Shown in pieces: positions 1 to 64,000 of a stretch of 64,000 nt of DNA; the first letter of the stretch is position 1; the number at the start of each line of letters is the position of its first letter. The notes beneath the pieces were generated by a model that ran no database searches, was not told where the DNA came from, and was given only the letters and a program-made list of their open reading frames with translations. Source of the stretch: Jiella avicenniae (GTDB lineage Bacteria > Pseudomonadota > Alphaproteobacteria > Rhizobiales > Rhizobiaceae); the NCBI RefSeq assembly GCF_021390325.1, contig NZ_JAJUWU010000015.1, forward strand, positions 124,001 through 188,000, in the 5' to 3' direction. Position numbers and translations under genes: made by a program.

Positions 1-705
1 CGCCTCGCGGAAGCGGTAGCCCACCCCGTAGAGGGTTTCGATCATGTCGAAATCGTCGTCGATCGCCTTGAACTTCTTGCGCAGTCGCTTGATGTGGCTG
101 TCGATGGTGCGGTCGTCGACATAGACCTGTTCGTCATAGGCGGCGTCCATCAGGGCGTCGCGGCTCTTCACCACGCCCGGCCGCATCGCCAGCGAGTGCA
201 AAATGAGAAATTCGGTGACCGTCAGGGTCACGGGCTTACTCTTCCAGGTGCAGGTGTGGCGCTCCTGGTCCATCACCAACTGGCCGCGCTCCAGGGAGGA
301 TTCCGGGGCTGCCGTCGCGCCGGGCTTGGCCGTGACGTCCCGCGGCGCGCCGCGCCTCAGGATCGCACGGACGCGTTCGACCAGGAGCCTTTGCGAGAAC
401 GGTTTGCGGATATAGTCGTCCGCGCCCATCTTCAGCCCGAAGAGCTCGTCGATCTCCTCGTCCTTGGAGGTGAGGAAGATCACCGGCAGGTCGGACTTCT
501 GGCGCAGGCGGCGCAAGAGTTCCATCCCGTCCATGCGCGGCATCTTGATGTCGAAGATGGCGAGATGCGGCGGGCTCGATTGCAGCCCCTCCAGCGCGGA
601 TGCGCCGTCGGTGTAGGTCTCGACCCGATAACCCTCGTTTTCCAAAGCAATCGAGACGGACGTCAGAATGTTTCGGTCGTCGTCCACGAGGGCGATTGTC
701 GGCAT
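1..705 (-). CDS. chvI: ChvI response regulator, C-terminus cut by the window edge
   Basis: This is an OmpR/PhoB-type two-component regulator, the partner of the membrane kinase ChvG (ExoS) in rhizobia, which controls envelope, acid and symbiosis or virulence genes. The receiver domain (residues 1-120) shows the acidic pocket DDD at 8-10, the phospho-acceptor Asp52 in FDIKMP and the switch Lys101 in RKPF. The winged-helix DNA-binding domain fills the rest and ends in the family motif GVGYRFREA at base 1, so only a few C-terminal residues are missing. The start is the ATG at 705, which gives the usual N-terminus [10 protein letters not shown]. Divergent placement against pckA is the normal Hyphomicrobiales order; chvG would be expected just outside the window. 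Confidence 0.93.
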
Positions 706-1340
706 TTCAAACTTCTCCAGTCTTCGATCCGGCTGCAGTTCGCAATGCGTGCCGCACGGTGAAGGCCGCCGGATCTGGCGTGGCGGAGGCGCGACCGGCC
801 GGCGCTGCAGGCTCGCCTGCCTCCGCCGATTTCGAACCATGCCATCGCATGAGATAAGCCCCTTACTCGACATCAATCCGCATAAAAATGTGGCACGCCG
901 CGAAATCGGCAACGGGGCCCGATGTTATGGCCTCGATGCGTCTGCCGGGCGGCTCGATCCGGCTCGTCCCGAAGCTTCGGCCGCGCCATCTCGGCGTCGC
1001 GACCCATCTTTTCGCTGACGCTCACGAGGCGCGTCGCCGAGGCTGATCGACGCGCATTATAACAGAAGACGGCGGGAATACAGCCCGGGGGGTGGGGTGG
1101 CGGCCCACGTCGCCTGCCACGCTCGAACGTCCGAGGGCGCCCCGAGGGGGCGATCGTTTCTGGAATGAAGTATCGGTGCGGATTTAAGCATCGAAACGAT
1201 TAGATCACCAGCAAACCCGACTTAATCGATTAAATTACTGATATCGTTAAGTTTTAATGGTGAAAGTGCTTGCGGCTGACTGGGCTGTCGTCTATCTGTC
1301 GTGAAATCCAGGGTGGGTCGAGCGAGTTTTCAGGAGGCGA
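706..1340. promoter_or_regulatory. Divergent chvI/pckA control region
   Basis: These 635 bases contain no convincing gene. They must hold the promoters of both chvI (leftward) and pckA (rightward). The part nearest pckA (about 1180-1265) is clearly A+T-rich against the G+C-rich background and carries a perfect 12-bp palindrome at 1222-1233. The remainder is G+C-rich and shows no further structure I can interpret. Confidence 0.6.
1222..1233. promoter_or_regulatory. Palindrome TTAATCGATTAA, candidate pckA operator
   Basis: A perfect 12-bp palindrome with a central CG, about 110 bases upstream of the pckA start and inside the A+T-rich segment. The shape fits operators of LacI-family regulators, and pckA of Sinorhizobium is known to be controlled by a LacI-family protein, PckR. 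That this is the PckR-type site is inference. Confidence 0.35.
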
Positions 1341-2954
<1,614 letters not shown>

Positions 2955-2969
2955 ATCGACGGGCGACGA

Positions 2970-2993
2970 CGCCGGCGCATCCCTGCGTCGGCG
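2970..2993 (+). terminator. Hairpin downstream of pckA
   Basis: Ten-pair stem (CGCCGGCGCA with TGCGTCGGCG, one G-U pair) around a four-base loop, 16 bases after the pckA stop. No T-run follows, so termination is plausible but not certain. Confidence 0.4.
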
Positions 2994-3247
2994 ATCCGAC
3001 ACTTTCCTGGGAGGGAACACGGCATCGGCTGGCGCTGCATCTTCGCAGGCGCCGGCCGGTGCCGAATGCGTTTGGCGCTCCGGCCGGCCGCGGGGGCGAG
3101 CGCTGCCGGCAGGGCACGACCGTCGCGGCTGTGGTGCGAGATTCGACGGTCGCCCTTCACGCGGCGGCCCCGCCGTGCTTCAGACTGTCCGGAGGAGCCG
3201 CTGCGCCGATCTGCGACCGGGGCAACGGTGCGACGACGGAAAGGACC

Positions 3248-3682
3248 ATGGCCGAAACACGAGATCTCAGGATCAGCAATGCGGTCGTCCTGCCGGAGGC
3301 CGACCTCGAGGAGCAGTTCATCCGGGCGTCCGGGCCGGGCGGCCAGAACGTCAACAAGGTCTCCTCCGCCGTTCAGCTGCGTTTCCTCGCCGGCCGGTGC
3401 GAAGCCATATCACCGGAGGTGAAGCGCCGGCTCCATCGCCTGGCCGGACAGCGGGCCACGAAGGACGGCGACGTGCTGATCGAGGCGTCGCGCTTCCGCA
3501 GCCAGGAGCGCAACCGCGAGGACGCGCGCGAAAGGCTGGCGGATCTGGTGCGCGAGGCGCTGCGGCCCCCGCCGCCGCCGCGCAAGAAGACGCGGCCCTC
3601 CAAAGGCGCGGTCGAGCGCCGCATCAAGGAAAAGAAGGGCCGCTCGAAGATCAAGGCGATGCGCCGCTCCGTCGGAGACTGA
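3248..3682 (+). CDS. arfB: Alternative ribosome-rescue peptidyl-tRNA hydrolase ArfB (YaeJ/ICT1)
   Basis: Releases nascent peptides from ribosomes stalled without a stop codon. This 144-aa protein is the short, codon-independent release-factor type: the catalytic GGQ loop is in RASGPGGQNVNKVSSAV (residues 27-43), and the extended basic tail after residue 105 (KKTRPSKGAVERRIKEKKG and onward) is the part that enters the mRNA channel in ArfB and ICT1. The ATG at 3248 follows GGAAAGG and puts the first family-like residues (LRISNAVVLPE) at the N-terminus. A longer upstream reading frame exists but its sequence is not protein-like. It looks monocistronic. Confidence 0.93.
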   Translation: MAETRDLRISNAVVLPEADLEEQFIRASGPGGQNVNKVSSAVQLRFLAGRCEAISPEVKRRLHRLAGQRATKDGDVLIEASRFRSQERNREDARERLADLVREALRPPPPPRKKTRPSKGAVERRIKEKKGRSKIKAMRRSVGD

Positions 3683-4194
3683 GAAAAGGCCTCGTCCCCG
3701 CCATTGGACGGCCGGGGAGGGTAGCGGCTCCTGCCGGATGCTGCCGTCCGACGGCTGTCTCGACCGAAATCGCTCCGAGGCGAGGGGCGTATGGCCGTCG
3801 CCATCTGCAGCGTGAGACCGGCGCCGCCGACGGGCCCGGCGGATGCGCTACGTTCGAAATCTCGTCCGGATGCGGTCGGCGGGTGGCGTCAACTTGACGC
3901 ATCCTGCAAGTATCGAGGCGAATTCGTTCCTGAATCTTCGAGTGCCATCTCCGCTCGGCTTGCGGCGAAATAGAATTTCGCCATGCCTTGGAGCGCCTTG
4001 CAGTGGATTTTTTCTACAATTTGCGCTGGCGTGGGCCAAAAGATCTGTTCGATCGTGACCGAAGAATGGCGCGAGCCGGGCATGGTCAATAATGCGTGAA
4101 AGAATACTCGGAAGCCGTGACCGTGCGAGTGCGTAACTTCGACATCCTCCGTCGAGAGGGTTCGAAACAACGTTTCAAACGGGAGAACTCGAAC
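3683..4194. other. Gene-free stretch with the fasciclin-gene promoter
   Basis: No coding sequence that I believe. The right part (about 3985-4180) becomes more A+T-rich and presumably holds the promoter and leader of the next gene. An imperfect 21-bp inverted repeat lies at 4160-4180, immediately before the ribosome-binding site. Confidence 0.4.
4160..4180. promoter_or_regulatory. Imperfect inverted repeat overlapping the leader of the fasciclin gene
   Basis: GTTCGAAAC-AAC-GTTTCAAAC: nine-base arms with one mismatch around three bases, ending 14 bases before the ATG. It could be a repressor site or an mRNA hairpin next to the ribosome-binding site. No known factor is assigned. Confidence 0.3.
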
Positions 4195-4803
4195 ATGTTG
4201 AAGTCCATGATCCGTGCCGCCGCCGTCACGACGCTCGTCGCCGCCGGCTCGCTGGCCGTCGCCCCTGCCGCCCTCGCGCAGGACACCATGAAGTCCGACA
4301 CCGGCGCGATGGCCGGCGACATGCCGATGGTCGGCGGCGCACCGATGGATCCGCAGAAGACGATCCCGGAAAATGCCTCGCAGGCCGACAACCTGACCAC
4401 GCTGGTCGCTGCGGTGAAGGCTGCCGGTCTCGTCGAGACGCTGAGCGGCGACGGCCCCTTCACGGTGTTCGCACCGACCAACGCGGCCTTCGAGAAGCTG
4501 CCGGCGGGCACCGTCGACGACCTTCTGAAGCCGGAGAACAAGGACAAGCTGACGAAGATCCTGACCTATCACGTGGTGCCGGCCAAGGCGACCTCCGAGG
4601 CGGCCATGCAGATGATCAAGGACGACGGCGGCGCCCACACGGTGAAGACCGTCGAGGGTGAGCCGATCACCCTGCGCATGGACGGCGACAATCTGGTGGT
4701 CATCGATGCCAGCGGCAACGGCGCGGTGGTGACCCAAGCCGACGTCATGCAGTCGAACGGCGTGGTGCACGTCATCGATACGGTTTTGATGCCGAAGATG
4801 TAA
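4195..4803 (+). CDS. Secreted fasciclin (FAS1) domain protein
   Basis: A 202-aa exported protein. Residues 1-28 form a Sec signal peptide (charged start, hydrophobic VTTLVAAGSLAVAPAALA, cleavage after ALA). A short Met-rich linker follows, then one FAS1 domain: NLTTLVAAVKAAGLVETL, the first conserved block PFTVFAPTNAAFEKLPAG, and the second block DVMQSNGVVHVIDTVLMP at the C-terminus. FAS1 domains mediate adhesion or matrix interactions; related single-domain proteins are widespread in alphaproteobacteria and their role is mostly unknown. The ATG at 4195 follows CGGGAGAA. It is followed by a good intrinsic terminator, so it is probably monocistronic. Confidence 0.9.
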   Translation: MLKSMIRAAAVTTLVAAGSLAVAPAALAQDTMKSDTGAMAGDMPMVGGAPMDPQKTIPENASQADNLTTLVAAVKAAGLVETLSGDGPFTVFAPTNAAFEKLPAGTVDDLLKPENKDKLTKILTYHVVPAKATSEAAMQMIKDDGGAHTVKTVEGEPITLRMDGDNLVVIDASGNGAVVTQADVMQSNGVVHVIDTVLMPKM

Positions 4804-4827
4804 TCGCCGCGAAGAAGTCGGCCTCGC

Positions 4828-4859
4828 CGGTTGGCCACGTTTCCGGCCGGCCGCTTTTT
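4828..4859 (+). terminator. Intrinsic terminator after the fasciclin gene
   Basis: Nine-pair stem (CGGTTGGCC with GGCCGGCCG, including two G-U pairs), eight-base loop, then CTTTTT. It lies 25 bases after the stop codon. Confidence 0.75.
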
Positions 4860-5015
4860 CGGCGACGGGGGCGGGGCAGGGCGTAACGTGCCTTGCCGCG
4901 CCCCCGAACACATTCGTGAAGAGCCGCGGCGCCGCGATCGCTGGCGTCCGGACGAAGACGCACCATCTCAATCCTCGCGCGAACGAGGTGGTGGGCTACC
5001 ATGGAGCTTTTGGCG

Positions 5016-5510
5016 ATGATCAGACGCAATTTTCTCAAGGCCGGTGTTGCCGCCGTCGGTGCCGTGGCGCTGGGGCGCAAGGCGGCGGATGCGGCCGAAG
5101 GCAAGTTTCCGGTGTCCCACACCGAGGCCGAGTGGAAGAAGCTGCTTTCGCCCGACCAGTACGCCGTGCTCCGCCAGGAGGCGACGGAACGGCCGTTTTC
5201 GAGCCCGCTGAACGCCAACAAGAAAGCCGGCGTCTACAACTGCGCCGGCTGCGACACGGCGGTCTATTCGTCGGAGACAAAGTTCGAGTCCGGCACGGGC
5301 TGGCCGAGCTTCTGGGCGCCGATCTCCTCCGAAGCCGTCGGCACGACGACCGACTACAAGCTGATCTATCCGCGCACCGAGGTCCATTGCGCCACCTGCG
5401 GCGGTCATCTCGGCCACGTCTTCGACGACGGCCCGAAGCCGACCGGCAAGCGCCATTGTATCAACGGGGTGGCGCTGAAGTTCAACCCGGGCGCCGCCCA
5501 GGCCTCGTGA
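5016..5510 (+). CDS. msrB: Peptide methionine (R)-S-oxide reductase MsrB with Tat-type signal
   Basis: Reduces methionine-R-sulfoxide in damaged proteins. The N-terminus MIRRNFLKAGVAAVGAVALG carries the twin-arginine pattern RRNFLK before a hydrophobic stretch, so the protein is probably exported to the periplasm. The two zinc CxxC pairs are present (NCAGC and HCATC), with GTGWPSFW, GGHLGHVFDDGP and the catalytic Cys in RHCINGVALKF. It is a Cys enzyme, not a selenoprotein. The start at 5016 is chosen because GGAG at 5003-5006 is well placed and it puts RR at residues 3-4; an in-frame ATG at 5001 would add five residues. Confidence 0.92.
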   Translation: MIRRNFLKAGVAAVGAVALGRKAADAAEGKFPVSHTEAEWKKLLSPDQYAVLRQEATERPFSSPLNANKKAGVYNCAGCDTAVYSSETKFESGTGWPSFWAPISSEAVGTTTDYKLIYPRTEVHCATCGGHLGHVFDDGPKPTGKRHCINGVALKFNPGAAQAS

Positions 5511-5595
5511 CGAGCCGCGCTTGACGGCGCGCCCGTCCGCCAGAAGGAAGGATGACGGGCCGGACCCGTTGGGATCCCGCGATCGGAGCCCGGCA

Positions 5596-5634
5596 GGACC
5601 TGCGGCTTGCGAACCGGGCGGCAGGTCCGTTTCT
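5596..5634 (+). terminator. Hairpin with T-rich tail downstream of msrB
   Basis: GGACCTGC (5596-5603) pairs with GCAGGTCC (5621-5628), with a small inner CGG/CCG helix, followed by GTTTCTTC. Distance to the msrB stop is 85 bases. Confidence 0.5.
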
Positions 5635-5788
5635 TCAACTCTTCTGAACATTTTCGGCCCAGGATGGGGAAGGCAGCTTCGCTCGCGACATTGAAGCGGC
5701 ACCCGGCCGTCGCCATATGATCGGTTGTGCGGACGGTGCCGCTTACGGGCCGTCGCCTGTGAAGTCGCTTGAACGAGGGCTTTGACCG

Positions 5789-6241
5789 ATGTCTCGCATG
5801 ACGCCTTTCTCCAGCCCGTTGATGCTCGGTTTCGACAGCGTCGAGAAGACGCTCGAGCGGATCGCCAAGGGCGGTGACGGCTATCCCCCGTACAACATCG
5901 AGCGCATCCGCAAGGACGCTTCGCTGGATCGGGACCGGGACTGCGATGCCGGGGACCTCATCCGCATCACGCTTGCCGTCGCCGGCTTCCTGCCGGAAGA
6001 CCTCGAAGTGACCGTGGAGGAGAACCAGCTCCTCATCCGCGGCCGCCAGAGCGAAGAGGACGGCGGGCGCGAATACCTGCATCGCGGCATCGCCGCGCGG
6101 CAGTTCCAGAAGTGTTTTCTGCTTGCCGATGGCATGCGGGTGATCGGGGCGCAGCTGAAGAACGGGCTGCTCCTGATCGATCTGGCGAAACCGGAACCCG
6201 AACGCATCGTCAGGAGAATCGAGATCGCGGTCAACGAATGA
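5789..6241 (+). CDS. Small heat-shock protein Hsp20 (IbpA type)
   Basis: ATP-independent holdase chaperone that binds unfolding proteins in the cytoplasm. The 150-aa protein has the rhizobial N-terminal signature PYNIERI (residues 31-37), the alpha-crystallin domain from about 50 to 140 (ITLAVAGFLPEDLEVTVEEN, then GRQ and EYLHRGIAARQFQKCFLL) and the conserved segment AQLKNGLLLIDL. The variable C-terminal tail is short and lacks an obvious IXI motif. It is followed after 34 bases by a DUF1150 gene, an arrangement common in this order, so they are probably co-transcribed. A heat-shock leader (ROSE element) could be sought in 5640-5788 but I could not recognise one by eye. Confidence 0.93.
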   Translation: MSRMTPFSSPLMLGFDSVEKTLERIAKGGDGYPPYNIERIRKDASLDRDRDCDAGDLIRITLAVAGFLPEDLEVTVEENQLLIRGRQSEEDGGREYLHRGIAARQFQKCFLLADGMRVIGAQLKNGLLLIDLAKPEPERIVRRIEIAVNE

Positions 6242-6275
6242 GCGGATCTCGCGTTTGCCTTGAAAGGAGACGACC

Positions 6276-6530
6276 ATGACCGATCATGTTTCCGGCAATC
6301 CTGCCTCCTTCGACCTCGCCGCCTTTGGCGAGGGGCAGATCGCCTATATGCGCCAGATGTCTTCCGACGAGATGCGCGCCCGGTTTCCCGCCGCCAAGTC
6401 GATCCAGCCCGGGCTGAAGCTCTGGGCGCTGTTCGGCGCCGACGGGACCCCGCTGGCCGTCTCCGACGACCGGTCGAGCATCTTGGCCAGCGCTTCCCAA
6501 AACGAGCTCCAGACCGTCAGCCTCCACTGA
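6276..6530 (+). CDS. DUF1150 family protein
   Basis: An 84-aa cytoplasmic protein of the DUF1150 family. No catalytic motif is visible; the conserved part is GQIAYMRQMSSDEM followed by GLKLWALFGADGTPLAVSDD and an Ala/Ser-rich end. The family sits directly downstream of hsp20 genes in many alphaproteobacteria, so a role in heat-shock proteostasis is inferred from context only. The ATG at 6276 follows an excellent AAAGGAG. Confidence 0.88.
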   Translation: MTDHVSGNPASFDLAAFGEGQIAYMRQMSSDEMRARFPAAKSIQPGLKLWALFGADGTPLAVSDDRSSILASASQNELQTVSLH

Positions 6531-6547
6531 CGGCGGATGGTCCGTTC

Positions 6548-6574
6548 AGCGACGACCCCGTCGGGGCCGTCGCT
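6548..6574 (+). terminator. Hairpin after the hsp20-DUF1150 operon
   Basis: AGCGACG (6548-6554) pairs with CGTCGCT (6568-6574); inside it CCCC pairs with GGGG across a GTC loop, with one internal mismatch. There is no T-run. It starts 17 bases after the DUF1150 stop. Confidence 0.45.
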
Positions 6575-6732
6575 GCCGGGACGTCTGCTCGACGCCGTCG
6601 AGGCGGGTCAAGAAGGGGTGATCTGCGGTCTCAACTCGACGGTCCGGCAGGTGGAGGTATCTTCGCCCAGCCGCGCGCTACGCGCCCCCCTTCGGATAGC
6701 CGCGGCGACGGAAGAAACGGGATCTCGGACGC

Positions 6733-7518
6733 TCAGGCCGCCATCATCGAAGTCTCGGGCTTTTTCGCACCCGTCATCAACGCCACCGCGTCGTTCATCG
6801 TCGCCATTTTCGGATCGACGACGCAAAGCCGTTTGCCGAGCCGGTGCACGTGGATGCGATCGGCGACCTCGAACACGTGCGGCATGTTGTGAGAGATCAG
6901 GACGATCGGCAGGCCGCGGGAGCGGACGTCCTGGATCAGTTCCAGGACCTTGCGCGATTCCTTGACGCCCAATGCCGCCGTCGGCTCGTCGAGGATGATC
7001 ACCTTCGAGCCGAACGCGGCCGCGCGTGCAACGGCGACGCCCTGGCGCTGGCCGCCGGACAGGGTCTCCACCGCCTGGGCGATGTTCTGGATGGTCATCA
7101 GCCCTAGATCGGAGAGCTTTTCGCGGGCGATGCGCTCCATCGCCTTGCGGTCGAGCATCCGCAGATATTTGCCGGCGAAGCCGCTTTTCCGGATTTCGCG
7201 GCCGAGGAACATGTTGTCGGCGATCGACAGGGCCGGCGACAGGGCAAGGTTCTGATACACGGTCTCGATGCCGGCTTCGCGCGCCTCCATCGGCGAGGTG
7301 AAGCGCACGAGTTCGCCGTTCAGCCGGATCTCCCCCTCGTCGGGTACGACTGCGCCCGACAGGGTCTTGATCAGCGACGACTTGCCGGCGCCGTTGTCGC
7401 CGATCACGGCGAGGATTTCGCCGGGGTAGAGATCGAAGTCGGCATGGTCGATGGCGGTGACGCGCCCGTAGTGCTTGACGATGTTGCGCCCGGAAAGGAC
7501 GGGTTGCCTGGCGCTCAT
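6733..7518 (-). CDS. frcA: Sugar (fructose-type) ABC transporter ATPase
   Basis: The ATP-hydrolysing subunit of a CUT2-type sugar importer. At 261 aa it has a single nucleotide-binding domain, like Sinorhizobium FrcA and unlike the double-domain RbsA/XylG type. Walker A is GDNGAGKSS, the signature is LSGGQRQGVAVARA, Walker B is VIILDEPTAALG and the switch His is in LISHNMPHV. The ATG overlaps the end of the permease gene by four bases (ATGA), showing tight coupling. In Sinorhizobium a kinase gene (frcK) follows; here the next gene is the unrelated, convergent DUF1150. Confidence 0.88.
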   Translation of the reverse strand: MSARQPVLSGRNIVKHYGRVTAIDHADFDLYPGEILAVIGDNGAGKSSLIKTLSGAVVPDEGEIRLNGELVRFTSPMEAREAGIETVYQNLALSPALSIADNMFLGREIRKSGFAGKYLRMLDRKAMERIAREKLSDLGLMTIQNIAQAVETLSGGQRQGVAVARAAAFGSKVIILDEPTAALGVKESRKVLELIQDVRSRGLPIVLISHNMPHVFEVADRIHVHRLGKRLCVVDPKMATMNDAVALMTGAKKPETSMMAA

Positions 7519-8600
7519 GCCGAAATCCTCCGGATCCATTGGTCGAGTGCGACCGCCAGAATGATCAGACAGCCGGAGGCGAAGAGAACCCATTGCGGAT
7601 CGGCGCCCGCGAGCTTCAGCCCGGTCGCGAAGGTGCCGACGGTCAGGGCGCCGAACAAGGAGCCGAGGATCGTGCCGCGCCCGCCGAAGAGCGAGGTGCC
7701 GCCGATCACCACGGCGGCGATCGAGTCGAGATTGGCCTCGGCGAAGGAGGACGGCGAGATCGACCCGACGCGGCCGATCGCCGCCCATGCGGCGAAGGCG
7801 GCGATGAAGCCGGCGACGACGTAGACCGAAAACACCACCTTGTCCGAGCGGACGCCGGCGAGATCGGCCGCTTCCTTGTCGTCGCCGACGGCATAGACGT
7901 GTCGCCCCCAGGCGGTCAGCCGCATGATGTAGGAAAACACCGCGAAGATCAGGACCATCAGGACGACGGCGTAGATCACCGGGGCGCCCATGATCGTCAG
8001 GTTCCAGCCGCCGATCGAGACGCGTTCGCCGAACAGCTTGAGCAGCGGCGCGGTGGCGTCGATGGCCTGGCTGCGGATCGATTGCGAGCCGGTGTAGAGA
8101 TAGACGGTGGCGAGGACGATCTGCCACATGCCGAGCGTGACGATGAAGGGCGGCAGCCTCACCCGCGTCACCAACAGGCCGGAGATGGCGCCGAGGCCCA
8201 TCCCGACGCCGAAGCCGCCGAGGAGGGCGAAGGGCGCCGGCAGGCCGTAGGTGACGGCGAGATGGCCCATGGCGACGTAGCTGAGAACCATCACGGCGCC
8301 GATCGACAGATCGATGCCGGCGGTCAGGATCACCAGCGTCTGCGCGCAGGCGAGAATGCCGACGATGGAAACCTGCTCGAGGGTGATCTTGATGGCGAGG
8401 CCGGTGATCAGCCGCCCGTCCGTCGCGATGGCGAAGACGATCACCGAGGCGAGCAGGATCAGAACCGGAACGAGCGTCGGATTGTTGTGGAGCAGATGCT
8501 GGATCTGTCCCATCCACGAGCGCTTCGGCCGATCGAACACGGGGCTGCTCGTGTCTGCGTCACGGGCGGAATGCTCGTGATCGGTTGATTGGCTGACCAT
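7515..8600 (-). CDS. frcC: Sugar (fructose-type) ABC transporter permease
   Basis: Membrane subunit of the CUT2 importer, 361 aa. A hydrophilic N-terminus of about 45 residues is followed by 8-10 hydrophobic segments. The family signatures are AGIDLSIGAVMVLSYVAMG near residue 113 and AAVVIGGTSLFGGRGTILGS near 290, the latter forming the contact to the ATPase. The start ATG at 8600 follows AAAGAGGCGAGG. It is separated from frcB by 83 bases containing a strong hairpin and overlaps frcA by four bases. Confidence 0.9.
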   Translation of the reverse strand: MVSQSTDHEHSARDADTSSPVFDRPKRSWMGQIQHLLHNNPTLVPVLILLASVIVFAIATDGRLITGLAIKITLEQVSIVGILACAQTLVILTAGIDLSIGAVMVLSYVAMGHLAVTYGLPAPFALLGGFGVGMGLGAISGLLVTRVRLPPFIVTLGMWQIVLATVYLYTGSQSIRSQAIDATAPLLKLFGERVSIGGWNLTIMGAPVIYAVVLMVLIFAVFSYIMRLTAWGRHVYAVGDDKEAADLAGVRSDKVVFSVYVVAGFIAAFAAWAAIGRVGSISPSSFAEANLDSIAAVVIGGTSLFGGRGTILGSLFGALTVGTFATGLKLAGADPQWVLFASGCLIILAVALDQWIRRISA

Positions 8601-8624
8601 CCTCGCCTCTTTCGATGGAGTGAC

Positions 8625-8648
8625 GGCGCGCCTCGCCTGAGGCGCGCC
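8625..8648 (-). other. Intercistronic stem-loop between frcB and frcC
   Basis: A perfect ten-pair G+C stem (GGCGCGCCTC with GAGGCGCGCC) around four bases, flanked by partly pairing outer arms GACGGC/GCCGTC. Position between binding protein and permease genes is typical of stem-loops that protect binding-protein mRNA and lower downstream expression, which gives excess binding protein. That function is inferred. Confidence 0.6.
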
Positions 8649-8683
8649 TGCCGTCTCGACTGGAGTTCAGTCTCGGAGCGGGA

Positions 8684-9703
8684 TCAACCCCAACAGCGGT
8701 CGAGGCCCTCCGCGACCGGGATCGACGGGACGCCGTCGACGGGCTTGTCGGTGACGAGGTTGACGCCGGTATTGGTGAAGTCGAGGCCCTCCGAGGTCTT
8801 GGGCTTTTCGCCGGTTTCGGCGAATTTGGCGATCGCCTGGATGCCGAGCCGGGCCATGTCGAGGGGATATTGCTGGGACGTCGCCCCGATGACCCCGTCC
8901 TGGACGTTCTTGACGCCCGGGCAGCCGCCGTCGACCGAGACGATCAAAACGTCGCCCGCCCGGCCTGCCGACTGCAGCGCCTCGTAGGCGCCGGCCGCCG
9001 CGGGCTCGTTGATCGTGTAGACGACGTTGATCTCGGGATCCTGCAGGAGCAGGTTCTCCATCGCCCGCAGGCCGCCTTCCTCGTTGCCCTGGGTGACTTC
9101 ATGGCCGACGACGCGCGGGTCGGTCTCGTCGCCCCAGCGCTTCTCGTCGCCGGTGTCGATGCCGAAGCCCTCGAGGAAGCCCTGGTCGCGCAGGACGCCG
9201 ACGGTCGGCTGGCTCTCGTTCAGATCGAGCATGGCGATCTTGGCGTTCTCCGGGTCCTCGACGCTCGCCTTCGCCCAGGCGCCGATCAGCCGGCCGGCTT
9301 CGAAGTTGTCGGTCGCGAAGGTGGCGTCGGCGGCATCGACCGGGTCGAGCGGGGTATCGAGCGCGATCACCAGGATCCCGCGGTCGCGGGCGCGCTTCAC
9401 CACGTCTGTGATGGCCGACGTGTCAGAAGCGGTGATCAGGATGCCCTTCACGCCGTCGGCGATGCAGGTCTCGATGGCGTTGACCTGGCTTTCGTGGTCG
9501 CCGTCGACCTTGCCGGCGTAGGACGAGAGCCGGATGCCGAGCTTCTGCGCTTCGGCGGTGGCGCCTTCCTTCATCTTGACGAAGAACGGATTGATGTCCG
9601 TCTTGGTGATCAGGCAGGCGCCGACGTCTGCAGCCGAGGCGGGGACGGCGAAGAGGGCGCCGGAAGCCAGCATCGATCCGGCGATGAGAGTGCGGATGGT
9701 CAC
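8684..9703 (-). CDS. frcB: Periplasmic sugar (fructose-type) binding protein
   Basis: Substrate-binding subunit of the CUT2 importer. The signal peptide [25 protein letters not shown] ends at about residue 23-25. The mature part is a ribose/fructose-type periplasmic binding fold: [18 protein letters not shown], then [35 protein letters not shown] and [14 protein letters not shown]. The GTG at 9703 is chosen because GGGAGGAA stands 8-9 bases before it and it opens directly into the signal peptide. It is the first gene of frcBCA and is divergent from the ROK regulator. The ligand cannot be fixed from sequence; fructose is suggested by resemblance and gene order. Confidence 0.87.
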
Positions 9704-9971
9704 GTGTGATTTCCTCCCGAATCCGTTGGTTGTGCCGGATCTTTCCGGCGCCGCCGGTCGTGCTCCCATCGACCGGACGATCGAAGGGAACACCATGGAA
9801 TCGCCATTGTCAACAAACATAATTCAGGTAGATTTATATATAAGATTCGTCAGCGATTAGAATGAGTAGTGGCCCGTCGGAAGCCGTGATAGCGTCACAG
9901 CCGAGGATTGCGTGCCGATCGATTCGTCCGCTGCTGCGATCGAATGAGCCTGGTGTCTCGGGAGTTTGACG
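9704..9971. promoter_or_regulatory. Divergent frcB/frcR control region
   Basis: Distinctly A+T-rich between 9805 and 9860, unlike its surroundings, with a perfect palindrome TTATATATAA at 9834-9843. Divergent promoters and the binding site of the ROK protein are expected here; the exact operator cannot be assigned. Confidence 0.55.
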
Positions 9972-11201
9972 ATGGAGTCATCGAGTTCGGAGTTTCTCAA
10001 GAAGCGGCGCGACGCGGCCGAAAGCCGCATGCGCGGCTCCAACCAGTCGGGGCTGAGGGCGCACAACAAGCGCGCCGTCCTGTCGCTGATCCGGCGCCAC
10101 GGCCGACTCGCCAAGGCGGAAATCGCCCGGCGCACCGGCCTGTCGCCGCAGACGGCCTCGGTGATCATGCGCGCGCTCGAGGCCGAGGAACTGGTGCTGC
10201 GGGATCAGCCGCAGCGCGGCCGGGTGGGGCAGCCGTCGATCCCCATGCGGCTCAATCCGGACGGGGCGTTCTCGCTGGGCCTGAAGATCGGCCGGCGCTC
10301 CGTCGACCTCGTCCTGATGGATTTCACCGGCCGGATCAGGGGGCACGAGCGGGTGCCTTATCCGTTCCCGCGGGTGCGCGAGGTGCTCGATTTCGTCGCC
10401 GTCGCCGAGCCGCGGCTGCGGGCGCTGTTGCCGGCCAAGCTCGAACGGCGGATCACCGGACTGGGCGTCGCACTGCCTTACGAGCTCTGGTCGTGGGCCG
10501 ACGAGATCGGCGCACCGCCGGCGGTGATGGAAGAGTGGCGCGACCTCGACGTGCAGTCGACCCTGGCGGTTGCGACGGATCTCGCCGTCGACGTCGCCAA
10601 CGACGCGACGGCGGCCTGCGCGGCGGAAAACGTCTTCGGCGCCGGTCGCTCGGCCGATTTCGTCTATTTCTTCGTCGGCGCCTTCGTCGGCGGCGGCATC
10701 GTGATGAATGGCGATCTCGTCTCGGGCCGGCTGGACAATGCCGGCGCCATCGGCTCGATGCCCGTGCCGCGCGAGGAGGGTGGGACGGCCCAGCTCATCA
10801 ACTTCGCCTCCCTGCACCTGCTCGAAAAGGCCTATGAGGCCGAGGGCGGCGACGCGCTGGCGCTCTGGCGCGGCAAGGTGTCCTGGGACAGCTTCGGCCC
10901 GCTGCTCGATCGATGGCTCGACAAGGCGGCCTACGGCCTCGCCCATGCGATCGTTTCGGCGACCTCGGTCTACGATTTCGAGGCCGCGGTGATCGACGGC
11001 CGTTTCCCCGGCAACGTGCGCCAGCGACTGGTCGAGCGGACCGAGGCGGCGATGCAACGGATCAACCGGCAGGGCCTTTCACCCGTCGCCGTGCGGGCCG
11101 GAACCATCGGCGCCGACGCCCGCGAGATCGGCTCGGCCAGCCTGCCCTTCTTCGCCCACTATCTGCTCGACCACGGCGTGTTTCTCACCGACCCCGACTG
11201 A
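9972..11201 (+). CDS. frcR: ROK-family transcriptional regulator of the frc locus
   Basis: A 409-aa NagC/XylR-type regulator. The winged helix-turn-helix (about residues 28-85) contains NKRAVLSLIRRHGRLAKAEI and TGLSPQTASVIMRALEAE. The rest is a ROK sugar-kinase-like fold with FSLGLKIGRRSVDLVLMDFTG, VANDATAACAAEN and the glycine-rich FFVGAFVGGGIVMNG. The classical ROK zinc motif CxCGxxGC is not visible, so it probably senses a sugar without that site. The ATG at 9972 follows CGGGAG; a TTG two codons earlier is possible. Divergence from frcBCA suggests it represses the importer, as in rhizobia. Confidence 0.85.
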   Translation: MESSSSEFLKKRRDAAESRMRGSNQSGLRAHNKRAVLSLIRRHGRLAKAEIARRTGLSPQTASVIMRALEAEELVLRDQPQRGRVGQPSIPMRLNPDGAFSLGLKIGRRSVDLVLMDFTGRIRGHERVPYPFPRVREVLDFVAVAEPRLRALLPAKLERRITGLGVALPYELWSWADEIGAPPAVMEEWRDLDVQSTLAVATDLAVDVANDATAACAAENVFGAGRSADFVYFFVGAFVGGGIVMNGDLVSGRLDNAGAIGSMPVPREEGGTAQLINFASLHLLEKAYEAEGGDALALWRGKVSWDSFGPLLDRWLDKAAYGLAHAIVSATSVYDFEAAVIDGRFPGNVRQRLVERTEAAMQRINRQGLSPVAVRAGTIGADAREIGSASLPFFAHYLLDHGVFLTDPD

Positions 11202-11479
11202 GGCGTTCGCGGATCGTGCCGAAGGGCGCGGACGGCGTCCGGTCTCGCCGGCTCCATCGCCGTGATGTCCGGCAAGGAAATCCCGGCGTGTTCTCATCGA
11301 GCGTGCGATCCGCGTTTCGATCGTCGAATCAATCCTCTATGTGCGCGGACGCAAAGTGCCCGTTTCTGCGGCAGGGTTCGATAGTGCCCAAGCCGTTGCC
11401 ATTCGAAAGATTGATGCTACCGTAAGCGGAATTGATGGATTGCAACAGCGGGCGTCGGCTCGCCACCTGGAGTGGCAAG

Positions 11480-11911
11480 ATGGCAGCTGAAATCTTCCTC
11501 GTCGCCTACGACGGCCTCGACCGAAACCCCGTCGACTATGCCGCCACGCGGGCGAAGGCGAACGGCGCCGCGCTCTGTCTCGTCCATGTCCTGCAGTGGT
11601 CGCCTTATGCGTTCCTGACGCCGGAGGAGCTGGAGGAGCGCAAGATGCGCCGCCGCCAGGAACTGGAGCGGGCAAAGACCGCACTCGTCGATCCGGTCGT
11701 CGCGGAACTGCAGGCGGCCGGGCTCCCGATCGAGAGCGAGATCCGCTTCGGCTCGCCCACCGCCGTCATCCTCGAGGTCGCGGCGGAGAAGGGCGCCTGC
11801 CAGATCTTCGTCGGCCGCTCGTCGAAGTCGGGGATCGAGAACAAGATCTTCGGCAGCGTCACTCTCGGCCTCGCCCAGGCGGCGACGATCCCGACGGTGA
11901 TCGTGCCATGA
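11480..11911 (+). CDS. UspA-type universal stress protein
   Basis: A 143-aa single-domain Usp. The N-terminal strand is IFLVAYDGLDRNPVDYA with the ATP-site Asp, and the C-terminal nucleotide loop is VGRSSKSGIENKIFGSVT, matching the G-2x-G-9x-G-[S/T] pattern loosely, so ATP binding is possible but not certain. The ATG at 11480 follows TGGAG. The next gene, an alanine symporter, starts 92 bases downstream on the same strand and may be co-transcribed. Confidence 0.88.
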   Translation: MAAEIFLVAYDGLDRNPVDYAATRAKANGAALCLVHVLQWSPYAFLTPEELEERKMRRRQELERAKTALVDPVVAELQAAGLPIESEIRFGSPTAVILEVAAEKGACQIFVGRSSKSGIENKIFGSVTLGLAQAATIPTVIVP

Positions 11912-12003
11912 GCACCGGGCGTGGCGAACGCGAGCGATCGTCGCGCCTTTCGGATCGCCTCCACATCCATACGCCCTCCCGTCCATCATCGAGGTGTCAG
12001 CCC

Positions 12004-13623
12004 ATGCGCGTGTCCGGCCCGCTGCTTTCTTTCTTCGTGCCGCTGTTCTTCGCCGGCCCGGCCCTGGCGCAGGAAGCCGCCGAGGAGGGGAGCGGCACGG
12101 CGTCGGTCGACGCATGGGTCGACAGCATCGTCGGGCCGGTGACGACGCCCTTCGTTGACTTCGTCTTCGCCCAGATCCCCGGGACCGATCTGCCGTGGAT
12201 CGTGCTCTGGCTGATCACCGCGGCGGCGATCTTCACGGTCTATTTCGGCTTCGTCCAGTTTCGCATGGTCCCCCATGCGATCCAGCTGGTGCGCGGCCAC
12301 TACACGTCGCCCGATGCGGCCGGCGAAGTAACGCATTTCCAGGCGCTGGCGACGGCCGTTTCCGGCACGGTCGGGCTCGGCAACATCGCGGGCGTCGCGG
12401 TCGCCGTGTCGGTCGGCGGGCCGGGCGCGACCTTCTGGATGATCCTGTCCGGTCTTCTCGGCATGGCCTCGAAATTCACCGAGTGCACCCTCGGCGTCAA
12501 ATACCGCACCGAATACGAGGACGGGCGGGTGTCGGGCGGGCCGATGCACTATCTGAAGAAAGGCATGGCGGAGATCGGCCACACCACCCTCGGCAAGGTG
12601 CTGGCCGTCTGCTTCGCGGTCTGCTGCGTTCTCGCTTCCTGGGGCGGCGGCAACATGTTCCAGGCCAATCAGGCCCATTCCCAGCTCGTCGTCATCACCG
12701 GCGGCGACGCCAGCTTCCTCGCCGATCGCGGCTGGATCACCGGCCTCGTCATGGCCGTCGTCGTCTTCCTCGTCATCGTCGGCGGCATCAAGTCGATCGC
12801 CCGGGTGACGGAGAAGCTCGTCCCGTTCATGGGCGTCCTCTATCTCGGCGCGGCGCTCGTCGTCATCATCGCCAACATCGACCAGCTGGGCGCCGCCTTC
12901 GCGGAGATCTTCGAGGGCGCCTTCACCGGCCTCGGCGTCGCCGGCGGCCTGATCGGTGCGCTGATCCAGGGGCTCAGGCGCGCGACCTTCTCCAACGAGG
13001 CCGGCATCGGCTCGGCCGCGATCGCCCATTCGGCGGTGCAGACCAGGCATCCGGTGACCGAGGGCTTCGTCTCGATGCTGGAGCCGTTCATCGATACCGT
13101 GATAATCTGCACCGCGACGGCCCTCGTCATCACCATCTCGGGCGTCCTCCAGCAGGACCCGGCGACGGGGCTCTACGTCTGGGACGAGGCCGCCGGGCAG
13201 ATCGCCACGGCGAACGATCTTTCCGGCGTCGAGCTGACCTCGGCCGCCTTCGGCAGCAGAATCACCTGGTTCCCTTATGTCCTCGGTCTCGCCGTCGTGC
13301 TCTTCGCCTTCTCGACGATGATCTCCTGGTCCTATTACGGCGTGAAGGCGTGGTGCTTCCTGTTCGGCGACAATTTCGTCTCGGAGCTGATCTACAAGCT
13401 GCTGTTCTGCCTGTTCGTCATTCTCGGCGCCGCGGTCAGCCTCGGCGCGGTGCTCGACTTCTCCGACGCCTCGCTGTTCGCCATGGGCATCTTCAACATC
13501 GTCGGCCTGTATTTCCTGATGCCGATCGTCAAGCGGGAGATGACCAGCTACATCGCCAAGCTGCGCGGCGGCGAGATCCCGAAATACGCCAAGACGGCGA
13601 GCGCCGGCGGTTCGGTCGCCTGA
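12004..13623 (+). CDS. Sodium:alanine/glycine symporter (AGCS family)
   Basis: Inner-membrane Na+-coupled amino-acid carrier, 539 aa. It starts with a signal-like segment ending in PALAQ (residues 1-22), common in proteobacterial AGCS members. About ten hydrophobic segments follow. Family motifs are HFQALATAVSGTVGLGNIAG near residue 115, GPGATFWMILSGLLGMASKF, SNEAGIGSAAIAHSA near 340 and STMISWSYYGVKAW near 443. The ATG at 12004 follows GAGGTG. Substrate alanine or glycine is a family-level assignment. Confidence 0.92.
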   Translation: MRVSGPLLSFFVPLFFAGPALAQEAAEEGSGTASVDAWVDSIVGPVTTPFVDFVFAQIPGTDLPWIVLWLITAAAIFTVYFGFVQFRMVPHAIQLVRGHYTSPDAAGEVTHFQALATAVSGTVGLGNIAGVAVAVSVGGPGATFWMILSGLLGMASKFTECTLGVKYRTEYEDGRVSGGPMHYLKKGMAEIGHTTLGKVLAVCFAVCCVLASWGGGNMFQANQAHSQLVVITGGDASFLADRGWITGLVMAVVVFLVIVGGIKSIARVTEKLVPFMGVLYLGAALVVIIANIDQLGAAFAEIFEGAFTGLGVAGGLIGALIQGLRRATFSNEAGIGSAAIAHSAVQTRHPVTEGFVSMLEPFIDTVIICTATALVITISGVLQQDPATGLYVWDEAAGQIATANDLSGVELTSAAFGSRITWFPYVLGLAVVLFAFSTMISWSYYGVKAWCFLFGDNFVSELIYKLLFCLFVILGAAVSLGAVLDFSDASLFAMGIFNIVGLYFLMPIVKREMTSYIAKLRGGEIPKYAKTASAGGSVA

Positions 13624-13681
13624 GCGTGCTGATCCCGGCGCGAGAAGGCATCGCCGGCGGTGCGCGCTTTTCTCGTGCTCG

Positions 13682-14266
13682 TCAGGCGCCGCCCTGCCAC
13701 GTCTTCACCGCCTCGATCGGCCAGAGCAGCATCAGGACGTTGAGAGCGAGATTGTCGCGGATCCAGTAGCCGACGAAAAGCTCCATCCCGATTGCGATCA
13801 CGACCGTCAGCCAGACCGGCAGGAGCTTGCCGGCGAGCCAGAAGCCGAACGCCATGAAGCCGACGTCGGAGAGGGAGTTGAGGACCGAATCGCCGGCATA
13901 GTCGAGCGAGATCGTCGTTTCCCGGTAATGCTGGATCACTGCGTCGGTGTTCTCGACGATCTCCCAGGCGCATTCGACGAGGAGCGCGACGACCAGCCGG
14001 GATGCGAAGCCCCAGCGCCGGAGGACGAGCCAGGTCGCGCCGCAGAACAGGAAGCCGTGGATGAGGTGGGAGGGGGAATACCAGTCCGACAGATGCTGGG
14101 AGTTCTCCGGGCTGTTCACGGCGCCCCACCAAAGCTTGACCTCGCCGCAAGGACAGATCGGGTTGCGCCCCATGGCGAGAAGGACCGCGGCCGTCGCCGC
14201 GACGATGGCGAGGCCGGCGAGAAAATACGGCAGGCGGCGGGACCGGGCGGTCGAGACGTTGGACAA
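13682..14266 (-). CDS. UPF0314 / DUF2585 membrane protein
   Basis: A 194-aa membrane protein of the UPF0314 family, found mainly in Hyphomicrobiales, function unknown. Five or so hydrophobic segments are visible: PYFLAGLAIVAATAAVLLAM, FLFCGATWLVL, VVALLVECAWEIVEN, VGFMAFGFWLAGKLLPVW and LALNVLMLLWPIEAVKTW. Conserved-looking polar parts are CPCGEVKLWWG, SPSHLIHGFLF and IQHYRETTISLDYAGDSVLN, which has the feel of a buried active site. The start is taken as TTG at 14266, eight bases after GGAG; no ATG or GTG would give a full-length protein. Confidence 0.82.
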   Translation of the reverse strand: MSNVSTARSRRLPYFLAGLAIVAATAAVLLAMGRNPICPCGEVKLWWGAVNSPENSQHLSDWYSPSHLIHGFLFCGATWLVLRRWGFASRLVVALLVECAWEIVENTDAVIQHYRETTISLDYAGDSVLNSLSDVGFMAFGFWLAGKLLPVWLTVVIAIGMELFVGYWIRDNLALNVLMLLWPIEAVKTWQGGA

Positions 14267-14285
14267 AGAGGCGGCTCCAGACGGG

Positions 14286-14312
14286 CGAAGGCCCGCCGGG
14301 GGCGGGCCTTCG
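14286..14312. terminator. Strong 12-bp hairpin between the 5'-nucleotidase and UPF0314 genes
   Basis: Perfect arms CGAAGGCCCGCC (14286-14297) and GGCGGGCCTTCG (14301-14312) around three bases. It lies 63 bases after the nucleotidase stop and 20 bases before the UPF0314 start. No T-run is present, so it may terminate, attenuate or stabilise mRNA. Confidence 0.55.
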
Positions 14313-14375
14313 CGTTGCTTAGCTGGCTTGCTTGCGATCGGCAAACCGCCCGGCGGTACCGGCCGAGGGCTGCGC

Positions 14376-15977
14376 TCAGGGCGCCTCGGTGATCCGGCCG
14401 TCGGTATACGGCTCGTAGGGAATGTTGTCCTTGGCGAGATAGTCGGCCAGCACCTCGTCGAGGCCCGGCCCGAAATCGTAGGCGTCGGTCGCCTTCTCGG
14501 CAAAGACGGCGTAGCCGTCGCCGCCGGTCCGCATGTAGTTGTTCGAAACGACGAGATAGGTCTCGTCGGGGTCGATCGGCACGGTCTCGTCGTCCCGTTC
14601 GACCATCACTTCCTTGATCCGCTCGCCCGGCTTGGCCGATTTCGACCAGGTGAACTGCAGACCCGCCACCTGCGGAAACCGGCCGGCGCCGTCCTCCACC
14701 TGGGAGACGCCGTTTTCGAGCGCCGCCTCGATGTCGGCACCCTTGAGTTTGAAGGTCGCCAGCGTGTTCTGGAAGGGCAGGACGGTGAGCACCTCGCCCA
14801 TGGTGACGGGGCCGGCGTCGATCGAGGCCCTGAGGCCGCCACCGTTGGTGATGGCGATCTGGACGCCCTGATCCTTCACCCGGTCGAGCATCGCATCGGC
14901 GACGAGATCGCCCATTTCGCATTCGCCCGCCCGGCAGGAATCGCGCGAACCGTCGATCGGCGCGGTCGTCTCGGCGACGACCTTCTTTCGGATCTCTTCG
15001 AGCGGCTTGGCGAGCTCGGCGACCCGTTTCGCGAGGTCCGAATCCTCGGCGATCTTCCCGTCGAGGATCAGCGGCTGGCCGGAGGCGGACTTCACCACGC
15101 CGTCGTCGTCGAAGGTCACCGTCAACTCGCCGAGATACTTGCCGTAGGCATAGGCCTGGACGATCGGCACGTCGTGGCCGTCCGGGCCCTTCACCATGGT
15201 CGGATAGGGGCCTTCGGCCTTGTCGTCGGTATTGGAGAGGAGAGAGTGGCTGTGGCCGCCGACGATGACGTCGAGGCCCGGCACTTCGGCGGCGATGCGC
15301 TGGTCCTCCTTGTAGCCGGAATGGCTGAGGAGGACGATCTTGTCGACGCCCTTATCGGTGAGCGCCTTCACCTCGCGCTTCAGCGCCTCGACCGGATCGG
15401 AGAAGGTGATCTGCTTGCCGGGGCTCGACAATTCGCCGGTATCGGCCGGCGCGACGCCGAGGAGGCCGATCTTCTGGCCGTCCTTCTCCACGACGACCGA
15501 GGGCTTCACGGATTCGGCGAGCTCGGGTTCCTTCGAGACGTCGGCATTGGCGAGGAGAACCGGAAAGTCGACCGCCTTGATGAAGTCCCGCAAAACCTTC
15601 GGGCCATCGTCGAATTCGTGATTGCCGACGGTCATCGCCTCGTAGCCGAGGGCGTTCATCATCTCGGCCGCGGCCTTGCCCTTGTACTGCGTGTAGAACA
15701 GCGTGCCCTGGAACTGGTCGCCGCCGTCGAGAAGGATCGGGTTCTTCGCTGCCTGCTTGGCGGCCCCGATCGCGGTGAAGAGCCGCGCCGAGCCGCCGAA
15801 GCACTTGTTCTCGGTGACGTCTTCGCCCTCGCAGGTCGAATCGTATTTGTTGATCGGCTCGACCCGGCTGTGGAAGTCGTTGGTGTGGAGGATGGTGAGC
15901 GTGTAGTCGGCGAAGGCCGCGTTGGTGCCGAAGGCCAGCAGCGCCATGACGGCGGCCGATCCGAGCAAGTGCTTCAT
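14376..15977 (-). CDS. Periplasmic bifunctional 5'-nucleotidase / UDP-sugar hydrolase type
   Basis: A secreted metallophosphoesterase, 533 aa. The signal peptide is residues 1-23 (GSAAVMALLAFGTNAAFA). The dinuclear-metal domain carries TILHTNDFHSRVEP, LLDGGDQFQGTLFY, TVGNHEFDDGP and VGGHSHSLL. The C-terminal 5'-nucleotidase domain has TNGGGLRASIDAGPVT, VLPFQNTLATFKLKGADI and NNYMRTGGDGYAVF, which hold the substrate-stacking residues. It likely recovers nucleosides and phosphate from periplasmic nucleotides. It appears to stand alone, with a hairpin behind it. Confidence 0.93.
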   Translation of the reverse strand: MKHLLGSAAVMALLAFGTNAAFADYTLTILHTNDFHSRVEPINKYDSTCEGEDVTENKCFGGSARLFTAIGAAKQAAKNPILLDGGDQFQGTLFYTQYKGKAAAEMMNALGYEAMTVGNHEFDDGPKVLRDFIKAVDFPVLLANADVSKEPELAESVKPSVVVEKDGQKIGLLGVAPADTGELSSPGKQITFSDPVEALKREVKALTDKGVDKIVLLSHSGYKEDQRIAAEVPGLDVIVGGHSHSLLSNTDDKAEGPYPTMVKGPDGHDVPIVQAYAYGKYLGELTVTFDDDGVVKSASGQPLILDGKIAEDSDLAKRVAELAKPLEEIRKKVVAETTAPIDGSRDSCRAGECEMGDLVADAMLDRVKDQGVQIAITNGGGLRASIDAGPVTMGEVLTVLPFQNTLATFKLKGADIEAALENGVSQVEDGAGRFPQVAGLQFTWSKSAKPGERIKEVMVERDDETVPIDPDETYLVVSNNYMRTGGDGYAVFAEKATDAYDFGPGLDEVLADYLAKDNIPYEPYTDGRITEAP

Positions 15978-16196
15978 CGTGAACGTCCTTTGGGTAGCAT
16001 CGACCGGTGGAAGTCTAGCAAGGCGGCGGGGTTCTGCGAAGCCGTCGCGGGGCTTTCGCGGCCATCAGGATAAGCCGTGACTGCGACGTCTGGATAGCGC
16101 GTGAAACGGGTGTCGCGGGAGACGCGGTTTTGCGGAGGACGGGCGGCGTTCCCGGCACCTCGAACCCGAGCGGTGCGACCGTGAACTCCCGGTTTC

Positions 16197-16218
16197 GTTG
16201 ATTGACTCGTCAATCAAC
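16197..16218. promoter_or_regulatory. BetI-type operator, perfect 22-bp inverted repeat
   Basis: GTTGATTGAC-TC-GTCAATCAAC, fully symmetric, ending 19 bases before the betI ATG. Choline-responsive BetI repressors bind repeats of the TTGATTG...CAATCAA kind upstream of bet genes, so autoregulation of betI-betA is very likely. Confidence 0.85.
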
Positions 16219-16236
16219 TTTGCTACGTTTGCGGCT

Positions 16237-16854
16237 ATGACCGAGGCCATACGCCAGCATCCGCGCCGCGAGGGCGAGCGCCGTCCCGTCGAGCAGGCGC
16301 GCCGCGAAGCCGTCATCGCCGCGACGATCGCTGCGATCGACGAGGTCGGTTCGCTCGACGTCACGGTTGCCGGCATCGCCGCCCGGGCCCGCATCTCGCC
16401 GGCCCTGATCCATCACTATTTCGGTTCGAAGGACGACGTGATGATTGCCGCGATGCGCCGTCTGCTGCGGCAATATCGCGGCGAGGTGGCGCGCCGGCTG
16501 GCCGTTGCGGAAAGCCCGCGCCAACGCGTCACGGCCGTGGTGGAGGGCAGTTTCGCGCCCAGCCAGTTCAGCCGGGAAAGCGTCTCCGCCTGGCTGGTGT
16601 TCTATCTCTATGCCCGGCGCTCGGGGGAGGCGGCGCGGCTTCTGAGGATCTATTTCCGCCGGCTCGAGACCAATCTCGTTTCTGCGCTGAGACCACTCGT
16701 CGGCATGCCGCGTGCGGCCCGCATCGCCGCCGCGGCCGGGGCGATGATCGACGGCGTCTGGCTGCGCCAGGCGCTCACCCCTCTCACCCGGCCCGATCCC
16801 CGAGGCGCCGCCGAAATGGTCGAGCGCTTCATCGACGCGGAGCTCAAGCAATGA
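16237..16854 (+). CDS. betI: Transcriptional repressor BetI (TetR family)
   Basis: A 205-aa TetR-type repressor of choline oxidation genes. The N-terminal helix-turn-helix is [20 protein letters not shown] followed by [13 protein letters not shown], the characteristic BetI recognition region. The C-terminal part includes [10 protein letters not shown] and ends in [18 protein letters not shown], typical of BetI. The ATG at 16237 lies just after the palindromic operator. Its stop overlaps the betA start by four bases (ATGA). Choline release from DNA is the family mechanism. Confidence 0.93.
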
Positions 16855-18539
16855 AGACTATCGACGAAGCCGACTACGTCATCGTCGGCTCCGGCTCGGC
16901 CGGCTCGGCTCTTGCCTATCGCCTCTCCGAAAACGGCCGCTACCAGGTGCTGGTGCTGGAGGCCGGCGGCACCGATGCCGGGCCGTTCATCCAGATGCCG
17001 GGCGCCCTGTCCTTTCCGATGAACATGCGCCGCTACGACTGGGGCTATGCAGCCGAGCCGGAGAAGACGCTCGCGGGGCGCCGGCTGGTGACGCCGCGCG
17101 GCCGGGTCATCGGCGGATCCTCCTCGATCAACGGCATGGTCTATGTCCGCGGCCACGCGCTCGACTACGAGCATTGGGCGGCGAGCGGCGCGGCCGGCTG
17201 GGCCTATGCCGACGTGCTTCCCTATTTCAAGCGCATGGAGAACTTCCACGGCGGGGCGGGGCGGGGCGTCGATCCGAAGTGGCGCGGCACGTCGGGCCCG
17301 CTGCACGTCAAGAACGGCGACATGCAGAACCCGCTCTACGAGGCCTTCGTCGAGGCCGGCAAAGAGGCCGGCTATCCGGAGACCCAGGATTACAATGCCG
17401 AGCGCCAGGAAGGCTTCGGCCCGATGCAGCAGACGATCTGGCAGGGGCGGCGCTGGTCGGCCGCCAACGCCTATCTGCGCGACGCGCTGAAGCGCGACAA
17501 TTGCCGGCTGGTCCAGGCCCATGCGCTGCGGGTCGACATCGACGGCAGGACGGGCCGGGCGAGGGGCGTCGTCGTCGGCTCGGGCAAGCGCGCCTCGGGC
17601 GTCATCGCGGCGCGGCGCGAGGTGGTGCTGGCCGCCGGTTCGATCAACTCGCCGATGCTGTTGATGCATTCCGGCGTCGGCGATCCGGCGCAACTGCGCC
17701 GCCACGGCATCGACGTCGTGGCGCCGCGCTCCGGCGTCGGCCGGAACCTGCAGGATCACCTGGAACTCTACATCCAGGAGAGCTGTATCCAGCCGATCAC
17801 CCTCAACGGCTATCTCGGGCTGTTCTCGAAAGGCCGGATCGGCCTCGAATGGATGATGCTCCACACCGGCCACGGCTCCACCAATCACTTCGAGGCCGCC
17901 GCCTTCATCCGCTCGGACGCCGGCATCGAATATCCGGACATCCAGTATCACTTCTTGCCCGGCGCGATCCGCTACGACGGCAAGTCTGCTGCGCCCGGCC
18001 ACGGCTATCAGGCTCATGTCGGGCCGATGCGCTCGAAATCGCGCGGCGAGATCCGTCTCAGGAGTTCCGATCCGACGGACCACCCGTCGATCCGCTTCAA
18101 CTACATGTCCCATCCGGACGACTGGAAGGAGTTCCGCACGGCCATCCGGCTGACGCGGGAGATCTACGGCCAGAAAGCCTTCGCCCCCTATCGCGGCCCG
18201 GAGATCCAGCCGGGCGCCGATGCGGTCACCGACGCCGATCTCGATCGTTTCGTCGCCGAGCATGCCGAGAGCGCCTATCATCCCTGCGGGACCGCCCGCA
18301 TCGGCGCCGCCGACGATCCTCTGGCGGTGGTCGACCCCGAGTGCCGGGTGATCGGCGTCGAGGGCCTGCGCCTCGCCGATTCGTCTATCTTCCCGCGCAT
18401 CACCAACGGCAACCTCAACGGCCCGTCGATCATGGTCGGCGAGAAGGCGGCCGACCACATCCTCGGGGAAGGCATGCTGGCGCCGGAGCCGGAGGCGAAA
18501 CCCTGGATCAATCCGGATTGGCGGACAAGCCAACGCTGA
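16851..18539 (+). CDS. betA: Choline dehydrogenase (FAD-dependent GMC oxidoreductase)
   Basis: Oxidises choline to betaine aldehyde, the first step of glycine-betaine synthesis, membrane-associated. The 562-aa protein begins with the FAD dinucleotide motif [17 protein letters not shown], has the GMC signatures [19 protein letters not shown] (near residue 87) and [17 protein letters not shown] (near 260), and the C-terminal catalytic His region [13 protein letters not shown] and [19 protein letters not shown]. It is coupled to betI. The usual partners betB and betC are not next to it; the following gene is nth. Confidence 0.95.
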
Positions 18540-19219
18540 TGGCGGCGCGGCCGATGCCGGCTTCAGGCAACGGATTGTCGGCGGAGGAGATCGAGATCGT
18601 CTTTCGCCGCCTCTCAGAGCGCATGCCCGGCCGGACGCCGACCGCCAAGGGGCCGAAAGATCAGCCGAATCCCTTCCGCTCGCTGGTCTCGTGCCTGCTC
18701 TCGGCCCAGAGCCGAGACGTGAACACCGCCGCCGCGACGACCGCGCTGTTCGCTCTCGCGACGACGCCCGAAGCGATGCTCGACCTTCCCGAAGACGCCA
18801 TCGCCGCCGCCATCAAGCCCTGCGGCCTCTACAATGTGAAGGCAAAGAACATTCGCCGTCTCTGCCGTTTCCTTATCGACGATCTCGGCGGTGTGGTGCC
18901 GCGGACGCGCGAGGGGCTGATGCGGCTTCCGGGGATCGGCCGCAAATGCGCCGACATCGTTCTCAGCTTCACGTTCGGCGAGGACGTGATCGCGGTCGAC
19001 ACCCATGTCGACAGGGTGTCGAACCGCATCGGCCTGACGGTGGCGAGCACCGCCGACGAGACGGCACGCCAGCTCGAAGATCGGGCGCCGCGCTGGGCAC
19101 GGTGCGACGGGCATTTCTGGCTGATCCAGTTCGGCAAGAGCGTCTGCGTGGCGCGCCGGCCGAAATGCGAGACGTGCTTCGTGAACGACCACTGCCGGTA
19201 CTTTGCCGCAACCGGGTGA
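18539..19219 (+). CDS. nth: Endonuclease III (DNA glycosylase/AP lyase)
   Basis: Removes oxidised pyrimidines and nicks the abasic site. The 226-aa protein has the helix-hairpin-helix LPGIGRKCADIVLSF with the catalytic Lys, the catalytic Asp in AVDTHVDRVSNRIGL, and a C-terminal 4Fe-4S loop with the C-x6-C-x2-C-x5-C spacing (Cys residues in CVARRPKCETCFVNDHC). The ATG at 18539 overlaps the betA stop by one base; a second ATG five codons on (18554) is equally possible. Translational linkage with betIA is probably fortuitous. Confidence 0.94.
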   Translation: MAARPMPASGNGLSAEEIEIVFRRLSERMPGRTPTAKGPKDQPNPFRSLVSCLLSAQSRDVNTAAATTALFALATTPEAMLDLPEDAIAAAIKPCGLYNVKAKNIRRLCRFLIDDLGGVVPRTREGLMRLPGIGRKCADIVLSFTFGEDVIAVDTHVDRVSNRIGLTVASTADETARQLEDRAPRWARCDGHFWLIQFGKSVCVARRPKCETCFVNDHCRYFAATG

Positions 19220-19253
19220 AGCCGGGCGCGTCGCCGCGATAAGGGTGCTCTCG

Positions 19254-19297
19254 ATGCATAGAGGCCGGCGCGCGTTTGCGCACCGGCCTCTATGCAT
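19254..19297. terminator. Large bidirectional hairpin between nth and the receiver gene
   Basis: Perfect 15-base arms ATGCATAGAGGCCGG (19254-19268) and CCGGCCTCTATGCAT (19283-19297), with further pairing inside the loop. It sits between two converging genes, as expected for a shared terminator, although neither side has a clear T-run. Confidence 0.65.
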
Positions 19298-19316
19298 ACG
19301 AAGGACGTTTAGACGG

Positions 19317-19664
19317 TCAGGCAGCCAGCGGCAGCACGGCCTCGATTTCAGCGGGTTCGAAAGGCTTTGCGATCTGCGGAACGGTGTCCATCTCGCTGGG
19401 AATGGCTTCCGTCGTCGCGGAGACGAAGCAGAACGGAACGTTCGAGTGCATCAGCATCCGGGCGAGCGGCAGCGAGGTCGAGCCATCGCGCCCGAGCTGC
19501 AGATCGAGCAGGGCGAAGTCGATGTCGCCGCCCGATTCCGCAACGTAGCGCAAGGCATCGGCGAGCGTTGCTGCCACGACGACGTTGCTCGTCTGGCAAG
19601 CGCACACGATCTCCTCGAGATCGACGGCGATGATCGGTTCGTCTTCCAGAATGAGTATGGTCAT
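19317..19664 (-). CDS. Stand-alone response-regulator receiver protein
   Basis: A 115-aa single receiver domain with no output domain. The acidic pocket is LEDEP (residues 6-10), the phospho-acceptor Asp is in FALLDLQLGRDG (near 52), and the Thr/Lys switch positions are in SATTEA and AKPFEP. Such CheY-like proteins act by protein contact or as phosphate shuttles. No histidine kinase is nearby, so its partner is unknown. The ATG at 19664 follows AAGGGC. Confidence 0.88.
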   Translation of the reverse strand: MTILILEDEPIIAVDLEEIVCACQTSNVVVAATLADALRYVAESGGDIDFALLDLQLGRDGSTSLPLARMLMHSNVPFCFVSATTEAIPSEMDTVPQIAKPFEPAEIEAVLPLAA

Positions 19665-19947
19665 GAGTTTGCCCTTCCTTCGCCAACCAATGTTCGGCGT
19701 CCGCTTTGGTTGCGTTGCTGGAAAGAGAATCCCGACAATCCAATGGAACATGGTTACAGTTTGGTAAGGTCGATCCGGCGGCGTCGAGGGCTGCGAAAAG
19801 TCGGCGCCATCGCAGGCATCGCAGGGCCTCGAACCCTGTGGGCAAAATCGGACGGCGCCGGCCTCGGGGCGTGATCGGGACCGGCGCCGTCTCTCCGGCG
19901 GTGGTGGCGAGACGGCACGGCCTCTGGTCGAGGCCGTCCCCCGATCG

Positions 19948-22900
19948 TCACCAGCGCAAGCTGAAGTCGAACTTTACTGCATGCTCGGAAAGATGCGCAC
20001 GTTGCTCCGTCTCGTAACGCAGTCCCGCCGATAGCTGGTCGCTGAAGGCGATTTCCGCGCCGGCGGAAGCGAGGAGGGCGTTCGCCCCGATGTCGGCGCC
20101 GGCGCTCTCGAAGCCGGCGCCCAGCAGCGTTGCGCTCTGGGAATCGGCGATGTCGAGGAAGTCGCCGCGATAGGCGAGCGAGACGGTGGGCTTCAGCGTC
20201 ACGCCGTTCAGCAGGTATGATTGCTGCCAGGCGAGCCCCGCCGTGACGTAACCTTCCTCGAAGGTCTTGGCCGCCAGATCGAGGCCGAAGGCGCCGTCTT
20301 CCGAGACCGAACCGCGCCGGAAGCCGCGATAGCCGACGCCGACGCTCGGCAGGAAGGTGCCGACCTCGCTCGCCAGCGGCAGGCCGAGACTGACCTCGGC
20401 GAAGCCGCCATTGCCGTCGGGCGACGCGTTTTTGCCGGAGAGCAGGGTCGAGCGGACGAGATCCGCCTCGACATGGCCGAAGCCGAGGGAGCCACGCAGG
20501 ACGAAGGCGTCCAGCCTGGCCGAGCCGTAGAGGGCCGCCTGATAGGCGTCGAGATCCGCGGAACCGTGGTCGTCGTCGAGATCCGTGCGGGTGTAGGAGA
20601 GGGCACCGCCGAGCCAGACGGATTCGAGACCCGCGAACGTGCTGCCGAGTTCGCCTTCGGCGCCGAGGACGAAGCCGCCGGTCTTGGCCTCGTAGCCCTC
20701 GCCGGCGTCGTCGACGTCGACCGAGGAGCCGATCACCGCACTCCAGAAGGGGTCCGCGGTCGCGCCGTCCTTGGCGAACTGGCCGTCCCGCTGGTGATGG
20801 CCGATCGTATCGGCGAAACGGCCGATCGAGCGCAGGCTCTCCTGTCCGGCATCGACGTAGATCGTCCCGGCGCTGGCATCGAGGCCGGCGGCGAGCTGGT
20901 CGGCGCTCGCCAGATAGACCGGGTCGAGAAGGGCCGCGACGTCGTCGCTCGGACGCACGCCCGCCGTCGGGCGTAGCGACTGCAGGGCGCCGCCGATGGC
21001 CCGGGCGGCCTCGCTTTCGGAAAGCCCGAGCGCGGCGAGATCGCGGTAGTCGCTCGGCGTCGCGACGAGTGCGATCGACTGCGAGCCGTAGACGACGTCG
21101 AAGCGCGAGCCGGTGAGAAGGCCGGCAGTCGGCTGCTCGATGCCGTCGAACGACCCGGCCACCTGCCCGTCGGAGGCGAGGACGATCGAATAGGGCATGC
21201 CGAGGGGCGGCGTGTAGGCGTTGGTGGCCGGCGCCGAGATGCCCCGCAGCGTCGGCGCGAGGATGCCGTCGGCGGTGAAGGTCGAGCCATTGCCGAGGAG
21301 GACGAGCCGGTCGTAATTGCCCGCGCCGTTGCCCGTGCCCGCGCCGTCGACCTCGATTTCCGTCCGCGCCGTCGGGGTGAGGGTGACGTTGCCGGCGACG
21401 GTGAGGGTGCCGGGCGAGTTGCCGGGCGCGAGCGTTCCGGCGACCGTCACGTCGCTTGCGATGAGGCCGGTCCCGCCGAGCGTGCCGTTCGCGCCGACCT
21501 CGGTGCCGGCGGTCTGGTAGTAGCCGTCGATCTGGAACGTGCCGTCCTCGACCGAGGTCTGTCCGGCGAAGGCGACGGCCGCCTCCCGCCCGACCGCCAG
21601 CGTTCCGTCGCCCGCCTTGACCATGCCGCCAGCCGACGCGAAGTCGAACAGCCACTCGTGGTCGAAGGGAATGTCGGTGACGTAGTCGTCGGTCGAGTTC
21701 GGATCGATGCCGATGGGACCGGACAAGGCGCGGTCGAGCCGCAGCAGGCCCTGGCCGTAGACCACGTCGACGCCGGCCTCGCCGAGATCCTCGGCGGTCT
21801 GGAACATGATGTCGACGAGCTTGCCGGGGGCGAAGTGCGGATAGGCCTCGATCAGGATCGCCAGCGCGCCGGCGACGTGGGGCGCCGCCATCGAGGTGCC
21901 CTGGTAGATGTCGTAGCCGGCACCGGGTTCGATTTCCTGGGTCTCCGCGACGTCCACGGGGACGGTCGAGAAAATGCCGCGCAACGACCGGAAATTGTCG
22001 GCGTCGAAATAGGTGTCTCCGCCCGGTGCCGCAAGGCACCAGTCGGCCGTGACGCCGCACCGGTTGGAATAGCTGGCGATCTGCTTCGCCGCGTCGACCG
22101 CGACCACGACGACCACCCGGCCGAGGGCTTCGCCCGTGTCGGCTTCGCGGGCTGCCAGGGCTTCCGGCGTCAGATCGGAAAAGTCGGTATTCTCGTCGCC
22201 GCCCTCGTAGATGAGATCGCCGTTGTCGTTGCGCGCATCGGCGGTGTCGGGCGAAACGAAGGGCAGGAGGCCGATGCCCGACGGATTCGATGCGGCGACC
22301 GGAGCCTCTCCGTATTCGTTTCCGGCAGCCGAGACCCAGATCTTGCCGGCCTCGACGAAGCGGCGGACCGCTTCGCCGTCCTGAAGGTCGTTGCTGATGT
22401 CGGACGTGACGGCGCCCGCCGCGACGAACGGTCCGAAGGACCCGTTCGCGACCCGGACGTCGGCCTGAGTGGCGAGATAATCGATCGCGGTGGCCGATGC
22501 CGACGGCATGCCTTCCCGCACATCGCAGCGACCACCATCGAGGAACTGCGGGCCGCAATAATTGAGCGCGCCGAACGTCAGAGGCTCACCGTTGATCATG
22601 ATCGGCTCGCCGTCTGGCGTCGTGACGACCCCGCCTGTCGCGATCGCTCCGATGCCCAGAAGATTGGCGCCGGGCGCAACGCCGACCATGCCGAAGCCGT
22701 TGTGACCGGCGCCGATGATGCCGGTGACGTGGGTTCCATGCCCGTCGACGTCCATCGAACCGTTGACGGCAAGCTGGTCGAACATGGCGGCGACGGAGGC
22801 CGGGTCGAAGCTTCCGTCGGGAAGGCGCGTCAGTGTCAGGTGCTTGTTGACCCAGAACAGGTCGCTGTAGGATCGGGGATCGACCCTGCCTTCGAATTCC

Positions 22901-23448
22901 GGATGGGTCATCCCGTCGGGCCTGACGTCGATACCGGTGTCGACGATGCCGACGGTCACCCCGGCTCCCGTGAGCCCGAGCTCGTCGGCCTTGTCGGCAC
23001 CGATCATCCTCCAGCCGAAATTGCGATCCTCTTCCGACACGTCCTCGATCGGCACCCAGCCGTCGCCGCCCGGGGGCAACGGCTCGTCCGTCGCCTCGGC
23101 CCTGTCGACATAGGTGCGGCGCGCGAGTTCCAGGCCGGCCTGCGACGCCCGCTCGAGCTTGGTCGTCAGGGAAGGGGCCTGCGCCCGCGCGGCATCGAGG
23201 AGCCGTGCCGACCGCCAGGGGGTCAGCCGCGTGTTCTCGATCACCGACGCGACGAGCGAGCGGTCGCCGTGATTCGCCGCTTCTGCCAACGCTCTTTCGA
23301 TGGCGGCGCCGTCGTCCGCTTGGACGTCGAGATTCACCGCCGAGAGCGGCTGGGCGGCGACGGAGCAGACCATGTTCGGCGCGACGAGCGCTGTCGTTGC
23401 AGCGAGTACCGTGCGAAGGACGGTGCCACAGAGAATTTCGACACGCAT
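19948..23448 (-). CDS. Autotransporter serine protease (subtilisin-like passenger)
   Basis: A 1166-aa type V secreted protein. Residues 1-32 are a signal peptide. The S8 subtilase domain (about 150-600) has the full triad: Asp170 in GIVDTGIDV, His237 in DGHGTHVTGI and Ser519 in GTSMAAPHVAG. It is followed by a beta-helix with an autotransporter-associated repeat (TLGGTGLIASDVTVAGTLAP, then GNSPGTLTVAGN) near 650-680. The last 280 residues are the beta-barrel and end in the aromatic signature VKFDFSLRW. The substrate is unknown. The gene is monocistronic and lies downstream of an AraC regulator transcribed in the same direction. Confidence 0.93.
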   Translation of the reverse strand: MRVEILCGTVLRTVLAATTALVAPNMVCSVAAQPLSAVNLDVQADDGAAIERALAEAANHGDRSLVASVIENTRLTPWRSARLLDAARAQAPSLTTKLERASQAGLELARRTYVDRAEATDEPLPPGGDGWVPIEDVSEEDRNFGWRMIGADKADELGLTGAGVTVGIVDTGIDVRPDGMTHPEFEGRVDPRSYSDLFWVNKHLTLTRLPDGSFDPASVAAMFDQLAVNGSMDVDGHGTHVTGIIGAGHNGFGMVGVAPGANLLGIGAIATGGVVTTPDGEPIMINGEPLTFGALNYCGPQFLDGGRCDVREGMPSASATAIDYLATQADVRVANGSFGPFVAAGAVTSDISNDLQDGEAVRRFVEAGKIWVSAAGNEYGEAPVAASNPSGIGLLPFVSPDTADARNDNGDLIYEGGDENTDFSDLTPEALAAREADTGEALGRVVVVVAVDAAKQIASYSNRCGVTADWCLAAPGGDTYFDADNFRSLRGIFSTVPVDVAETQEIEPGAGYDIYQGTSMAAPHVAGALAILIEAYPHFAPGKLVDIMFQTAEDLGEAGVDVVYGQGLLRLDRALSGPIGIDPNSTDDYVTDIPFDHEWLFDFASAGGMVKAGDGTLAVGREAAVAFAGQTSVEDGTFQIDGYYQTAGTEVGANGTLGGTGLIASDVTVAGTLAPGNSPGTLTVAGNVTLTPTARTEIEVDGAGTGNGAGNYDRLVLLGNGSTFTADGILAPTLRGISAPATNAYTPPLGMPYSIVLASDGQVAGSFDGIEQPTAGLLTGSRFDVVYGSQSIALVATPSDYRDLAALGLSESEAARAIGGALQSLRPTAGVRPSDDVAALLDPVYLASADQLAAGLDASAGTIYVDAGQESLRSIGRFADTIGHHQRDGQFAKDGATADPFWSAVIGSSVDVDDAGEGYEAKTGGFVLGAEGELGSTFAGLESVWLGGALSYTRTDLDDDHGSADLDAYQAALYGSARLDAFVLRGSLGFGHVEADLVRSTLLSGKNASPDGNGGFAEVSLGLPLASEVGTFLPSVGVGYRGFRRGSVSEDGAFGLDLAAKTFEEGYVTAGLAWQQSYLLNGVTLKPTVSLAYRGDFLDIADSQSATLLGAGFESAGADIGANALLASAGAEIAFSDQLSAGLRYETEQRAHLSEHAVKFDFSLRW

Positions 23449-23655
23449 GAAAGCGTCAGTCCCCTAAGATCCGGGCGTCGAGCGCCCATCGCCGCGCTCC
23501 CCGGCCGGCCGCGCCGGCAATAGCGCGAAGTGGGCTTGACGACTTGACCCAGCGTCTCAGGGACCTGACTTCGGGTCCCAAAACCCGACGCAGTTGCACT
23601 TTCGCAACGGTCGAAAAGGAGACGAGGTCGGATCCTCTACGATCAGCGGAGACTT

Positions 23656-24726
23656 TCAGCGGCCCCCGGCAAGCAGACGCTCGTAGAGCTGCCGCATGGA
23701 CACCGTCCAGTCGGCAAGACGGTGGTCACGCTTCAGGAAGGAGCAGTCGAAATGCTGGCCGGCGAGCGCTCTGAGGTCCCGCGGCGAAACGCCGTAACAC
23801 GCCTTGAAGGCACGGGAAAAATGCGCCGCGCTGGCAAAGCCAACGGAATGGCAGACGTCGTCGATCCGGACGGCGCGGGCCGAAGCATCGGCGATCAGGT
23901 CGAAGGCGCGGGAGAGGCGGCGCGACTGGACGAGGGACGCGATGCCGTCGTCGACCTCCGCGAGCCGGTAGAGGCTCGCCCGGGACAACCCGCAGGCGGA
24001 GGCGATGGCGGCCGGCGACAGTTCCGGATCGGCAAGCCGCTCGTCGATGAACTGGACGATCTTCTGCCTGAGGCTGGCGGCGAGCGCCGCCCGCGCCCGC
24101 GCGTCTCCTTCGCGGCCGGCCGAAGCGTTCATCAATGTCAGCAGCGCTTCCACGCCGGCGCCCATCTCGGCGCTCGTCAGCCGGGACGCGTTGTCGGCGA
24201 GGAACGTCAGATGGCTGCGCACCAGCGGCGTCATCACCGACTCGTGCCCGAGGCGGCGGCCGTGGAAGAGCCCGCTTTGGGCTCTGGCGCAGACCTCGCG
24301 CGGGATGACGAGCGTCACGTTGGAAAAGTCGCTGGCGGCGGTCTCGAAAGGGCGGCCGAGATCGAGCACGCTGATTTCGCCGGCCGCGATGCCGATCGCC
24401 TCGCCGGCGCAGTCGCCGACATAGCCGCCCGTCTCGTAGAGCTGGACGACGATGTGATCCCATTCGGGCGCCGCGTATTTCGGAACCTCGCGGCGAAAGT
24501 GCTGGGCGGTCGCGGCGGTGCGGGACAGAAGCACCGTTCCGGCATGCAGGATGTCGGCACCCCCGGAAAAATTCGCGACGTCTCCGCCGATGGGTTTGAC
24601 GTCGAACAGCGGGCGCACGAGCGTGCGCCACATCTCGAACTTGTCCTCCCCCCGAAGTGCCTGCATGCTGAGCGACGCGCTGACGGGAGACGGCGGCAAT
24701 CCGCGCCCCGGTGCCTCTCCATTCAT
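23656..24726 (-). CDS. AraC-family transcriptional regulator
   Basis: A regulator with an N-terminal cupin-like sensor domain (AraC-binding-2 type, about residues 15-210) and a C-terminal pair of helix-turn-helix motifs: LSPAAIASACGLSRASLYRL and RIDDVCHSVGFASAAHFSRA, then FKACYGVSPRDLRAL. Effector unknown. Two starts are possible: ATG at 24726 (356 aa, used here) with GAGG 15 bases upstream, or ATG at 24765 (13 residues longer) with only a weak GGCGG. It is followed after 207 bases by the autotransporter gene on the same strand, so control of that gene is a reasonable guess. Confidence 0.85.
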   Translation of the reverse strand: MNGEAPGRGLPPSPVSASLSMQALRGEDKFEMWRTLVRPLFDVKPIGGDVANFSGGADILHAGTVLLSRTAATAQHFRREVPKYAAPEWDHIVVQLYETGGYVGDCAGEAIGIAAGEISVLDLGRPFETAASDFSNVTLVIPREVCARAQSGLFHGRRLGHESVMTPLVRSHLTFLADNASRLTSAEMGAGVEALLTLMNASAGREGDARARAALAASLRQKIVQFIDERLADPELSPAAIASACGLSRASLYRLAEVDDGIASLVQSRRLSRAFDLIADASARAVRIDDVCHSVGFASAAHFSRAFKACYGVSPRDLRALAGQHFDCSFLKRDHRLADWTVSMRQLYERLLAGGR

Positions 24727-25137
24727 CGATGAAATCGCCGACCTCCCCGCGAACTGCCTCGACATCGACCCGCCGCCGGCCAATCGCTCGTCGTTACAAG
24801 CATTTAGACGAAAGCAATCGCAGTTAACAACGGTTTGACGAGACTTGCCAACCACGCCTAAGAGGCTCGTCCCCCGGCTTTTCGCCGCAGGCGGGCGCAC
24901 GGGCTTCCCCAGTCGGCAGCTTTGCGCAAGTCTCGCCCTTGCAATGCAGCGAAACGGTGCCATTGCGGCAGCATCGGTACTGGACAAGCGCCGAGGTTCC
25001 CGCATAGAACCGCTCCAATCATCGCGGCGGGGGGCGTGGTTGCTCGTGTTCTGGCCATCTGCATGTCGCGGCGATGCCGAATTCGTCAGTCGGCTGGCCG
25101 GTCCGGCCTGTCCGTTGTCCAGGGAGTTGCAGCGACC
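24727..25137. promoter_or_regulatory. Divergent araC-type / petABC control region
   Basis: About 410 bases without a believable gene between the leftward AraC gene and the rightward petA. The segment 24785-24840 is relatively A+T-rich. Promoters for both units are expected; no operator could be assigned by eye. Confidence 0.4.
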
Positions 25138-25755
25138 GTGAGCGTCCACGACACCGCCGAACCGAATCGCCGGGATTTCCTCTACATCGCCACGGGAGCC
25201 GTCGGTGCCGTCGGTGCCCTCGCCGCGGTCTGGCCGTTCATCGATCAGATGAACCCGGACGCCGCGACGCTGGCGCTGGCCGAGATCGACGTCGACGTCA
25301 GCCAGGTGGCCGAAGGCCAGTCGATCACCGCGAAGTGGCGCGGCAAGCCGATCTTCATCCGCCACCGCACGGCCAAGGAAGTCGAGGAAGCGAAGGCGGT
25401 CGACCTCGGCGACCTCAAGGATCCGGTCGCCCGCAACGCCAACCTTCCGGCCGATGCCCCGGCGACCGACACCAACCGCGCCACCGGCGGCGGCGCACAG
25501 CCCGCGGGAGGCGAAGGCGCGGGCGCCGGCGAAGGGATGTCCCAGAGCCGCGAACAGTGGCTCGTGATGGTCGGCGTCTGCACCCATCTCGGCTGCATCC
25601 CGCTCGGCCAGTCCGGCCCCTATGACGGCTGGTTCTGCCCGTGCCACGGCTCGGCCTATGACACCGCCGGGCGCATCCGGCAGGGGCCCGCACCGGAGAA
25701 CATGGCGATCCCGCCTTACGCGTTCACCACCGACACCAATATCCGAATCGGCTGA
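25138..25755 (+). CDS. petA: Ubiquinol-cytochrome c reductase Rieske iron-sulfur subunit
   Basis: The 2Fe-2S subunit of the cytochrome bc1 complex, 205 aa. The N-terminus [20 protein letters not shown] is the twin-arginine signal that stays as a membrane anchor. The cluster ligands are in VCTHLGC (near residue 147) and CPCHGS (near 166), with the conserved [12 protein letters not shown] after them. A Gly/Ala/Pro-rich insert (about 105-130) separates the flexible domain from the cluster fold. The GTG at 25138 follows AGGGAG. First gene of petABC. Confidence 0.95.
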
Positions 25756-25774
25756 CCGGGGGGCAGCAATACCG

Positions 25775-27070
25775 ATGAGTGGTCATTCTTCCTACGTCCC
25801 CTCCAAGGGGTTGATGCAGTGGCTGGACGCCCGGCTGCCGCTTCCTCGGCTGGTCTACGATTCCTTCGTCGCCTATCCGGTGCCGCGCAATCTGAACTAC
25901 GCCTACACGTTCGGCGGCATCCTGGCGCTGTTCCTCGGCGTGCAGATCCTGACCGGCGTCGTGCTCGCCATGCACTATGCGGCGAACTCGGCCATCGCCT
26001 TCGATTCGGTCGAGAAGATCATGCGCGACGTCAACTGGGGTTGGCTGCTCCGCTACATGCACGCCAACGGCGCGTCGTTCTTCTTCATCGCCGTCTACGT
26101 CCACATCTTCCGCGGTCTCTATTACGGCTCCTACAAGGCGCCCCGCGAGATCCTGTGGATCCTCGGCGTGATCATCTTCCTTCTGATGATGGCGACGGCC
26201 TTCATGGGCTACGTGCTGCCCTGGGGGCAGATGTCCTTCTGGGGCGCGACGGTCATCACCGGCTTCTTCACCGCCTTCCCGCTCGTCGGCGATCCGATCC
26301 AGCAGCTCCTGCTCGGCGGCTTCGCGGTCGACAATGCGACGCTCAACCGCTTCTTCTCGCTGCACTATCTGCTGCCGTTCATGATCGCCGGCGTCGTCAT
26401 CCTGCACGTCTGGGCGCTGCATGTGACGGGCCAGACGAACCCGACCGGCGTCGAGGTCAAGTCGTCGAAGGACACCGTGCCGTTCTCGCCGCATGCGACG
26501 GTGAAGGACGGCTTCGCCATGGTCGTGTTCCTGGTGTTCTTCGCCTACATGGTCTTCTACATGCCGAACTATCTCGGCCATGCGGACAACTACGTCGAAG
26601 CGAACCCCTTGAAGACGCCGTCGCACATCGTGCCGGAGTGGTACTTCCTGCCGTTCTACGCGATGCTGCGGGCGATCACCTTCAACATCGGGCCGATCGA
26701 TTCCAAGCTCGGCGGCGTCCTCGTGATGTTCGGCTCGATCATCGTGCTGTTCTTCCTGCCCTGGCTCGACACGTCGCGCATCCGCTCGACGGCGTTCCGC
26801 CCCCTTTACAGGATCTTCTTCTGGATCCTGGTGGCGGACAGCATCTTTCTCGGATGGCTCGGATCACAGCCGGCCGAGGGCATCTATCCGACCTTGGCGC
26901 TGATCGGCACGATCTACTATTTCGGCCACTTCCTGATCATTCTGCCGGTGCTCGGGCTCGTCGAGACGCCGCGGCGGCTGCCGGGGTCGATCACCGAGGC
27001 GGTGCTGGCCAGGAATGCCGGGGGCGGGACGCCCGCGCACGCCGCGGCGGCACCGGAAACCAAAGGCTGA
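25775..27070 (+). CDS. petB: Cytochrome b of the bc1 complex
   Basis: The 431-aa quinol-oxidising membrane subunit that binds haems bL and bH. Eight transmembrane helices are visible. Key motifs are [20 protein letters not shown] with haem His residues, [20 protein letters not shown] at the Qo site, HYLLPF with the second His pair, and the PEWYF motif ([14 protein letters not shown]). The ATG at 25775 lies 19 bases after petA. The C-terminal tail is Ala/Pro-rich. Confidence 0.97.
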
Positions 27071-27092
27071 CGGACGAGTGGGGGAACGACCG

Positions 27093-28031
27093 ATGAAGAA
27101 ACTCCTGCCAGCCCTGCTGGCTGCCGGGCTCGCTTTCGCTCCGCTGAGCTTCGCACGGGCTCAAGACGGCCAGGAACCGGCGCAGAACGCCGCCTCCTCC
27201 GAAGAGGCGGCCGCCGGACAGGACGCCGGCGCCGAGGCGGCCGAAGAGGGCCATGCCGAGACGCCGCATTATCCGCTGAAGCATCCGGAGCAGTTGTCCT
27301 GGTCCTTCGCCGGCCCGTTCGGACATTGGGACGTCGGCCAGCTGCAGCGCGGCCTGAAGGTCTACAAGGAAGTCTGCTCGGCCTGCCACGGCATGCGTCT
27401 CGTCGCCTTCCGCAATCTCGATGATCTCGGCTATTCCGAAGAGCAGGTGAAGGCGTTCGCCGCCGAATACACGGTCCAGGACGGCCCGAACGGCGACGGC
27501 GAAATGTTCGATCGGCCGGGCATTCCGTCCGACTATTTCCCGTCTCCCTTCCCGAACCCCGAGGCCGCGGCCGCCGCCAACAACGGCGCGGCGCCGCCGG
27601 ACTTCTCGCTCCTCGCCAAGGCCCGGGCGGTGACGCGGGGCTTCCCGACCTTCCTCTTCGACCTCGGCACCCAGTATCAGGAAGCCGGACCGGACTACAT
27701 CCATGCGCTTCTGACCGGCTATGGTCAGGAGCCGCCGGCAGCGGTCGAGCCGCTGATCCAGCCGGGCACCTACTACAACCCGTATTTCATCTCGGGTCCG
27801 GCGCTGGCCATGCCGCCGCCGATCGCCGACGATCAGGTGGAATATCCGGACGGCTCGCCGCAGACGGTCGACCAGTATTCGCGAGACGTCGCGGCGTTCA
27901 TGATGTGGGCCGCCGAGCCGCACCTCGCCGAACGCAAGGCGACCGGCTTCGTGGCGATGATCTTCCTCGTCGTCTTCGCCGGGCTGCTGTTCGTCGTGAA
28001 GCGCCGGGTCTGGGCGGGCACGCCGCACTGA
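27093..28031 (+). CDS. petC: Cytochrome c1 of the bc1 complex
   Basis: The 312-aa haem c subunit that passes electrons to soluble cytochrome c. The signal peptide is residues 1-24 (ALLAAGLAFAPLSFARA). An acidic Ala/Glu-rich linker follows. The haem attachment site is CSACHGMRLV near residue 94 and the Met ligand is in GPALAMPPP near 233. The C-terminal anchor is GFVAMIFLVVFAGLLFVV followed by KRR. Some relatives fuse petB and petC; here they are separate with 22 bases between. A strong terminator closes the operon. Confidence 0.96.
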   Translation: MKKLLPALLAAGLAFAPLSFARAQDGQEPAQNAASSEEAAAGQDAGAEAAEEGHAETPHYPLKHPEQLSWSFAGPFGHWDVGQLQRGLKVYKEVCSACHGMRLVAFRNLDDLGYSEEQVKAFAAEYTVQDGPNGDGEMFDRPGIPSDYFPSPFPNPEAAAAANNGAAPPDFSLLAKARAVTRGFPTFLFDLGTQYQEAGPDYIHALLTGYGQEPPAAVEPLIQPGTYYNPYFISGPALAMPPPIADDQVEYPDGSPQTVDQYSRDVAAFMMWAAEPHLAERKATGFVAMIFLVVFAGLLFVVKRRVWAGTPH

Positions 28032-28064
28032 GCCGCGACGCGGATCTCGAAATTTTAGACGTTG

Positions 28065-28090
28065 AAAAGGGGCCGCCGAGGCCCCTTTTT
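28065..28090 (+). terminator. Intrinsic terminator of the petABC operon
   Basis: AAAAGGGGCC (28065-28074) pairs perfectly with GGCCCCTTTT (28080-28089), five-base loop, followed by further T. It starts 34 bases after the petC stop. Confidence 0.92.
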
Positions 28091-28247
28091 CGTTGGCCGG
28101 CATGGCCCGTCCCCGGCTGCCTGGGGCGACCGTTGGAGTTGAACCCGCCGCTCGCGGGAACGGGTTGCATTCGCCGGGCCGAGAGCCGAAAAGCCTCTCG
28201 AGGTTTGAGAGCGGATCTGCCGCCACCGACTGCCAGAGGAGTATTCG

Positions 28248-28568
28248 ATGTATATCGCGATGAACCGCTTCAAGGTCCTGCCCGGCGCCGAGGCGGAATT
28301 CGAGTCGATGTGGCTGAACCGCGATTCGAAGCTCAAGGAGGTTCCGGGCTTCGTCGAGTTCCACATGCTGAAGGGGCCGGAAGGCGAGGGGCACCGGCTC
28401 TATTCCTCGCACACGATCTGGGAGAGCGAGGAGGCCTTCGTCGCCTGGACGCGCTCGGAGGCTTTCCGCGCCGCACACGGCAGCGCCGGCGGCACGCGTC
28501 CGCTCTACGACGGCCACCCCAATTTCGAGGGTTTCGAGGTCATCCAGACGATCGCCGGCGACGCTTGA
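28248..28568 (+). CDS. Antibiotic-biosynthesis-monooxygenase fold protein, probable IsdG-like haem-degrading enzyme
   Basis: A 106-aa dimeric alpha+beta barrel protein. The residues that form the catalytic triad of IsdG/IsdI haem oxygenases (Asn, Trp, His near positions 7, 67 and 77) are all in register: Asn6, Trp67 and His77, within [14 protein letters not shown]. This argues for haem degradation and iron release rather than a quinone monooxygenase. The ATG at 28248 follows AGAGGAG. It lies between petABC and apt, with no haem-uptake genes beside it. The other possibility is a generic ABM protein; the triad makes that less likely. Confidence 0.8.
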
Positions 28569-28590
28569 GCCGAGAGCGAGGTTGAGTTTC

Positions 28591-29133
28591 ATGGTGCAGA
28601 CGCCGATCGACTTCGCCGCCGCGATCAGGACGATTCCGGACTATCCCAAGCCCGGCATCATGTTTCGCGACATCACCACGCTGCTGGCGAGCCCGGAGGT
28701 CTTCCGGGCTGCGGTCGATACCCTCGTCGCGCCCTACAAGGACGAGGGGGTGGCGCTGGTGGCGGGGATCGAGGCGCGGGGGTTCATCCTCGGCGGCGCC
28801 CTGTCGCACCAGCTCGCCGCCGGCTTCGTGCCGATCCGCAAGAAGGGCAAGCTGCCGCACGAGACGATCCGCGTCGCCTACAGCCTCGAATACGGCGTCG
28901 ACGAGATGGAGATGCATCGCGATGCCGTGGCGCCGGGTACGCGGGTCCTGTTGACGGACGATCTGATCGCGACGGGCGGAACGGCGGAAGGCGCCGTCAA
29001 GCTGCTGCGTGAACTCGGCGCCGAGATCGTCGGTGCCTGCTTCGTCATCGATCTGCCGGAACTCGGCGGCCGCAAGCGGCTCGAAGACCTCGGCGTCTCG
29101 GTCAAGACCCTCGTCGCCTTCGAGGGGCATTGA
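28591..29133 (+). CDS. apt: Adenine phosphoribosyltransferase
   Basis: Salvages adenine with PRPP to AMP; cytosolic. The 180-aa protein has the PRPP-binding loop [20 protein letters not shown] (near residue 114), the N-terminal substrate region [18 protein letters not shown] and [15 protein letters not shown]. The ATG at 28591 follows GCGAGG nine bases upstream. A TTG at 28582 could add three residues. It starts 22 bases after the IsdG-like gene and may share its transcript. Confidence 0.95.
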
Positions 29134-29171
29134 TCGCCTTCGAAGCGGCCCTGCCTTCGCGCCGGCAGCCG

Positions 29172-29939
29172 TCAGGCGGGGCTGTTCGATCCGTCTCGCT
29201 TGGCGATCGCGTCCAGAACCCGCGCGGCACCGTCGTCGATCGCCCGATGGATGGCGATGCTTGCTTCCAGCGGTTGTCTTGACCTCAGGGCGTTCAACAA
29301 ATCGTCGTAATTCCTGTGTTCGATCGGCGGTGGGCGTTCGCCCACGAAGAGATAGTTGAAACCAGGGCCCGCCATCAGCCAGAGCATCTCGATCAAGCCG
29401 AGCAGGGTCGGCATGTTCGCGGCCCGATAGAGCACGAAGCGAAATTCCTTGTTGAGCCGAAGCGCAAGATGGGAATCATCCGCCGACCTCGCGGCCAGAT
29501 ACTGCTCGAGCAGGGTCGTCATCAGCTCGATATCGTCCGCGGCGATCCGCTCGGCGGCCTTCGACGCGGCGAGGCCTTCCACCGATTTGCGAACCTCGGC
29601 GATCTCCGAATATTGCTCTCCGGTCAGTCGCGGGACGCGGAACGATTGGGACGGCTCGGCGGTGAGAACGCCGGATGCGGCGAAGCGGACGAGCGCCTCG
29701 CGCACCGGCGTGATGCTCGTGCCCAGGCTCTCGGCGAGTTCACGGGTCACGAGCCGCGCACCGGGCTGCAGCCGGCCTTCGATCAGGGCCTGGCGAAGGG
29801 CTTCTTCGACATGGGTGACGAGGCTCTTGCGTGGCGCCACGGTGATCGGCCCCAACGCGCCTGCTGCTTCCTTCTTCAACCGTTCCGCCTCGTTTCTCGC
29901 AATCCCGTCAGGCGACGCAATGCCTGTCCGGTAAGACAT
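29172..29939 (-). CDS. GntR-family regulator, FCD subfamily
   Basis: A 255-aa repressor. The N-terminal winged helix-turn-helix holds EEALRQALIEGRLQPGARL and TRELAESLGTSITPVREALV, and FRVPRLTGEQYSEIAEVRKS links it to the all-helical FCD sensor domain (about 110-245), which in relatives binds small organic acids or amino acids, often with a metal. It is divergent from the peptide-type ABC cluster with 74 bases between, so it most likely controls that cluster in response to its substrate. Confidence 0.88.
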   Translation of the reverse strand: MSYRTGIASPDGIARNEAERLKKEAAGALGPITVAPRKSLVTHVEEALRQALIEGRLQPGARLVTRELAESLGTSITPVREALVRFAASGVLTAEPSQSFRVPRLTGEQYSEIAEVRKSVEGLAASKAAERIAADDIELMTTLLEQYLAARSADDSHLALRLNKEFRFVLYRAANMPTLLGLIEMLWLMAGPGFNYLFVGERPPPIEHRNYDDLLNALRSRQPLEASIAIHRAIDDGAARVLDAIAKRDGSNSPA

Positions 29940-30013
29940 TCCATGTGATCTTGCCCTTCCTGTCGGTCACGCTGTAGCGTCCGTTGCCCGCGCCACTTGG
30001 AGATGCGTTCGTC

Positions 30014-31507
30014 ATGAAACACGTCAGAGCCCTTTTACTGGCAGCCGCAGGGTTGTTGATCCCGGTCTCGCTCGCCACGGCCCAGGAGAGCGAGATCACC
30101 ATCGGGCGGTCGGTTTCGACCACGGCAATGGATCCCGGCTTCCTGCGCGAGGCGGCGACGATCGTCGACAACGTCTTCGACACCCTCGTGATGCGCGACG
30201 AGAACATGCAACTTGTGTCAGGACTCGCTGAGTCGTGGAAGCCGATCGACGACACCACTTGGGAGTTCAAGCTCAAAAAAGGCGTGAAATTTCATAATGG
30301 AGAGGATTTCGATGCCGAGGCGGTGAAGTTCACCATCGATCGTATCATCGATCCGGCCGCGAATTCGCCGACGCTGTCCTACATCCGTACGGTGTCCGGC
30401 GTCGAGGTGGTGGACCCCGAGACGGTCCGCATCACCACCGACGGGCCGGATCCGCTCCTGCCGACGCGGATGAGCCGCTACCCCACCTATATCGTGCCGC
30501 CGGATTACGTGAAGTCGGTCGGCAACGACGAGTTCGCCCGCAAGCCGGTCGGAACGGGGCCTTACGAGTTCGTCGAGTTCATCCCCGATCAGCACGTGAT
30601 CCTGAAGGCCAATCCGGACTATTGGCGCGGCGCGCCTTCGATCGGCAAGGTGACCTTCCGGGCCATTCCCGACGGCACCGCCCGGGTCACGGCGCTCCTG
30701 ACCGGCGAGGCCGATTTCATCGAAAGCGTTCCGGTCGATCTCGCCCCGATGGTCGAACAGAGCCCCGACGCCGACCTCGTGCTGGTCAAGAACGGCGGCC
30801 TGACGGTCTATCTCGGTCTCGTCATGAAGGAGGCGCCGCTCGACGATCTGAAGGTGCGCCAGGCCCTCGACGCGGCCATCGACCGAAAGGGCATCGTCGA
30901 CAACATCCTGCGCGGCATGGCGACGCCGAAGGGCACGCAGGTGGGGCCGGCCGATTTCGGTTATCTCGAGATCCCGCCGACGCCCTACGATCCCGCCAAG
31001 GCAAAGAAACTTCTGGCGGAAGCGGGCTACCCGGACGGCTTTTCCATCAAGATGGAATCGACGCACCGCTACATGAAGGATTCGGAGGTCGCGCAGGCCA
31101 TCGCCCAGCAGTTCGGCGACATCGGGATCCAGGTGGACCAGGAGGTGCTCGACTGGTCGGTCTACACGCAGGAAGTGCCCCGTCCCGGCCCGATCTACAT
31201 GCTCGGCTGGGGATCGACCCAGACCCTCGACGCCGACGCCGCGGTCTATGCCATCATGCGCAGCGGCGAGCCCTATTCGACCGTCGACGTTCCCGAACTC
31301 GACGCGCTGCTCGACGAAAGCCGGAAGATCGTCGACCCCGCGGCACGGGAAAAGGTCCTTCAGGAGATCCAGAAGGTCGCCGCCGAAAAGGTGCCGCTGC
31401 TGACGCTCTATCAGGAGGATGCGCTCTACGGCAAAGCCAGGGACGTCGTCTTCGCCGGACGGCCCGACGCCCGCATCCCGGTCTACGACATCAGGCTGAC
31501 CCGATAG
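30014..31507 (+). CDS. ABC transporter substrate-binding protein, family 5 (peptide/opine type)
   Basis: A 497-aa periplasmic binding protein of the DppA/OppA class. The signal peptide is residues 1-23 (ALLLAAAGLLIPVSLATAQ). Family landmarks are LVSGLAESWKPIDDTTWEF, KKGVKFHNGEDFDAEAVKF, RKPVGTGPYEF and the C-terminal DARIPVYDIRLTR. The ligand may be a peptide, an opine, a modified amino acid or another small molecule; the family does not tell. It starts the operon permease-permease-M20-OCD-ATPase. The ATG at 30014 follows GGAG. Confidence 0.9.
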   Translation: MKHVRALLLAAAGLLIPVSLATAQESEITIGRSVSTTAMDPGFLREAATIVDNVFDTLVMRDENMQLVSGLAESWKPIDDTTWEFKLKKGVKFHNGEDFDAEAVKFTIDRIIDPAANSPTLSYIRTVSGVEVVDPETVRITTDGPDPLLPTRMSRYPTYIVPPDYVKSVGNDEFARKPVGTGPYEFVEFIPDQHVILKANPDYWRGAPSIGKVTFRAIPDGTARVTALLTGEADFIESVPVDLAPMVEQSPDADLVLVKNGGLTVYLGLVMKEAPLDDLKVRQALDAAIDRKGIVDNILRGMATPKGTQVGPADFGYLEIPPTPYDPAKAKKLLAEAGYPDGFSIKMESTHRYMKDSEVAQAIAQQFGDIGIQVDQEVLDWSVYTQEVPRPGPIYMLGWGSTQTLDADAAVYAIMRSGEPYSTVDVPELDALLDESRKIVDPAAREKVLQEIQKVAAEKVPLLTLYQEDALYGKARDVVFAGRPDARIPVYDIRLTR

Positions 31508-31510
31508 GCG

Positions 31511-32350
31511 ATGACGCGGCTCCGGAGCGTTCGCCGCAACGCCGACGCGATCCTCGCCCTGACGCTTCTGGCGGCCGTCGCGGCGATGTGCGTCATCGTC
31601 CCGCTGCTCTGGCCGCTCGATCCGACCCGCGGCGTCCTTTCCGCGACGTTCCGGCCGCCGATGTCGGTGGTGGACGGCCAGTTGCATCCGCTCGGCACGG
31701 ACCAGCTCGGGCGCGACCTTCTCGCCCGGCTCGGCCTCGGAACGGCGATCTCGCTCGGCATCGTCCTTCTCGCCGCCGTCATCTCGGTCGTCACCGGCAC
31801 GCTTCTCGGCATGGTGGCGGGCTATTTCGGCGGCTTCGTCGACGTTCTCGTCATGCGCGCCGTCGACGTGCAACTGGCGATCCCTTTCATCCTGCTGATT
31901 CTGCTCGTCGTCGCCGTGGTCGGCCCGTCGATCGGCAATCTCGTCCTCGTGCTCGGCGTGACCGGCTGGGCGGTCTTCGCCCGTGTCGCGCGGGCCAGGA
32001 CGCTCGAGCTGCGCGAGCTCGAATATGTCGAGGCCTGTCGCGCCATCGGCGTCTCGGACGCCGCGATCCTCGCCCGCCACGTCCTGCCCAACATCCTCGG
32101 CCCGCAGACCGTGCTCCTGACGCTCGACCTGCCGCGGCTGATCATCCTCGAAGCCTCGGTGGGATTTCTCGGCCTCGGCGTCCAGCCGCCGACGCCGACG
32201 CTCGGCAATCTCATCGGCGAGGGGCGATCCTTCATCCTCCTGGCGAACTGGCTGGTGCTCTATCCGGGCCTTGCGATCGGCGCGCTCGTGGTCGGCTGCA
32301 ACCTTCTCGGCGACTTTCTGGTCCGCCAGGCCGACCGCAGGGCAGCGTAG
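31511..32350 (+). CDS. ABC transporter permease, DppC type
   Basis: A 279-aa inner-membrane subunit. It shows the DppC N-terminal segment (ALTLLAAVAAMCVIVPLLW), the HPLGTDQLGRDLLAR motif and the coupling loop EYVEACRAIGVSDAAILARH followed by VLPN, which contacts the ATPase. Six membrane spans are likely. It begins three bases after the binding-protein stop. The C-type permease precedes the B-type here, which reverses the usual dpp/opp order. Confidence 0.9.
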   Translation: MTRLRSVRRNADAILALTLLAAVAAMCVIVPLLWPLDPTRGVLSATFRPPMSVVDGQLHPLGTDQLGRDLLARLGLGTAISLGIVLLAAVISVVTGTLLGMVAGYFGGFVDVLVMRAVDVQLAIPFILLILLVVAVVGPSIGNLVLVLGVTGWAVFARVARARTLELRELEYVEACRAIGVSDAAILARHVLPNILGPQTVLLTLDLPRLIILEASVGFLGLGVQPPTPTLGNLIGEGRSFILLANWLVLYPGLAIGALVVGCNLLGDFLVRQADRRAA

Positions 32351-32355
32351 GTTCC

Positions 32356-33276
32356 TTGAAAGCTCTGTCCTTCATCGCCGGCCGCGCGCTGCAGGGGCTG
32401 ATCGTCATGATCGGGGTCTCGCTGATCGTCTTCTTCGCGCTGTTCCTGACGGGCGACCCGGCGGCGGTGATGATGCCGCCGGAGGCGAGCCGTGCCGAGA
32501 TCGAGGCATTCCGCCACGCCATGGGCTACGACGATCCGATCCTCGTCCAGTATCTGCGTTTCGCCGGCGGGGTTCTTTCCGGCGACTTCGGCCGGTCGCT
32601 GCGCTTCCAGCGGCCGGCGGTCGACCTCCTGTTCGAGCGGTTGCCGGCGACGGCGCTCCTCGCGATCACCGCGCTGCTCTGGAGTTCCCTGCTCGGCTTC
32701 GTCCTCGGCACCGTCGCCGCGGTCCGGCAGAACGGCGCCGTCGACTTCGTCATCCGCGTGATCTCGCTGCTCGGTCAGGCGATCCCGGTGTTCTGGCTGG
32801 CGCTGCTTCTCATCATCGTGTTTTCGTTGAACCTGCGCTGGCTGCCGAGCGGCGGCATCGGCACGGCGCAGCAGCTGATCCTGCCCTCGCTCGCTCTCGG
32901 CGCCTATTATTTCAGTGCGATCACCCGGCTCGTCCGGGCGAGCCTCATCGAGGTGCTGGGCGAGAACTACATCCGCACGGCGAGAGCCAAGGGCATTTCC
33001 AACTTTCGGATCGTCGTCCACCATGCGCTCCGCAATGCGCTGATCCCGGTCCTGACCGTCCAGGGCATGTATTTCGCCTCGCTGCTCGGCGGTGCGCTGA
33101 TCACCGAGATCATCTTCGCCTGGCCCGGGATCGGTCGGCTGGCGGTGGACTCGATCCAGACGAAGGATTTTCCGGTGGTGCAGGCAGTCGTCCTCTTCGC
33201 GGCCTTCACCTTCGTCGTGACGAACTTCCTCGTCGACGTCGCCTATGTCTTCCTCAATCCGAGGATCCGTCTTTGA
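32356..33276 (+). CDS. ABC transporter permease, DppB type
   Basis: A 306-aa inner-membrane subunit with the DppB start (IAGRALQGLIVMIGVSLIVF), GDPAAVMMPPEAS and DFGRSLRFQRPAVDLLFERL, and the coupling motif ENYIRTARAKGISNFRIVVH. Six membrane spans are likely. The start is TTG at 32356, five bases after the previous stop with only a weak ribosome site, so translation is probably coupled. No ATG or GTG would give a complete first helix. Confidence 0.88.
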   Translation: MKALSFIAGRALQGLIVMIGVSLIVFFALFLTGDPAAVMMPPEASRAEIEAFRHAMGYDDPILVQYLRFAGGVLSGDFGRSLRFQRPAVDLLFERLPATALLAITALLWSSLLGFVLGTVAAVRQNGAVDFVIRVISLLGQAIPVFWLALLLIIVFSLNLRWLPSGGIGTAQQLILPSLALGAYYFSAITRLVRASLIEVLGENYIRTARAKGISNFRIVVHHALRNALIPVLTVQGMYFASLLGGALITEIIFAWPGIGRLAVDSIQTKDFPVVQAVVLFAAFTFVVTNFLVDVAYVFLNPRIRL

Positions 33277-34649
33277 AGCCCGTCTCGCACGCCATGGCCG
33301 AGCGGGTGCTGACGGATCGCGCCCTGGAACTGACCCGGGCGTGGTGCGCCATCCCCTCGGTCAGCGGGAATCCGGCCGGGCTGAAGCGGCACGCCGACGC
33401 CCTGACGGACTGGCTCTGCACGGACCTCGGCGCCGAGATCGTCTCGGCCGCATCGCGCGGCGGCCGGCCGCCGCTGATCCATGCGCGGCTCGACGCCGGC
33501 GCGGCGAACACCGTGATCCTCTACAACATGTACGACGTGATGCCGGCCGACGCCGCGGCCTGGCAGGTCCCACCCTTCGAAGGCGGCATCGTCGATCTCG
33601 ACGGCATCGGGCCGAGCTTCGTCGCGCGGGGTGCGGAGAACAACAAGGGGCCGCTCGCCGGCATGCTGGCGGTGATCAAGGATCTCGCCGACCGGGGCGT
33701 TCTGCCGGTCAATGTCGAGATCCTGCTCGAAGGCGAGGAGGAGAGCGGCAGCGGGGCGCTGCGCGGCTATCTGGGCGATCCCGATTGCCCCGTCCGGCCG
33801 GCGCTCGGCGGGCTGTTTCCCTCCTTCTGCGAATATGGCGGCGGGCCGCCGCGGCTTTATCTCGGCTTTTCCGGGATCGCCAAGGGCCGAATCCGCGTCG
33901 AGGGCGGAGACTGGGGCGGGCCGTCGGCGCCGATCCATTCGAGCAACGCCCCGTGGATCGCCAATCCGGCGAGCCGTCTCGTCGAAGCGCTGGCGCTGTT
34001 CGGGGAGCCGCCGACCGGTCGGCTCGGGGCCGTCGAACTGGACGACGAAGCGAGGGCGCTCGTCGCCGAACTCGCCACGACCTTCGACCCCGAGGCCGAG
34101 CTGCGGTTCCGCAAGACGACACGCTATGCCCAGGGCGGCGATGCCGAGGCGCTGCTGGCTCACGTGCTGACCACGGCGTCGGCGACCATCTCCTCCCTCG
34201 CCACCGACCCGGCCGCCGGCGATGCGGTGATCCCGCGATCCGCCGAAGCGGGCTTCGACCTGCGCTGCCCGCCGGGGCTCGATCCCGCGACGTTTCTGGA
34301 GGCGTACCGCGCCAGACTGGCCGAAGCCCGGCTCGACGGCGTCGTCCTCGCCGTCGCCGACGTCTATCCGGGCCATCGCTTCGCCCCCCATTCGGCCGGT
34401 GTCGCGGCGCTGATCGAGGCCTATGCGCAGACTGCCGCGGCGCCGCAGATCTGGCCCTGGGCGATCGGCGCCGCGCCGGCCCATGCCTTCGCGCCGCATG
34501 CCGGCTCGTTCCTGATCGGCGGGGCAGGGCGGGGCGGCAACGCCCATGGCGTCGACGAATTCCTCACCCTCGAGGGCTATCCCCGCTTCCTGAAATCCGT
34601 CGAACTCTGGCTCTGCGCCATGGGCCGGGCGGAAGGCGGGGCCGGATGA
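33273..34649 (+). CDS. M20-family metallopeptidase homologue with altered metal site
   Basis: A 458-aa protein with the carboxypeptidase G2/carnosinase (M20) fold. The catalytic Glu pair is kept in LLEGEEESGSG, as are IHSSNAP at the dimer contact and the last His in GNAHGVDEF. Two canonical dinuclear-zinc ligands look replaced: the usual YGHxDVxP reads YNMYDVMP (His to Met) and the bridging Asp in RGxxDxKGP reads RGAENNKGP (Asp to Asn). It may be an unusual one-metal enzyme or have another role. TTG at 33273 is chosen because GAGG is eight bases upstream; an ATG at 33294 has no ribosome site. It overlaps the permease end and the next start by four bases each. Confidence 0.82.
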   Translation: MKPVSHAMAERVLTDRALELTRAWCAIPSVSGNPAGLKRHADALTDWLCTDLGAEIVSAASRGGRPPLIHARLDAGAANTVILYNMYDVMPADAAAWQVPPFEGGIVDLDGIGPSFVARGAENNKGPLAGMLAVIKDLADRGVLPVNVEILLEGEEESGSGALRGYLGDPDCPVRPALGGLFPSFCEYGGGPPRLYLGFSGIAKGRIRVEGGDWGGPSAPIHSSNAPWIANPASRLVEALALFGEPPTGRLGAVELDDEARALVAELATTFDPEAELRFRKTTRYAQGGDAEALLAHVLTTASATISSLATDPAAGDAVIPRSAEAGFDLRCPPGLDPATFLEAYRARLAEARLDGVVLAVADVYPGHRFAPHSAGVAALIEAYAQTAAAPQIWPWAIGAAPAHAFAPHAGSFLIGGAGRGGNAHGVDEFLTLEGYPRFLKSVELWLCAMGRAEGGAG

Positions 34650-35632
34650 TCGCGATCCGCTATCTGTCCCGCGCCGACGTGATCGCCGCCGGCGGTGCGG
34701 ATTTTCGCCTGGCGGTCGAGGACGTGCGGGCGGCGACGCGGTTGTTGCGGGCGGGCGAAGCGTCGATGGTCGCCGAAAGCGTCCTCCCCGTCAGCTGCGA
34801 CGCCCGCGAAAACGCCTACGGCCTGCCGGCCTCGCTCGGCGGCGCCATCGATGCCGCCGGGCTCAAATGGGCGATGCACCGGGCAGCACCCCTCGGCGAC
34901 CGGCCGAGCATCACCAGCGCCACCTTCGTCAACCGGCTGAGCGACGGCCGGCCGCTCGGCCTCGTCGAGAGCGCGCTGCTGACGCGCATGCGCACGGCCG
35001 CCGTCACGGCGGTCGCCATGGAGATGCTGCCGAAAGGATCGATCCGATCCGTCGCGGTGCTCGGAGCCGGAGCGCAGGCGCGGGCGCATGTGGAGATGGT
35101 CCGGGCGCTGTTTCCGGAGGTCGCGGAAATCCGCCTTTGGAACCGCACGGCCGGGCGGCGCGACGCACTGCTTGCCGAGGTCTTCGAAGGCGAAGACCCG
35201 GCGCTCCGTCCCGCCGAGACGATCCGGGCGGCGGTGGAGCCGGCCGACGTCGTCCTCTGCTGCACGACGTCGCCCGAACCGCTCCTCGGGCCGGACGTCG
35301 TCCGCGCCGGCCGGCTGGTCGTCCAGATCGGCTATCACGAGGTGTTCTTCGACGCGATCGATGCCTTCGACCACGTCGTCGTCGACCTTTGGGGCGACTT
35401 CGCCGATCGGAGCGCCAAGAGCCTTTTCAAGATGTACAGGGCCGGTCGGTTCGAGCCCGGCCGGGTCGCCGCCGACCTCGCCGCCGTCGTCGTCGACGGC
35501 TGGCGTCCTCCAGCCGGGGCGTCGGTCTACGGGTCGAGCTTCGGGCTCAACCTGTTCGACATCGCACTCGCTGCCCGCGTGCTGCGGCGCGCAGAGGCGG
35601 AGGGGATCGGCGCCCTCCTGCCGTTCGTCTGA
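34646..35632 (+). CDS. Ornithine cyclodeaminase / mu-crystallin family protein
   Basis: A 328-aa NAD(P)-dependent protein. The Rossmann motif is VAVLGAGAQARAHVEMV near residue 140. Substrate-site residues of the family are seen as Lys in GLKWAMHR, Arg in ALLTRMRTAAVTAVA, and Asp in VVDLWGDFADR. Members act as ornithine cyclodeaminase, imine (Delta-1-pyrroline or piperideine carboxylate) reductases, opine-type or SbnB-like dehydrogenases. Operon position between an M20 protein and importer ATPases suggests processing of an imported amino-acid derivative. It overlaps the M20 gene (ATGA). Confidence 0.85.
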   Translation: MIAIRYLSRADVIAAGGADFRLAVEDVRAATRLLRAGEASMVAESVLPVSCDARENAYGLPASLGGAIDAAGLKWAMHRAAPLGDRPSITSATFVNRLSDGRPLGLVESALLTRMRTAAVTAVAMEMLPKGSIRSVAVLGAGAQARAHVEMVRALFPEVAEIRLWNRTAGRRDALLAEVFEGEDPALRPAETIRAAVEPADVVLCCTTSPEPLLGPDVVRAGRLVVQIGYHEVFFDAIDAFDHVVVDLWGDFADRSAKSLFKMYRAGRFEPGRVAADLAAVVVDGWRPPAGASVYGSSFGLNLFDIALAARVLRRAEAEGIGALLPFV

Positions 35633-35651
35633 TCCCGGCCGGAGCGGAAAG

Positions 35652-37493
<1,842 letters not shown>

Positions 37494-37602
37494 GCGACGG
37501 CCTGGCGTCCGTCTCGTGCCGATCGGGCGAAGCTCCCGGCAGGGCGGCCGTGCCGGCCACCGCCCGACGGCGTCAGAGTCAGCCCGGCGCAAACTCCAAT
37601 GG

Positions 37603-37618
37603 TTAACCATCGTTAACC
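37603..37618. promoter_or_regulatory. CtrA-like site upstream of minC
   Basis: TTAACCATCGTTAACC, 31-46 bases before the minC ATG. It contains TTAACCAT, the half-site reported for CtrA in Sinorhizobium, and a second TTAACC spaced by six instead of the consensus seven bases. CtrA control of min genes is known in rhizobia; occupancy here is inferred. Confidence 0.5.
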
Positions 37619-37648
37619 GGCTCCTTTCGCCAACAGATACCGTGGACC

Positions 37649-38419
37649 ATGACGAAGACGCTTGCCAAGACGCTGACCGACACCCGCCCGATCCGCCTCA
37701 AGGGACGGTCTTTCCTCGCGCTGGTGCTGTCGCCCGAGTTGCCGTTCTCCAACTGGCTGGAGCGGCTCGACGATCTCGCCGCCCGTTCGACCGGCTTCTT
37801 TCTCGGCCGTCCGATCGTCCTCGACCTCGAAGGCGTCGACGTCACCCAGGCCGACCTCAAGGACCTGCTCGGCGAACTCGGCGAACGCGGCGTCCGCGTG
37901 ATGGGGATCGAAGGCGTGCGAGGCTCGGTCCTTGCCCCCAACATGCCGCCGCTGATGAAGGGCGGCCGGCCGGCCGGCGACATCGAGCCCGAACCCGATC
38001 CTGCGCCGGCCCCTGCGGCAAGCCATGGCAAGGCCCCGGAGCCGGCGAAGAAGGCCGAGCCCGCCATCGAGGTCCATGCGCAGCGCGCGGCCTCCTCCAT
38101 CGTGATCACCGAGCCGGTGCGCTCCGGCCAGTCGATCATCTTCCCTGAGGGCGACGTCACCATTCTCGGCTCCGTCGCCTCGGGCGCCGAAGTCGTCGCC
38201 GGCGGTTCGATCCACATCTACGGCACGCTGCGCGGCCGGGCGCTGGCGGGCTCCGTGGGCAATGCCTCCGCGCGGATCTTCTGCCGCAAGCTCGAGGCCG
38301 AGCTTCTGGCGATCGACGGGCTCTACAAGATGCCCGACGACATGGACCCCAAACATCGCGGCCAGCCCGTCGTGGTCTGGCTCGAAGGCGACACCATCAA
38401 GGCCGAAAGGCTGGCCTGA
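37649..38419 (+). CDS. minC: Septum-site determining protein MinC
   Basis: Inhibits FtsZ ring assembly away from midcell. The 256-aa protein has the N-terminal FtsZ-inhibitory domain (about 10-105, GRPIVLDLEGVDVTQADL), a Pro/Ala/Glu-rich linker (110-145), and the C-terminal MinD-binding beta-helix with VRSGQSIIFPEGDVTILGSV and GSIHIYGTLRGRALAG. First gene of minCDE with 34 bases to minD. Confidence 0.95.
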   Translation: MTKTLAKTLTDTRPIRLKGRSFLALVLSPELPFSNWLERLDDLAARSTGFFLGRPIVLDLEGVDVTQADLKDLLGELGERGVRVMGIEGVRGSVLAPNMPPLMKGGRPAGDIEPEPDPAPAPAASHGKAPEPAKKAEPAIEVHAQRAASSIVITEPVRSGQSIIFPEGDVTILGSVASGAEVVAGGSIHIYGTLRGRALAGSVGNASARIFCRKLEAELLAIDGLYKMPDDMDPKHRGQPVVVWLEGDTIKAERLA

Positions 38420-38453
38420 GGCCATGACGGCCGGGCAATAGCAGGAGACTGAA

Positions 38454-39269
38454 ATGGCGAAAGTGATCGTGGTGACATCGGGCAAGGGTGGCGTCGGCAA
38501 GACGACGTCGACGGCCGCCCTCGGGGCTGCCCTCGCCCAGCGGGGCGAGAAGACCGTCGTCGTCGACTTCGACGTCGGTCTGCGCAATCTCGACCTCGTG
38601 ATGGGGGCCGAGCGCCGGGTGGTCTACGATCTGATCAACGTCGTCCAGGGCGACGCCAAGCTCAGCCAGGCCCTGATCCGCGACAAGCGCCTGGAGACCC
38701 TGCATCTTCTGCCGGCGTCCCAGACCCGCGACAAGGACAACCTGACGGCTGAGGGCGTCGAGAAGGTCATCGACGAACTGCGCAAGACCTTCGACTGGAT
38801 CATCTGCGATTCGCCCGCCGGCATCGAGCGCGGCGCGACGCTGGCCATGCGCCATGCCGACACCGCCGTCGTGGTGACCAATCCGGAAGTCTCCTCGGTG
38901 CGCGATTCCGACCGCATCATCGGTCTCCTCGACGCCAAGACCAAGAAGGCCGAGAACGGCGAGCGGATGGAAAAGCATCTGCTTCTCACCCGCTACGACC
39001 CGACGCGGGCCGAGCGCGGCGACATGTTGAAGGTCGACGACGTCCTGGAGATCCTGTCGATCCCGCTGCTCGGCATCATCCCCGAATCGATGGACGTCCT
39101 GCGCGCTTCCAACCTCGGCTCGCCGGTCACGCTCGCCGACGCCGCCTGCGCACCCGCGCTCGCCTATCGCGACGCCGCCCGCCGGCTCGCCGGCGAGCAG
39201 GTGCCGATGACCATCCCGGGCGAGCGCCGCGGCTTCATGAACAAGCTTTTCGGTCGGAGGGCCGCATGA
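38454..39269 (+). CDS. minD: Septum-site determining ATPase MinD
   Basis: Membrane-cycling ATPase that recruits MinC and is released by MinE. The 271-aa protein has the deviant Walker [16 protein letters not shown] (residues 10-24), [14 protein letters not shown], the switch region [12 protein letters not shown] and a C-terminal amphipathic membrane helix near FMNKLFGRR. The start ATG at 38454 follows GCAGGAG. Its stop overlaps the minE start by four bases. Confidence 0.97.
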
Positions 39270-39529
39270 GCCTCTTCAGCTTTCTGAACAGGCGGAGCTC
39301 CGCGCCGATGGCGCGCGAGCGGCTGCAGGTGCTCCTCGCCCACGAACGCGCCCAGGTCGGCCATTCCGATCTCGTCGGCCTGTTGCGCGAGGAGATCCTC
39401 GCCGTCATCGCCCGCCACGTCCAGCTCGACCAGGACAAGGTGAACGTGACGATGCAGCGGGGCGAAAACGTCTCGACCCTCGAGGTCGACATCGAGATCC
39501 CGGTGACGGCCAGCGTCCGGGCGGCCTGA
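39266..39529 (+). CDS. minE: Cell-division topological specificity factor MinE
   Basis: Stimulates MinD ATPase and confines MinC/MinD to the poles. The 87-aa protein has the membrane-targeting start MSLFSFL, the MinD-contact helix region [20 protein letters not shown], and the dimerisation strand [20 protein letters not shown]. Coupled to minD by ATGA. Confidence 0.95.
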
Positions 39530-39607
39530 CGCCCCGAAGTTCCACCGGAGCGATCGGATTTCTCGGGAGCCGATCGCGCTCCGGGACATTCAAATGATGC
39601 ATGGCCC

Positions 39608-39802
39608 ATCGGCAAGTCCGAGACTTTCCGGGGCCGTGCATGGTTCTTTCGCGCGATCCGGTCCGAAAGGTCTGCAACTTTTCGGGATCGTGCATTGGTT
39701 TTGCGCACGATCTGGCCCGAAAGGTCTGCAACTTTTCGGGATCGTGCATTGGTTTTGCGCACGATCTGGTCCGAAAAGTCTGCAACTTTTCGGGATCGTG
39801 CT
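39608..39802. repeat. Tandem 54-bp palindromic repeat array
   Basis: Two near-identical 54-bp units at 39662-39715 and 39716-39769, a 33-bp partial third unit from 39770, and a diverged unit before them (39608-39661). Each unit can form two hairpins: CCGAAAAGT/ACTTTTCGG around CTGCA (perfect at 39771-39793) and GATCGTGC with GCACGATC. Translation of the array gives only a repetitive artefact. It fills nearly all of the 327-base space between minE and the next small gene. Confidence 0.9.
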
Positions 39803-39856
39803 CTGAAGCGCCGCCTTCCGGCATGAGGCCGGGGAGCGGCAAGTCGAAAGGAGAGA

Positions 39857-40009
39857 ATGATGAGCCGAGCACAGCTGATCACTCGACTGCAGGAACTGCA
39901 GAAGATGCCGAAGTTCGAAAAGCGCGACATCCGCTCGATCGCCGGCTTCCTGCCCAACGAGGCGCTGGAGAAGCACGTCCAGGCCTGCGAGGAAGCCGCC
40001 CAGCGCTGA
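39857..40009 (+). CDS. 50-residue hypothetical protein
   Basis: A very short reading frame, ATG ATG at 39857/39860 preceded by AAAGGAGAG, one of the best ribosome sites in the window. The product is charged, mostly helical in appearance (LITRLQELQKMPKFEKRD, then SIAGFLPNEALEKHVQACEE), and has no signal peptide or membrane segment. I do not recognise the family. Codon use looks like the neighbours. It follows the tandem repeat array; the next gene is convergent. Confidence 0.6.
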   Translation: MMSRAQLITRLQELQKMPKFEKRDIRSIAGFLPNEALEKHVQACEEAAQR

Positions 40010-40103
40010 GGCGCGGGGGGGATGAAAACCGCGCCCGAAAGGCCGGCGTAAGTGACTTTCGAGGCGTCCGTCACATCCCGTGGCGGGCGCCTCTTCGGCT
40101 TTT

Positions 40104-40439
40104 TCACCGCCGCCGCTTCGTCGGCGCGTGGAAGTCCGGCGGCTTGCCGGCGATCCAGCGCAGGAACGGCTGCAGTTCCGGGCGTTCGGCGATCGGCTCG
40201 CCGGCCGCAGCCATCCGGGCGAGTTCGTGATTGGTGAAGGTGGCGTGCAGCGTGCGGTGGCAGATCGGATGGACCGGTTCGGTCACCCGCCCGCCGCGGC
40301 TCTTGGGCAGCGGGTGGTGCCATTCGACCCGGCGCCCGAGCGGCCGCGCGCAGAGCCAGCAGGTCACCGGGTGAGGGGCGCCAGGCTGGTCGGTATGGCG
40401 GGCTCGAAAGGCCTCGCTCGCAGCTCGTCGTCTTGCCAT
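40104..40439 (-). CDS. HNH endonuclease domain protein
   Basis: A 111-aa basic protein. It contains a zinc-type HNH core: Cys27 and Cys30 (CWLC), His41-His42 in VEWHHPLPKSRGG, and the second pair in HPICHRTLHATFTN (residues 57-70). Small single-domain HNH proteins of this kind are common on chromosomes and phage; their nuclease targets are mostly unknown. It ends with the basic tail PTKRRR. It is 70 bases downstream of the Fae-like gene on the same strand, with no phage genes nearby. Confidence 0.82.
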   Translation of the reverse strand: MARRRAASEAFRARHTDQPGAPHPVTCWLCARPLGRRVEWHHPLPKSRGGRVTEPVHPICHRTLHATFTNHELARMAAAGEPIAERPELQPFLRWIAGKPPDFHAPTKRRR

Positions 40440-40509
40440 CGTCGGCGAAGATGGGAAGGGACGAAGCCCGCGTCACCCGCGTGTCCTCGTCCCGGCCGTG
40501 GCCGAAGTC

Positions 40510-41058
40510 TCAGATCTTCCCGTCGAGGCCCATCTGGTAGTATTTGTGGACGATCTGGTCCTGGTTTTCGAGCAGCCAGTCGATCGACGGCTCGTTCCGC
40601 ATCGCCTTGGCGATCGCCTTCTTCATCCCCTCGCGGTGGATGTCGAAGAGCACCTTGTGGTCGAGGTCCTTCACGTCGACGATCGTCGGCGCCAGCCAGA
40701 CCGAGCAGATGATCCCGAGATCGTTGACCTGATCCTTCGGCAGAAGCCCCTCGCGCACCGCGTCGAGAACGCCGTTGGCGATGGCGAACTGCACCGTGCC
40801 CATCAGGATGTTGGTGTATTTCGGATCGTCCACCGTGACCTTGGAGACGCAAAGCGTCGCCGGGCGCACCATGATGTCGGTGTTGAGCAGCGCGAAGACC
40901 CGGCTGTGGCCCTTCACCTGATCGCCGGTCAGCGTCGCCAGCGCCGTACCGACCGGGCCGTCCAGCGCGCCGATGACGACCTCGGGCTCGGCCGCAGTCC
41001 CCGGAGGGCCGCCCGCGACGAGCGCCTCACCGGTGCGCATGATGATCTTTTCGCTCAT
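40510..41058 (-). CDS. Formaldehyde-activating enzyme (Fae) homologue
   Basis: A 182-aa member of the Fae family, which in methylotrophs joins formaldehyde to tetrahydromethanopterin. Recognisable family parts are GEALVAGG near the start, RPATLCVSKVTVDD (residues 65-78), GTVQFAIANGVLDAVREGLL and the C-terminal helices. The segment that reads AHIDLIIG in characterised enzymes reads AEPEVVIG here, so the His proposed as catalytic is Glu24. No tetrahydromethanopterin pathway gene is in the window. It is therefore better called a homologue of unknown activity. The ATG at 41058 follows AAGGAG. Confidence 0.8.
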   Translation of the reverse strand: MSEKIIMRTGEALVAGGPPGTAAEPEVVIGALDGPVGTALATLTGDQVKGHSRVFALLNTDIMVRPATLCVSKVTVDDPKYTNILMGTVQFAIANGVLDAVREGLLPKDQVNDLGIICSVWLAPTIVDVKDLDHKVLFDIHREGMKKAIAKAMRNEPSIDWLLENQDQIVHKYYQMGLDGKI

Positions 41059-41141
41059 GACAAATCACTCCTTGTCCCACCGCGCCCGGGGGTATCAGAC
41101 CGGGACCGCGCTCTCAAACGTCGAGCGCGGCCACGCCGCCG

Positions 41142-41762
41142 TCAGTCTTTCAGGACGCGCTTTTCCGCCACCGTCGTATCGGCGTTCAGGCGGTAGACGA
41201 TCGGCACGCCCGTCGCGATCTCCTCGCCGACGATCTCGTCCGGCGTCAACCCGTCCAGCGCCATGACGAGGGCGCGCAGCGAGTTGCCGTGGGCGGCGAC
41301 GACCACGGTGCCGCCGGCCATCACCTTCGGCAGGACGTCGTGGATGAAATAGGGCCAGACCCGCGCGCCGGTGTCCTTCAGGCTCTCGCCGCCCGGAGGC
41401 GGGGTATCGTAGGAGCGGCGCCAGACGTGCACCTGCTCCTCGCCCCACTTCTCGCGGGCATCGTCCTTGTTGAGACCGGAGAGATCGCCGTAGTCGCGCT
41501 CGTTGAGGGCGACGTCGCGGGTGATGGCAAGCCCCGTCTGGCCGAGTTCTTCCAGCATCAGGTCGAGAGTGCGCTGGGCGCGGGAGAGTTCGCTGGTGAA
41601 GGCGGTGTCGAAGACGAACCCTTCGTCCTTCAGCTTGTGGCCGGCGGATTTCGCCTCCTCGACGCCCTTCTCGGTGAGGTCCGGGTCCTTCCAGCCGGTG
41701 AAGAGGTTCTTCAGGTTCCACTCGCTCTGGCCGTGGCGGACGAGGACGAGAATGCGGGACAT
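41142..41762 (-). CDS. gpmA: 2,3-bisphosphoglycerate-dependent phosphoglycerate mutase
   Basis: Interconverts 3- and 2-phosphoglycerate in glycolysis and gluconeogenesis. The 206-aa protein has the phospho-His motif [19 protein letters not shown], the Glu-containing [17 protein letters not shown] and the second catalytic His in [20 protein letters not shown]. The length matches the short rhizobial type. It follows dapB on the same strand with 68 bases between. Confidence 0.95.
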
Positions 41763-41830
41763 CGCGGCTGCCTTTCGATGGAATCGTCGGATGAGTTTGT
41801 AGCGCGGGCGAACCGGAAAGTCCCGCGCCG

Positions 41831-42640
41831 TCAGCCGGCAAGGCCGAGAACGTCGCGCATGGAATAAAGGCCGGCGGGCTTTTCCTTCGCCCAGAGCGCC
41901 GCCTTGATCGCCCCCCTGGCGAAGATCGTCCGGTCGCCGGCCGCGTGGGAGAGTTCGATGCGCTCGCCTTCGCCGGCGAGAATCACCGAATGCTCGCCCA
42001 CCACCGAGCCGCCGCGCAGCGTCGCAAAGCCGATGGTGCCTTGTTCGCGCGGCCCGGTGATGCCGTCGCGGACCCGGACCGAACGATCCGCCAGCGCGAT
42101 GCCCCGGCCCGTCGCCGCCGCCTCGCCGAGGAGGAGGGCGGTGCCCGACGGCGCGTCGACCTTGTGCCTGTGGTGCATCTCCAGGACCTCGATGTCGAAG
42201 GCCTCGGGCCCGAGGGCGCGCGCCGCCTGTTCGACGAGGACGGCGAGGAGATTGACGCCGAGACTCATGTTGCCGGACTTGACGATGGTGGCGCCGGCGT
42301 CTGCCGCAGCGAGGATCGCGTCGTTCGCCTCGGCCTCGAAGCCGGTGGTGCCGATGACGTGGACGAGGCTCCTTTCGGCTGCCCGCTTCGCGATGTCGGC
42401 GGAGACCGCCGGCACGGTGAAGTCGACGATGCCGTCCGCACCGTCGAGCGCGGCGTCGACGTCGTCGGTGATCGTCACTCCGGCCTCGCCGATCCCGGCG
42501 AGCATGCCGGCATCGCTGCCGAGCGCGGGCGAGCCGCTCCGCTCCAGCGCGGCGTGCAACGCGGCACCTTCGGTCTCTGAGACGACCTTGACCAGCGTGC
42601 GGCCCATCCGGCCGGCGGCTCCCAGGACGACGAGCTTCAT
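41831..42640 (-). CDS. dapB: 4-hydroxy-tetrahydrodipicolinate reductase
   Basis: Reduces the product of DapA in lysine and diaminopimelate synthesis, with NAD(P)H. The 269-aa protein has the dinucleotide motif [42 protein letters not shown], the catalytic region [16 protein letters not shown] and the C-terminal [20 protein letters not shown]. The ATG at 42640 follows AAAAGGAA. Probably co-transcribed with gpmA, a pairing found in rhizobia. Confidence 0.96.
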
Positions 42641-42708
42641 GAGGTGGGTTCCTTTTCAGGCGGCGAAGTCCGGCGGCCTCGATCGGACAGGGCGAGACCC
42701 AGAACCGC

Positions 42709-42835
42709 CGTCATCCTCGGGCTTGTCCCGAGGATCTCCTGCAATGTCGGCCACAGAATCCTTGCAGACTTGCCGATGAGCGACGCTCGGGGTTTCCGGC
42801 GGCAGTAGATCCTCGGGACAAGCCCGAGGATGACG
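42709..42835. repeat. REPIN-like element, copy 1
   Basis: A 127-bp element with perfect 29-bp inverted arms (42709-42737 and 42807-42835). Each arm has its own small palindrome CCTCGGG-CTTGT-CCCGAGG, so the element can fold as one long hairpin or two short ones. It lies in the 295 bases between dapB and the exporter gene, which otherwise show nothing. Two related copies are at 58457 and 62553. Confidence 0.92.
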
Positions 42836-42935
42836 ACCTGTCGGGTTTCCGACGCTCGAATATCCGCCCTGAATACTCCATTCGCAAACGCCGTCAAAGG
42901 GGCGATCTCGCCGATACGAGCGAGATGATCGGGTC

Positions 42936-44765
42936 CTAGCCCCTTGCCGCGGCCAGGTCGGCCGGCCGGCGATTGCCGCCCGACTGCAGGCCGTAGAACC
43001 GCGCGTAATGGCCATCCACGCGGTCGACGAGATCGCCATGCGTGCCGCGCTCGACGATCTGGCCGCCGTCGACGACGAGAATCTGGTCGGCATTGGTGAT
43101 GGTCGACAGCCGATGCGCGACGACGATGACGGTGCGGTCCTTCATCGCCGCGTCGAGGGCCGCCTGGACGAGCGTCTCCGAGCGGGTGTCGAGCGCCGAG
43201 GTCGCCTCGTCGAGGAGCAGGATCGGGGCGTTGCGCACGAGGGCCCGGGCGATCGACAGGCGCTGTCGCTGGCCGCCGGACAGCGTCATGCCGTTCTCGC
43301 CGACCGGGGTGTCGTAGCCCTGCGGCGCGGCGAGGATGAACTCCTCGGCCTGGGCCTGGCGGGCGGCGTCCTCGATCTCGGCATCGGTGGCGTCCGGCCG
43401 GCCGAGCCGGATGTTCTCGCGGATCGTCCCCTCGAAGAGATACGGCGCCTGCGGCACATAGGCGATCCTCGAGCGCAGCGAGCGCTTGGTGACGCCTCTG
43501 ATGTCCTCGCCGTCGATGGTGATCGCGCCCTCCTGAACGTCGTAGAAACGCTGGAGGAGGGCGATGATGGTCGACTTGCCGCCGCCCGAGGCGCCGATCA
43601 GCGCCGTCGTCCTGCCGGCCGGCGCCACGAAGGAAAGATCGCGCAGCACGGACTCGCCGGGATAATAGCCGAAGGAGACGTTCCTGAAGACGATCTCGCC
43701 GTGTTCCGCCTCGAGTTCCCTGGCGTTAGGGGCGTCGGCCTGTCGCGGCTCCATGTCGAGAATCTCGTAGATCATCGACGCGTTGACGAGAGCGCGTTCG
43801 AGCTGCACCTGCAGCTTGGCGAGCCGCCGCGCCGGATCGTAGGCGAGGAGGAGCGCGGTGATGAAGGCGAACATCGAACCCGGCGAATAGCCGTAGACCA
43901 CCGCCCGGTAGCCCGAATAGCCGATGACGCCGGCGATCGCGAGGCCGGCGAGCATCTCCGTGACCGGGCTGGTCCGCTCGGTGATGCCGGCGATCTTGTT
44001 GGAGCGCTCCTCGGCCTTCAGGATCAGGCGCTCGATGCGCTCGCGCAGCGGCACCTCCATGGTGAAGGCCTTGACCACCGTGATGCCCTGCGCCGCCTCC
44101 TGCATGGAGGCCAGCACCCGGGCGTTGATGTCGATCGCCTGCCGGGTGGCTGCCCGCAGCTTCTTGGCGAGCTTGCCGATCATCAGGACGATCGGCGGTC
44201 CGGCGAGCAGCGCGATGCCGGACAAAACCGGATCCTGGTAGATCATCACGAAGACCAGGAAGACCAGGGTGAGGGCGTCTCGGGCGAGCGAGGTGACGGT
44301 GAGGTTCAGCGTGTCGCGGATGCCGGAGACGTTCTGGTTGATCCTGGCGGCGAGATGGGCCGAGCGGTTCTCCGCGAAGAAGTCCACCGACAGCTCGGTG
44401 ATGTGGGAGAACAGCCGCCGCTGATAGCGCGCGACGATGTTGTTGCCGATGCGAGCCAGAACCACCGCCTGGCCGTAATTGGCAAGGCCCCGGATGGCGA
44501 AGGTCACGAAGACGATGGCCGGCAGGCTGTAGATCGCGGCGCGGTTCTGCTGCACGAAGATCTTGTCGATCACGTCCCGCATGATCCAGGCGAGAAACGC
44601 CGTGCAGCCCGCCGCGGCGACCAGGCAGCCGATGGCGAGCGCGTATTGGCGCACGAAGAGGTGGCCGTTCTCGCGCACGATGCGCCCGATCAGTCCGAGC
44701 ACGAGCCCGCGCTTTTCCGGCGCAGTGATGGAGAACGTCTTCTTTTTGGTCGCCGTCTTGGTCAA
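42936..44765 (-). CDS. ABC exporter, MsbA/multidrug type (fused membrane and ATPase domains)
   Basis: A 609-aa half-transporter. Six membrane helices (about 35-330) are followed by the nucleotide-binding domain: Walker A GASGGGKSTIIALLQRFYDV near residue 397, signature LSGGQRQRLSIARAL, Walker B ILLLDEATSALD and the switch His in VVAHRLST. The lipid-A flippase MsbA of rhizobia is similar, but lipid or drug specificity cannot be read from the sequence. The start is TTG at 44765 (MTKTATKKKTF) with a weak ribosome site. Confidence 0.9.
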   Translation of the reverse strand: MTKTATKKKTFSITAPEKRGLVLGLIGRIVRENGHLFVRQYALAIGCLVAAAGCTAFLAWIMRDVIDKIFVQQNRAAIYSLPAIVFVTFAIRGLANYGQAVVLARIGNNIVARYQRRLFSHITELSVDFFAENRSAHLAARINQNVSGIRDTLNLTVTSLARDALTLVFLVFVMIYQDPVLSGIALLAGPPIVLMIGKLAKKLRAATRQAIDINARVLASMQEAAQGITVVKAFTMEVPLRERIERLILKAEERSNKIAGITERTSPVTEMLAGLAIAGVIGYSGYRAVVYGYSPGSMFAFITALLLAYDPARRLAKLQVQLERALVNASMIYEILDMEPRQADAPNARELEAEHGEIVFRNVSFGYYPGESVLRDLSFVAPAGRTTALIGASGGGKSTIIALLQRFYDVQEGAITIDGEDIRGVTKRSLRSRIAYVPQAPYLFEGTIRENIRLGRPDATDAEIEDAARQAQAEEFILAAPQGYDTPVGENGMTLSGGQRQRLSIARALVRNAPILLLDEATSALDTRSETLVQAALDAAMKDRTVIVVAHRLSTITNADQILVVDGGQIVERGTHGDLVDRVDGHYARFYGLQSGGNRRPADLAAARG

Positions 44766-45085
44766 TCTGTCGTCCGGTCGCCGGTGGCGGGTTCGTTGTG
44801 CCTTCGCACGCGCGATCGAAATGACGGCTTAGGCACAAGCGTGCCGGCCCCGCAATGGGCGAAGCGCGGAAATGCACCGTCGGCATCGCGAGAACACTGG
44901 CGGAACGTTGCAGGATTGCACTGGCCGGTGTGAATTCGACGTCGTTTCGTGCCAAGGTCGGCGGATATGCGACCGGACGCTGGATCGCCGCCGGGGTGGT
45001 CGGTAACGGGATCTCAGTCGTCGCAGAAACGACCCGCTGCCGGCCACGAAGCCGGCCTTTGCCGATTGGAAGGAAAGGATCTGCC

Positions 45086-45664
45086 GTGTCAGGCGCTTAT
45101 GTTCTGCGTCCCGCCAATTCGGACGATATGGCGGCGATCACGGCGATCTACGAGCGGGAGGTCCTGACCGGTACCGCGACCTACGAGCTGATCCCGCCGG
45201 GCGAAGCGGAAATGACCCGGCGCTTCGAGGAGATGCGGGGCAAGCGCTATCCCTATCTCGTCGCCGAGGACGAGCACGGCAGGGTGCTCGGCTATGCCTA
45301 TGCCGGCGGCTACCGCGCACGCCCGGCCTACAACTGGCTGGTCGAGGATTCGATCTATCTCGATCCGGCGGCGCGGGGCAGAGGCGTCGGCACGGCGCTT
45401 CTGACGCGACTCGTCGAGGAATGCGAGCGGCTCGGCTTCCGCCAGATGCTGGCGGTGATCGGCGACAGCGCCAATCACGGCTCGATCGGGCTGCACCGGA
45501 AGGCGGGATTCGCGATGATCGGCACCATGCCGGCGACCGGGCTGAAATTCGGCCGCTGGATCGACACCGTCCTGATGCAGCGCCCGCTCGGCGAGGGCGC
45601 CGACAGCATCCCCGACAAGGCCGCCTATCCGGGCGACTTCGGCGCGCCAGCCGTCCTGTTCTGA
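45086..45664 (+). CDS. GNAT N-acetyltransferase, phosphinothricin/methionine-sulfone type
   Basis: A 192-aa acetyltransferase of the Pat/MddA group. The N-terminal segment IYEREVLTGTATYELIPP and the acetyl-CoA motif DPAARGRGVGTALLTRLVEE (near residue 96) are characteristic, as are SIGLHRKAGFAMIGTM and WIDTVLMQRPL. Relatives acetylate glutamate analogues such as methionine sulfoximine. The GTG at 45086 follows AAGGAAAGG. Confidence 0.87.
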   Translation: MSGAYVLRPANSDDMAAITAIYEREVLTGTATYELIPPGEAEMTRRFEEMRGKRYPYLVAEDEHGRVLGYAYAGGYRARPAYNWLVEDSIYLDPAARGRGVGTALLTRLVEECERLGFRQMLAVIGDSANHGSIGLHRKAGFAMIGTMPATGLKFGRWIDTVLMQRPLGEGADSIPDKAAYPGDFGAPAVLF

Positions 45665-45682
45665 TGGAGAACGGTCGCCCGA

Positions 45683-45720
45683 AAACGTCAAAGACGAGGC
45701 GCGCCTCGTTTTTGACGTTT
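45683..45720. terminator. Long bidirectional terminator hairpin
   Basis: A 38-base near-perfect inverted repeat (19 pairs, one of them G-U) built around ACGAGGCGCGCCTCGT, with A-run and T-run on the two flanks. It sits between the converging acetyltransferase and methyltransferase genes. Confidence 0.8.
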
Positions 45721-45743
45721 CAACGGAGATTGCCTCCGCTTTC

Positions 45744-46316
45744 TCAATTGGCTTTCGCAATTTTTCGAACGACGACCTGCCCGTCCATGGCAAGAATGAT
45801 GATGCAGGGCCTGCTTGCCAACATCGCGTGGACGGCGGTCACGACGCCATCCTTCCACCAGCCTCCCAAGCTGTAGTCGTCGAACGCCATCACACCGCCT
45901 TCCTTGAGCTTGGGCCAGTAGGCTTCGACGTCGATGGTAACGCCTTCCTTCGTGTGATCACCGTCGACATAGACGAAGTCGACCGACTCGTCCTCGAACC
46001 GCTCTGCGGCCTTGCCGGATCGTTGCCGCACGATCTCGACGGTGCCGGCCTTGATTTCCGAGGCGAAACGGTCGCGTACGCCTTCGTAACGCTCCTGCAT
46101 GATCTCCGGGCTGCTGACGGCTCCGCCATAAACTGCAGCGCGATATTCCGGACCGTCAAAATGCTCCCAAGGGTCAACCAGATAGAGTTTTTGAGGCCGA
46201 AGTGCGTTCAGCAGCAATGCGGAATAGTCACCCTTGTGGACGCCAACCTCGATGCCGATACCGAATCGCTTTAAGTGACTCATGACCAGCTGTCGCGCAT
46301 TGATCGGTGCCAGCAT
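45744..46316 (-). CDS. Class I SAM-dependent methyltransferase (Methyltransf_24 type)
   Basis: A 190-aa Rossmann-type methyltransferase. The SAM motif is GIEVGVHKGDYSALLLNAL (near residue 21), followed by LYLVDPWEHF, then FVYVDGDHTKEGVTIDVEAY and GGVMAFDDYSLGGWW. Related proteins are found in glycan and secondary-metabolite clusters and are rarely characterised; the substrate is unknown. Base composition here and in the following 250 bases is clearly more A+T-rich than the neighbours, a possible sign of transfer. The ATG at 46316 follows GAGGAA. Confidence 0.85.
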   Translation of the reverse strand: MLAPINARQLVMSHLKRFGIGIEVGVHKGDYSALLLNALRPQKLYLVDPWEHFDGPEYRAAVYGGAVSSPEIMQERYEGVRDRFASEIKAGTVEIVRQRSGKAAERFEDESVDFVYVDGDHTKEGVTIDVEAYWPKLKEGGVMAFDDYSLGGWWKDGVVTAVHAMLASRPCIIILAMDGQVVVRKIAKAN

Positions 46317-46667
46317 TCGAGATTCCTCAGTTTGACGGTAGGATGTTGTGGGGCGGCTTCAGCCGTGGGCGGATACAATCTCATGGATCATGTGACGTCA
46401 ACCATTCAATCGCCGCTACGACAAGGCATCGCGAGGACGCCGAACATGGGTCTGACGACCTCTCGGGGATCTTTTTGATCCTATTTTGCAAGTTGGCAGT
46501 TGGTGGTGCGGATTCCGTGGCATCAGCCGCTGCGTGGAAGTCCGGCGCCTGATGCTATATCCTGCCGCTATTTCGACGCTCGCCTCGCCGAGAGACTCAG
46601 AGTTTCAACGCGATGGTCGGCGCCATCGCCCTTACGTGGACCATGTCGCGCTCGCTTCTTACCCGGC
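46317..46667. other. A+T-richer spacer without recognisable gene
   Basis: About 350 bases between the methyltransferase start and the YihY stop. I see no gene, tRNA or repeat. Composition is noticeably less G+C-rich than most of the window up to about 46560. It must contain the promoter of the methyltransferase gene. Confidence 0.4.
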
Positions 46668-47828
46668 TCACCACGAGCGCGACGCCCCGACCAGGGCGAC
46701 GAAAGCCAGGGCGGCCGGCACCGCCGCGGCGATCCATTCCCGGCGTCGCTCGCGATTGCGTTTGCGCTCCCCGGCACCTGCGTAAAGCGCGTCGATTTCC
46801 CGCTTCAGCGACGGATCCTTCTCCACGTAGAGCCGGCCGCCCGCAACCGTGGCGTCGGCGACGCTGTCGGCCATTCTCGCGCCGCGCTCGCCCATCGGCC
46901 GTTCTGGCCCCGTCGTCGTGTCGCGCGCCGTCTGATGCTCCATCTCGGAGTTCAGTTCGCCGCCGACGATCAGGATGATCATCGTCAGCCAGATCCAGGT
47001 CATCATGCCGATCAGCGCGCCGAGCGAGCCATAGGTCGCGTCGTAGGAGCCGAAATTCGCGGTGTAATAGGAAAACGCCAGCGAGACGATCGCGATGACG
47101 ACGACGGCGAGCGTCGAGCCGGGGGTGATCCAGCGCCACTGGGCGTGCGCCCTGCAAGGTCCCCAGCGGTAGAGCGCCGAGATGCCGAGCGAGACGAAGA
47201 CGAAGGTCGCGAGGATGAAGCCGGCCGAGATCGCCCATTCCGTCCCGCTTCCGAGCCCGACGATGTCGAGAACGACCGGCAGGATCACCGTCATGGCGAC
47301 CAGCATCAGCGCCGCCGCGACGAGGCAGAGCGTGAAGGCAAAGGAGGCCAGCGTCAGCTGGACGAAGGAGCGCGTTTCGGTTTCGTCGTAGGCGACGTTC
47401 ATCGCCTCGAACAGTGCCTTGACGCCCGCATTGGTGCTCCACAGCGAGATCGCCAGCGAGACGACGAGCGAGAGGCCGAGCGTCCCGTCGGCGGCGCCGA
47501 CCAGCCGCTGAAGCTGCTCGTCGATGATCTCGACGGCACCCCCCGGCAGGAGGCTCGAAAGCTGGTTGACGTTGCTCTGCACGGTCGTCGGATCGGCGAA
47601 GAGGCCGTAGACGGAGACGATCGCCGCCATCGCCGGAACCATGGCCAGCAAGAGGTAATAGGTCACGCCGGCGGCGACGAGGAGCACACGGTCATTGCCG
47701 ATCTCCGCATAGACCCGCAAAAAGACGTGCTTCCAGCCGGCCGCCGGGATCTCGGTCGGGCTTTGGGCCCTCAGCCCGAGTTCGCCGGCCCGCGTTTGAC
47801 CGGAGCTGTTGACTGTCGTGATCGGCAT
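46668..47828 (-). CDS. YihY/UPF0761 family inner-membrane protein
   Basis: A 386-aa membrane protein, once called RNase BN by mistake. The conserved start of the domain is VLLVAAGVTYYLLLAMVPAM near residue 50, then WSTNAGVKALFEAMNVAYDE and the C-terminal part TYGSLGALIGMMTWIWLTMI followed by LIVGGELNSE. Six membrane segments are likely. A soluble C-terminal tail and a last hydrophobic helix (AAAVPAALAFVALVG) extend beyond the core. Function unknown. The ATG at 47828 follows GGAG. Confidence 0.9.
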   Translation of the reverse strand: MPITTVNSSGQTRAGELGLRAQSPTEIPAAGWKHVFLRVYAEIGNDRVLLVAAGVTYYLLLAMVPAMAAIVSVYGLFADPTTVQSNVNQLSSLLPGGAVEIIDEQLQRLVGAADGTLGLSLVVSLAISLWSTNAGVKALFEAMNVAYDETETRSFVQLTLASFAFTLCLVAAALMLVAMTVILPVVLDIVGLGSGTEWAISAGFILATFVFVSLGISALYRWGPCRAHAQWRWITPGSTLAVVVIAIVSLAFSYYTANFGSYDATYGSLGALIGMMTWIWLTMIILIVGGELNSEMEHQTARDTTTGPERPMGERGARMADSVADATVAGGRLYVEKDPSLKREIDALYAGAGERKRNRERRREWIAAAVPAALAFVALVGASRSW

Positions 47829-47956
47829 GGTCCCGCTCCGTTCGATGTCCGTGCGGGAATCTATCGCACCAACGCGCAGACCGAAGATGCGCAGCCTGCG
47901 ACCATTTGATTAGGCGGGCAACGAAACGCGCGCCCGATGACCGTCCGAAGGGAACG

Positions 47957-48331
47957 TCAGCCGTTTTCCGCGACGCGCAGATTGCGGTCGAAGACCTTGA
48001 GCACGGCGGCAAGCTCATGCCCGCGCTTCAGGACGACGCCGCCGGCGGCGACGACCTGATAGGCACCCTGGCGGCGGGCGAGCTTGGGATCCTTGACGAT
48101 CCGGTAGAGCGGCATCTCGCTGGTGCGGCGGAAGATCGAGAACACGGCGCGATCCTTCAGCATGTCGATCGCATAGTCCCGCCATTCGCCCGTGGCGACC
48201 ATGCGGCCGTAGACGGCGAGGATCTGCGACAGTTCCCGCCGGTCGAAGGAGACGACGGCGGCGCGGGCGTTGGCGGTCGGAAAAGCGACCAGATCGGCCG
48301 ATGTCCCGCCATTCACGAGAGATTGCGTCAA
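47957..48331 (-). CDS. DUF2794 family protein
   Basis: A 124-aa soluble protein of a family almost confined to alphaproteobacteria. The conserved core is VSFDRRELSQILAVYGRMVA, then GEWRDYAIDMLKDRAVFSIF and MPLYRIVKDPKLARRQGAYQ. No enzyme motif is seen and its function is unknown. The start is taken as TTG at 48331, preceded by AGGGG; no ATG precedes the conserved core. Confidence 0.8.
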   Translation of the reverse strand: MTQSLVNGGTSADLVAFPTANARAAVVSFDRRELSQILAVYGRMVATGEWRDYAIDMLKDRAVFSIFRRTSEMPLYRIVKDPKLARRQGAYQVVAAGGVVLKRGHELAAVLKVFDRNLRVAENG

Positions 48332-48366
48332 GATTGCCCCTGTCCTCAGGACCCCTCGGGGGGTCT

Positions 48367-48747
48367 TCAAGCATGACGAGATGGTGACATGAAACGGCGC
48401 TCTGGGCAAAGCCGCGATTGCCGCGCGGCCTGCGTCACCGGCGCCGGCCCTTGCCACCCGTCCTTCTCCAGATAAGGAGCCCATTCCCGATCGGCGAGCA
48501 GCCGCAGGCTCTTTTCGTCGGTGACGATCCGCCACCCGTCCTCGATATCGACGATCTCCCGCTTCTCCCAAGGCTTCAGGCAGCGATCGACGTTCTCCCG
48601 GGCGCTGCCGATCATGTGGGCGAGTTCGGTCTGCGACAGGCAGAGACGCAGGGGGCGCCTCGGCGCGGCGTGGGCGGGCGATTCGAGAATGCGCAGGAGC
48701 GCCAGAGCGAGACGGGTCGAGATGTCCAGGAGGGCGAGTCCGGCCAT
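48367..48747 (-). pseudogene. Headless Crp/Fnr-type regulator (helix-turn-helix only)
   Basis: The frame encodes the end of the dimer helix (MAGLALLDISTRLALALLRI) and the Crp-type DNA-binding domain LCLSQTELAHMIGSARENVD, then RCLKPWEKREIVDIEDGWRI, but the cyclic-nucleotide/effector domain is absent. Continuing upstream in frame adds a few plausible helix residues (QTFTVFQR) and then meets unlike sequence and a TGA about 90 bases before the ATG. It is probably a remnant of a deletion, though a 126-aa DNA-binding protein could still be made. DUF2794 follows 35 bases downstream on the same strand. Confidence 0.6.
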
Positions 48748-49117
48748 CCGCTGGAAGACGGTGAAGGTCTGCGATCGATTGCAAACCCACGACTGGCCGT
48801 CGCACCCGGGTCTCGATCGAGACTCAGGGGTTTCTCATTTTGCCGGGCTGAAGTGCGGCCGAGTTTTGAAAGTCTCGAAGATGCGATAAGAGCGGATTGC
48901 CGGTCGGCCTGCTGGCGGCCGTCGGCAACGGGACCAGCGCGTCGACACGAGGCCTCGCCCGAGGGCTTGCCGGAAACGCGTGAATGGGGCAGTAGGGCTG
49001 TCCTAACGACAAGAGCACCGCTAGAATGTCGTGCACCGCAGCATTTCGATCGTGCCGGCGGCAGGCAGGACGCGCGTCATGAACGGCGGATTCGAAGCGG
49101 CGAAGCTGGGGGTGAAC
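48748..49117. other. Spacer between the Crp remnant and gltD
   Basis: About 370 bases. The left end continues the Crp-like frame for some 25 codons. No other gene is apparent. The gltD promoter should lie near 48950-49060. An ATG at 49079 with AGGA upstream could extend gltD by 13 residues. Confidence 0.4.
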
Positions 49118-50572
49118 ATGGGCAAGGTGACCGGATTTCTCGAAATCGACCGGCAGACCCACAAATATCAGCCGGCATCGGATCGGATCCGCCATTTTCG
49201 CGAGTTCACGCTGCCGATGTCCGACGAAGAGGTCGGCAAGCAGGCGGCACGTTGCATGGACTGCGGCATCCCTTATTGCCACGGTCCGACGGGCTGCCCG
49301 ATCCACAACCAGATCCCGGACTGGAACGACCTCGTCTATGCCGGCGACTGGGAAACGGCGATCCGCAACCTGCACTCCACCAACAATTTCCCGGAGTTCA
49401 CCGGCCGGATCTGTCCCGCCCCTTGCGAGGAAGCCTGTACGCTGAACCTCGAGGACACGCCGGTCGCCATCAAGACCGTCGAGCAGGCGATCGCCGACAA
49501 GGCCTACAAGCTCGGCCTGATCCGGCCGCAGCCGGCGAGCGAGAAGACCGGCAAGCGCGTGGCGGTGATCGGCTCGGGCCCGGCCGGCCTCGCCGCCGCC
49601 CAGCAGCTCGGCCGCGCCGGCCACGACGTCGACGTCTACGAGCGGGAATCACAGCCGGGCGGCCTGATGCGCTACGGCATTCCCGACTTCAAGATGGAAA
49701 AGCACTGGATCGACAAGCGGGTCGAGCAGATGCGAGGGGAGGGCGTCACCTTCCACTGCGGCGTCAATATCGGCGTCGACAAGACGGTCGAGGCGCTCGT
49801 TTCGGAATACGACGCGGTGCTGTTCTGCGGCGGCTCTGAGACCCCGCGCGACAGCGGTATTCCCCGCGAGGGGCTGACCGGCGTCTATGACGCGATGCCC
49901 TATCTCGTCCAGCAGAACCGGCGGGTGGGCGGCGAGCCGGTGCAGAGCGTCGGCTGGCAGTGCGAGGAGATCTGGGCGGGCGGCAAGCACGTGGTCGTCG
50001 TCGGCGGTGGCGACACGGCGTCGGACTGCGTCGGCACCGCCTTCCGCCAGGGTGCCGTCAAGGTGACGCAGCTCGACATCCGACCGCAGCCGCCGCAGAC
50101 CGAGGACAAGCTGACCGTCTGGCCCTATTGGGCGACGAAGATGCGAACCTCCTCGAGCCAGGCCGAGGGCGCGATCCGCGAGTTCCGGGTGGCGACGCTG
50201 GAATTCGTCGGCGAGGACGGGGTGCTGACGGGCGTCAAATGCGCCGAGGTGGACGAAGCGCGCCGGCCGCTCCCCGGCACGGAGTTCATCATCAAGGCCG
50301 ATCTCGCCTTCATCGCCATCGGCTTTGCCGGTCCGTTCGCGTCCGGCTTTCTCGCCGATGCGGGCGACGGCATGAAGACCAGGGCGGACCGTCGCGGCAA
50401 CGTCTCGATCGTCGCCGACGACGAGCGCTATCTCACCTCGATGGACAAGGTCTATGCGGCCGGCGACGCGCGCCGCGGCCAGTCGCTGGTCGTGTGGGCG
50501 ATCCGCGAGGGACGCCAGGCGGCCAGGGCGATCGACCTCGACCTCATGGGGACGACCACCCTGCCGCGCTGA
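49118..50572 (+). CDS. gltD: Glutamate synthase (NADPH) small subunit
   Basis: FAD and Fe-S subunit that feeds electrons from NADPH to the glutaminase/synthase subunit GltB. The 484-aa protein starts MGKVTGFLEIDRQTHKYQPA as in rhizobia. N-terminal cluster Cys residues are in ARCMDCGIPYCHG and GRICPAPCEEAC, the FAD motif is VAVIGSGPAGLAAAQQLGRA and the NADPH motif is VVVVGGGDTASDCVGTA, with YAAGDARRGQSLVVWAI at the end. gltB is not beside it. Confidence 0.95.
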   Translation: MGKVTGFLEIDRQTHKYQPASDRIRHFREFTLPMSDEEVGKQAARCMDCGIPYCHGPTGCPIHNQIPDWNDLVYAGDWETAIRNLHSTNNFPEFTGRICPAPCEEACTLNLEDTPVAIKTVEQAIADKAYKLGLIRPQPASEKTGKRVAVIGSGPAGLAAAQQLGRAGHDVDVYERESQPGGLMRYGIPDFKMEKHWIDKRVEQMRGEGVTFHCGVNIGVDKTVEALVSEYDAVLFCGGSETPRDSGIPREGLTGVYDAMPYLVQQNRRVGGEPVQSVGWQCEEIWAGGKHVVVVGGGDTASDCVGTAFRQGAVKVTQLDIRPQPPQTEDKLTVWPYWATKMRTSSSQAEGAIREFRVATLEFVGEDGVLTGVKCAEVDEARRPLPGTEFIIKADLAFIAIGFAGPFASGFLADAGDGMKTRADRRGNVSIVADDERYLTSMDKVYAAGDARRGQSLVVWAIREGRQAARAIDLDLMGTTTLPR

Positions 50573-50585
50573 CGGCTCGGCGGGG

Positions 50586-51992
50586 CTATTGGCCCCCCTG
50601 GGCTTCCGCGTTGCTCTGCGACCAGTCGTCCATGATCGCATCGAGGATGGTCGGCATTTCCGGCGGCGGTTTGATGCCCTGGTCCTGGCGGATCTTCTTG
50701 AGGTCGAGCGAACCCTGATAGGCCACCGGCCTCTCGCCGGGGCCGACGGCGGAGGATTTGTCGTTCCAGGCAAAATCGTCGGCCCGTCCGTCGACATGGC
50801 CGGTGCCGCGGCCGTTGAGAACCAGCTTGTCCCGGGGCGAGGGCTCGAGGGAGAGGCCGATGTGGGTGGTGCCGCCACCGAGGAGGGCATCGCCGCCGTC
50901 GAGCGCCGGATCGGCGAGCGACACCGGTGGCGAGCGCACCGCCGTCGCCGCGCTGGCAAGCGGCGGAAGCACGATCCCGGCCTGGTCGTTGAACGACTCT
51001 GCCGGCGTGTCCGTGGCGACGAAGCGATCGACCGCCTTCCGGGCGAAGAAGGCGAGCTTGTCGTTGCCGGCATCCGTCATGGTGATGCCGTCGGAATTGC
51101 GCAGCTGCACGGTCTGCCCATCGACGCTCGGGCCCGAATAAATGAAGTCGTCGTTTTCGTCGACGAAGCCTTCCCAGACGTCGACATACTCGCCGGAAAC
51201 CCGCTGCGCGGCCTGGCGATACAGGTCGTTGAAATAGACCATGTCCTCGCTCATCCGATCGAACTTGAAGGAGGGCGCGCCGACCCAGACCAGCGGGACC
51301 TGATGTTTGGCGGCAATGTCGGCGATCTCGCCGACCCGGCGCTCGTATTCGGCATTCCACTCCGGCGAGCGCAGAGACATGGTGCCGTTCTCGCCGTAGA
51401 TCGGCTGGCGATCGTTGGAGCCGATCATCATCACGACGACCGCCGGCTCGTTCTCCTCGATCAGCGGCCCGAGCTTTGCCGGCCAGTCGTAGTGATCCTG
51501 ACGCACGAGACCGGACGAGCCGTTCGACGCCGCCTTGACGTTCACCATCCGACGGTCGGCATAAGCGTCCTTCAGGCCGTTTGCGAGAGACGCGGCGAGA
51601 AAGTCGCCGACGACGAGGACCGTCTTGGCGTCCTCGGCCTTCTCGGTCACCGCGGGCTGCGCCGGCCGGGGTGCCGAAGCCCGCGGTGCCGGGGCGCTCG
51701 AGCGGGACTTGCGCTGGCTGCGGCTCGGCGCCTGCCGGGTCGCGGGGCGAGGATCGTCGCTGACGCTGTTGCGGTTGTCGATTCGGTAGGGCCGGCGCCG
51801 CTGCTGCTGCAGGCCGTTGCCGAACAGCATGTCGAGAATGGTTCTCGGCCGTTCCTGCGCGACGGCGGAGGAGGGGTGTCCCGTGATGGCGAGGAAGGGC
51901 AGGAGGGCGAGCGCCACCAGGGCTGCAAGGCCAGCCATGCGACCGGGTCCGTGCCGTCGCAACCCCCTTTTCGGTCCGCTTCGCAAACTCAT
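50586..51992 (-). CDS. DUF459 SGNH-fold protein, probably catalytically inactive
   Basis: A 468-aa exported protein: signal segment about residues 19-46 (LAALVALALLPFLAITG), a basic Pro/Arg-rich linker (50-120), then an SGNH-hydrolase fold. The nucleophile block reads VVGDFLAASLANGL (GDFL instead of GDSL, residues 129-132) and the last block reads DGITM (301-305) where active enzymes have DxxH. The Asn block GSNDR (191-195) is kept. Loss of both Ser and His suggests a binding, not a hydrolytic, role. It precedes no other gene closely on this strand; an MltB-type gene lies upstream, so a cell-wall connection is plausible. Confidence 0.85.
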   Translation of the reverse strand: MSLRSGPKRGLRRHGPGRMAGLAALVALALLPFLAITGHPSSAVAQERPRTILDMLFGNGLQQQRRRPYRIDNRNSVSDDPRPATRQAPSRSQRKSRSSAPAPRASAPRPAQPAVTEKAEDAKTVLVVGDFLAASLANGLKDAYADRRMVNVKAASNGSSGLVRQDHYDWPAKLGPLIEENEPAVVVMMIGSNDRQPIYGENGTMSLRSPEWNAEYERRVGEIADIAAKHQVPLVWVGAPSFKFDRMSEDMVYFNDLYRQAAQRVSGEYVDVWEGFVDENDDFIYSGPSVDGQTVQLRNSDGITMTDAGNDKLAFFARKAVDRFVATDTPAESFNDQAGIVLPPLASAATAVRSPPVSLADPALDGGDALLGGGTTHIGLSLEPSPRDKLVLNGRGTGHVDGRADDFAWNDKSSAVGPGERPVAYQGSLDLKKIRQDQGIKPPPEMPTILDAIMDDWSQSNAEAQGGQ

Positions 51993-52070
51993 CTGCACCG
52001 TCCCGTGCCGATTGCCGCCGGCCATCCCGCCAGTCGGCAATCGGGTGTCGTTCGAAGTCTCCTTCCCAAG

Positions 52071-53303
52071 CTAACGCGTGCGAAGGAATTCGAGTAGCGC
52101 TTTCGAAGCATTGCCGTCCTGCGCCATGCCTGCCTGTTGCTGCAACGCCATGATCGCCGCTTTCGATCCCGAGCCGATCTTGCCGTCGATCTTGCCGTCG
52201 TAGAGCCCGAAGCGCGACAGATGCTTCTGCAGCTCGTAGCGCTCGTCCGTCGACAGCGGCGTGTAGCCGCGCGGCCAATCGACGACGAGGCCGGGATAGC
52301 CGCCGATCTGGTCGCCGAGAAGGCCGACCGCAAGGGCGTATTTGTCCGCATTGTTGTAGCGCTTGATGACGAAGAAGTTCTTGGTCATCAGGAAGGCCGG
52401 GCCGTTGTCGCCGGCGAGGCGCACGAGATTGGCGCGCTCGCCGCCGTCCGGGAAGGGCCGGCCGTTGGCGCGGCGGAAGCCCAGGCTCGCCCATTGCGAG
52501 ATGCTGCGATTGTCGCGCTCCAGCTTGCCGCGATACTTGTCCGGCACGATGACCTCGTAGCCCCAGGTCCGGCCCGGCTGCCAGCCGTTTCGGTGCAGGA
52601 GGTTGGCGGCCGTCGCCAGGGCGTCGGGGACCGATTCCCAGATGTTGGCGTGGCCGTCGCCGTCCATGTCGACCTTGTAGGCGCGATAGCTGGTGGGGAT
52701 GAACTGGGTGTGGCCCATCGCGCCGGCCCAGGAGCTGATCAACTCGCTGACCTTGATGTCGCCGGACTGGGCGATCTTCAGCGCCGCGATCAGCTGCTCG
52801 CGGGCGAACTTCGCCCGCGACTTGTCGAGATAGGCCAGCGTCGCCAGCGAGCGCGGCAGCGAGCGCATCACGTCCTGGCGCTGGAGGATCTGGCCGTAAT
52901 TGGTCTCCATCGACCAGATCGCGAGGAGGATGTCGCGATCGACGCCGAAACGCTTCTCGATCCGGTCGAGCCACGTCGAGAGCTGCGCCCGGGCGGAGCG
53001 CCCCTTGGCGACCTGCTCGTCGTTCACCCGGTTGTCGATGTAGTCCCACACCTTGTCGCGGAATTCGGGCTGGTAGCGGGCCTTCTGAAGCACTTCCGGA
53101 TCGGGTTCGGTGATCCCGGCGAAGGCCGCGCGATAGACCTCCCGCGAGACGCCGGACTGTGCCGCGACGGTCTCGAAGTTCTGGATCCAGCGCACGAAGC
53201 CGGCGTCGGCATTTGCGGGCGAACCGAGCGCGGCGACGAGAAACAGGGCGAACAGTCCGGCGGCCAGGCGGGCGAGGGTCATCGTTGTCCTTGTATGGTG
53301 CAT
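52071..53303 (-). CDS. Lytic murein transglycosylase, MltB type, with peptidoglycan-binding domain
   Basis: Cleaves peptidoglycan glycan strands. The 410-aa protein has a signal peptide (LAAGLFALFLVAALGSPANA, to about residue 27), the transglycosylase domain (about 30-330) with the catalytic Glu in ILLAIWSMETNYG, AMGHTQFIPTSYRAYKVDMD and GRTWGYEV, and a C-terminal PG-binding-1 domain (about 345-408, YDGKIDGKIGSGSKAAIMAL). Without a lipobox it is probably soluble and periplasmic. The ATG at 53303 follows GAGAGGAAA; an in-frame ATG seven codons later (53282) also has AAGGA. Confidence 0.92.
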   Translation of the reverse strand: MHHTRTTMTLARLAAGLFALFLVAALGSPANADAGFVRWIQNFETVAAQSGVSREVYRAAFAGITEPDPEVLQKARYQPEFRDKVWDYIDNRVNDEQVAKGRSARAQLSTWLDRIEKRFGVDRDILLAIWSMETNYGQILQRQDVMRSLPRSLATLAYLDKSRAKFAREQLIAALKIAQSGDIKVSELISSWAGAMGHTQFIPTSYRAYKVDMDGDGHANIWESVPDALATAANLLHRNGWQPGRTWGYEVIVPDKYRGKLERDNRSISQWASLGFRRANGRPFPDGGERANLVRLAGDNGPAFLMTKNFFVIKRYNNADKYALAVGLLGDQIGGYPGLVVDWPRGYTPLSTDERYELQKHLSRFGLYDGKIDGKIGSGSKAAIMALQQQAGMAQDGNASKALLEFLRTR

Positions 53304-53426
53304 TGCTTTCCTCTCGGCTTGGCATCGTTCAACAAGAGAACGGCAATTCTGCAGCAAAGACGTAAACGGGATGTTTACCATCTCCCGGTTTTCCGCCGCA
53401 GCGTCCGGCGGCGAGACGGGCGCCGG

Positions 53427-53442
53427 TTAACGACGTCGTTGA
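53427..53442. promoter_or_regulatory. Palindrome in the mltB-type/galU divergent region
   Basis: TTAACGACGTCGTTGA, a 12-bp perfect palindrome with near-symmetric flanks, in the 282 bases between the diverging transglycosylase and galU genes. It may bind a regulator of either gene; nothing more specific can be said. Confidence 0.25.
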
Positions 53443-53585
53443 TTTTCCGTAAACGCCGCATCGCTGCCGTGATAGTCGGTTCTGCGGGAGGCGAGGGCGG
53501 CAGTTGACTTTGGCTGCCGCCGCAAGATGTTTGTCGCCGGCTCCGACCGGGACGTTTGGTCGCAATTTCAGGAGATGCCTTTCCG

Positions 53586-54473
53586 ATGAAGAAGGTCCGT
53601 AAAGCCGTATTCCCCGTCGCCGGCCTCGGAACACGCTTCCTGCCCGCCACCAAGGCGATCCCGAAGGAGATGCTGACGGTCGTCGACCGGCCGGTGATCC
53701 AGTACGTCGTCGACGAGGCGAAGGAAGCCGGCATCGATCATCTGATCTTCGTCACGGGCCGCAACAAGGGCGTCATCGAGGACTATTTCGACATCCAGGT
53801 CGAACTCTCCAATACGCTCGCCGAGCGCGGCAAGACCGCGGAGCTGAAGCTTCTCGACGATCTCCAGCCGAGACCCGGCACCGCGAGCTTCACCCGCCAG
53901 CAGGCGCCGCTCGGCCTCGGCCATGCGATCTGGTGCGCCCGCGACCTCGTCGGCAACGAGCCCTTCGCCATCCTTCTGCCGGACATGATCATGCAGGCCG
54001 AGAAGGGCTGCCTCGCCGAAATGGTGGCGCTCTACGAGAAGACCGGCGGCAACGTCATCTCGGTCGAGGAATGCGATCCGCAAGAGACCCACAAATATGG
54101 CATCGTCGGCAAGGGCGACGTGGTCGGCAACGGCTTCAAGATCACCGGCATGGTGGAAAAGCCGAAGCCGGAGGACGCGCCTTCGAACTTCTCGATCTCC
54201 GGGCGCTACATCCTGCAGCCGGAGATCTTCGACATCCTCGCCACCCAGGAAAAGGGCGCCGGCAACGAGATCCAGCTCACCGACGGTATGCTGAAGCTCG
54301 CCGAGAGCCAGGACTTCGCCGCCTATCCGTTCACCGGCCGGACCTTCGACTGCGGCTCGAAGGAAGGCTTCATCGAGGCGAACGTCGCCTTCGCGCTCTA
54401 TCGGCCGGACATTCGCGAGAAGGTCATCGGCAACATGGAGCGGCTGATGCAGACGGTGAAGCCTGCCGAGTGA
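53586..54473 (+). CDS. galU: UTP-glucose-1-phosphate uridylyltransferase
   Basis: Makes UDP-glucose for envelope polysaccharides (ExoN in Sinorhizobium). The 295-aa protein has the nucleotide-binding start [20 protein letters not shown], the catalytic Lys region [37 protein letters not shown] and [18 protein letters not shown]. The ATG at 53586 has AGGAG eleven bases upstream. It converges with the following barrel-protein gene. Confidence 0.96.
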
Positions 54474-54506
54474 CCTCCGGGCGCCTCCGCTGTCCGCACC
54501 GGCGCC

Positions 54507-56261
54507 TCAGCGCTGCAGCGTAACGCCGAGCTTGACGGTGTCGGCGCTGTAGCGATCGCTTTCCACGATCGCGAAGGACCGGCGGTGCTCGTACGAGCCG
54601 GTCAGGGCGAACTGCCGGTTGAGCCAATAGGTGAACCCGGCTTCGCCGGAGAGCAGCATCTTGTCTTCGTCGGGAACGGTCGAATCCTCGTAGCCGAAGC
54701 TGGCGGCGGCGGTCAGCGTGGTACGGGCGCTCAGGGAATGGGCAATCGCGACCGACGTCTCGTAATTCGTCTTCGCCGATTGGCCGGTGAGTTCCGGCTC
54801 GAAGCTGGTGCGGCCGGACAGCGTCACGTCGGTGCCGCGCTGCGGCGACCAGACCAGGCTGGCGTCGAGCGTCGGCGAGGCGGTGGTCTCGACGGCCACG
54901 TCGTCGGGAACGTTCCAGGCGTATCCGAGGGCGACTTCGCCCCGCAGCTTGTCGCGCAGATCGATGCCGATGCCGGCCCTCAGCGCCGGCAGCCAGGCGT
55001 CGCGGTCGCCGGCGTCCCGCCCGTCCGGTGCGGCGACGTCGAAGATCCGTCGCCCGAGGCTGGCTTCGACGAAAGGCTGAAGAGCCGGCGAGACGTCGTA
55101 TCCGGTCCGCAGCGCGGCGGTCAGCGTCGTATAGTCCTCGTCGACGCTGCCATCCGGCAGGCTGAAATAGGATTTGCGCGCGGCCGTCAGCGTGCCGGAC
55201 ACGTTTACCGGATGGAAATCGTGGGAGACTTCGGCCGCCAGGGAACCGGATAAGACGCCGGCCCGGCCGGACAGCGTCGTGTCGTCGAGAACGTCGGAAT
55301 AGTCCTCGCGCTGGAAGTCGATCGCTCCGCGAAACGTCGCGATCGTGTCGCTGGACAGGTCGAGGCGCAGGCGGCCATCGGCGGAGGCAGTGGGATCTTC
55401 CCGCGTCTCGCCGGCAAAGTCGTGCCGATAGGAAAAGCGCGAATTGAACTCGGCCTGGTTCGTCGCCCAGTCTGAGACGAGACGCGACGACAGGATCGTC
55501 TCGCTGAAGGCGCCCTTGGTGGCCGCGGCGTCGTTGTCGAGATTGTTCGAGACGCCGACCGTCTCGATCAGCTCGGGATAGAGGATGAACGTCCCCACCC
55601 GCGTGCCGACCGGCGCGAAGGGATCGTCCTCGTCCGAACTCTTCAGCCGGCGGAGCCGGTCGATGGTCTCGGCTGCCCGGTTCTGGCGGAGGGTCGACTG
55701 GGCCGGAAGGGTCTCGTCGGCGATGCCGGCGCCCAGCGTCGGATTGGCGAGTGCCGGCAGACCGTCCTCGGTGGCCGCGGTCCCGGTCCGCGTGTCGTCG
55801 ACCGGACGCCCGTCCGCGTCACGCAGAGCGCCGCTGCGCAGCGCCGGTGTCGCAGCGGAATTGACGCGTTTGGCCGCCGATGAGCGGCCATTGTCGATGA
55901 GACGCGGCGGCGCCGCTTCCATCAGATCGAAGCCCCGCTTCGGTTTCGGCGTGTCCGGCTCGTCCGATGCCGCCGTGTCCGCCGCCCTGTCCTCGGCGAC
56001 GGGGTCGGCGACGTCGCGCAGCTTGGACGGATCCTTGCCCTTTTCGCCGGGCGAGACCAACCGCTGCCCGTCATAGGCGCCGAGAGCCTCGATCAGATCG
56101 CTATCGGGATCGGCGAGCCGCACCTGCTGCGGCGGCGCGTCGACGCTGTCGCGCAAGACGCCGCCGGAGAGGACCTGCTGGGCGAGGGCGGGGACGGGCG
56201 CGCCGAGGCCGGCCGCCAGCAGCAGCACCGGAAATAGGACATGACCTCGGCTTTGGCCCAT
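54507..56261 (-). CDS. Outer-membrane beta-barrel protein (BBP2_2-like)
   Basis: A 584-aa exported protein. The signal peptide is MGQSRGHVLFPVLLLAAGLG to ALAQQ (residues 1-29). A disordered acidic region (about 30-210) contains KPKRGFDLMEAAPPRLID. The last 350 residues alternate polar and hydrophobic strands, are rich in Thr, Ser, Asp and aromatic residues, and end in VKLGVTLQR, typical of an outer-membrane barrel. Similar proteins lie near exopolysaccharide genes. The start at 56261 is chosen for the signal peptide; a GTG at 56354 would add 31 residues. Confidence 0.82.
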   Translation of the reverse strand: MGQSRGHVLFPVLLLAAGLGAPVPALAQQVLSGGVLRDSVDAPPQQVRLADPDSDLIEALGAYDGQRLVSPGEKGKDPSKLRDVADPVAEDRAADTAASDEPDTPKPKRGFDLMEAAPPRLIDNGRSSAAKRVNSAATPALRSGALRDADGRPVDDTRTGTAATEDGLPALANPTLGAGIADETLPAQSTLRQNRAAETIDRLRRLKSSDEDDPFAPVGTRVGTFILYPELIETVGVSNNLDNDAAATKGAFSETILSSRLVSDWATNQAEFNSRFSYRHDFAGETREDPTASADGRLRLDLSSDTIATFRGAIDFQREDYSDVLDDTTLSGRAGVLSGSLAAEVSHDFHPVNVSGTLTAARKSYFSLPDGSVDEDYTTLTAALRTGYDVSPALQPFVEASLGRRIFDVAAPDGRDAGDRDAWLPALRAGIGIDLRDKLRGEVALGYAWNVPDDVAVETTASPTLDASLVWSPQRGTDVTLSGRTSFEPELTGQSAKTNYETSVAIAHSLSARTTLTAAASFGYEDSTVPDEDKMLLSGEAGFTYWLNRQFALTGSYEHRRSFAIVESDRYSADTVKLGVTLQR

Positions 56262-56358
56262 CGTCGCGCTTGCCCGCAATCCGTGGACGACGCGCCGGCT
56301 GCGTGGCCGGCGGCGATCCTCAGGAGACGTGACCGATTGTTGCCGATCGGACACTTTG

Positions 56359-56375
56359 TTAACCGGAAGCTAACC
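56359..56375. promoter_or_regulatory. CtrA-like site between the barrel and KdsD-type genes
   Basis: TTAACCGGAAGCTAACC matches the CtrA consensus TTAA-N7-TTAAC with one mismatch. It lies about 100 bases before the barrel-gene start and 140 before the isomerase start. Confidence 0.35.
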
Positions 56376-56513
56376 GTCGGTGGTTGCGCGAAACAGGAAT
56401 TGCCGCTCTGGTCCCGATATGGTCACGTTTGCCTCACATGGCCGAGAGCGTGACATCATTGCCGGGCGCTGCGGGTTCGAAGCCGCATGCCGGGCCAAGA
56501 CGAGACAAACGAC

Positions 56514-57512
56514 ATGTCCCTGCCGATCGCCCAGCCCCTCGCCGAAGATCATGCCGGTTCCCGCTCCGCCGCCCGCACGATCGAGACCGAGATCGAGGCG
56601 CTGAAGGCTTTGTCGGTTCTGATCAAGACGGACATGGCGGCGAGTTTCGAACGGGCGCTGGACCTGATCGCGGCGGTGAGCGGCCGGCTGATCGTCACCG
56701 GCGTCGGCAAGAGCGGCCACATCGGCTCGAAGATCGCCTCCACCTTCGCCTCGACCGGCACGCCGTCCTTCTTCGTCCACCCGTCCGAGGCCAATCACGG
56801 CGATCTCGGCATGATCGGCAAGGACGACGCGATCCTCGCCATGTCATGGTCCGGCGAGACGGCCGAACTCCACGGCATCGTCGCCTATTCCAGGCGGTTC
56901 CGCATCCCGCTCATCGCCGTCACCTCGCGGCCGAACTCGACGCTCGCCCGCGAGGCCGACGTGACGCTGCAGCTGCCGCGGGCGCTGGAAGCTTGCCCGC
57001 TCGGCCTCGCGCCGACCTCCTCCTCGACCATGCAGCTCGTCATGGGCGACGCGCTGGCCGTGGCGCTGCTCGAGCGGCGCGGCTTCACGCCGGACGATTT
57101 CCACGTCTTCCATCCCGGCGGCCAGCTCGGCGCGAGCCTCAAGCACGTCGCCGACATCATGCACACCGGCGAGGCGATGCCGCTCTGCGCCTCCGGCACG
57201 CTGATGTCGGAAGCGATCATCGTCATGTCGCGCAAGGGCTTCGGCTGCGTCGGCGTGATCGGCGAGGACGGCAGGCTGAAGGGCATCATCACCGACGGCG
57301 ATCTGCGCCGCAACCTCGACGCCGGCCTTTTGGCACGCACCGTCGATCAGGTGATGACGCCGGGACCGAAGACGATCGTGCCGGAGACGCTCGCCGTCGC
57401 GGCGCTGGAGATGATCAACACCCGCAACATCACCGCCGTGATGGTGGTGCGCGAGGGACGGCCGGTCGGCATCGTCCACCTGCACGACCTCCTGCGCCTC
57501 GGCGTCGCCTGA
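56514..57512 (+). CDS. kdsD: Arabinose-5-phosphate isomerase (KdsD/KpsF type), SIS plus two CBS domains
   Basis: Converts ribulose-5-phosphate to arabinose-5-phosphate for KDO and lipopolysaccharide synthesis. The 332-aa protein has the SIS domain (about 35-190) with VTGVGKSGHIGSKIASTFAS, SFFVHPSEANHGDLGMI and LSWSGE-like AMSWSGETAEL; two CBS domains follow (about 200-330, with GIITDGDLRRNL). The conserved PLGLAPTSSSTMQLVMGDAL is present. ATG at 56514 is used; an ATG at 56487 would add nine residues. Neither has a strong ribosome site. Confidence 0.93.
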   Translation: MSLPIAQPLAEDHAGSRSAARTIETEIEALKALSVLIKTDMAASFERALDLIAAVSGRLIVTGVGKSGHIGSKIASTFASTGTPSFFVHPSEANHGDLGMIGKDDAILAMSWSGETAELHGIVAYSRRFRIPLIAVTSRPNSTLAREADVTLQLPRALEACPLGLAPTSSSTMQLVMGDALAVALLERRGFTPDDFHVFHPGGQLGASLKHVADIMHTGEAMPLCASGTLMSEAIIVMSRKGFGCVGVIGEDGRLKGIITDGDLRRNLDAGLLARTVDQVMTPGPKTIVPETLAVAALEMINTRNITAVMVVREGRPVGIVHLHDLLRLGVA

Positions 57513-57582
57513 TCCCGGGCGCCGCGGGGCCTGATCGCCTGGCCACGCTGATCGTCTTCCTCTGGCGGGCGCGAAAGCCGGC

Positions 57583-58257
57583 TCAACTCCGGCCGCCGAC
57601 CTCGTCGAGATGGTCGAGCATGCCGGCCGGATCCTCGTAAACCCGGAAGGCGCCGGCGCGCTCCAGCTCCTCGCCGCCATAGCCGCCCGACAGAAGCCCG
57701 ACGCCGAGCGCCCGGCAGCGCTGGGCGGCGAGCATGTCCCAGATCGAATCGCCGACGACCATCGCCCCTTCGATCGGCACGCCGAGGCGCTCGGCCGCCG
57801 CGATGAAGAGGTCCGGCTCGGGCTTGGCGTAGGTGACGGCATCGCGGGTGACGACCGGCACTTCGTCCGGGTCGACGCCCAGCCGGTCGAGATTGTGCTT
57901 CGCCGTCTCCATCCGTCCCGAGGTGGCGATTGCCCAGGCGAGCTTGTCCCGCGTCAGCGTGTCGAGGAGTTCGCGCGCGCCGGGCAGCGGCACGACGCTC
58001 TTCGAATGGGTCCGATACGCCTCAGCATGGGCCTGGCGCAGCCGCTCGCGCTTTTCCTCGGTGATCTCCTCGCCGATCTCGCGCAGAAGCTGGTTGGTGA
58101 ACAGCCCGCCGCTCATCCCGATCTTGCGGTGGATGCGCCAGACCGACAGCGCGATTCCCTCCGCGTCGAGCGCGTCCTTCCAGGACAGGACGTGCTGATA
58201 GACGCTGTCGACCAGCGTGCCGTCGAGATCGAACAGGAAGGCGGGGCGTTGGCGCAT
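57583..58257 (-). CDS. HAD-superfamily phosphatase (phosphoglycolate phosphatase / beta-PGM type)
   Basis: A 224-aa haloacid-dehalogenase-type hydrolase. Motif I is FLFDLDGTLVDSV (residues 8-20) with the nucleophile Asp, motif II is IATSGR, motif III Lys is in TYAKPEPDLF and motif IV is MVVGDSIWDMLAA. A helical cap lies between motifs I and II. It is not KdsC, which lacks a cap, so the convergent kdsD does not define its job. The substrate is unknown. Confidence 0.9.
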   Translation of the reverse strand: MRQRPAFLFDLDGTLVDSVYQHVLSWKDALDAEGIALSVWRIHRKIGMSGGLFTNQLLREIGEEITEEKRERLRQAHAEAYRTHSKSVVPLPGARELLDTLTRDKLAWAIATSGRMETAKHNLDRLGVDPDEVPVVTRDAVTYAKPEPDLFIAAAERLGVPIEGAMVVGDSIWDMLAAQRCRALGVGLLSGGYGGEELERAGAFRVYEDPAGMLDHLDEVGGRS

Positions 58258-58825
58258 GACGGCCTCCGGGAGCGGGCGATGGGAGGCGGAAAGATAAGGG
58301 CCGCCGGCGCCGGTTCCATGGGAAGATTTCGAGCCCTCTGACGCCCGATGATCAGCGCGCCACGGAAGCGCGCGGGTGGCGCCGGACGAAGGGCTTCGTC
58401 AAGAAGCCGAACACCTCGCGCCAGCGACGGTTGACGGGGCATGGCCTTTCCCCCGCCGTCATCCTCGGCCTCGTGCCGAGGATCTACCGGCGGTTTCGCT
58501 CCAGAATCTTGGCAGGGAACGCGCCCCTTCCTCCCCCGATTGACCGCTTCATCGGCAGGAGATCCTCGGCACGAGGCCGAGGATGACGACGTGGAAAGGG
58601 TGGCGCAGGCGTCGGAAAGCTGGGGCGCGGCGTCACTCCCCCCTGCCTGCCGCCATCTCCCCCGCCGGGAGCAAGATCGAAGCGTCGCCCGCGGCGCCTG
58701 CCTGGAAGCGATTTCCGGGCGAGGCGGGATTGCCGCTGGACAGGCCCGAAATCCTTTTCTATAAGGCCGCCACTCCCCGCCGGATCGGTGATCACAGAAC
58801 GCCTGTGAGCGCCCCTCGGCGGCGG
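58258..58825. other. Spacer with REPIN-like copy 2, upstream of tRNA-Phe
   Basis: No protein gene is apparent in these 568 bases. They hold the REPIN-like element at 58457-58588 and, presumably, the tRNA promoter near 58760-58820. Confidence 0.5.
58457..58588. repeat. REPIN-like element, copy 2
   Basis: 132 bp with perfect 29-bp inverted arms (58457-58485 and 58560-58588), differing from copy 1 at a few arm positions that change together on both arms, so pairing is preserved. The interior shares CAGAATC and GGCAG patches with copy 1. Confidence 0.92.
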
Positions 58826-58901
58826 GCCCGGGTAGCTCAGTTGGTAGAGCATGCGACTGAAAATCGCAGTGTCACTGGTTCGATTCCAGTCCCGGGCACC
58901 A
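58826..58901 (+). tRNA. tRNA-Phe (anticodon GAA)
   Basis: A complete 76-nt cloverleaf with encoded CCA. The acceptor stem GCCCGGG pairs with CCCGGGC, the D-arm holds AGCTCAGTTGGTAGAGC, the anticodon stem is TGCGA/TCGCA around loop CTGAAAA with GAA at 58859-58861, and the T-arm has GGTTCGATTCC. No intron. Confidence 0.97.
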
Positions 58902-59054
58902 TTTCGACACCCTCCCACACGACACGTCACGCATGGCTCGGCTTGGTCTTGCGACTGACTTGGGGTCGATCGTCCGGAGCAGATTCCCGTCCCGACGAAT
59001 GCTGCGTTTGACGCCCGACGGCGTCACTCCGCGGCCCCGGCGGCAACACGCGAT

Positions 59055-59474
59055 TCAGCCGGTTGAAGTCCCTGCGATCGCCTTCCGCGGCCGCCCGCCC
59101 TTGCGCCCATTTTCCCGCGCGGCCTTTGCCTTGGCCGCCGAACGGGCTCGACCGGCTTCGGAAGCCATGAAGCGGGCCGTGCCGAAGACGCCGGCCATCA
59201 GGCCGGGGATCGTGAAATCGACGTCCAGCCGATCCCAGCGCAAGGCGTAGCCATTCTCGATCGTGACCGCCGCAAGGTCATCATCCGAGGCTTCTTCGAG
59301 GTCCTGCAATGCGCGGGCAGGCACCATGAAGGCCGATCCATTGGTGAATTCGACCACGATCTGCCCGGACGCAGCTTCGAAACGAGCCGAACTCGGGGTG
59401 GGAAAGCTTTTATCGAGCCGGCTGCCCCGCTCGATCGCCGAGTCGATGGCTTCATCGGTGAGTTCACGCGCCAT
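59055..59474 (-). CDS. DUF2442 protein with basic AT-hook-like tail (antitoxin-like)
   Basis: A 139-aa protein. The DUF2442 part covers about residues 1-95 (LTDEAIDSAIERGSRLDKSF, then SDDDLAAVTIENGYALRWDR and DVDFTIPGLMAGVFG). The C-terminus is a Lys/Arg/Gly-rich tail ending NGRKGGRPRKAIAG, which resembles an AT-hook and suggests DNA binding. It overlaps the DUF4160 gene by 11 bases, an arrangement typical of toxin-antitoxin pairs. The label antitoxin rests on this context. Confidence 0.82.
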   Translation of the reverse strand: MARELTDEAIDSAIERGSRLDKSFPTPSSARFEAASGQIVVEFTNGSAFMVPARALQDLEEASDDDLAAVTIENGYALRWDRLDVDFTIPGLMAGVFGTARFMASEAGRARSAAKAKAARENGRKGGRPRKAIAGTSTG

Positions 59475-59703
59475 GAATGTCTCTCCATGCGGACAAAAGC
59501 TTGAAGCGGTTCTCGACGACGAGTGCGACGGCCCGGCGCACCTCTGCCCGCGTCATCCCCTTCGCCCAGACGAGCTCGGGCCCATCGGCACCCACGAGGT
59601 CGATCTTGGCGACGCCGTCGCCGACGACGTGAACATGGGCAGGCGGATGATCATCCTTGTAGATGCGGACGGCCAGACCGCCGGCACGAAGCACCGTGAC
59701 CAT
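59464..59703 (-). CDS. DUF4160 protein (toxin-like partner)
   Basis: A 79-aa protein of the DUF4160 family with the core IRIYKDDHPPAHVHV-like segment (here VRIYKDDHPPAHVHVVGD, residues 13-30) and the end VVENRFKLLSAWRDIHG. The conserved His residues could be catalytic or metal-binding. The family is regularly paired with DUF2442 and has been proposed to form toxin-antitoxin modules; activity is unproven. It is the first gene of the pair, and its ATG at 59703 lies 11 bases after a palindrome. Confidence 0.82.
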   Translation of the reverse strand: MVTVLRAGGLAVRIYKDDHPPAHVHVVGDGVAKIDLVGADGPELVWAKGMTRAEVRRAVALVVENRFKLLSAWRDIHGA

Positions 59704-59713
59704 GTCTCATCAT

Positions 59714-59733
59714 AAACCCATCACGATGGGTTT
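59714..59733. promoter_or_regulatory. Candidate operator of the DUF4160/DUF2442 pair
   Basis: AAACCCAT-CACG-ATGGGTTT, a perfect 8+8 inverted repeat just upstream of the DUF4160 start. Position and A+T content fit autoregulation by the paired proteins. Confidence 0.5.
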
Positions 59734-59774
59734 TCAACGCAGTCATCTCAGCGACGCCACGGGGGGGGACCGCC

Positions 59775-60626
59775 TCACCCAAACACCACCGTCCGCGTCC
59801 CGTTCAGCATCACCCGGCCCTCCAGATGCAGCTTCACCGCCCGCGCCAACACACGGGCCTCGATGTCGCGGCCGACGGCGACGAGGTCGTCGGCCGAGAG
59901 GGCATGCGAGACTCGCTCGGTCTCCTGCTCGATGATCGGGCCTTCGTCGAGGTCGGCGGTGACGTAGTGGGCCGTCGCGCCGATCAGCTTGACGCCGCGC
60001 TGGTGGGCCTGGTGGTAGGGCTTGGCGCCCTTGAAGCTCGGCAGGAAGGAGTGGTGGATGTTGATCACCTTGCCCGAGAGCCGCCGGGAGAGGTTGTCGG
60101 ACAAGATCTGCATGTAGCGGGCGAGGACGACGAGGTCGCAGTCGGTCTCGCGGACGAGCTTCAGGAGCTTTTCCTCCTGCTCGGCCTTGGTCTCCTTCGT
60201 CACCGGCCAGTGGTGGAAGGGGATGCCCGCCGCCTCTGCCGTCTCGCGGCTGTTCTCACGATTCGAGACGATGGCGACCACTTCGGCGTCCAGCCAGCCG
60301 ACGCGGATCTGGTAGAGGAGATGCAGCAGCGCGTGGTCGAAGGCCGAGACCATGACGACGATCTTCGGCCGGCGCGCCGCGTCGCGGATCTTCAGATGCA
60401 TGCCGAAGCGGTCGGCGAGGGGGGAGAGCTGGCGCTCCAGGCTCTCGCGCTCGACGTCGGCCTCGAAGTCGGCGGCGATCCTGAGGAAGAAGCGGCCCGA
60501 ATCGCGATCCCAGAACTGGGCGCTCTCGGCGATGTTGGCGCCCGCCTCGAAGAGTTCGGTCGTCAGCCCGGCGACGATGCCGGGACGGTCCTCGCAGGAG
60601 AGGGTGATGATGGTGCTCTTGGCCAT
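59775..60626 (-). CDS. purU: Formyltetrahydrofolate deformylase
   Basis: Hydrolyses 10-formyl-THF to formate and THF, balancing one-carbon pools. The 283-aa protein has an N-terminal ACT domain (about 1-80, CEDRPGIVAGLTTELFEAGA) and a formyltransferase-fold domain with the catalytic Asn, His and Asp in VINIHHSFLPSFKGAKPYHQ, GATAHYVTADLDEGPII and nearby. The start at 60626 gives the usual MAKSTIITLSCEDRPG; upstream codons are not family-like. Confidence 0.95.
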   Translation of the reverse strand: MAKSTIITLSCEDRPGIVAGLTTELFEAGANIAESAQFWDRDSGRFFLRIAADFEADVERESLERQLSPLADRFGMHLKIRDAARRPKIVVMVSAFDHALLHLLYQIRVGWLDAEVVAIVSNRENSRETAEAAGIPFHHWPVTKETKAEQEEKLLKLVRETDCDLVVLARYMQILSDNLSRRLSGKVINIHHSFLPSFKGAKPYHQAHQRGVKLIGATAHYVTADLDEGPIIEQETERVSHALSADDLVAVGRDIEARVLARAVKLHLEGRVMLNGTRTVVFG

Positions 60627-60920
60627 GGCTCGCCTCACGATCCGTTGCCGCTCCGGTCCTCGGCGAAGATCCGGCCGAGGCCCGCGGCTTTCGCCGCCTG
60701 ATTAGAAGAACATCGCGCCACTTTCCAGCGACCCGCCCCCCTTCGCGCGATCGTCGAACGCTCCGTCTTCGCGGGCGGTCCTCATCGGCGGGGGAAACGC
60801 CAGCCTTTTCGGAGGCTTCATGACCTGCCATGCTTCCCATTGTCATGAACGCGTGGTAGCAGCCCTTGCCATCCCTTTTGACGCGTTGCGAAGGCGATCC
60901 GCCTTTGCCGGAGGCATGGC

Positions 60921-62420
60921 ATGGCCCAGATCATCGAGACTCCCACCGGCGCGACGGCGCTCACCTTCGACGACGTGCTGCTGCAGCCTGGTCATTCGGA
61001 GGTCCTGCCGAATCAGACCAGCCTCCGCACCAGGATCACCAAGACGCTGGAGCTCAACCTGCCGATCCTCTCGGCGGCGATGGACACCGTCACCGAGGCG
61101 CGGCTCGCCATCGCCATGGCCCAGGCCGGCGGCATCGGCGTCATCCACCGCAACCTGACGCCGATCGAGCAGGCCGAGGAAGTGCGGCAGGTGAAGAAGT
61201 TCGAGAGCGGCATGGTGGTCAATCCGGTGACCATCGGACCGGAGGCGACCCTCGGCGACGCCCGCGCGCTGATGGCCTCGCATCACATCTCCGGCATTCC
61301 CGTCGTCGAGAACGGCGGCCGCGGCGGCCAGACAAGAGGCCGTCTCGTCGGCATTCTGACCAATCGCGACGTGCGCTTCGCCACCGAGGATTCCCAGCCG
61401 ATCGCCGAGCTGATGACCAGGAAGCCGCTGATCACGGTGCGCGAATCGGTCGAACAGGAGGAGGCCAAGCGCCTGCTCCACCAGCACCGGATCGAGAAGC
61501 TCGTCGTGGTCGACGCCGAGGACAACTGCATCGGCCTGATCACGGTCAAGGACATCGAGAAGTCCCAGCTCAATCCGAACGCCGCCAAGGACCCGCATGG
61601 CCGCCTCCTCGCCGCCGCAGCGACGTCGGTCGGCGACGACGGCTTCGAGCGGGCCGAACGGCTGATCGACGCCGGGGTGGACCTCATCGTCATCGACACC
61701 GCCCACGGCCATTCCCAGCGCGTCCTCGATGCGGTCGGCCGGGTCCGGCAGCTCTCCAATTCCGTCCAGATCATCGCCGGCAACGTCGCCACCGCCGACG
61801 GTACCAAGGCGCTGATCGATGTCGGAGCCGACGGCGTCAAGGTCGGCATCGGCCCGGGCTCGATCTGCACCACCCGGGTCGTCGCCGGCGTCGGCATGCC
61901 GCAGCTTTCGGCGATCATGAGCGCGGCGGAGGCGGCCGACAGGGCCGGTATTCCGATCATCGCCGACGGCGGCATCAAGTTTTCCGGCGACATCGCCAAG
62001 GCGCTGGCGGCGGGCGCATCGGCCGCCATGGTCGGTTCGCTCCTCGCCGGCACGGACGAGAGCCCGGGCGAGATCTATCTCCATCAGGGCCGCTCCTACA
62101 AAGCCTATCGCGGCATGGGGTCGGTCGGTGCGATGGCGCGCGGCTCGGCCGACCGCTACTTCCAGGCCGAGGTGCGCGACACCCTGAAGCTGGTCCCCGA
62201 GGGCATCGAGGGTCAGGTGGCCTACAAGGGCCAGGTCGCGGCCGTCCTGCATCAGCTCGCCGGTGGCCTCCGGGCGGCGATGGGCTATGTCGGCGCCGCC
62301 GATCTCGAACAGCTGCGCACCCGCGCCCGCTTCATCCGCATCTCCAATGCGGGCCTTCGCGAGAGCCATCCTCACGACGTCACGATCACCCGCGAAAGCC
62401 CGAACTATCCGGGGAGCTGA
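60921..62420 (+). CDS. guaB: Inosine-5'-monophosphate dehydrogenase
   Basis: Oxidises IMP to XMP, the committed step of guanine nucleotide synthesis. The 499-aa protein has the TIM barrel interrupted by two CBS domains (about 95-215). The catalytic loop is [18 protein letters not shown] near residue 313, with [27 protein letters not shown] and the mobile-flap segment [10 protein letters not shown]. The ATG at 60921 follows GCCGGAGGC. The 294 bases upstream hold its promoter; no riboswitch was recognised. Confidence 0.97.
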
Positions 62421-62774
62421 GGCTGGCGGGGGCGAGGCGGCGCTGCCATAGGGCTGCTGCGTTCGAGCAGCGCGGCGGCCGTTCACGCGCCGTGCTGCGG
62501 CGACGTGCGAGGCGTTGGGAAGCCGAAAGTGGAGGGGCCTACCTCAACGCCTCGTCATTCTCGGGCCCCGTCCCGAGAATCCAGGAATCGTAGGGGGCCA
62601 AGGGCTTCAGCTGCAGGGAGGCGGAAGCGGGTGAGGCAGCGGCGGCTGCCCCTGGATTTTCGGCACGGGGGCCGAGAATGACGAGGCCGCGAAGGTTCGT
62701 CGTTGTCCGGCTACGTTGGGGCCGCTGGGTCTCTGCTGGTCAGCGGCCCTTCTGAATGTGCAGTTCTTTTTGCC
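62421..62774. other. Spacer with REPIN-like copy 3
   Basis: 354 bases between the converging guaB and oxidoreductase genes. Apart from the repeat at 62553-62683 no gene or structure was recognised. Confidence 0.5.
62553..62683. repeat. REPIN-like element, copy 3 (diverged)
   Basis: 131 bp with 33-bp inverted arms (62553-62585 and 62651-62683) that pair with three mismatches. The arm core CGTCATTCTCGGG...CCCGAGAAT is related to copies 1 and 2 by T/C changes that keep the arm palindrome. Confidence 0.85.
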
Positions 62775-63833
62775 TCAAATCGACGGCGAGCGCCCCGCCC
62801 TCTCCATGATCTCGATCGCCGCAAGGCTTGCCGAGAGCGGGTGGACGGGGCTCTCCCGCAATCCTGCTCGCAGGCATTCGGCGAAGTGGTCGGCCTGATA
62901 TTGCAGGCCGCTGCCGGTGACGGGGGTGTGGATGGTCTCGCCCTGAGGAGAGGGAACCAAGAGGGTGCGATCCGCCGGCTGCGATCCGTCGGCATCCGAG
63001 GCGGACGTCGCGCCCTCGCGATGGTCGAGCGCGGTTCCGGCCTCGTGCCGCTTCAGCGCCAGGGCCGGCGGGCAGAAGAACGGTCCGGCGAGAGCGATCC
63101 GGCCATGTTCGCCGGAGACCATGGCACCGTTCGGTCCTTCGGTCTCGAAGCCGCAGGAAAGCTTCGTCAGAACCGGCCCGTGCCGGGTGACGAGGGCCGC
63201 CTGGCGGACGCTGCCGGCCTCGTTGCGCTCGACGATGGCGGCGATGTCGTCCGCCGGTCCGAAGAGATGCAGCGCGAGCGCGATCGGATAGACGCCGAGA
63301 TCGCGCAGCGCGCCCCCGGTTTCGGCATCGAACAGTTCGAAGTCCGGACGGTAGGCGCGGGCGTAGGAGAGGTTGGCCGAAAGGCTCTTCGGTGTACCGA
63401 TCGTCCCCTCGGCGAGAAGCGCCCTCAGCCGGACGATCCCCGGCGTGAACACCATCCACATCGCCTCCATGGCGAGGAGACCGCGGCGTTCGGCGACGTC
63501 CCGGATCGCCCGCGCCTCGGCAGGCGTCGGGGCGAGGGGCTTTTCGATCAGCACCGGCTTGCCGGCTTCGAGCGCCGCGATAGCAATCTCGGCATGGGCG
63601 CGATTGACCGTCCCGACATAGATCGCGTCGACGTCCGGCCGGGCGAGGATCTTCGCCGTCTCGTCGGCGTGGATGCCGCTGCCGAAATCCGCAGTGAAAG
63701 CAAAGGCACGGATTCCGTCCCGCGAGCCGACCGCGGCGAGGACGCCGCTGGTCGAATGAGCGAGATCGCCGGCAAAGCGCCGGGCGATGTGCCCGGTGCC
63801 GATCACGCCCCAGCGGATGGGGGAGGAGGTCAT
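62775..63833 (-). CDS. Gfo/Idh/MocA-family oxidoreductase
   Basis: A 352-aa NAD(P)-dependent dehydrogenase. The N-terminal Rossmann domain has WGVIGTGHIARRFAGDL and DAIYVGTVNRAHAEIAIAAL, and the family motif EKPLAPTPAEARAI (near residue 97) holds the catalytic-site Lys. The C-terminal alpha/beta domain includes GGALRDLGVYPIALALHLFG. The substrate is probably a sugar, inositol or trans-dihydrodiol-like compound and cannot be fixed. No partner gene of a sugar pathway is visible apart from the cut gene to the right. Confidence 0.9.
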   Translation of the reverse strand: MTSSPIRWGVIGTGHIARRFAGDLAHSTSGVLAAVGSRDGIRAFAFTADFGSGIHADETAKILARPDVDAIYVGTVNRAHAEIAIAALEAGKPVLIEKPLAPTPAEARAIRDVAERRGLLAMEAMWMVFTPGIVRLRALLAEGTIGTPKSLSANLSYARAYRPDFELFDAETGGALRDLGVYPIALALHLFGPADDIAAIVERNEAGSVRQAALVTRHGPVLTKLSCGFETEGPNGAMVSGEHGRIALAGPFFCPPALALKRHEAGTALDHREGATSASDADGSQPADRTLLVPSPQGETIHTPVTGSGLQYQADHFAECLRAGLRESPVHPLSASLAAIEIMERAGRSPSI

Positions 63834-63854
63834 TTCGGATGCTCGGGTCAGGGG

Positions 63855-63883
63855 ATGGCCGGCCGCACGAGACGGCCGGCCAT
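63855..63883 (-). terminator. Hairpin downstream of the cut gene at the right edge
   Basis: Perfect 11-base arms ATGGCCGGCCG and CGGCCGGCCAT around seven bases, 60 bases after the stop of the right-edge gene and 22 bases before the oxidoreductase start. No T-run. Confidence 0.5.
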
Positions 63884-63942
63884 TATATCCCGGAGTCTAG
63901 AAGGTTTGCCGGAGAGCCGAAAGCATCGGCCGCGCGAAGGCT

Positions 63943-64000
63943 TCAGCCTGCGGCGTCCTGCGGCGTCAACTTCAGAAGCCGGCCGCCGGCGCCGTCTTCG
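63943..64000 (-). CDS. C-terminal end of a protein gene cut by the window, perhaps a PQQ-type sugar dehydrogenase
   Basis: Only 18 codons and a TGA are inside the window: EDGAGGRLLKLTPQDAAG. The pattern EDG-x-x-GRLLKLTP resembles the end of soluble PQQ-dependent aldose dehydrogenases (YliI type). Too little sequence is present for a firm call. Confidence 0.35.
   Translation of the reverse strand, partial: EDGAGGRLLKLTPQDAAG

Follow-up and report, generated by a model that had tools for sequence, protein, structure and literature searches.

An M20-like protein of Jiella avicenniae that has lost the ligands of metal site 2, encoded in a conserved gene cluster apparently for uptake and breakdown

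The stretch of DNA analysed here, called the window in the following, comprises 64,000 nucleotides of a contig of Jiella avicenniae. It contains a gene for an M20-like protein in a cassette with a GntR regulator, a peptide-type ABC transporter, and an SbnB/OCD-like dehydrogenase. The genes and the codons discussed below are located in the window as follows.

29172–29939, minus strand: GntR/FCD-type regulator, divergent
30014–31507 if counted from the ATG, the frame being open from 29984, plus strand: family-5 solute-binding protein (SBP_bac_5) of an ABC importer
31511–32350, plus strand: ABC permease (permC)
32356–33276, plus strand: ABC permease (permB), TTG start
33273–34649, plus strand: M20-like protein without metal site 2 (from Pfam PF01546, motifs, and tree)
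33528–33530, plus strand: codon of Met79, at the position of the canonical His ligand of site 2 (alignment)
33639–33641, plus strand: codon of Asn116, at the position of the canonical metal-bridging Asp (alignment)
33738–33743, plus strand: adjacent codons for the retained residues Glu149, at the catalytic base position, and Glu150, at a site-1 ligand position (alignment)
33822–33824, plus strand: codon of Ser177, at the position of the third site-2 ligand, Asp195 of CN2 (alignment)
34545–34547, plus strand: codon of His418, the distal His, at a site-1 ligand position, kept (alignment)
34646–35632, plus strand: OCD/mu-crystallin family protein, SbnB-like, its ATG overlapping the stop of the M20-like gene by 4 bp
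35652–37493, plus strand: ABC ATPase protein carrying a pair of ATP-binding halves (Walker A and signature motif each recognised twice by eye)

The M20-like gene is a single open frame which yields 458 amino acids when translated from its TTG and overlaps the stop of the upstream permease gene by 4 bp, an overlap that recurs with the same length in four annotated plasmid copies from relatives within the clade. An alternative ATG lies at 33294, from which the residues are numbered. The Peptidase_M20 profile of Pfam (PF01546) matched the protein with 49.4 bits against a threshold of 24.6, and the M20_dimer profile of the lid domain (PF07687) reached 17.2 bits against 21. An AlphaFold2 model calculated from 57 sequences of the clade had a mean pLDDT of 95.6 and a pTM of 0.92. 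In Foldseek the predicted fold aligned across full-length M20 structures, the nearest solved ones being, in this order, Sso-CP2 (4mmo), a pneumococcal M20 peptidase, CN2, and DUG1. Among the 25 of 26 NCBIfam matches listed all named M20 subfamilies stayed below their cut-offs, the best score being that of PRK06446 with 115.5 against 369. Judged by homology and predicted fold the protein is a member of the M20 family, and members of its clade are publicly annotated as M20/M25/M40 metallo-hydrolases.

M20 enzymes such as DapE, ArgE, the carnosinases, and carboxypeptidase G2 are generally regarded as two-metal enzymes. PMC6271292 gives His99, Asp132, Glu167, Asp195, and His445 as ligands in CN2, with Glu166 as the catalytic residue, and His80, the bridging Asp119, and Asp173 as ligands of the second zinc in PepD. 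An earlier note on this DNA had proposed that the changes in the motifs NMYDVMP and RGAENNKGP hit metal ligands, which translation and alignment confirmed exactly, as the window protein reads YNMYDVMP, with Met79 for the canonical His, and RGAENNKGP, with Asn116 for the bridging Asp. In a profile alignment to CN2 these two residues take the places of the His and the bridging Asp, and Ser177 takes that of Asp195; in the alignment to Sso-CP2 the third ligand is matched by Pro176, which is shifted by one residue and also non-acidic. Three of the five ligands of two-metal M20 peptidases are replaced (Met79, Asn116, Ser177), and because these are all three ligands of site 2 (His, bridging Asp, and Asp) this site is dismantled. 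Glu149, Glu150, and His418 are present, as the note had also stated with its catalytic Glu pair and distal His, together with His215 and Arg324. The two ligand losses named in the note were right, while the third (Asp to Ser177), the gene cassette, and the breadth of the clade had escaped it.

Among known systems Sso-CP2, the M20 metallo-carboxypeptidase of Sulfolobus solfataricus, is the best match in structure (TM 0.84/0.87) and also in sequence when the clade profile is used (E 2.2e-66). At 24% identity to the window protein, it shares the context YN-YDV as well as the lid motif HSSNAP, but Met, Asn, and Pro or Ser of the window protein correspond to a His, an Asp, and an acidic third ligand in Sso-CP2. 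CN2 carnosinase and the Cys-Gly dipeptidase DUG1 (2zof, 4ruh, 4g1p) show the same two-domain fold, and the positions of their catalytic Glu, site-1 Glu, distal His, and lid His are kept in the window protein, which retains two of the five metal ligands described for CN2 in PMC6271292. Mono-zinc DapE structures (4o23, 3isz) are, according to their entry titles, M20 enzymes seen with one metal; DapE keeps all ligands, whereas the window protein has lost one site by sequence. 5-Nitroanthranilate aminohydrolase (5k8n and others) combines an M20-like fold with non-peptidase chemistry; it is only 13–14% identical, and no special kinship was seen.

Of nine further genomes in the genus, seven carry the gene with 73–85% identity, and both motifs are present in each of these copies. 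A species-genome collection was scanned for YNMYDVM or [AS]RGAENNK, which yielded 75 loci. For counting residues the frameshifted L104 and the separately counted L107 were taken out and the window and L022 added, resulting in 75 rows, or 74 if L102 is removed as well. In the 75 rows, where conservation is biased upward because the scan motifs themselves found the loci, Asn116, Glu180, and Arg324 are present in 75/75, as is Glu149, the catalytic Glu preceding the ligand Glu in two-metal M20 enzymes, and Met79, Glu150, His215, and His418 in 74/75 each. Every departure comes from L102, in which the latter four residues changed jointly; a GntR gene adjoins this locus, but importer binding protein, permeases, and OCD had no match there. 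Ser177 and Cys179 are invariant in the remaining 74 rows, and so are Glu150 and His418. Both exact motif strings were found in 71 of the 75 scan loci though one sufficed for inclusion, the four others being L062 (RGTENNKG), L102 (YNTYDVTP), the frameshifted L104, and L107 (RGAVNTKGP). Members found through protein similarity alone have both motifs too, namely the seven same-genus copies, L022, L156, and the plasmid copies L108, L109, L110, and L112, which are the four examined of six with at least 50% identity (H1 and H2 were left out). The dN/dS of the gene against 10 relatives was 0.21–0.29. The alignment of homologues suggested in the earlier note therefore finds the two motifs conserved together, in the seven same-genus genomes as in the 75 rows, with no close homologue carrying the normal His and Asp, and the distinct subfamily it had postulated is well supported by this joint conservation and by a tree branch with a support of 100/99 described below.

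The main-clade M20-like gene sits in a conserved cluster that looks like one for uptake and breakdown, to which relatives usually add a D-cysteine-desulfhydrase-like enzyme and a rhodanese. Among the 75 loci, some of which end at contig boundaries, OCD was matched at 73, the permeases at 70 and 69, the binding protein at 66, GntR at 65, the ATPase and the desulfhydrase-like gene at 62 each, rhodanese at 60 (53 at 40% identity or more), and an SDR at 20. HyuA gave weak matches at 19 loci, none reaching 40% identity, and the HyuA/HyuB pair scored from L112 is located upstream of the cassette regulator, outside the operon. The next matched same-strand gene downstream of the M20-like gene was OCD at 38 and the desulfhydrase-like gene at 35 of the 75 loci. 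In a first control with 65 canonical M20 loci no matches to OCD, desulfhydrase-like, rhodanese, binding-protein, or permease genes were found, and ATPase and SDR matches lay beside three and one of them, respectively. Since the flanks in this control were uneven (385–6979 bases upstream, 152–6982 downstream), the comparison was repeated after both sets had been trimmed equally, leaving 600 upstream and 400 downstream bases. An OCD or desulfhydrase-like gene then adjoined 72 of 74 clade loci and none of 60 canonical loci, which rules out chance gene neighbours, and permease B was found at 69/74 versus 0/60. Pairwise distances of the M20-like protein correlated with those of six partner proteins with r of 0.91–0.94, which is consistent with inheritance as a set and would equally be given by shared descent alone.

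Cassette-bearing bacteria include Rhizobium, Pantoea, Rahnella, and Acetobacter. At three Acetobacter loci (L091, L101, L104) no matching ABC genes were found, and M20-like, OCD, rhodanese-like (29–31% identity), and desulfhydrase-like genes are present. By eye, an MFS-like gene was noted near L091 and L101. The neighbourhood of the gene in the window and in the relatives L033, L037, L038, and L042 is devoid of desulfhydrase-like and rhodanese genes. In the whole genome of the window, which is 97.65% complete, the desulfhydrase-like gene had no match at E≤0.001 in a search run with no positive control, and the single rhodanese match (30%) lies elsewhere than the cassette.

The partner proteins give some hints to the substrate. 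The best NCBIfam match of the OCD-like protein of the window is SbnB (TIGR03944), an enzyme of 2,3-diaminopropionate synthesis, with 137.8 bits far below the cut-off of 326.9, and here the gene stands beside an importer. One copy of the desulfhydrase-like protein, from L109 (Pantoea), matched Pfam PALP; it scored best with the D-cysteate sulfo-lyase CuyA (NF052482; 311 bits, below the cut-off of 450) and fell just below the cut-off for D-cysteine desulfhydrase TIGR01275 (286.6 versus 289.4). The one rhodanese copy scored showed a weak match to 3-mercaptopyruvate sulfurtransferase (60.5 versus 250). The binding protein of the window is closest in sequence to 5u4o, an ABC binding protein with unstated ligand, and to YliB/GsiB, and is also near heme- and agrocinopine-binding proteins. 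The partner matches lie below cut-off and the relatives of the binding protein do not single out a ligand, so that a substrate moiety such as sulfur-bearing or beta-substituted alanine is what we infer. A sulfur compound has least support in the case of the window itself, due to the missing desulfhydrase-like match and a rhodanese match of only 30% outside the cassette. Glutathione or Cys-Gly, thiazolidines, gamma-glutamyl-beta-cyanoalanine, oxalyl-diaminopropionate, and opines were among the substrates considered.

Beyond the main clade, protein searches revealed a distant variant group with the motifs YFMYDVKQ/RGAxNQKGP in Pseudomonadota and on one Gemmatimonadota plasmid, whose members appear by eye from their N-termini to be exported, as well as a Cytobacillus relative (YGMYDVQP/RGITNQKGP) and one from a Nitrososphaerota MAG (YNMYDVMP/RGAVNTKGP). 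The variant side thus comprises Pseudomonadota, Bacillota, Gemmatimonadota, and two archaeal groups. Within the stretches examined the YFMYDVKQ loci had no cassette genes, and as this group keeps the variant residues all the same, these are not tied to the cassette pathway; L111, L114, and L117, also outside the main clade, adjoin a family-5-type ABC importer. An alignment of 106 rows was composed of 65 canonical rows (61 distinct sequences) and 41 variant rows (32 distinct), five of every six main-clade rows having been thinned out. Asp stands at the third ligand position in 64/65 canonical and 0/41 variant rows, and the ten different residues found there among the variants fit a lost site. 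The 41 variant rows have Met79 in 39, Asn116 in 36, Glu149 in 39, Glu150 in 37, His215 in 40, Arg324 in 41, and His418 in 37.

After removal of 37 duplicates or near neighbours a tree of 69 rows was obtained, in which a single branch with a support of 100/99 splits 32 variant from 37 canonical rows. In a first tree of 54 rows L117, labelled canonical for its His, had fallen inside the variant side, with two label changes, and was on account of this placement grouped with the variants in the larger tree. Both trees were midpoint-rooted for drawing only, with no outgroup, and L023, L032, and L119 stand on long branches. PMC6271292 describes ligands common to PepV, CPG2, CN2, and the M28 enzyme AAP, and for this reason a single ancestral loss of site 2 would be the simplest reading of the unrooted tree. 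A nested variant subgroup (haloarchaeal L114 and L115 and the Bosea plasmid copy L117; branch support 100/99) lacks the site-1 ligands, too. In the haloarchaeal proteins position 116 is Lys, position 150 Ile or Leu, and position 418 Glu, and the Bosea protein has Ala116, Leu150, and Ala418 yet His at 79, while all three retain Glu149, His215, and Arg324. As far as sequences go, this subgroup suggests that the M20 fold can do without metal. In L023, which kept Asp116 and has Met79 and Trp177, the motif around the Glu lacks one residue (FEASEMAS), and as a result its catalytic Glu is not placeable with certainty.

The reading we favour, at slightly less than an even chance, is that of a one-metal amidohydrolase which acts on an imported amino acid conjugate, the amino acid released being then broken down by enzymes of the cassette. 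The family-5 ABC importer would take up an amino acid conjugate or a peptide-like compound. In the M20-like enzyme one metal would be held by Glu150, His418, and perhaps Asn116, Glu149 would activate a water molecule against the amide bond of the substrate, and Arg324 and the lid His215 would anchor the latter. The amino acid set free, possibly a sulfur-bearing or beta-substituted alanine, would be degraded by the SbnB/OCD-like dehydrogenase, joined in most relatives by the D-cysteine-desulfhydrase-like PLP enzyme and the two-domain sulfurtransferase. Metal number, amide hydrolysis, order of steps, and substrate class are what we infer; the protein is most likely still a hydrolase. Of the three options in the earlier note (one metal, another chemistry, or a non-catalytic role), a single metal is favoured by the invariance of Glu150 and His418 in proteins whose site 2 has lost its ligands, and DapE structures with one zinc fit this as well. 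Against this reading, the zinc in those DapE structures presumably occupies the site lost in this clade.

The possible alternative that comes closest, though we would not bet on it, is a clade working without any metal, where Glu150 and His418 would bind substrate rather than metal, and Glu149, His215, and Arg324 would use the M20 scaffold for another chemistry, be it elimination, isomerisation, ring opening, or hydrolysis without metal. The clade-wide loss of the site-2 ligands agrees with this alternative, and the nested subgroup gives it room, as L114, L115, and L117 changed positions 116, 150, and 418 yet kept the three catalytic residues, and in haloarchaea a pair of Lys116 with Glu418 could substitute for a metal. 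Against it, Glu150 and His418 behave as retained ligands would, being invariant in the 74 intact rows and present in 37 of the 41 variant rows. An elaborated version, which is doubtful and a little more so, has the metals shed in two steps, site 2 in an ancestor with both bacterial and archaeal descendants and then site 1 in the nested line. Lys and Glu in haloarchaea or Ala and Leu in Bosea would have replaced the ligands, Met and Asn would fill the old pocket, and a metal-free hydrolase, lyase, or isomerase would operate via Glu149, His215, and Arg324. For the window lineage this version would place the enzyme at a committed step in a so far undescribed route that handles conjugates of sulfur-bearing or beta-substituted alanine.

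That the protein performs no catalysis and binds a ligand or a partner (such as the OCD-like protein) or senses an imported compound is unlikely. Half of the metal centre is lost and M20-like and OCD-like genes occur together at 73 of the 75 loci, as such a role would have it, but Glu149, His215, and Arg324 are kept, which is more than ligand binding alone seems to need and makes a pure pseudoenzyme less likely, and the dN/dS points the same way. More improbable still is a rebuilt site in the main clade, with Met79, Cys179, and Glu180 forming a new soft-metal site or Cys179 serving as a nucleophile; Cys179 (74/74) and Glu180 (75/75) do lie in the former third-ligand loop, but the wider clade has Ser or another residue for Cys179. 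Local decay or a sequencing error, to which the motif departures themselves and genuine cases elsewhere (L102 and the frameshifted L104) might point, is refuted by the same residues in 7/7 same-genus copies, by the conservation in the clade, and by the dN/dS of 0.21–0.29.

A description of the clade or of the cassette was not recognised in the literature searched, whose partial coverage makes this a weak sign of novelty, and in the part of a 2024 review on metallopeptidase pseudoenzymes that was available (PMC11266112) 'M20' appears solely in reference identifiers. A protein annotated as an ordinary metal-dependent peptidase thus probably works differently, as one of its two metal sites is lost and the main group has a conserved cluster apparently for uptake and breakdown. 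The finding marks a conserved cassette of catabolic appearance and cautions against automatic annotation as a peptidase. As the clade has graded forms, some members keeping none of the ligands, the need of the M20 fold for metal becomes testable, and the clade offers a route to learn how a metalloenzyme turns metal-poor or metal-free.

Copies of the M20-like gene in which further residues are replaced, or the two motifs are out of frame with each other, were found in several relatives, and these are listed here together with a repeat of the window itself.

M20-like copies in fetched DNA stretches (L numbers, coordinates local to each stretch) and window repeat
L114, 6977-8458: M20-like protein, haloarchaeal plasmid, aligned residues
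L115, 6983-8470: M20-like protein, haloarchaeal plasmid, aligned residues
L117, 6974-8437: M20-like protein, Bosea plasmid, aligned residues
L102, 7983-9272: M20-like copy, Enterobacter sp. R1
L104, about 8000-8350: M20-like copy, Acetobacter okinawensis, two motifs in different reading frames
Window, 39623-39801: tandem repeat, 54-bp unit, 3.3 copies, 91% matches

The Enterobacter copy is altered at all of the positions Met79, Glu150, His215, and His418 (numbering of the window protein), no matches to the importer binding protein, the permeases, or the OCD-like protein were obtained at its locus, and it looks like a case of decay. Due to its split motifs the Acetobacter copy is taken to be frameshifted or misassembled. 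In the window a MinD-like gene lies upstream of the tandem repeat.

Outside the cassette, stand-alone M20 relatives with the motif YFMYDVKQ (L180, L181, and L182) carry the same methionine and asparagine change and are apparently exported; inspection by eye revealed no cassette genes near them in these stretches. Hydantoinase/oxoprolinase-type genes, with a match to HyuB, and a TRAP-like transporter adjoin by eye another methionine-type relative, L023 (L184, 205-7046). On a Cytobacillus plasmid (L111, 5824-15993) an M20 gene of the methionine/asparagine type lies amid an oligopeptide ABC transporter and three genes of the M14/aspartoacylase type. L062 and L094, whose record titles name Mycobacterium sp. 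KBS0706 and an Anaerolineae MAG, hold cassettes that are proteobacterial in type, so that labels or bins may be wrong there or the cassette may have been transferred.

According to the alignment the Bosea protein, whose gene adjoins a family-5-type ABC importer, has alanine at the bridging position, leucine for the ligand glutamate, and alanine for the distal histidine. In both haloarchaeal proteins the bridging aspartate is aligned with lysine, the distal histidine with glutamate, and the ligand glutamate with isoleucine or leucine; this lysine and glutamate could possibly form a salt bridge standing in for the metal.
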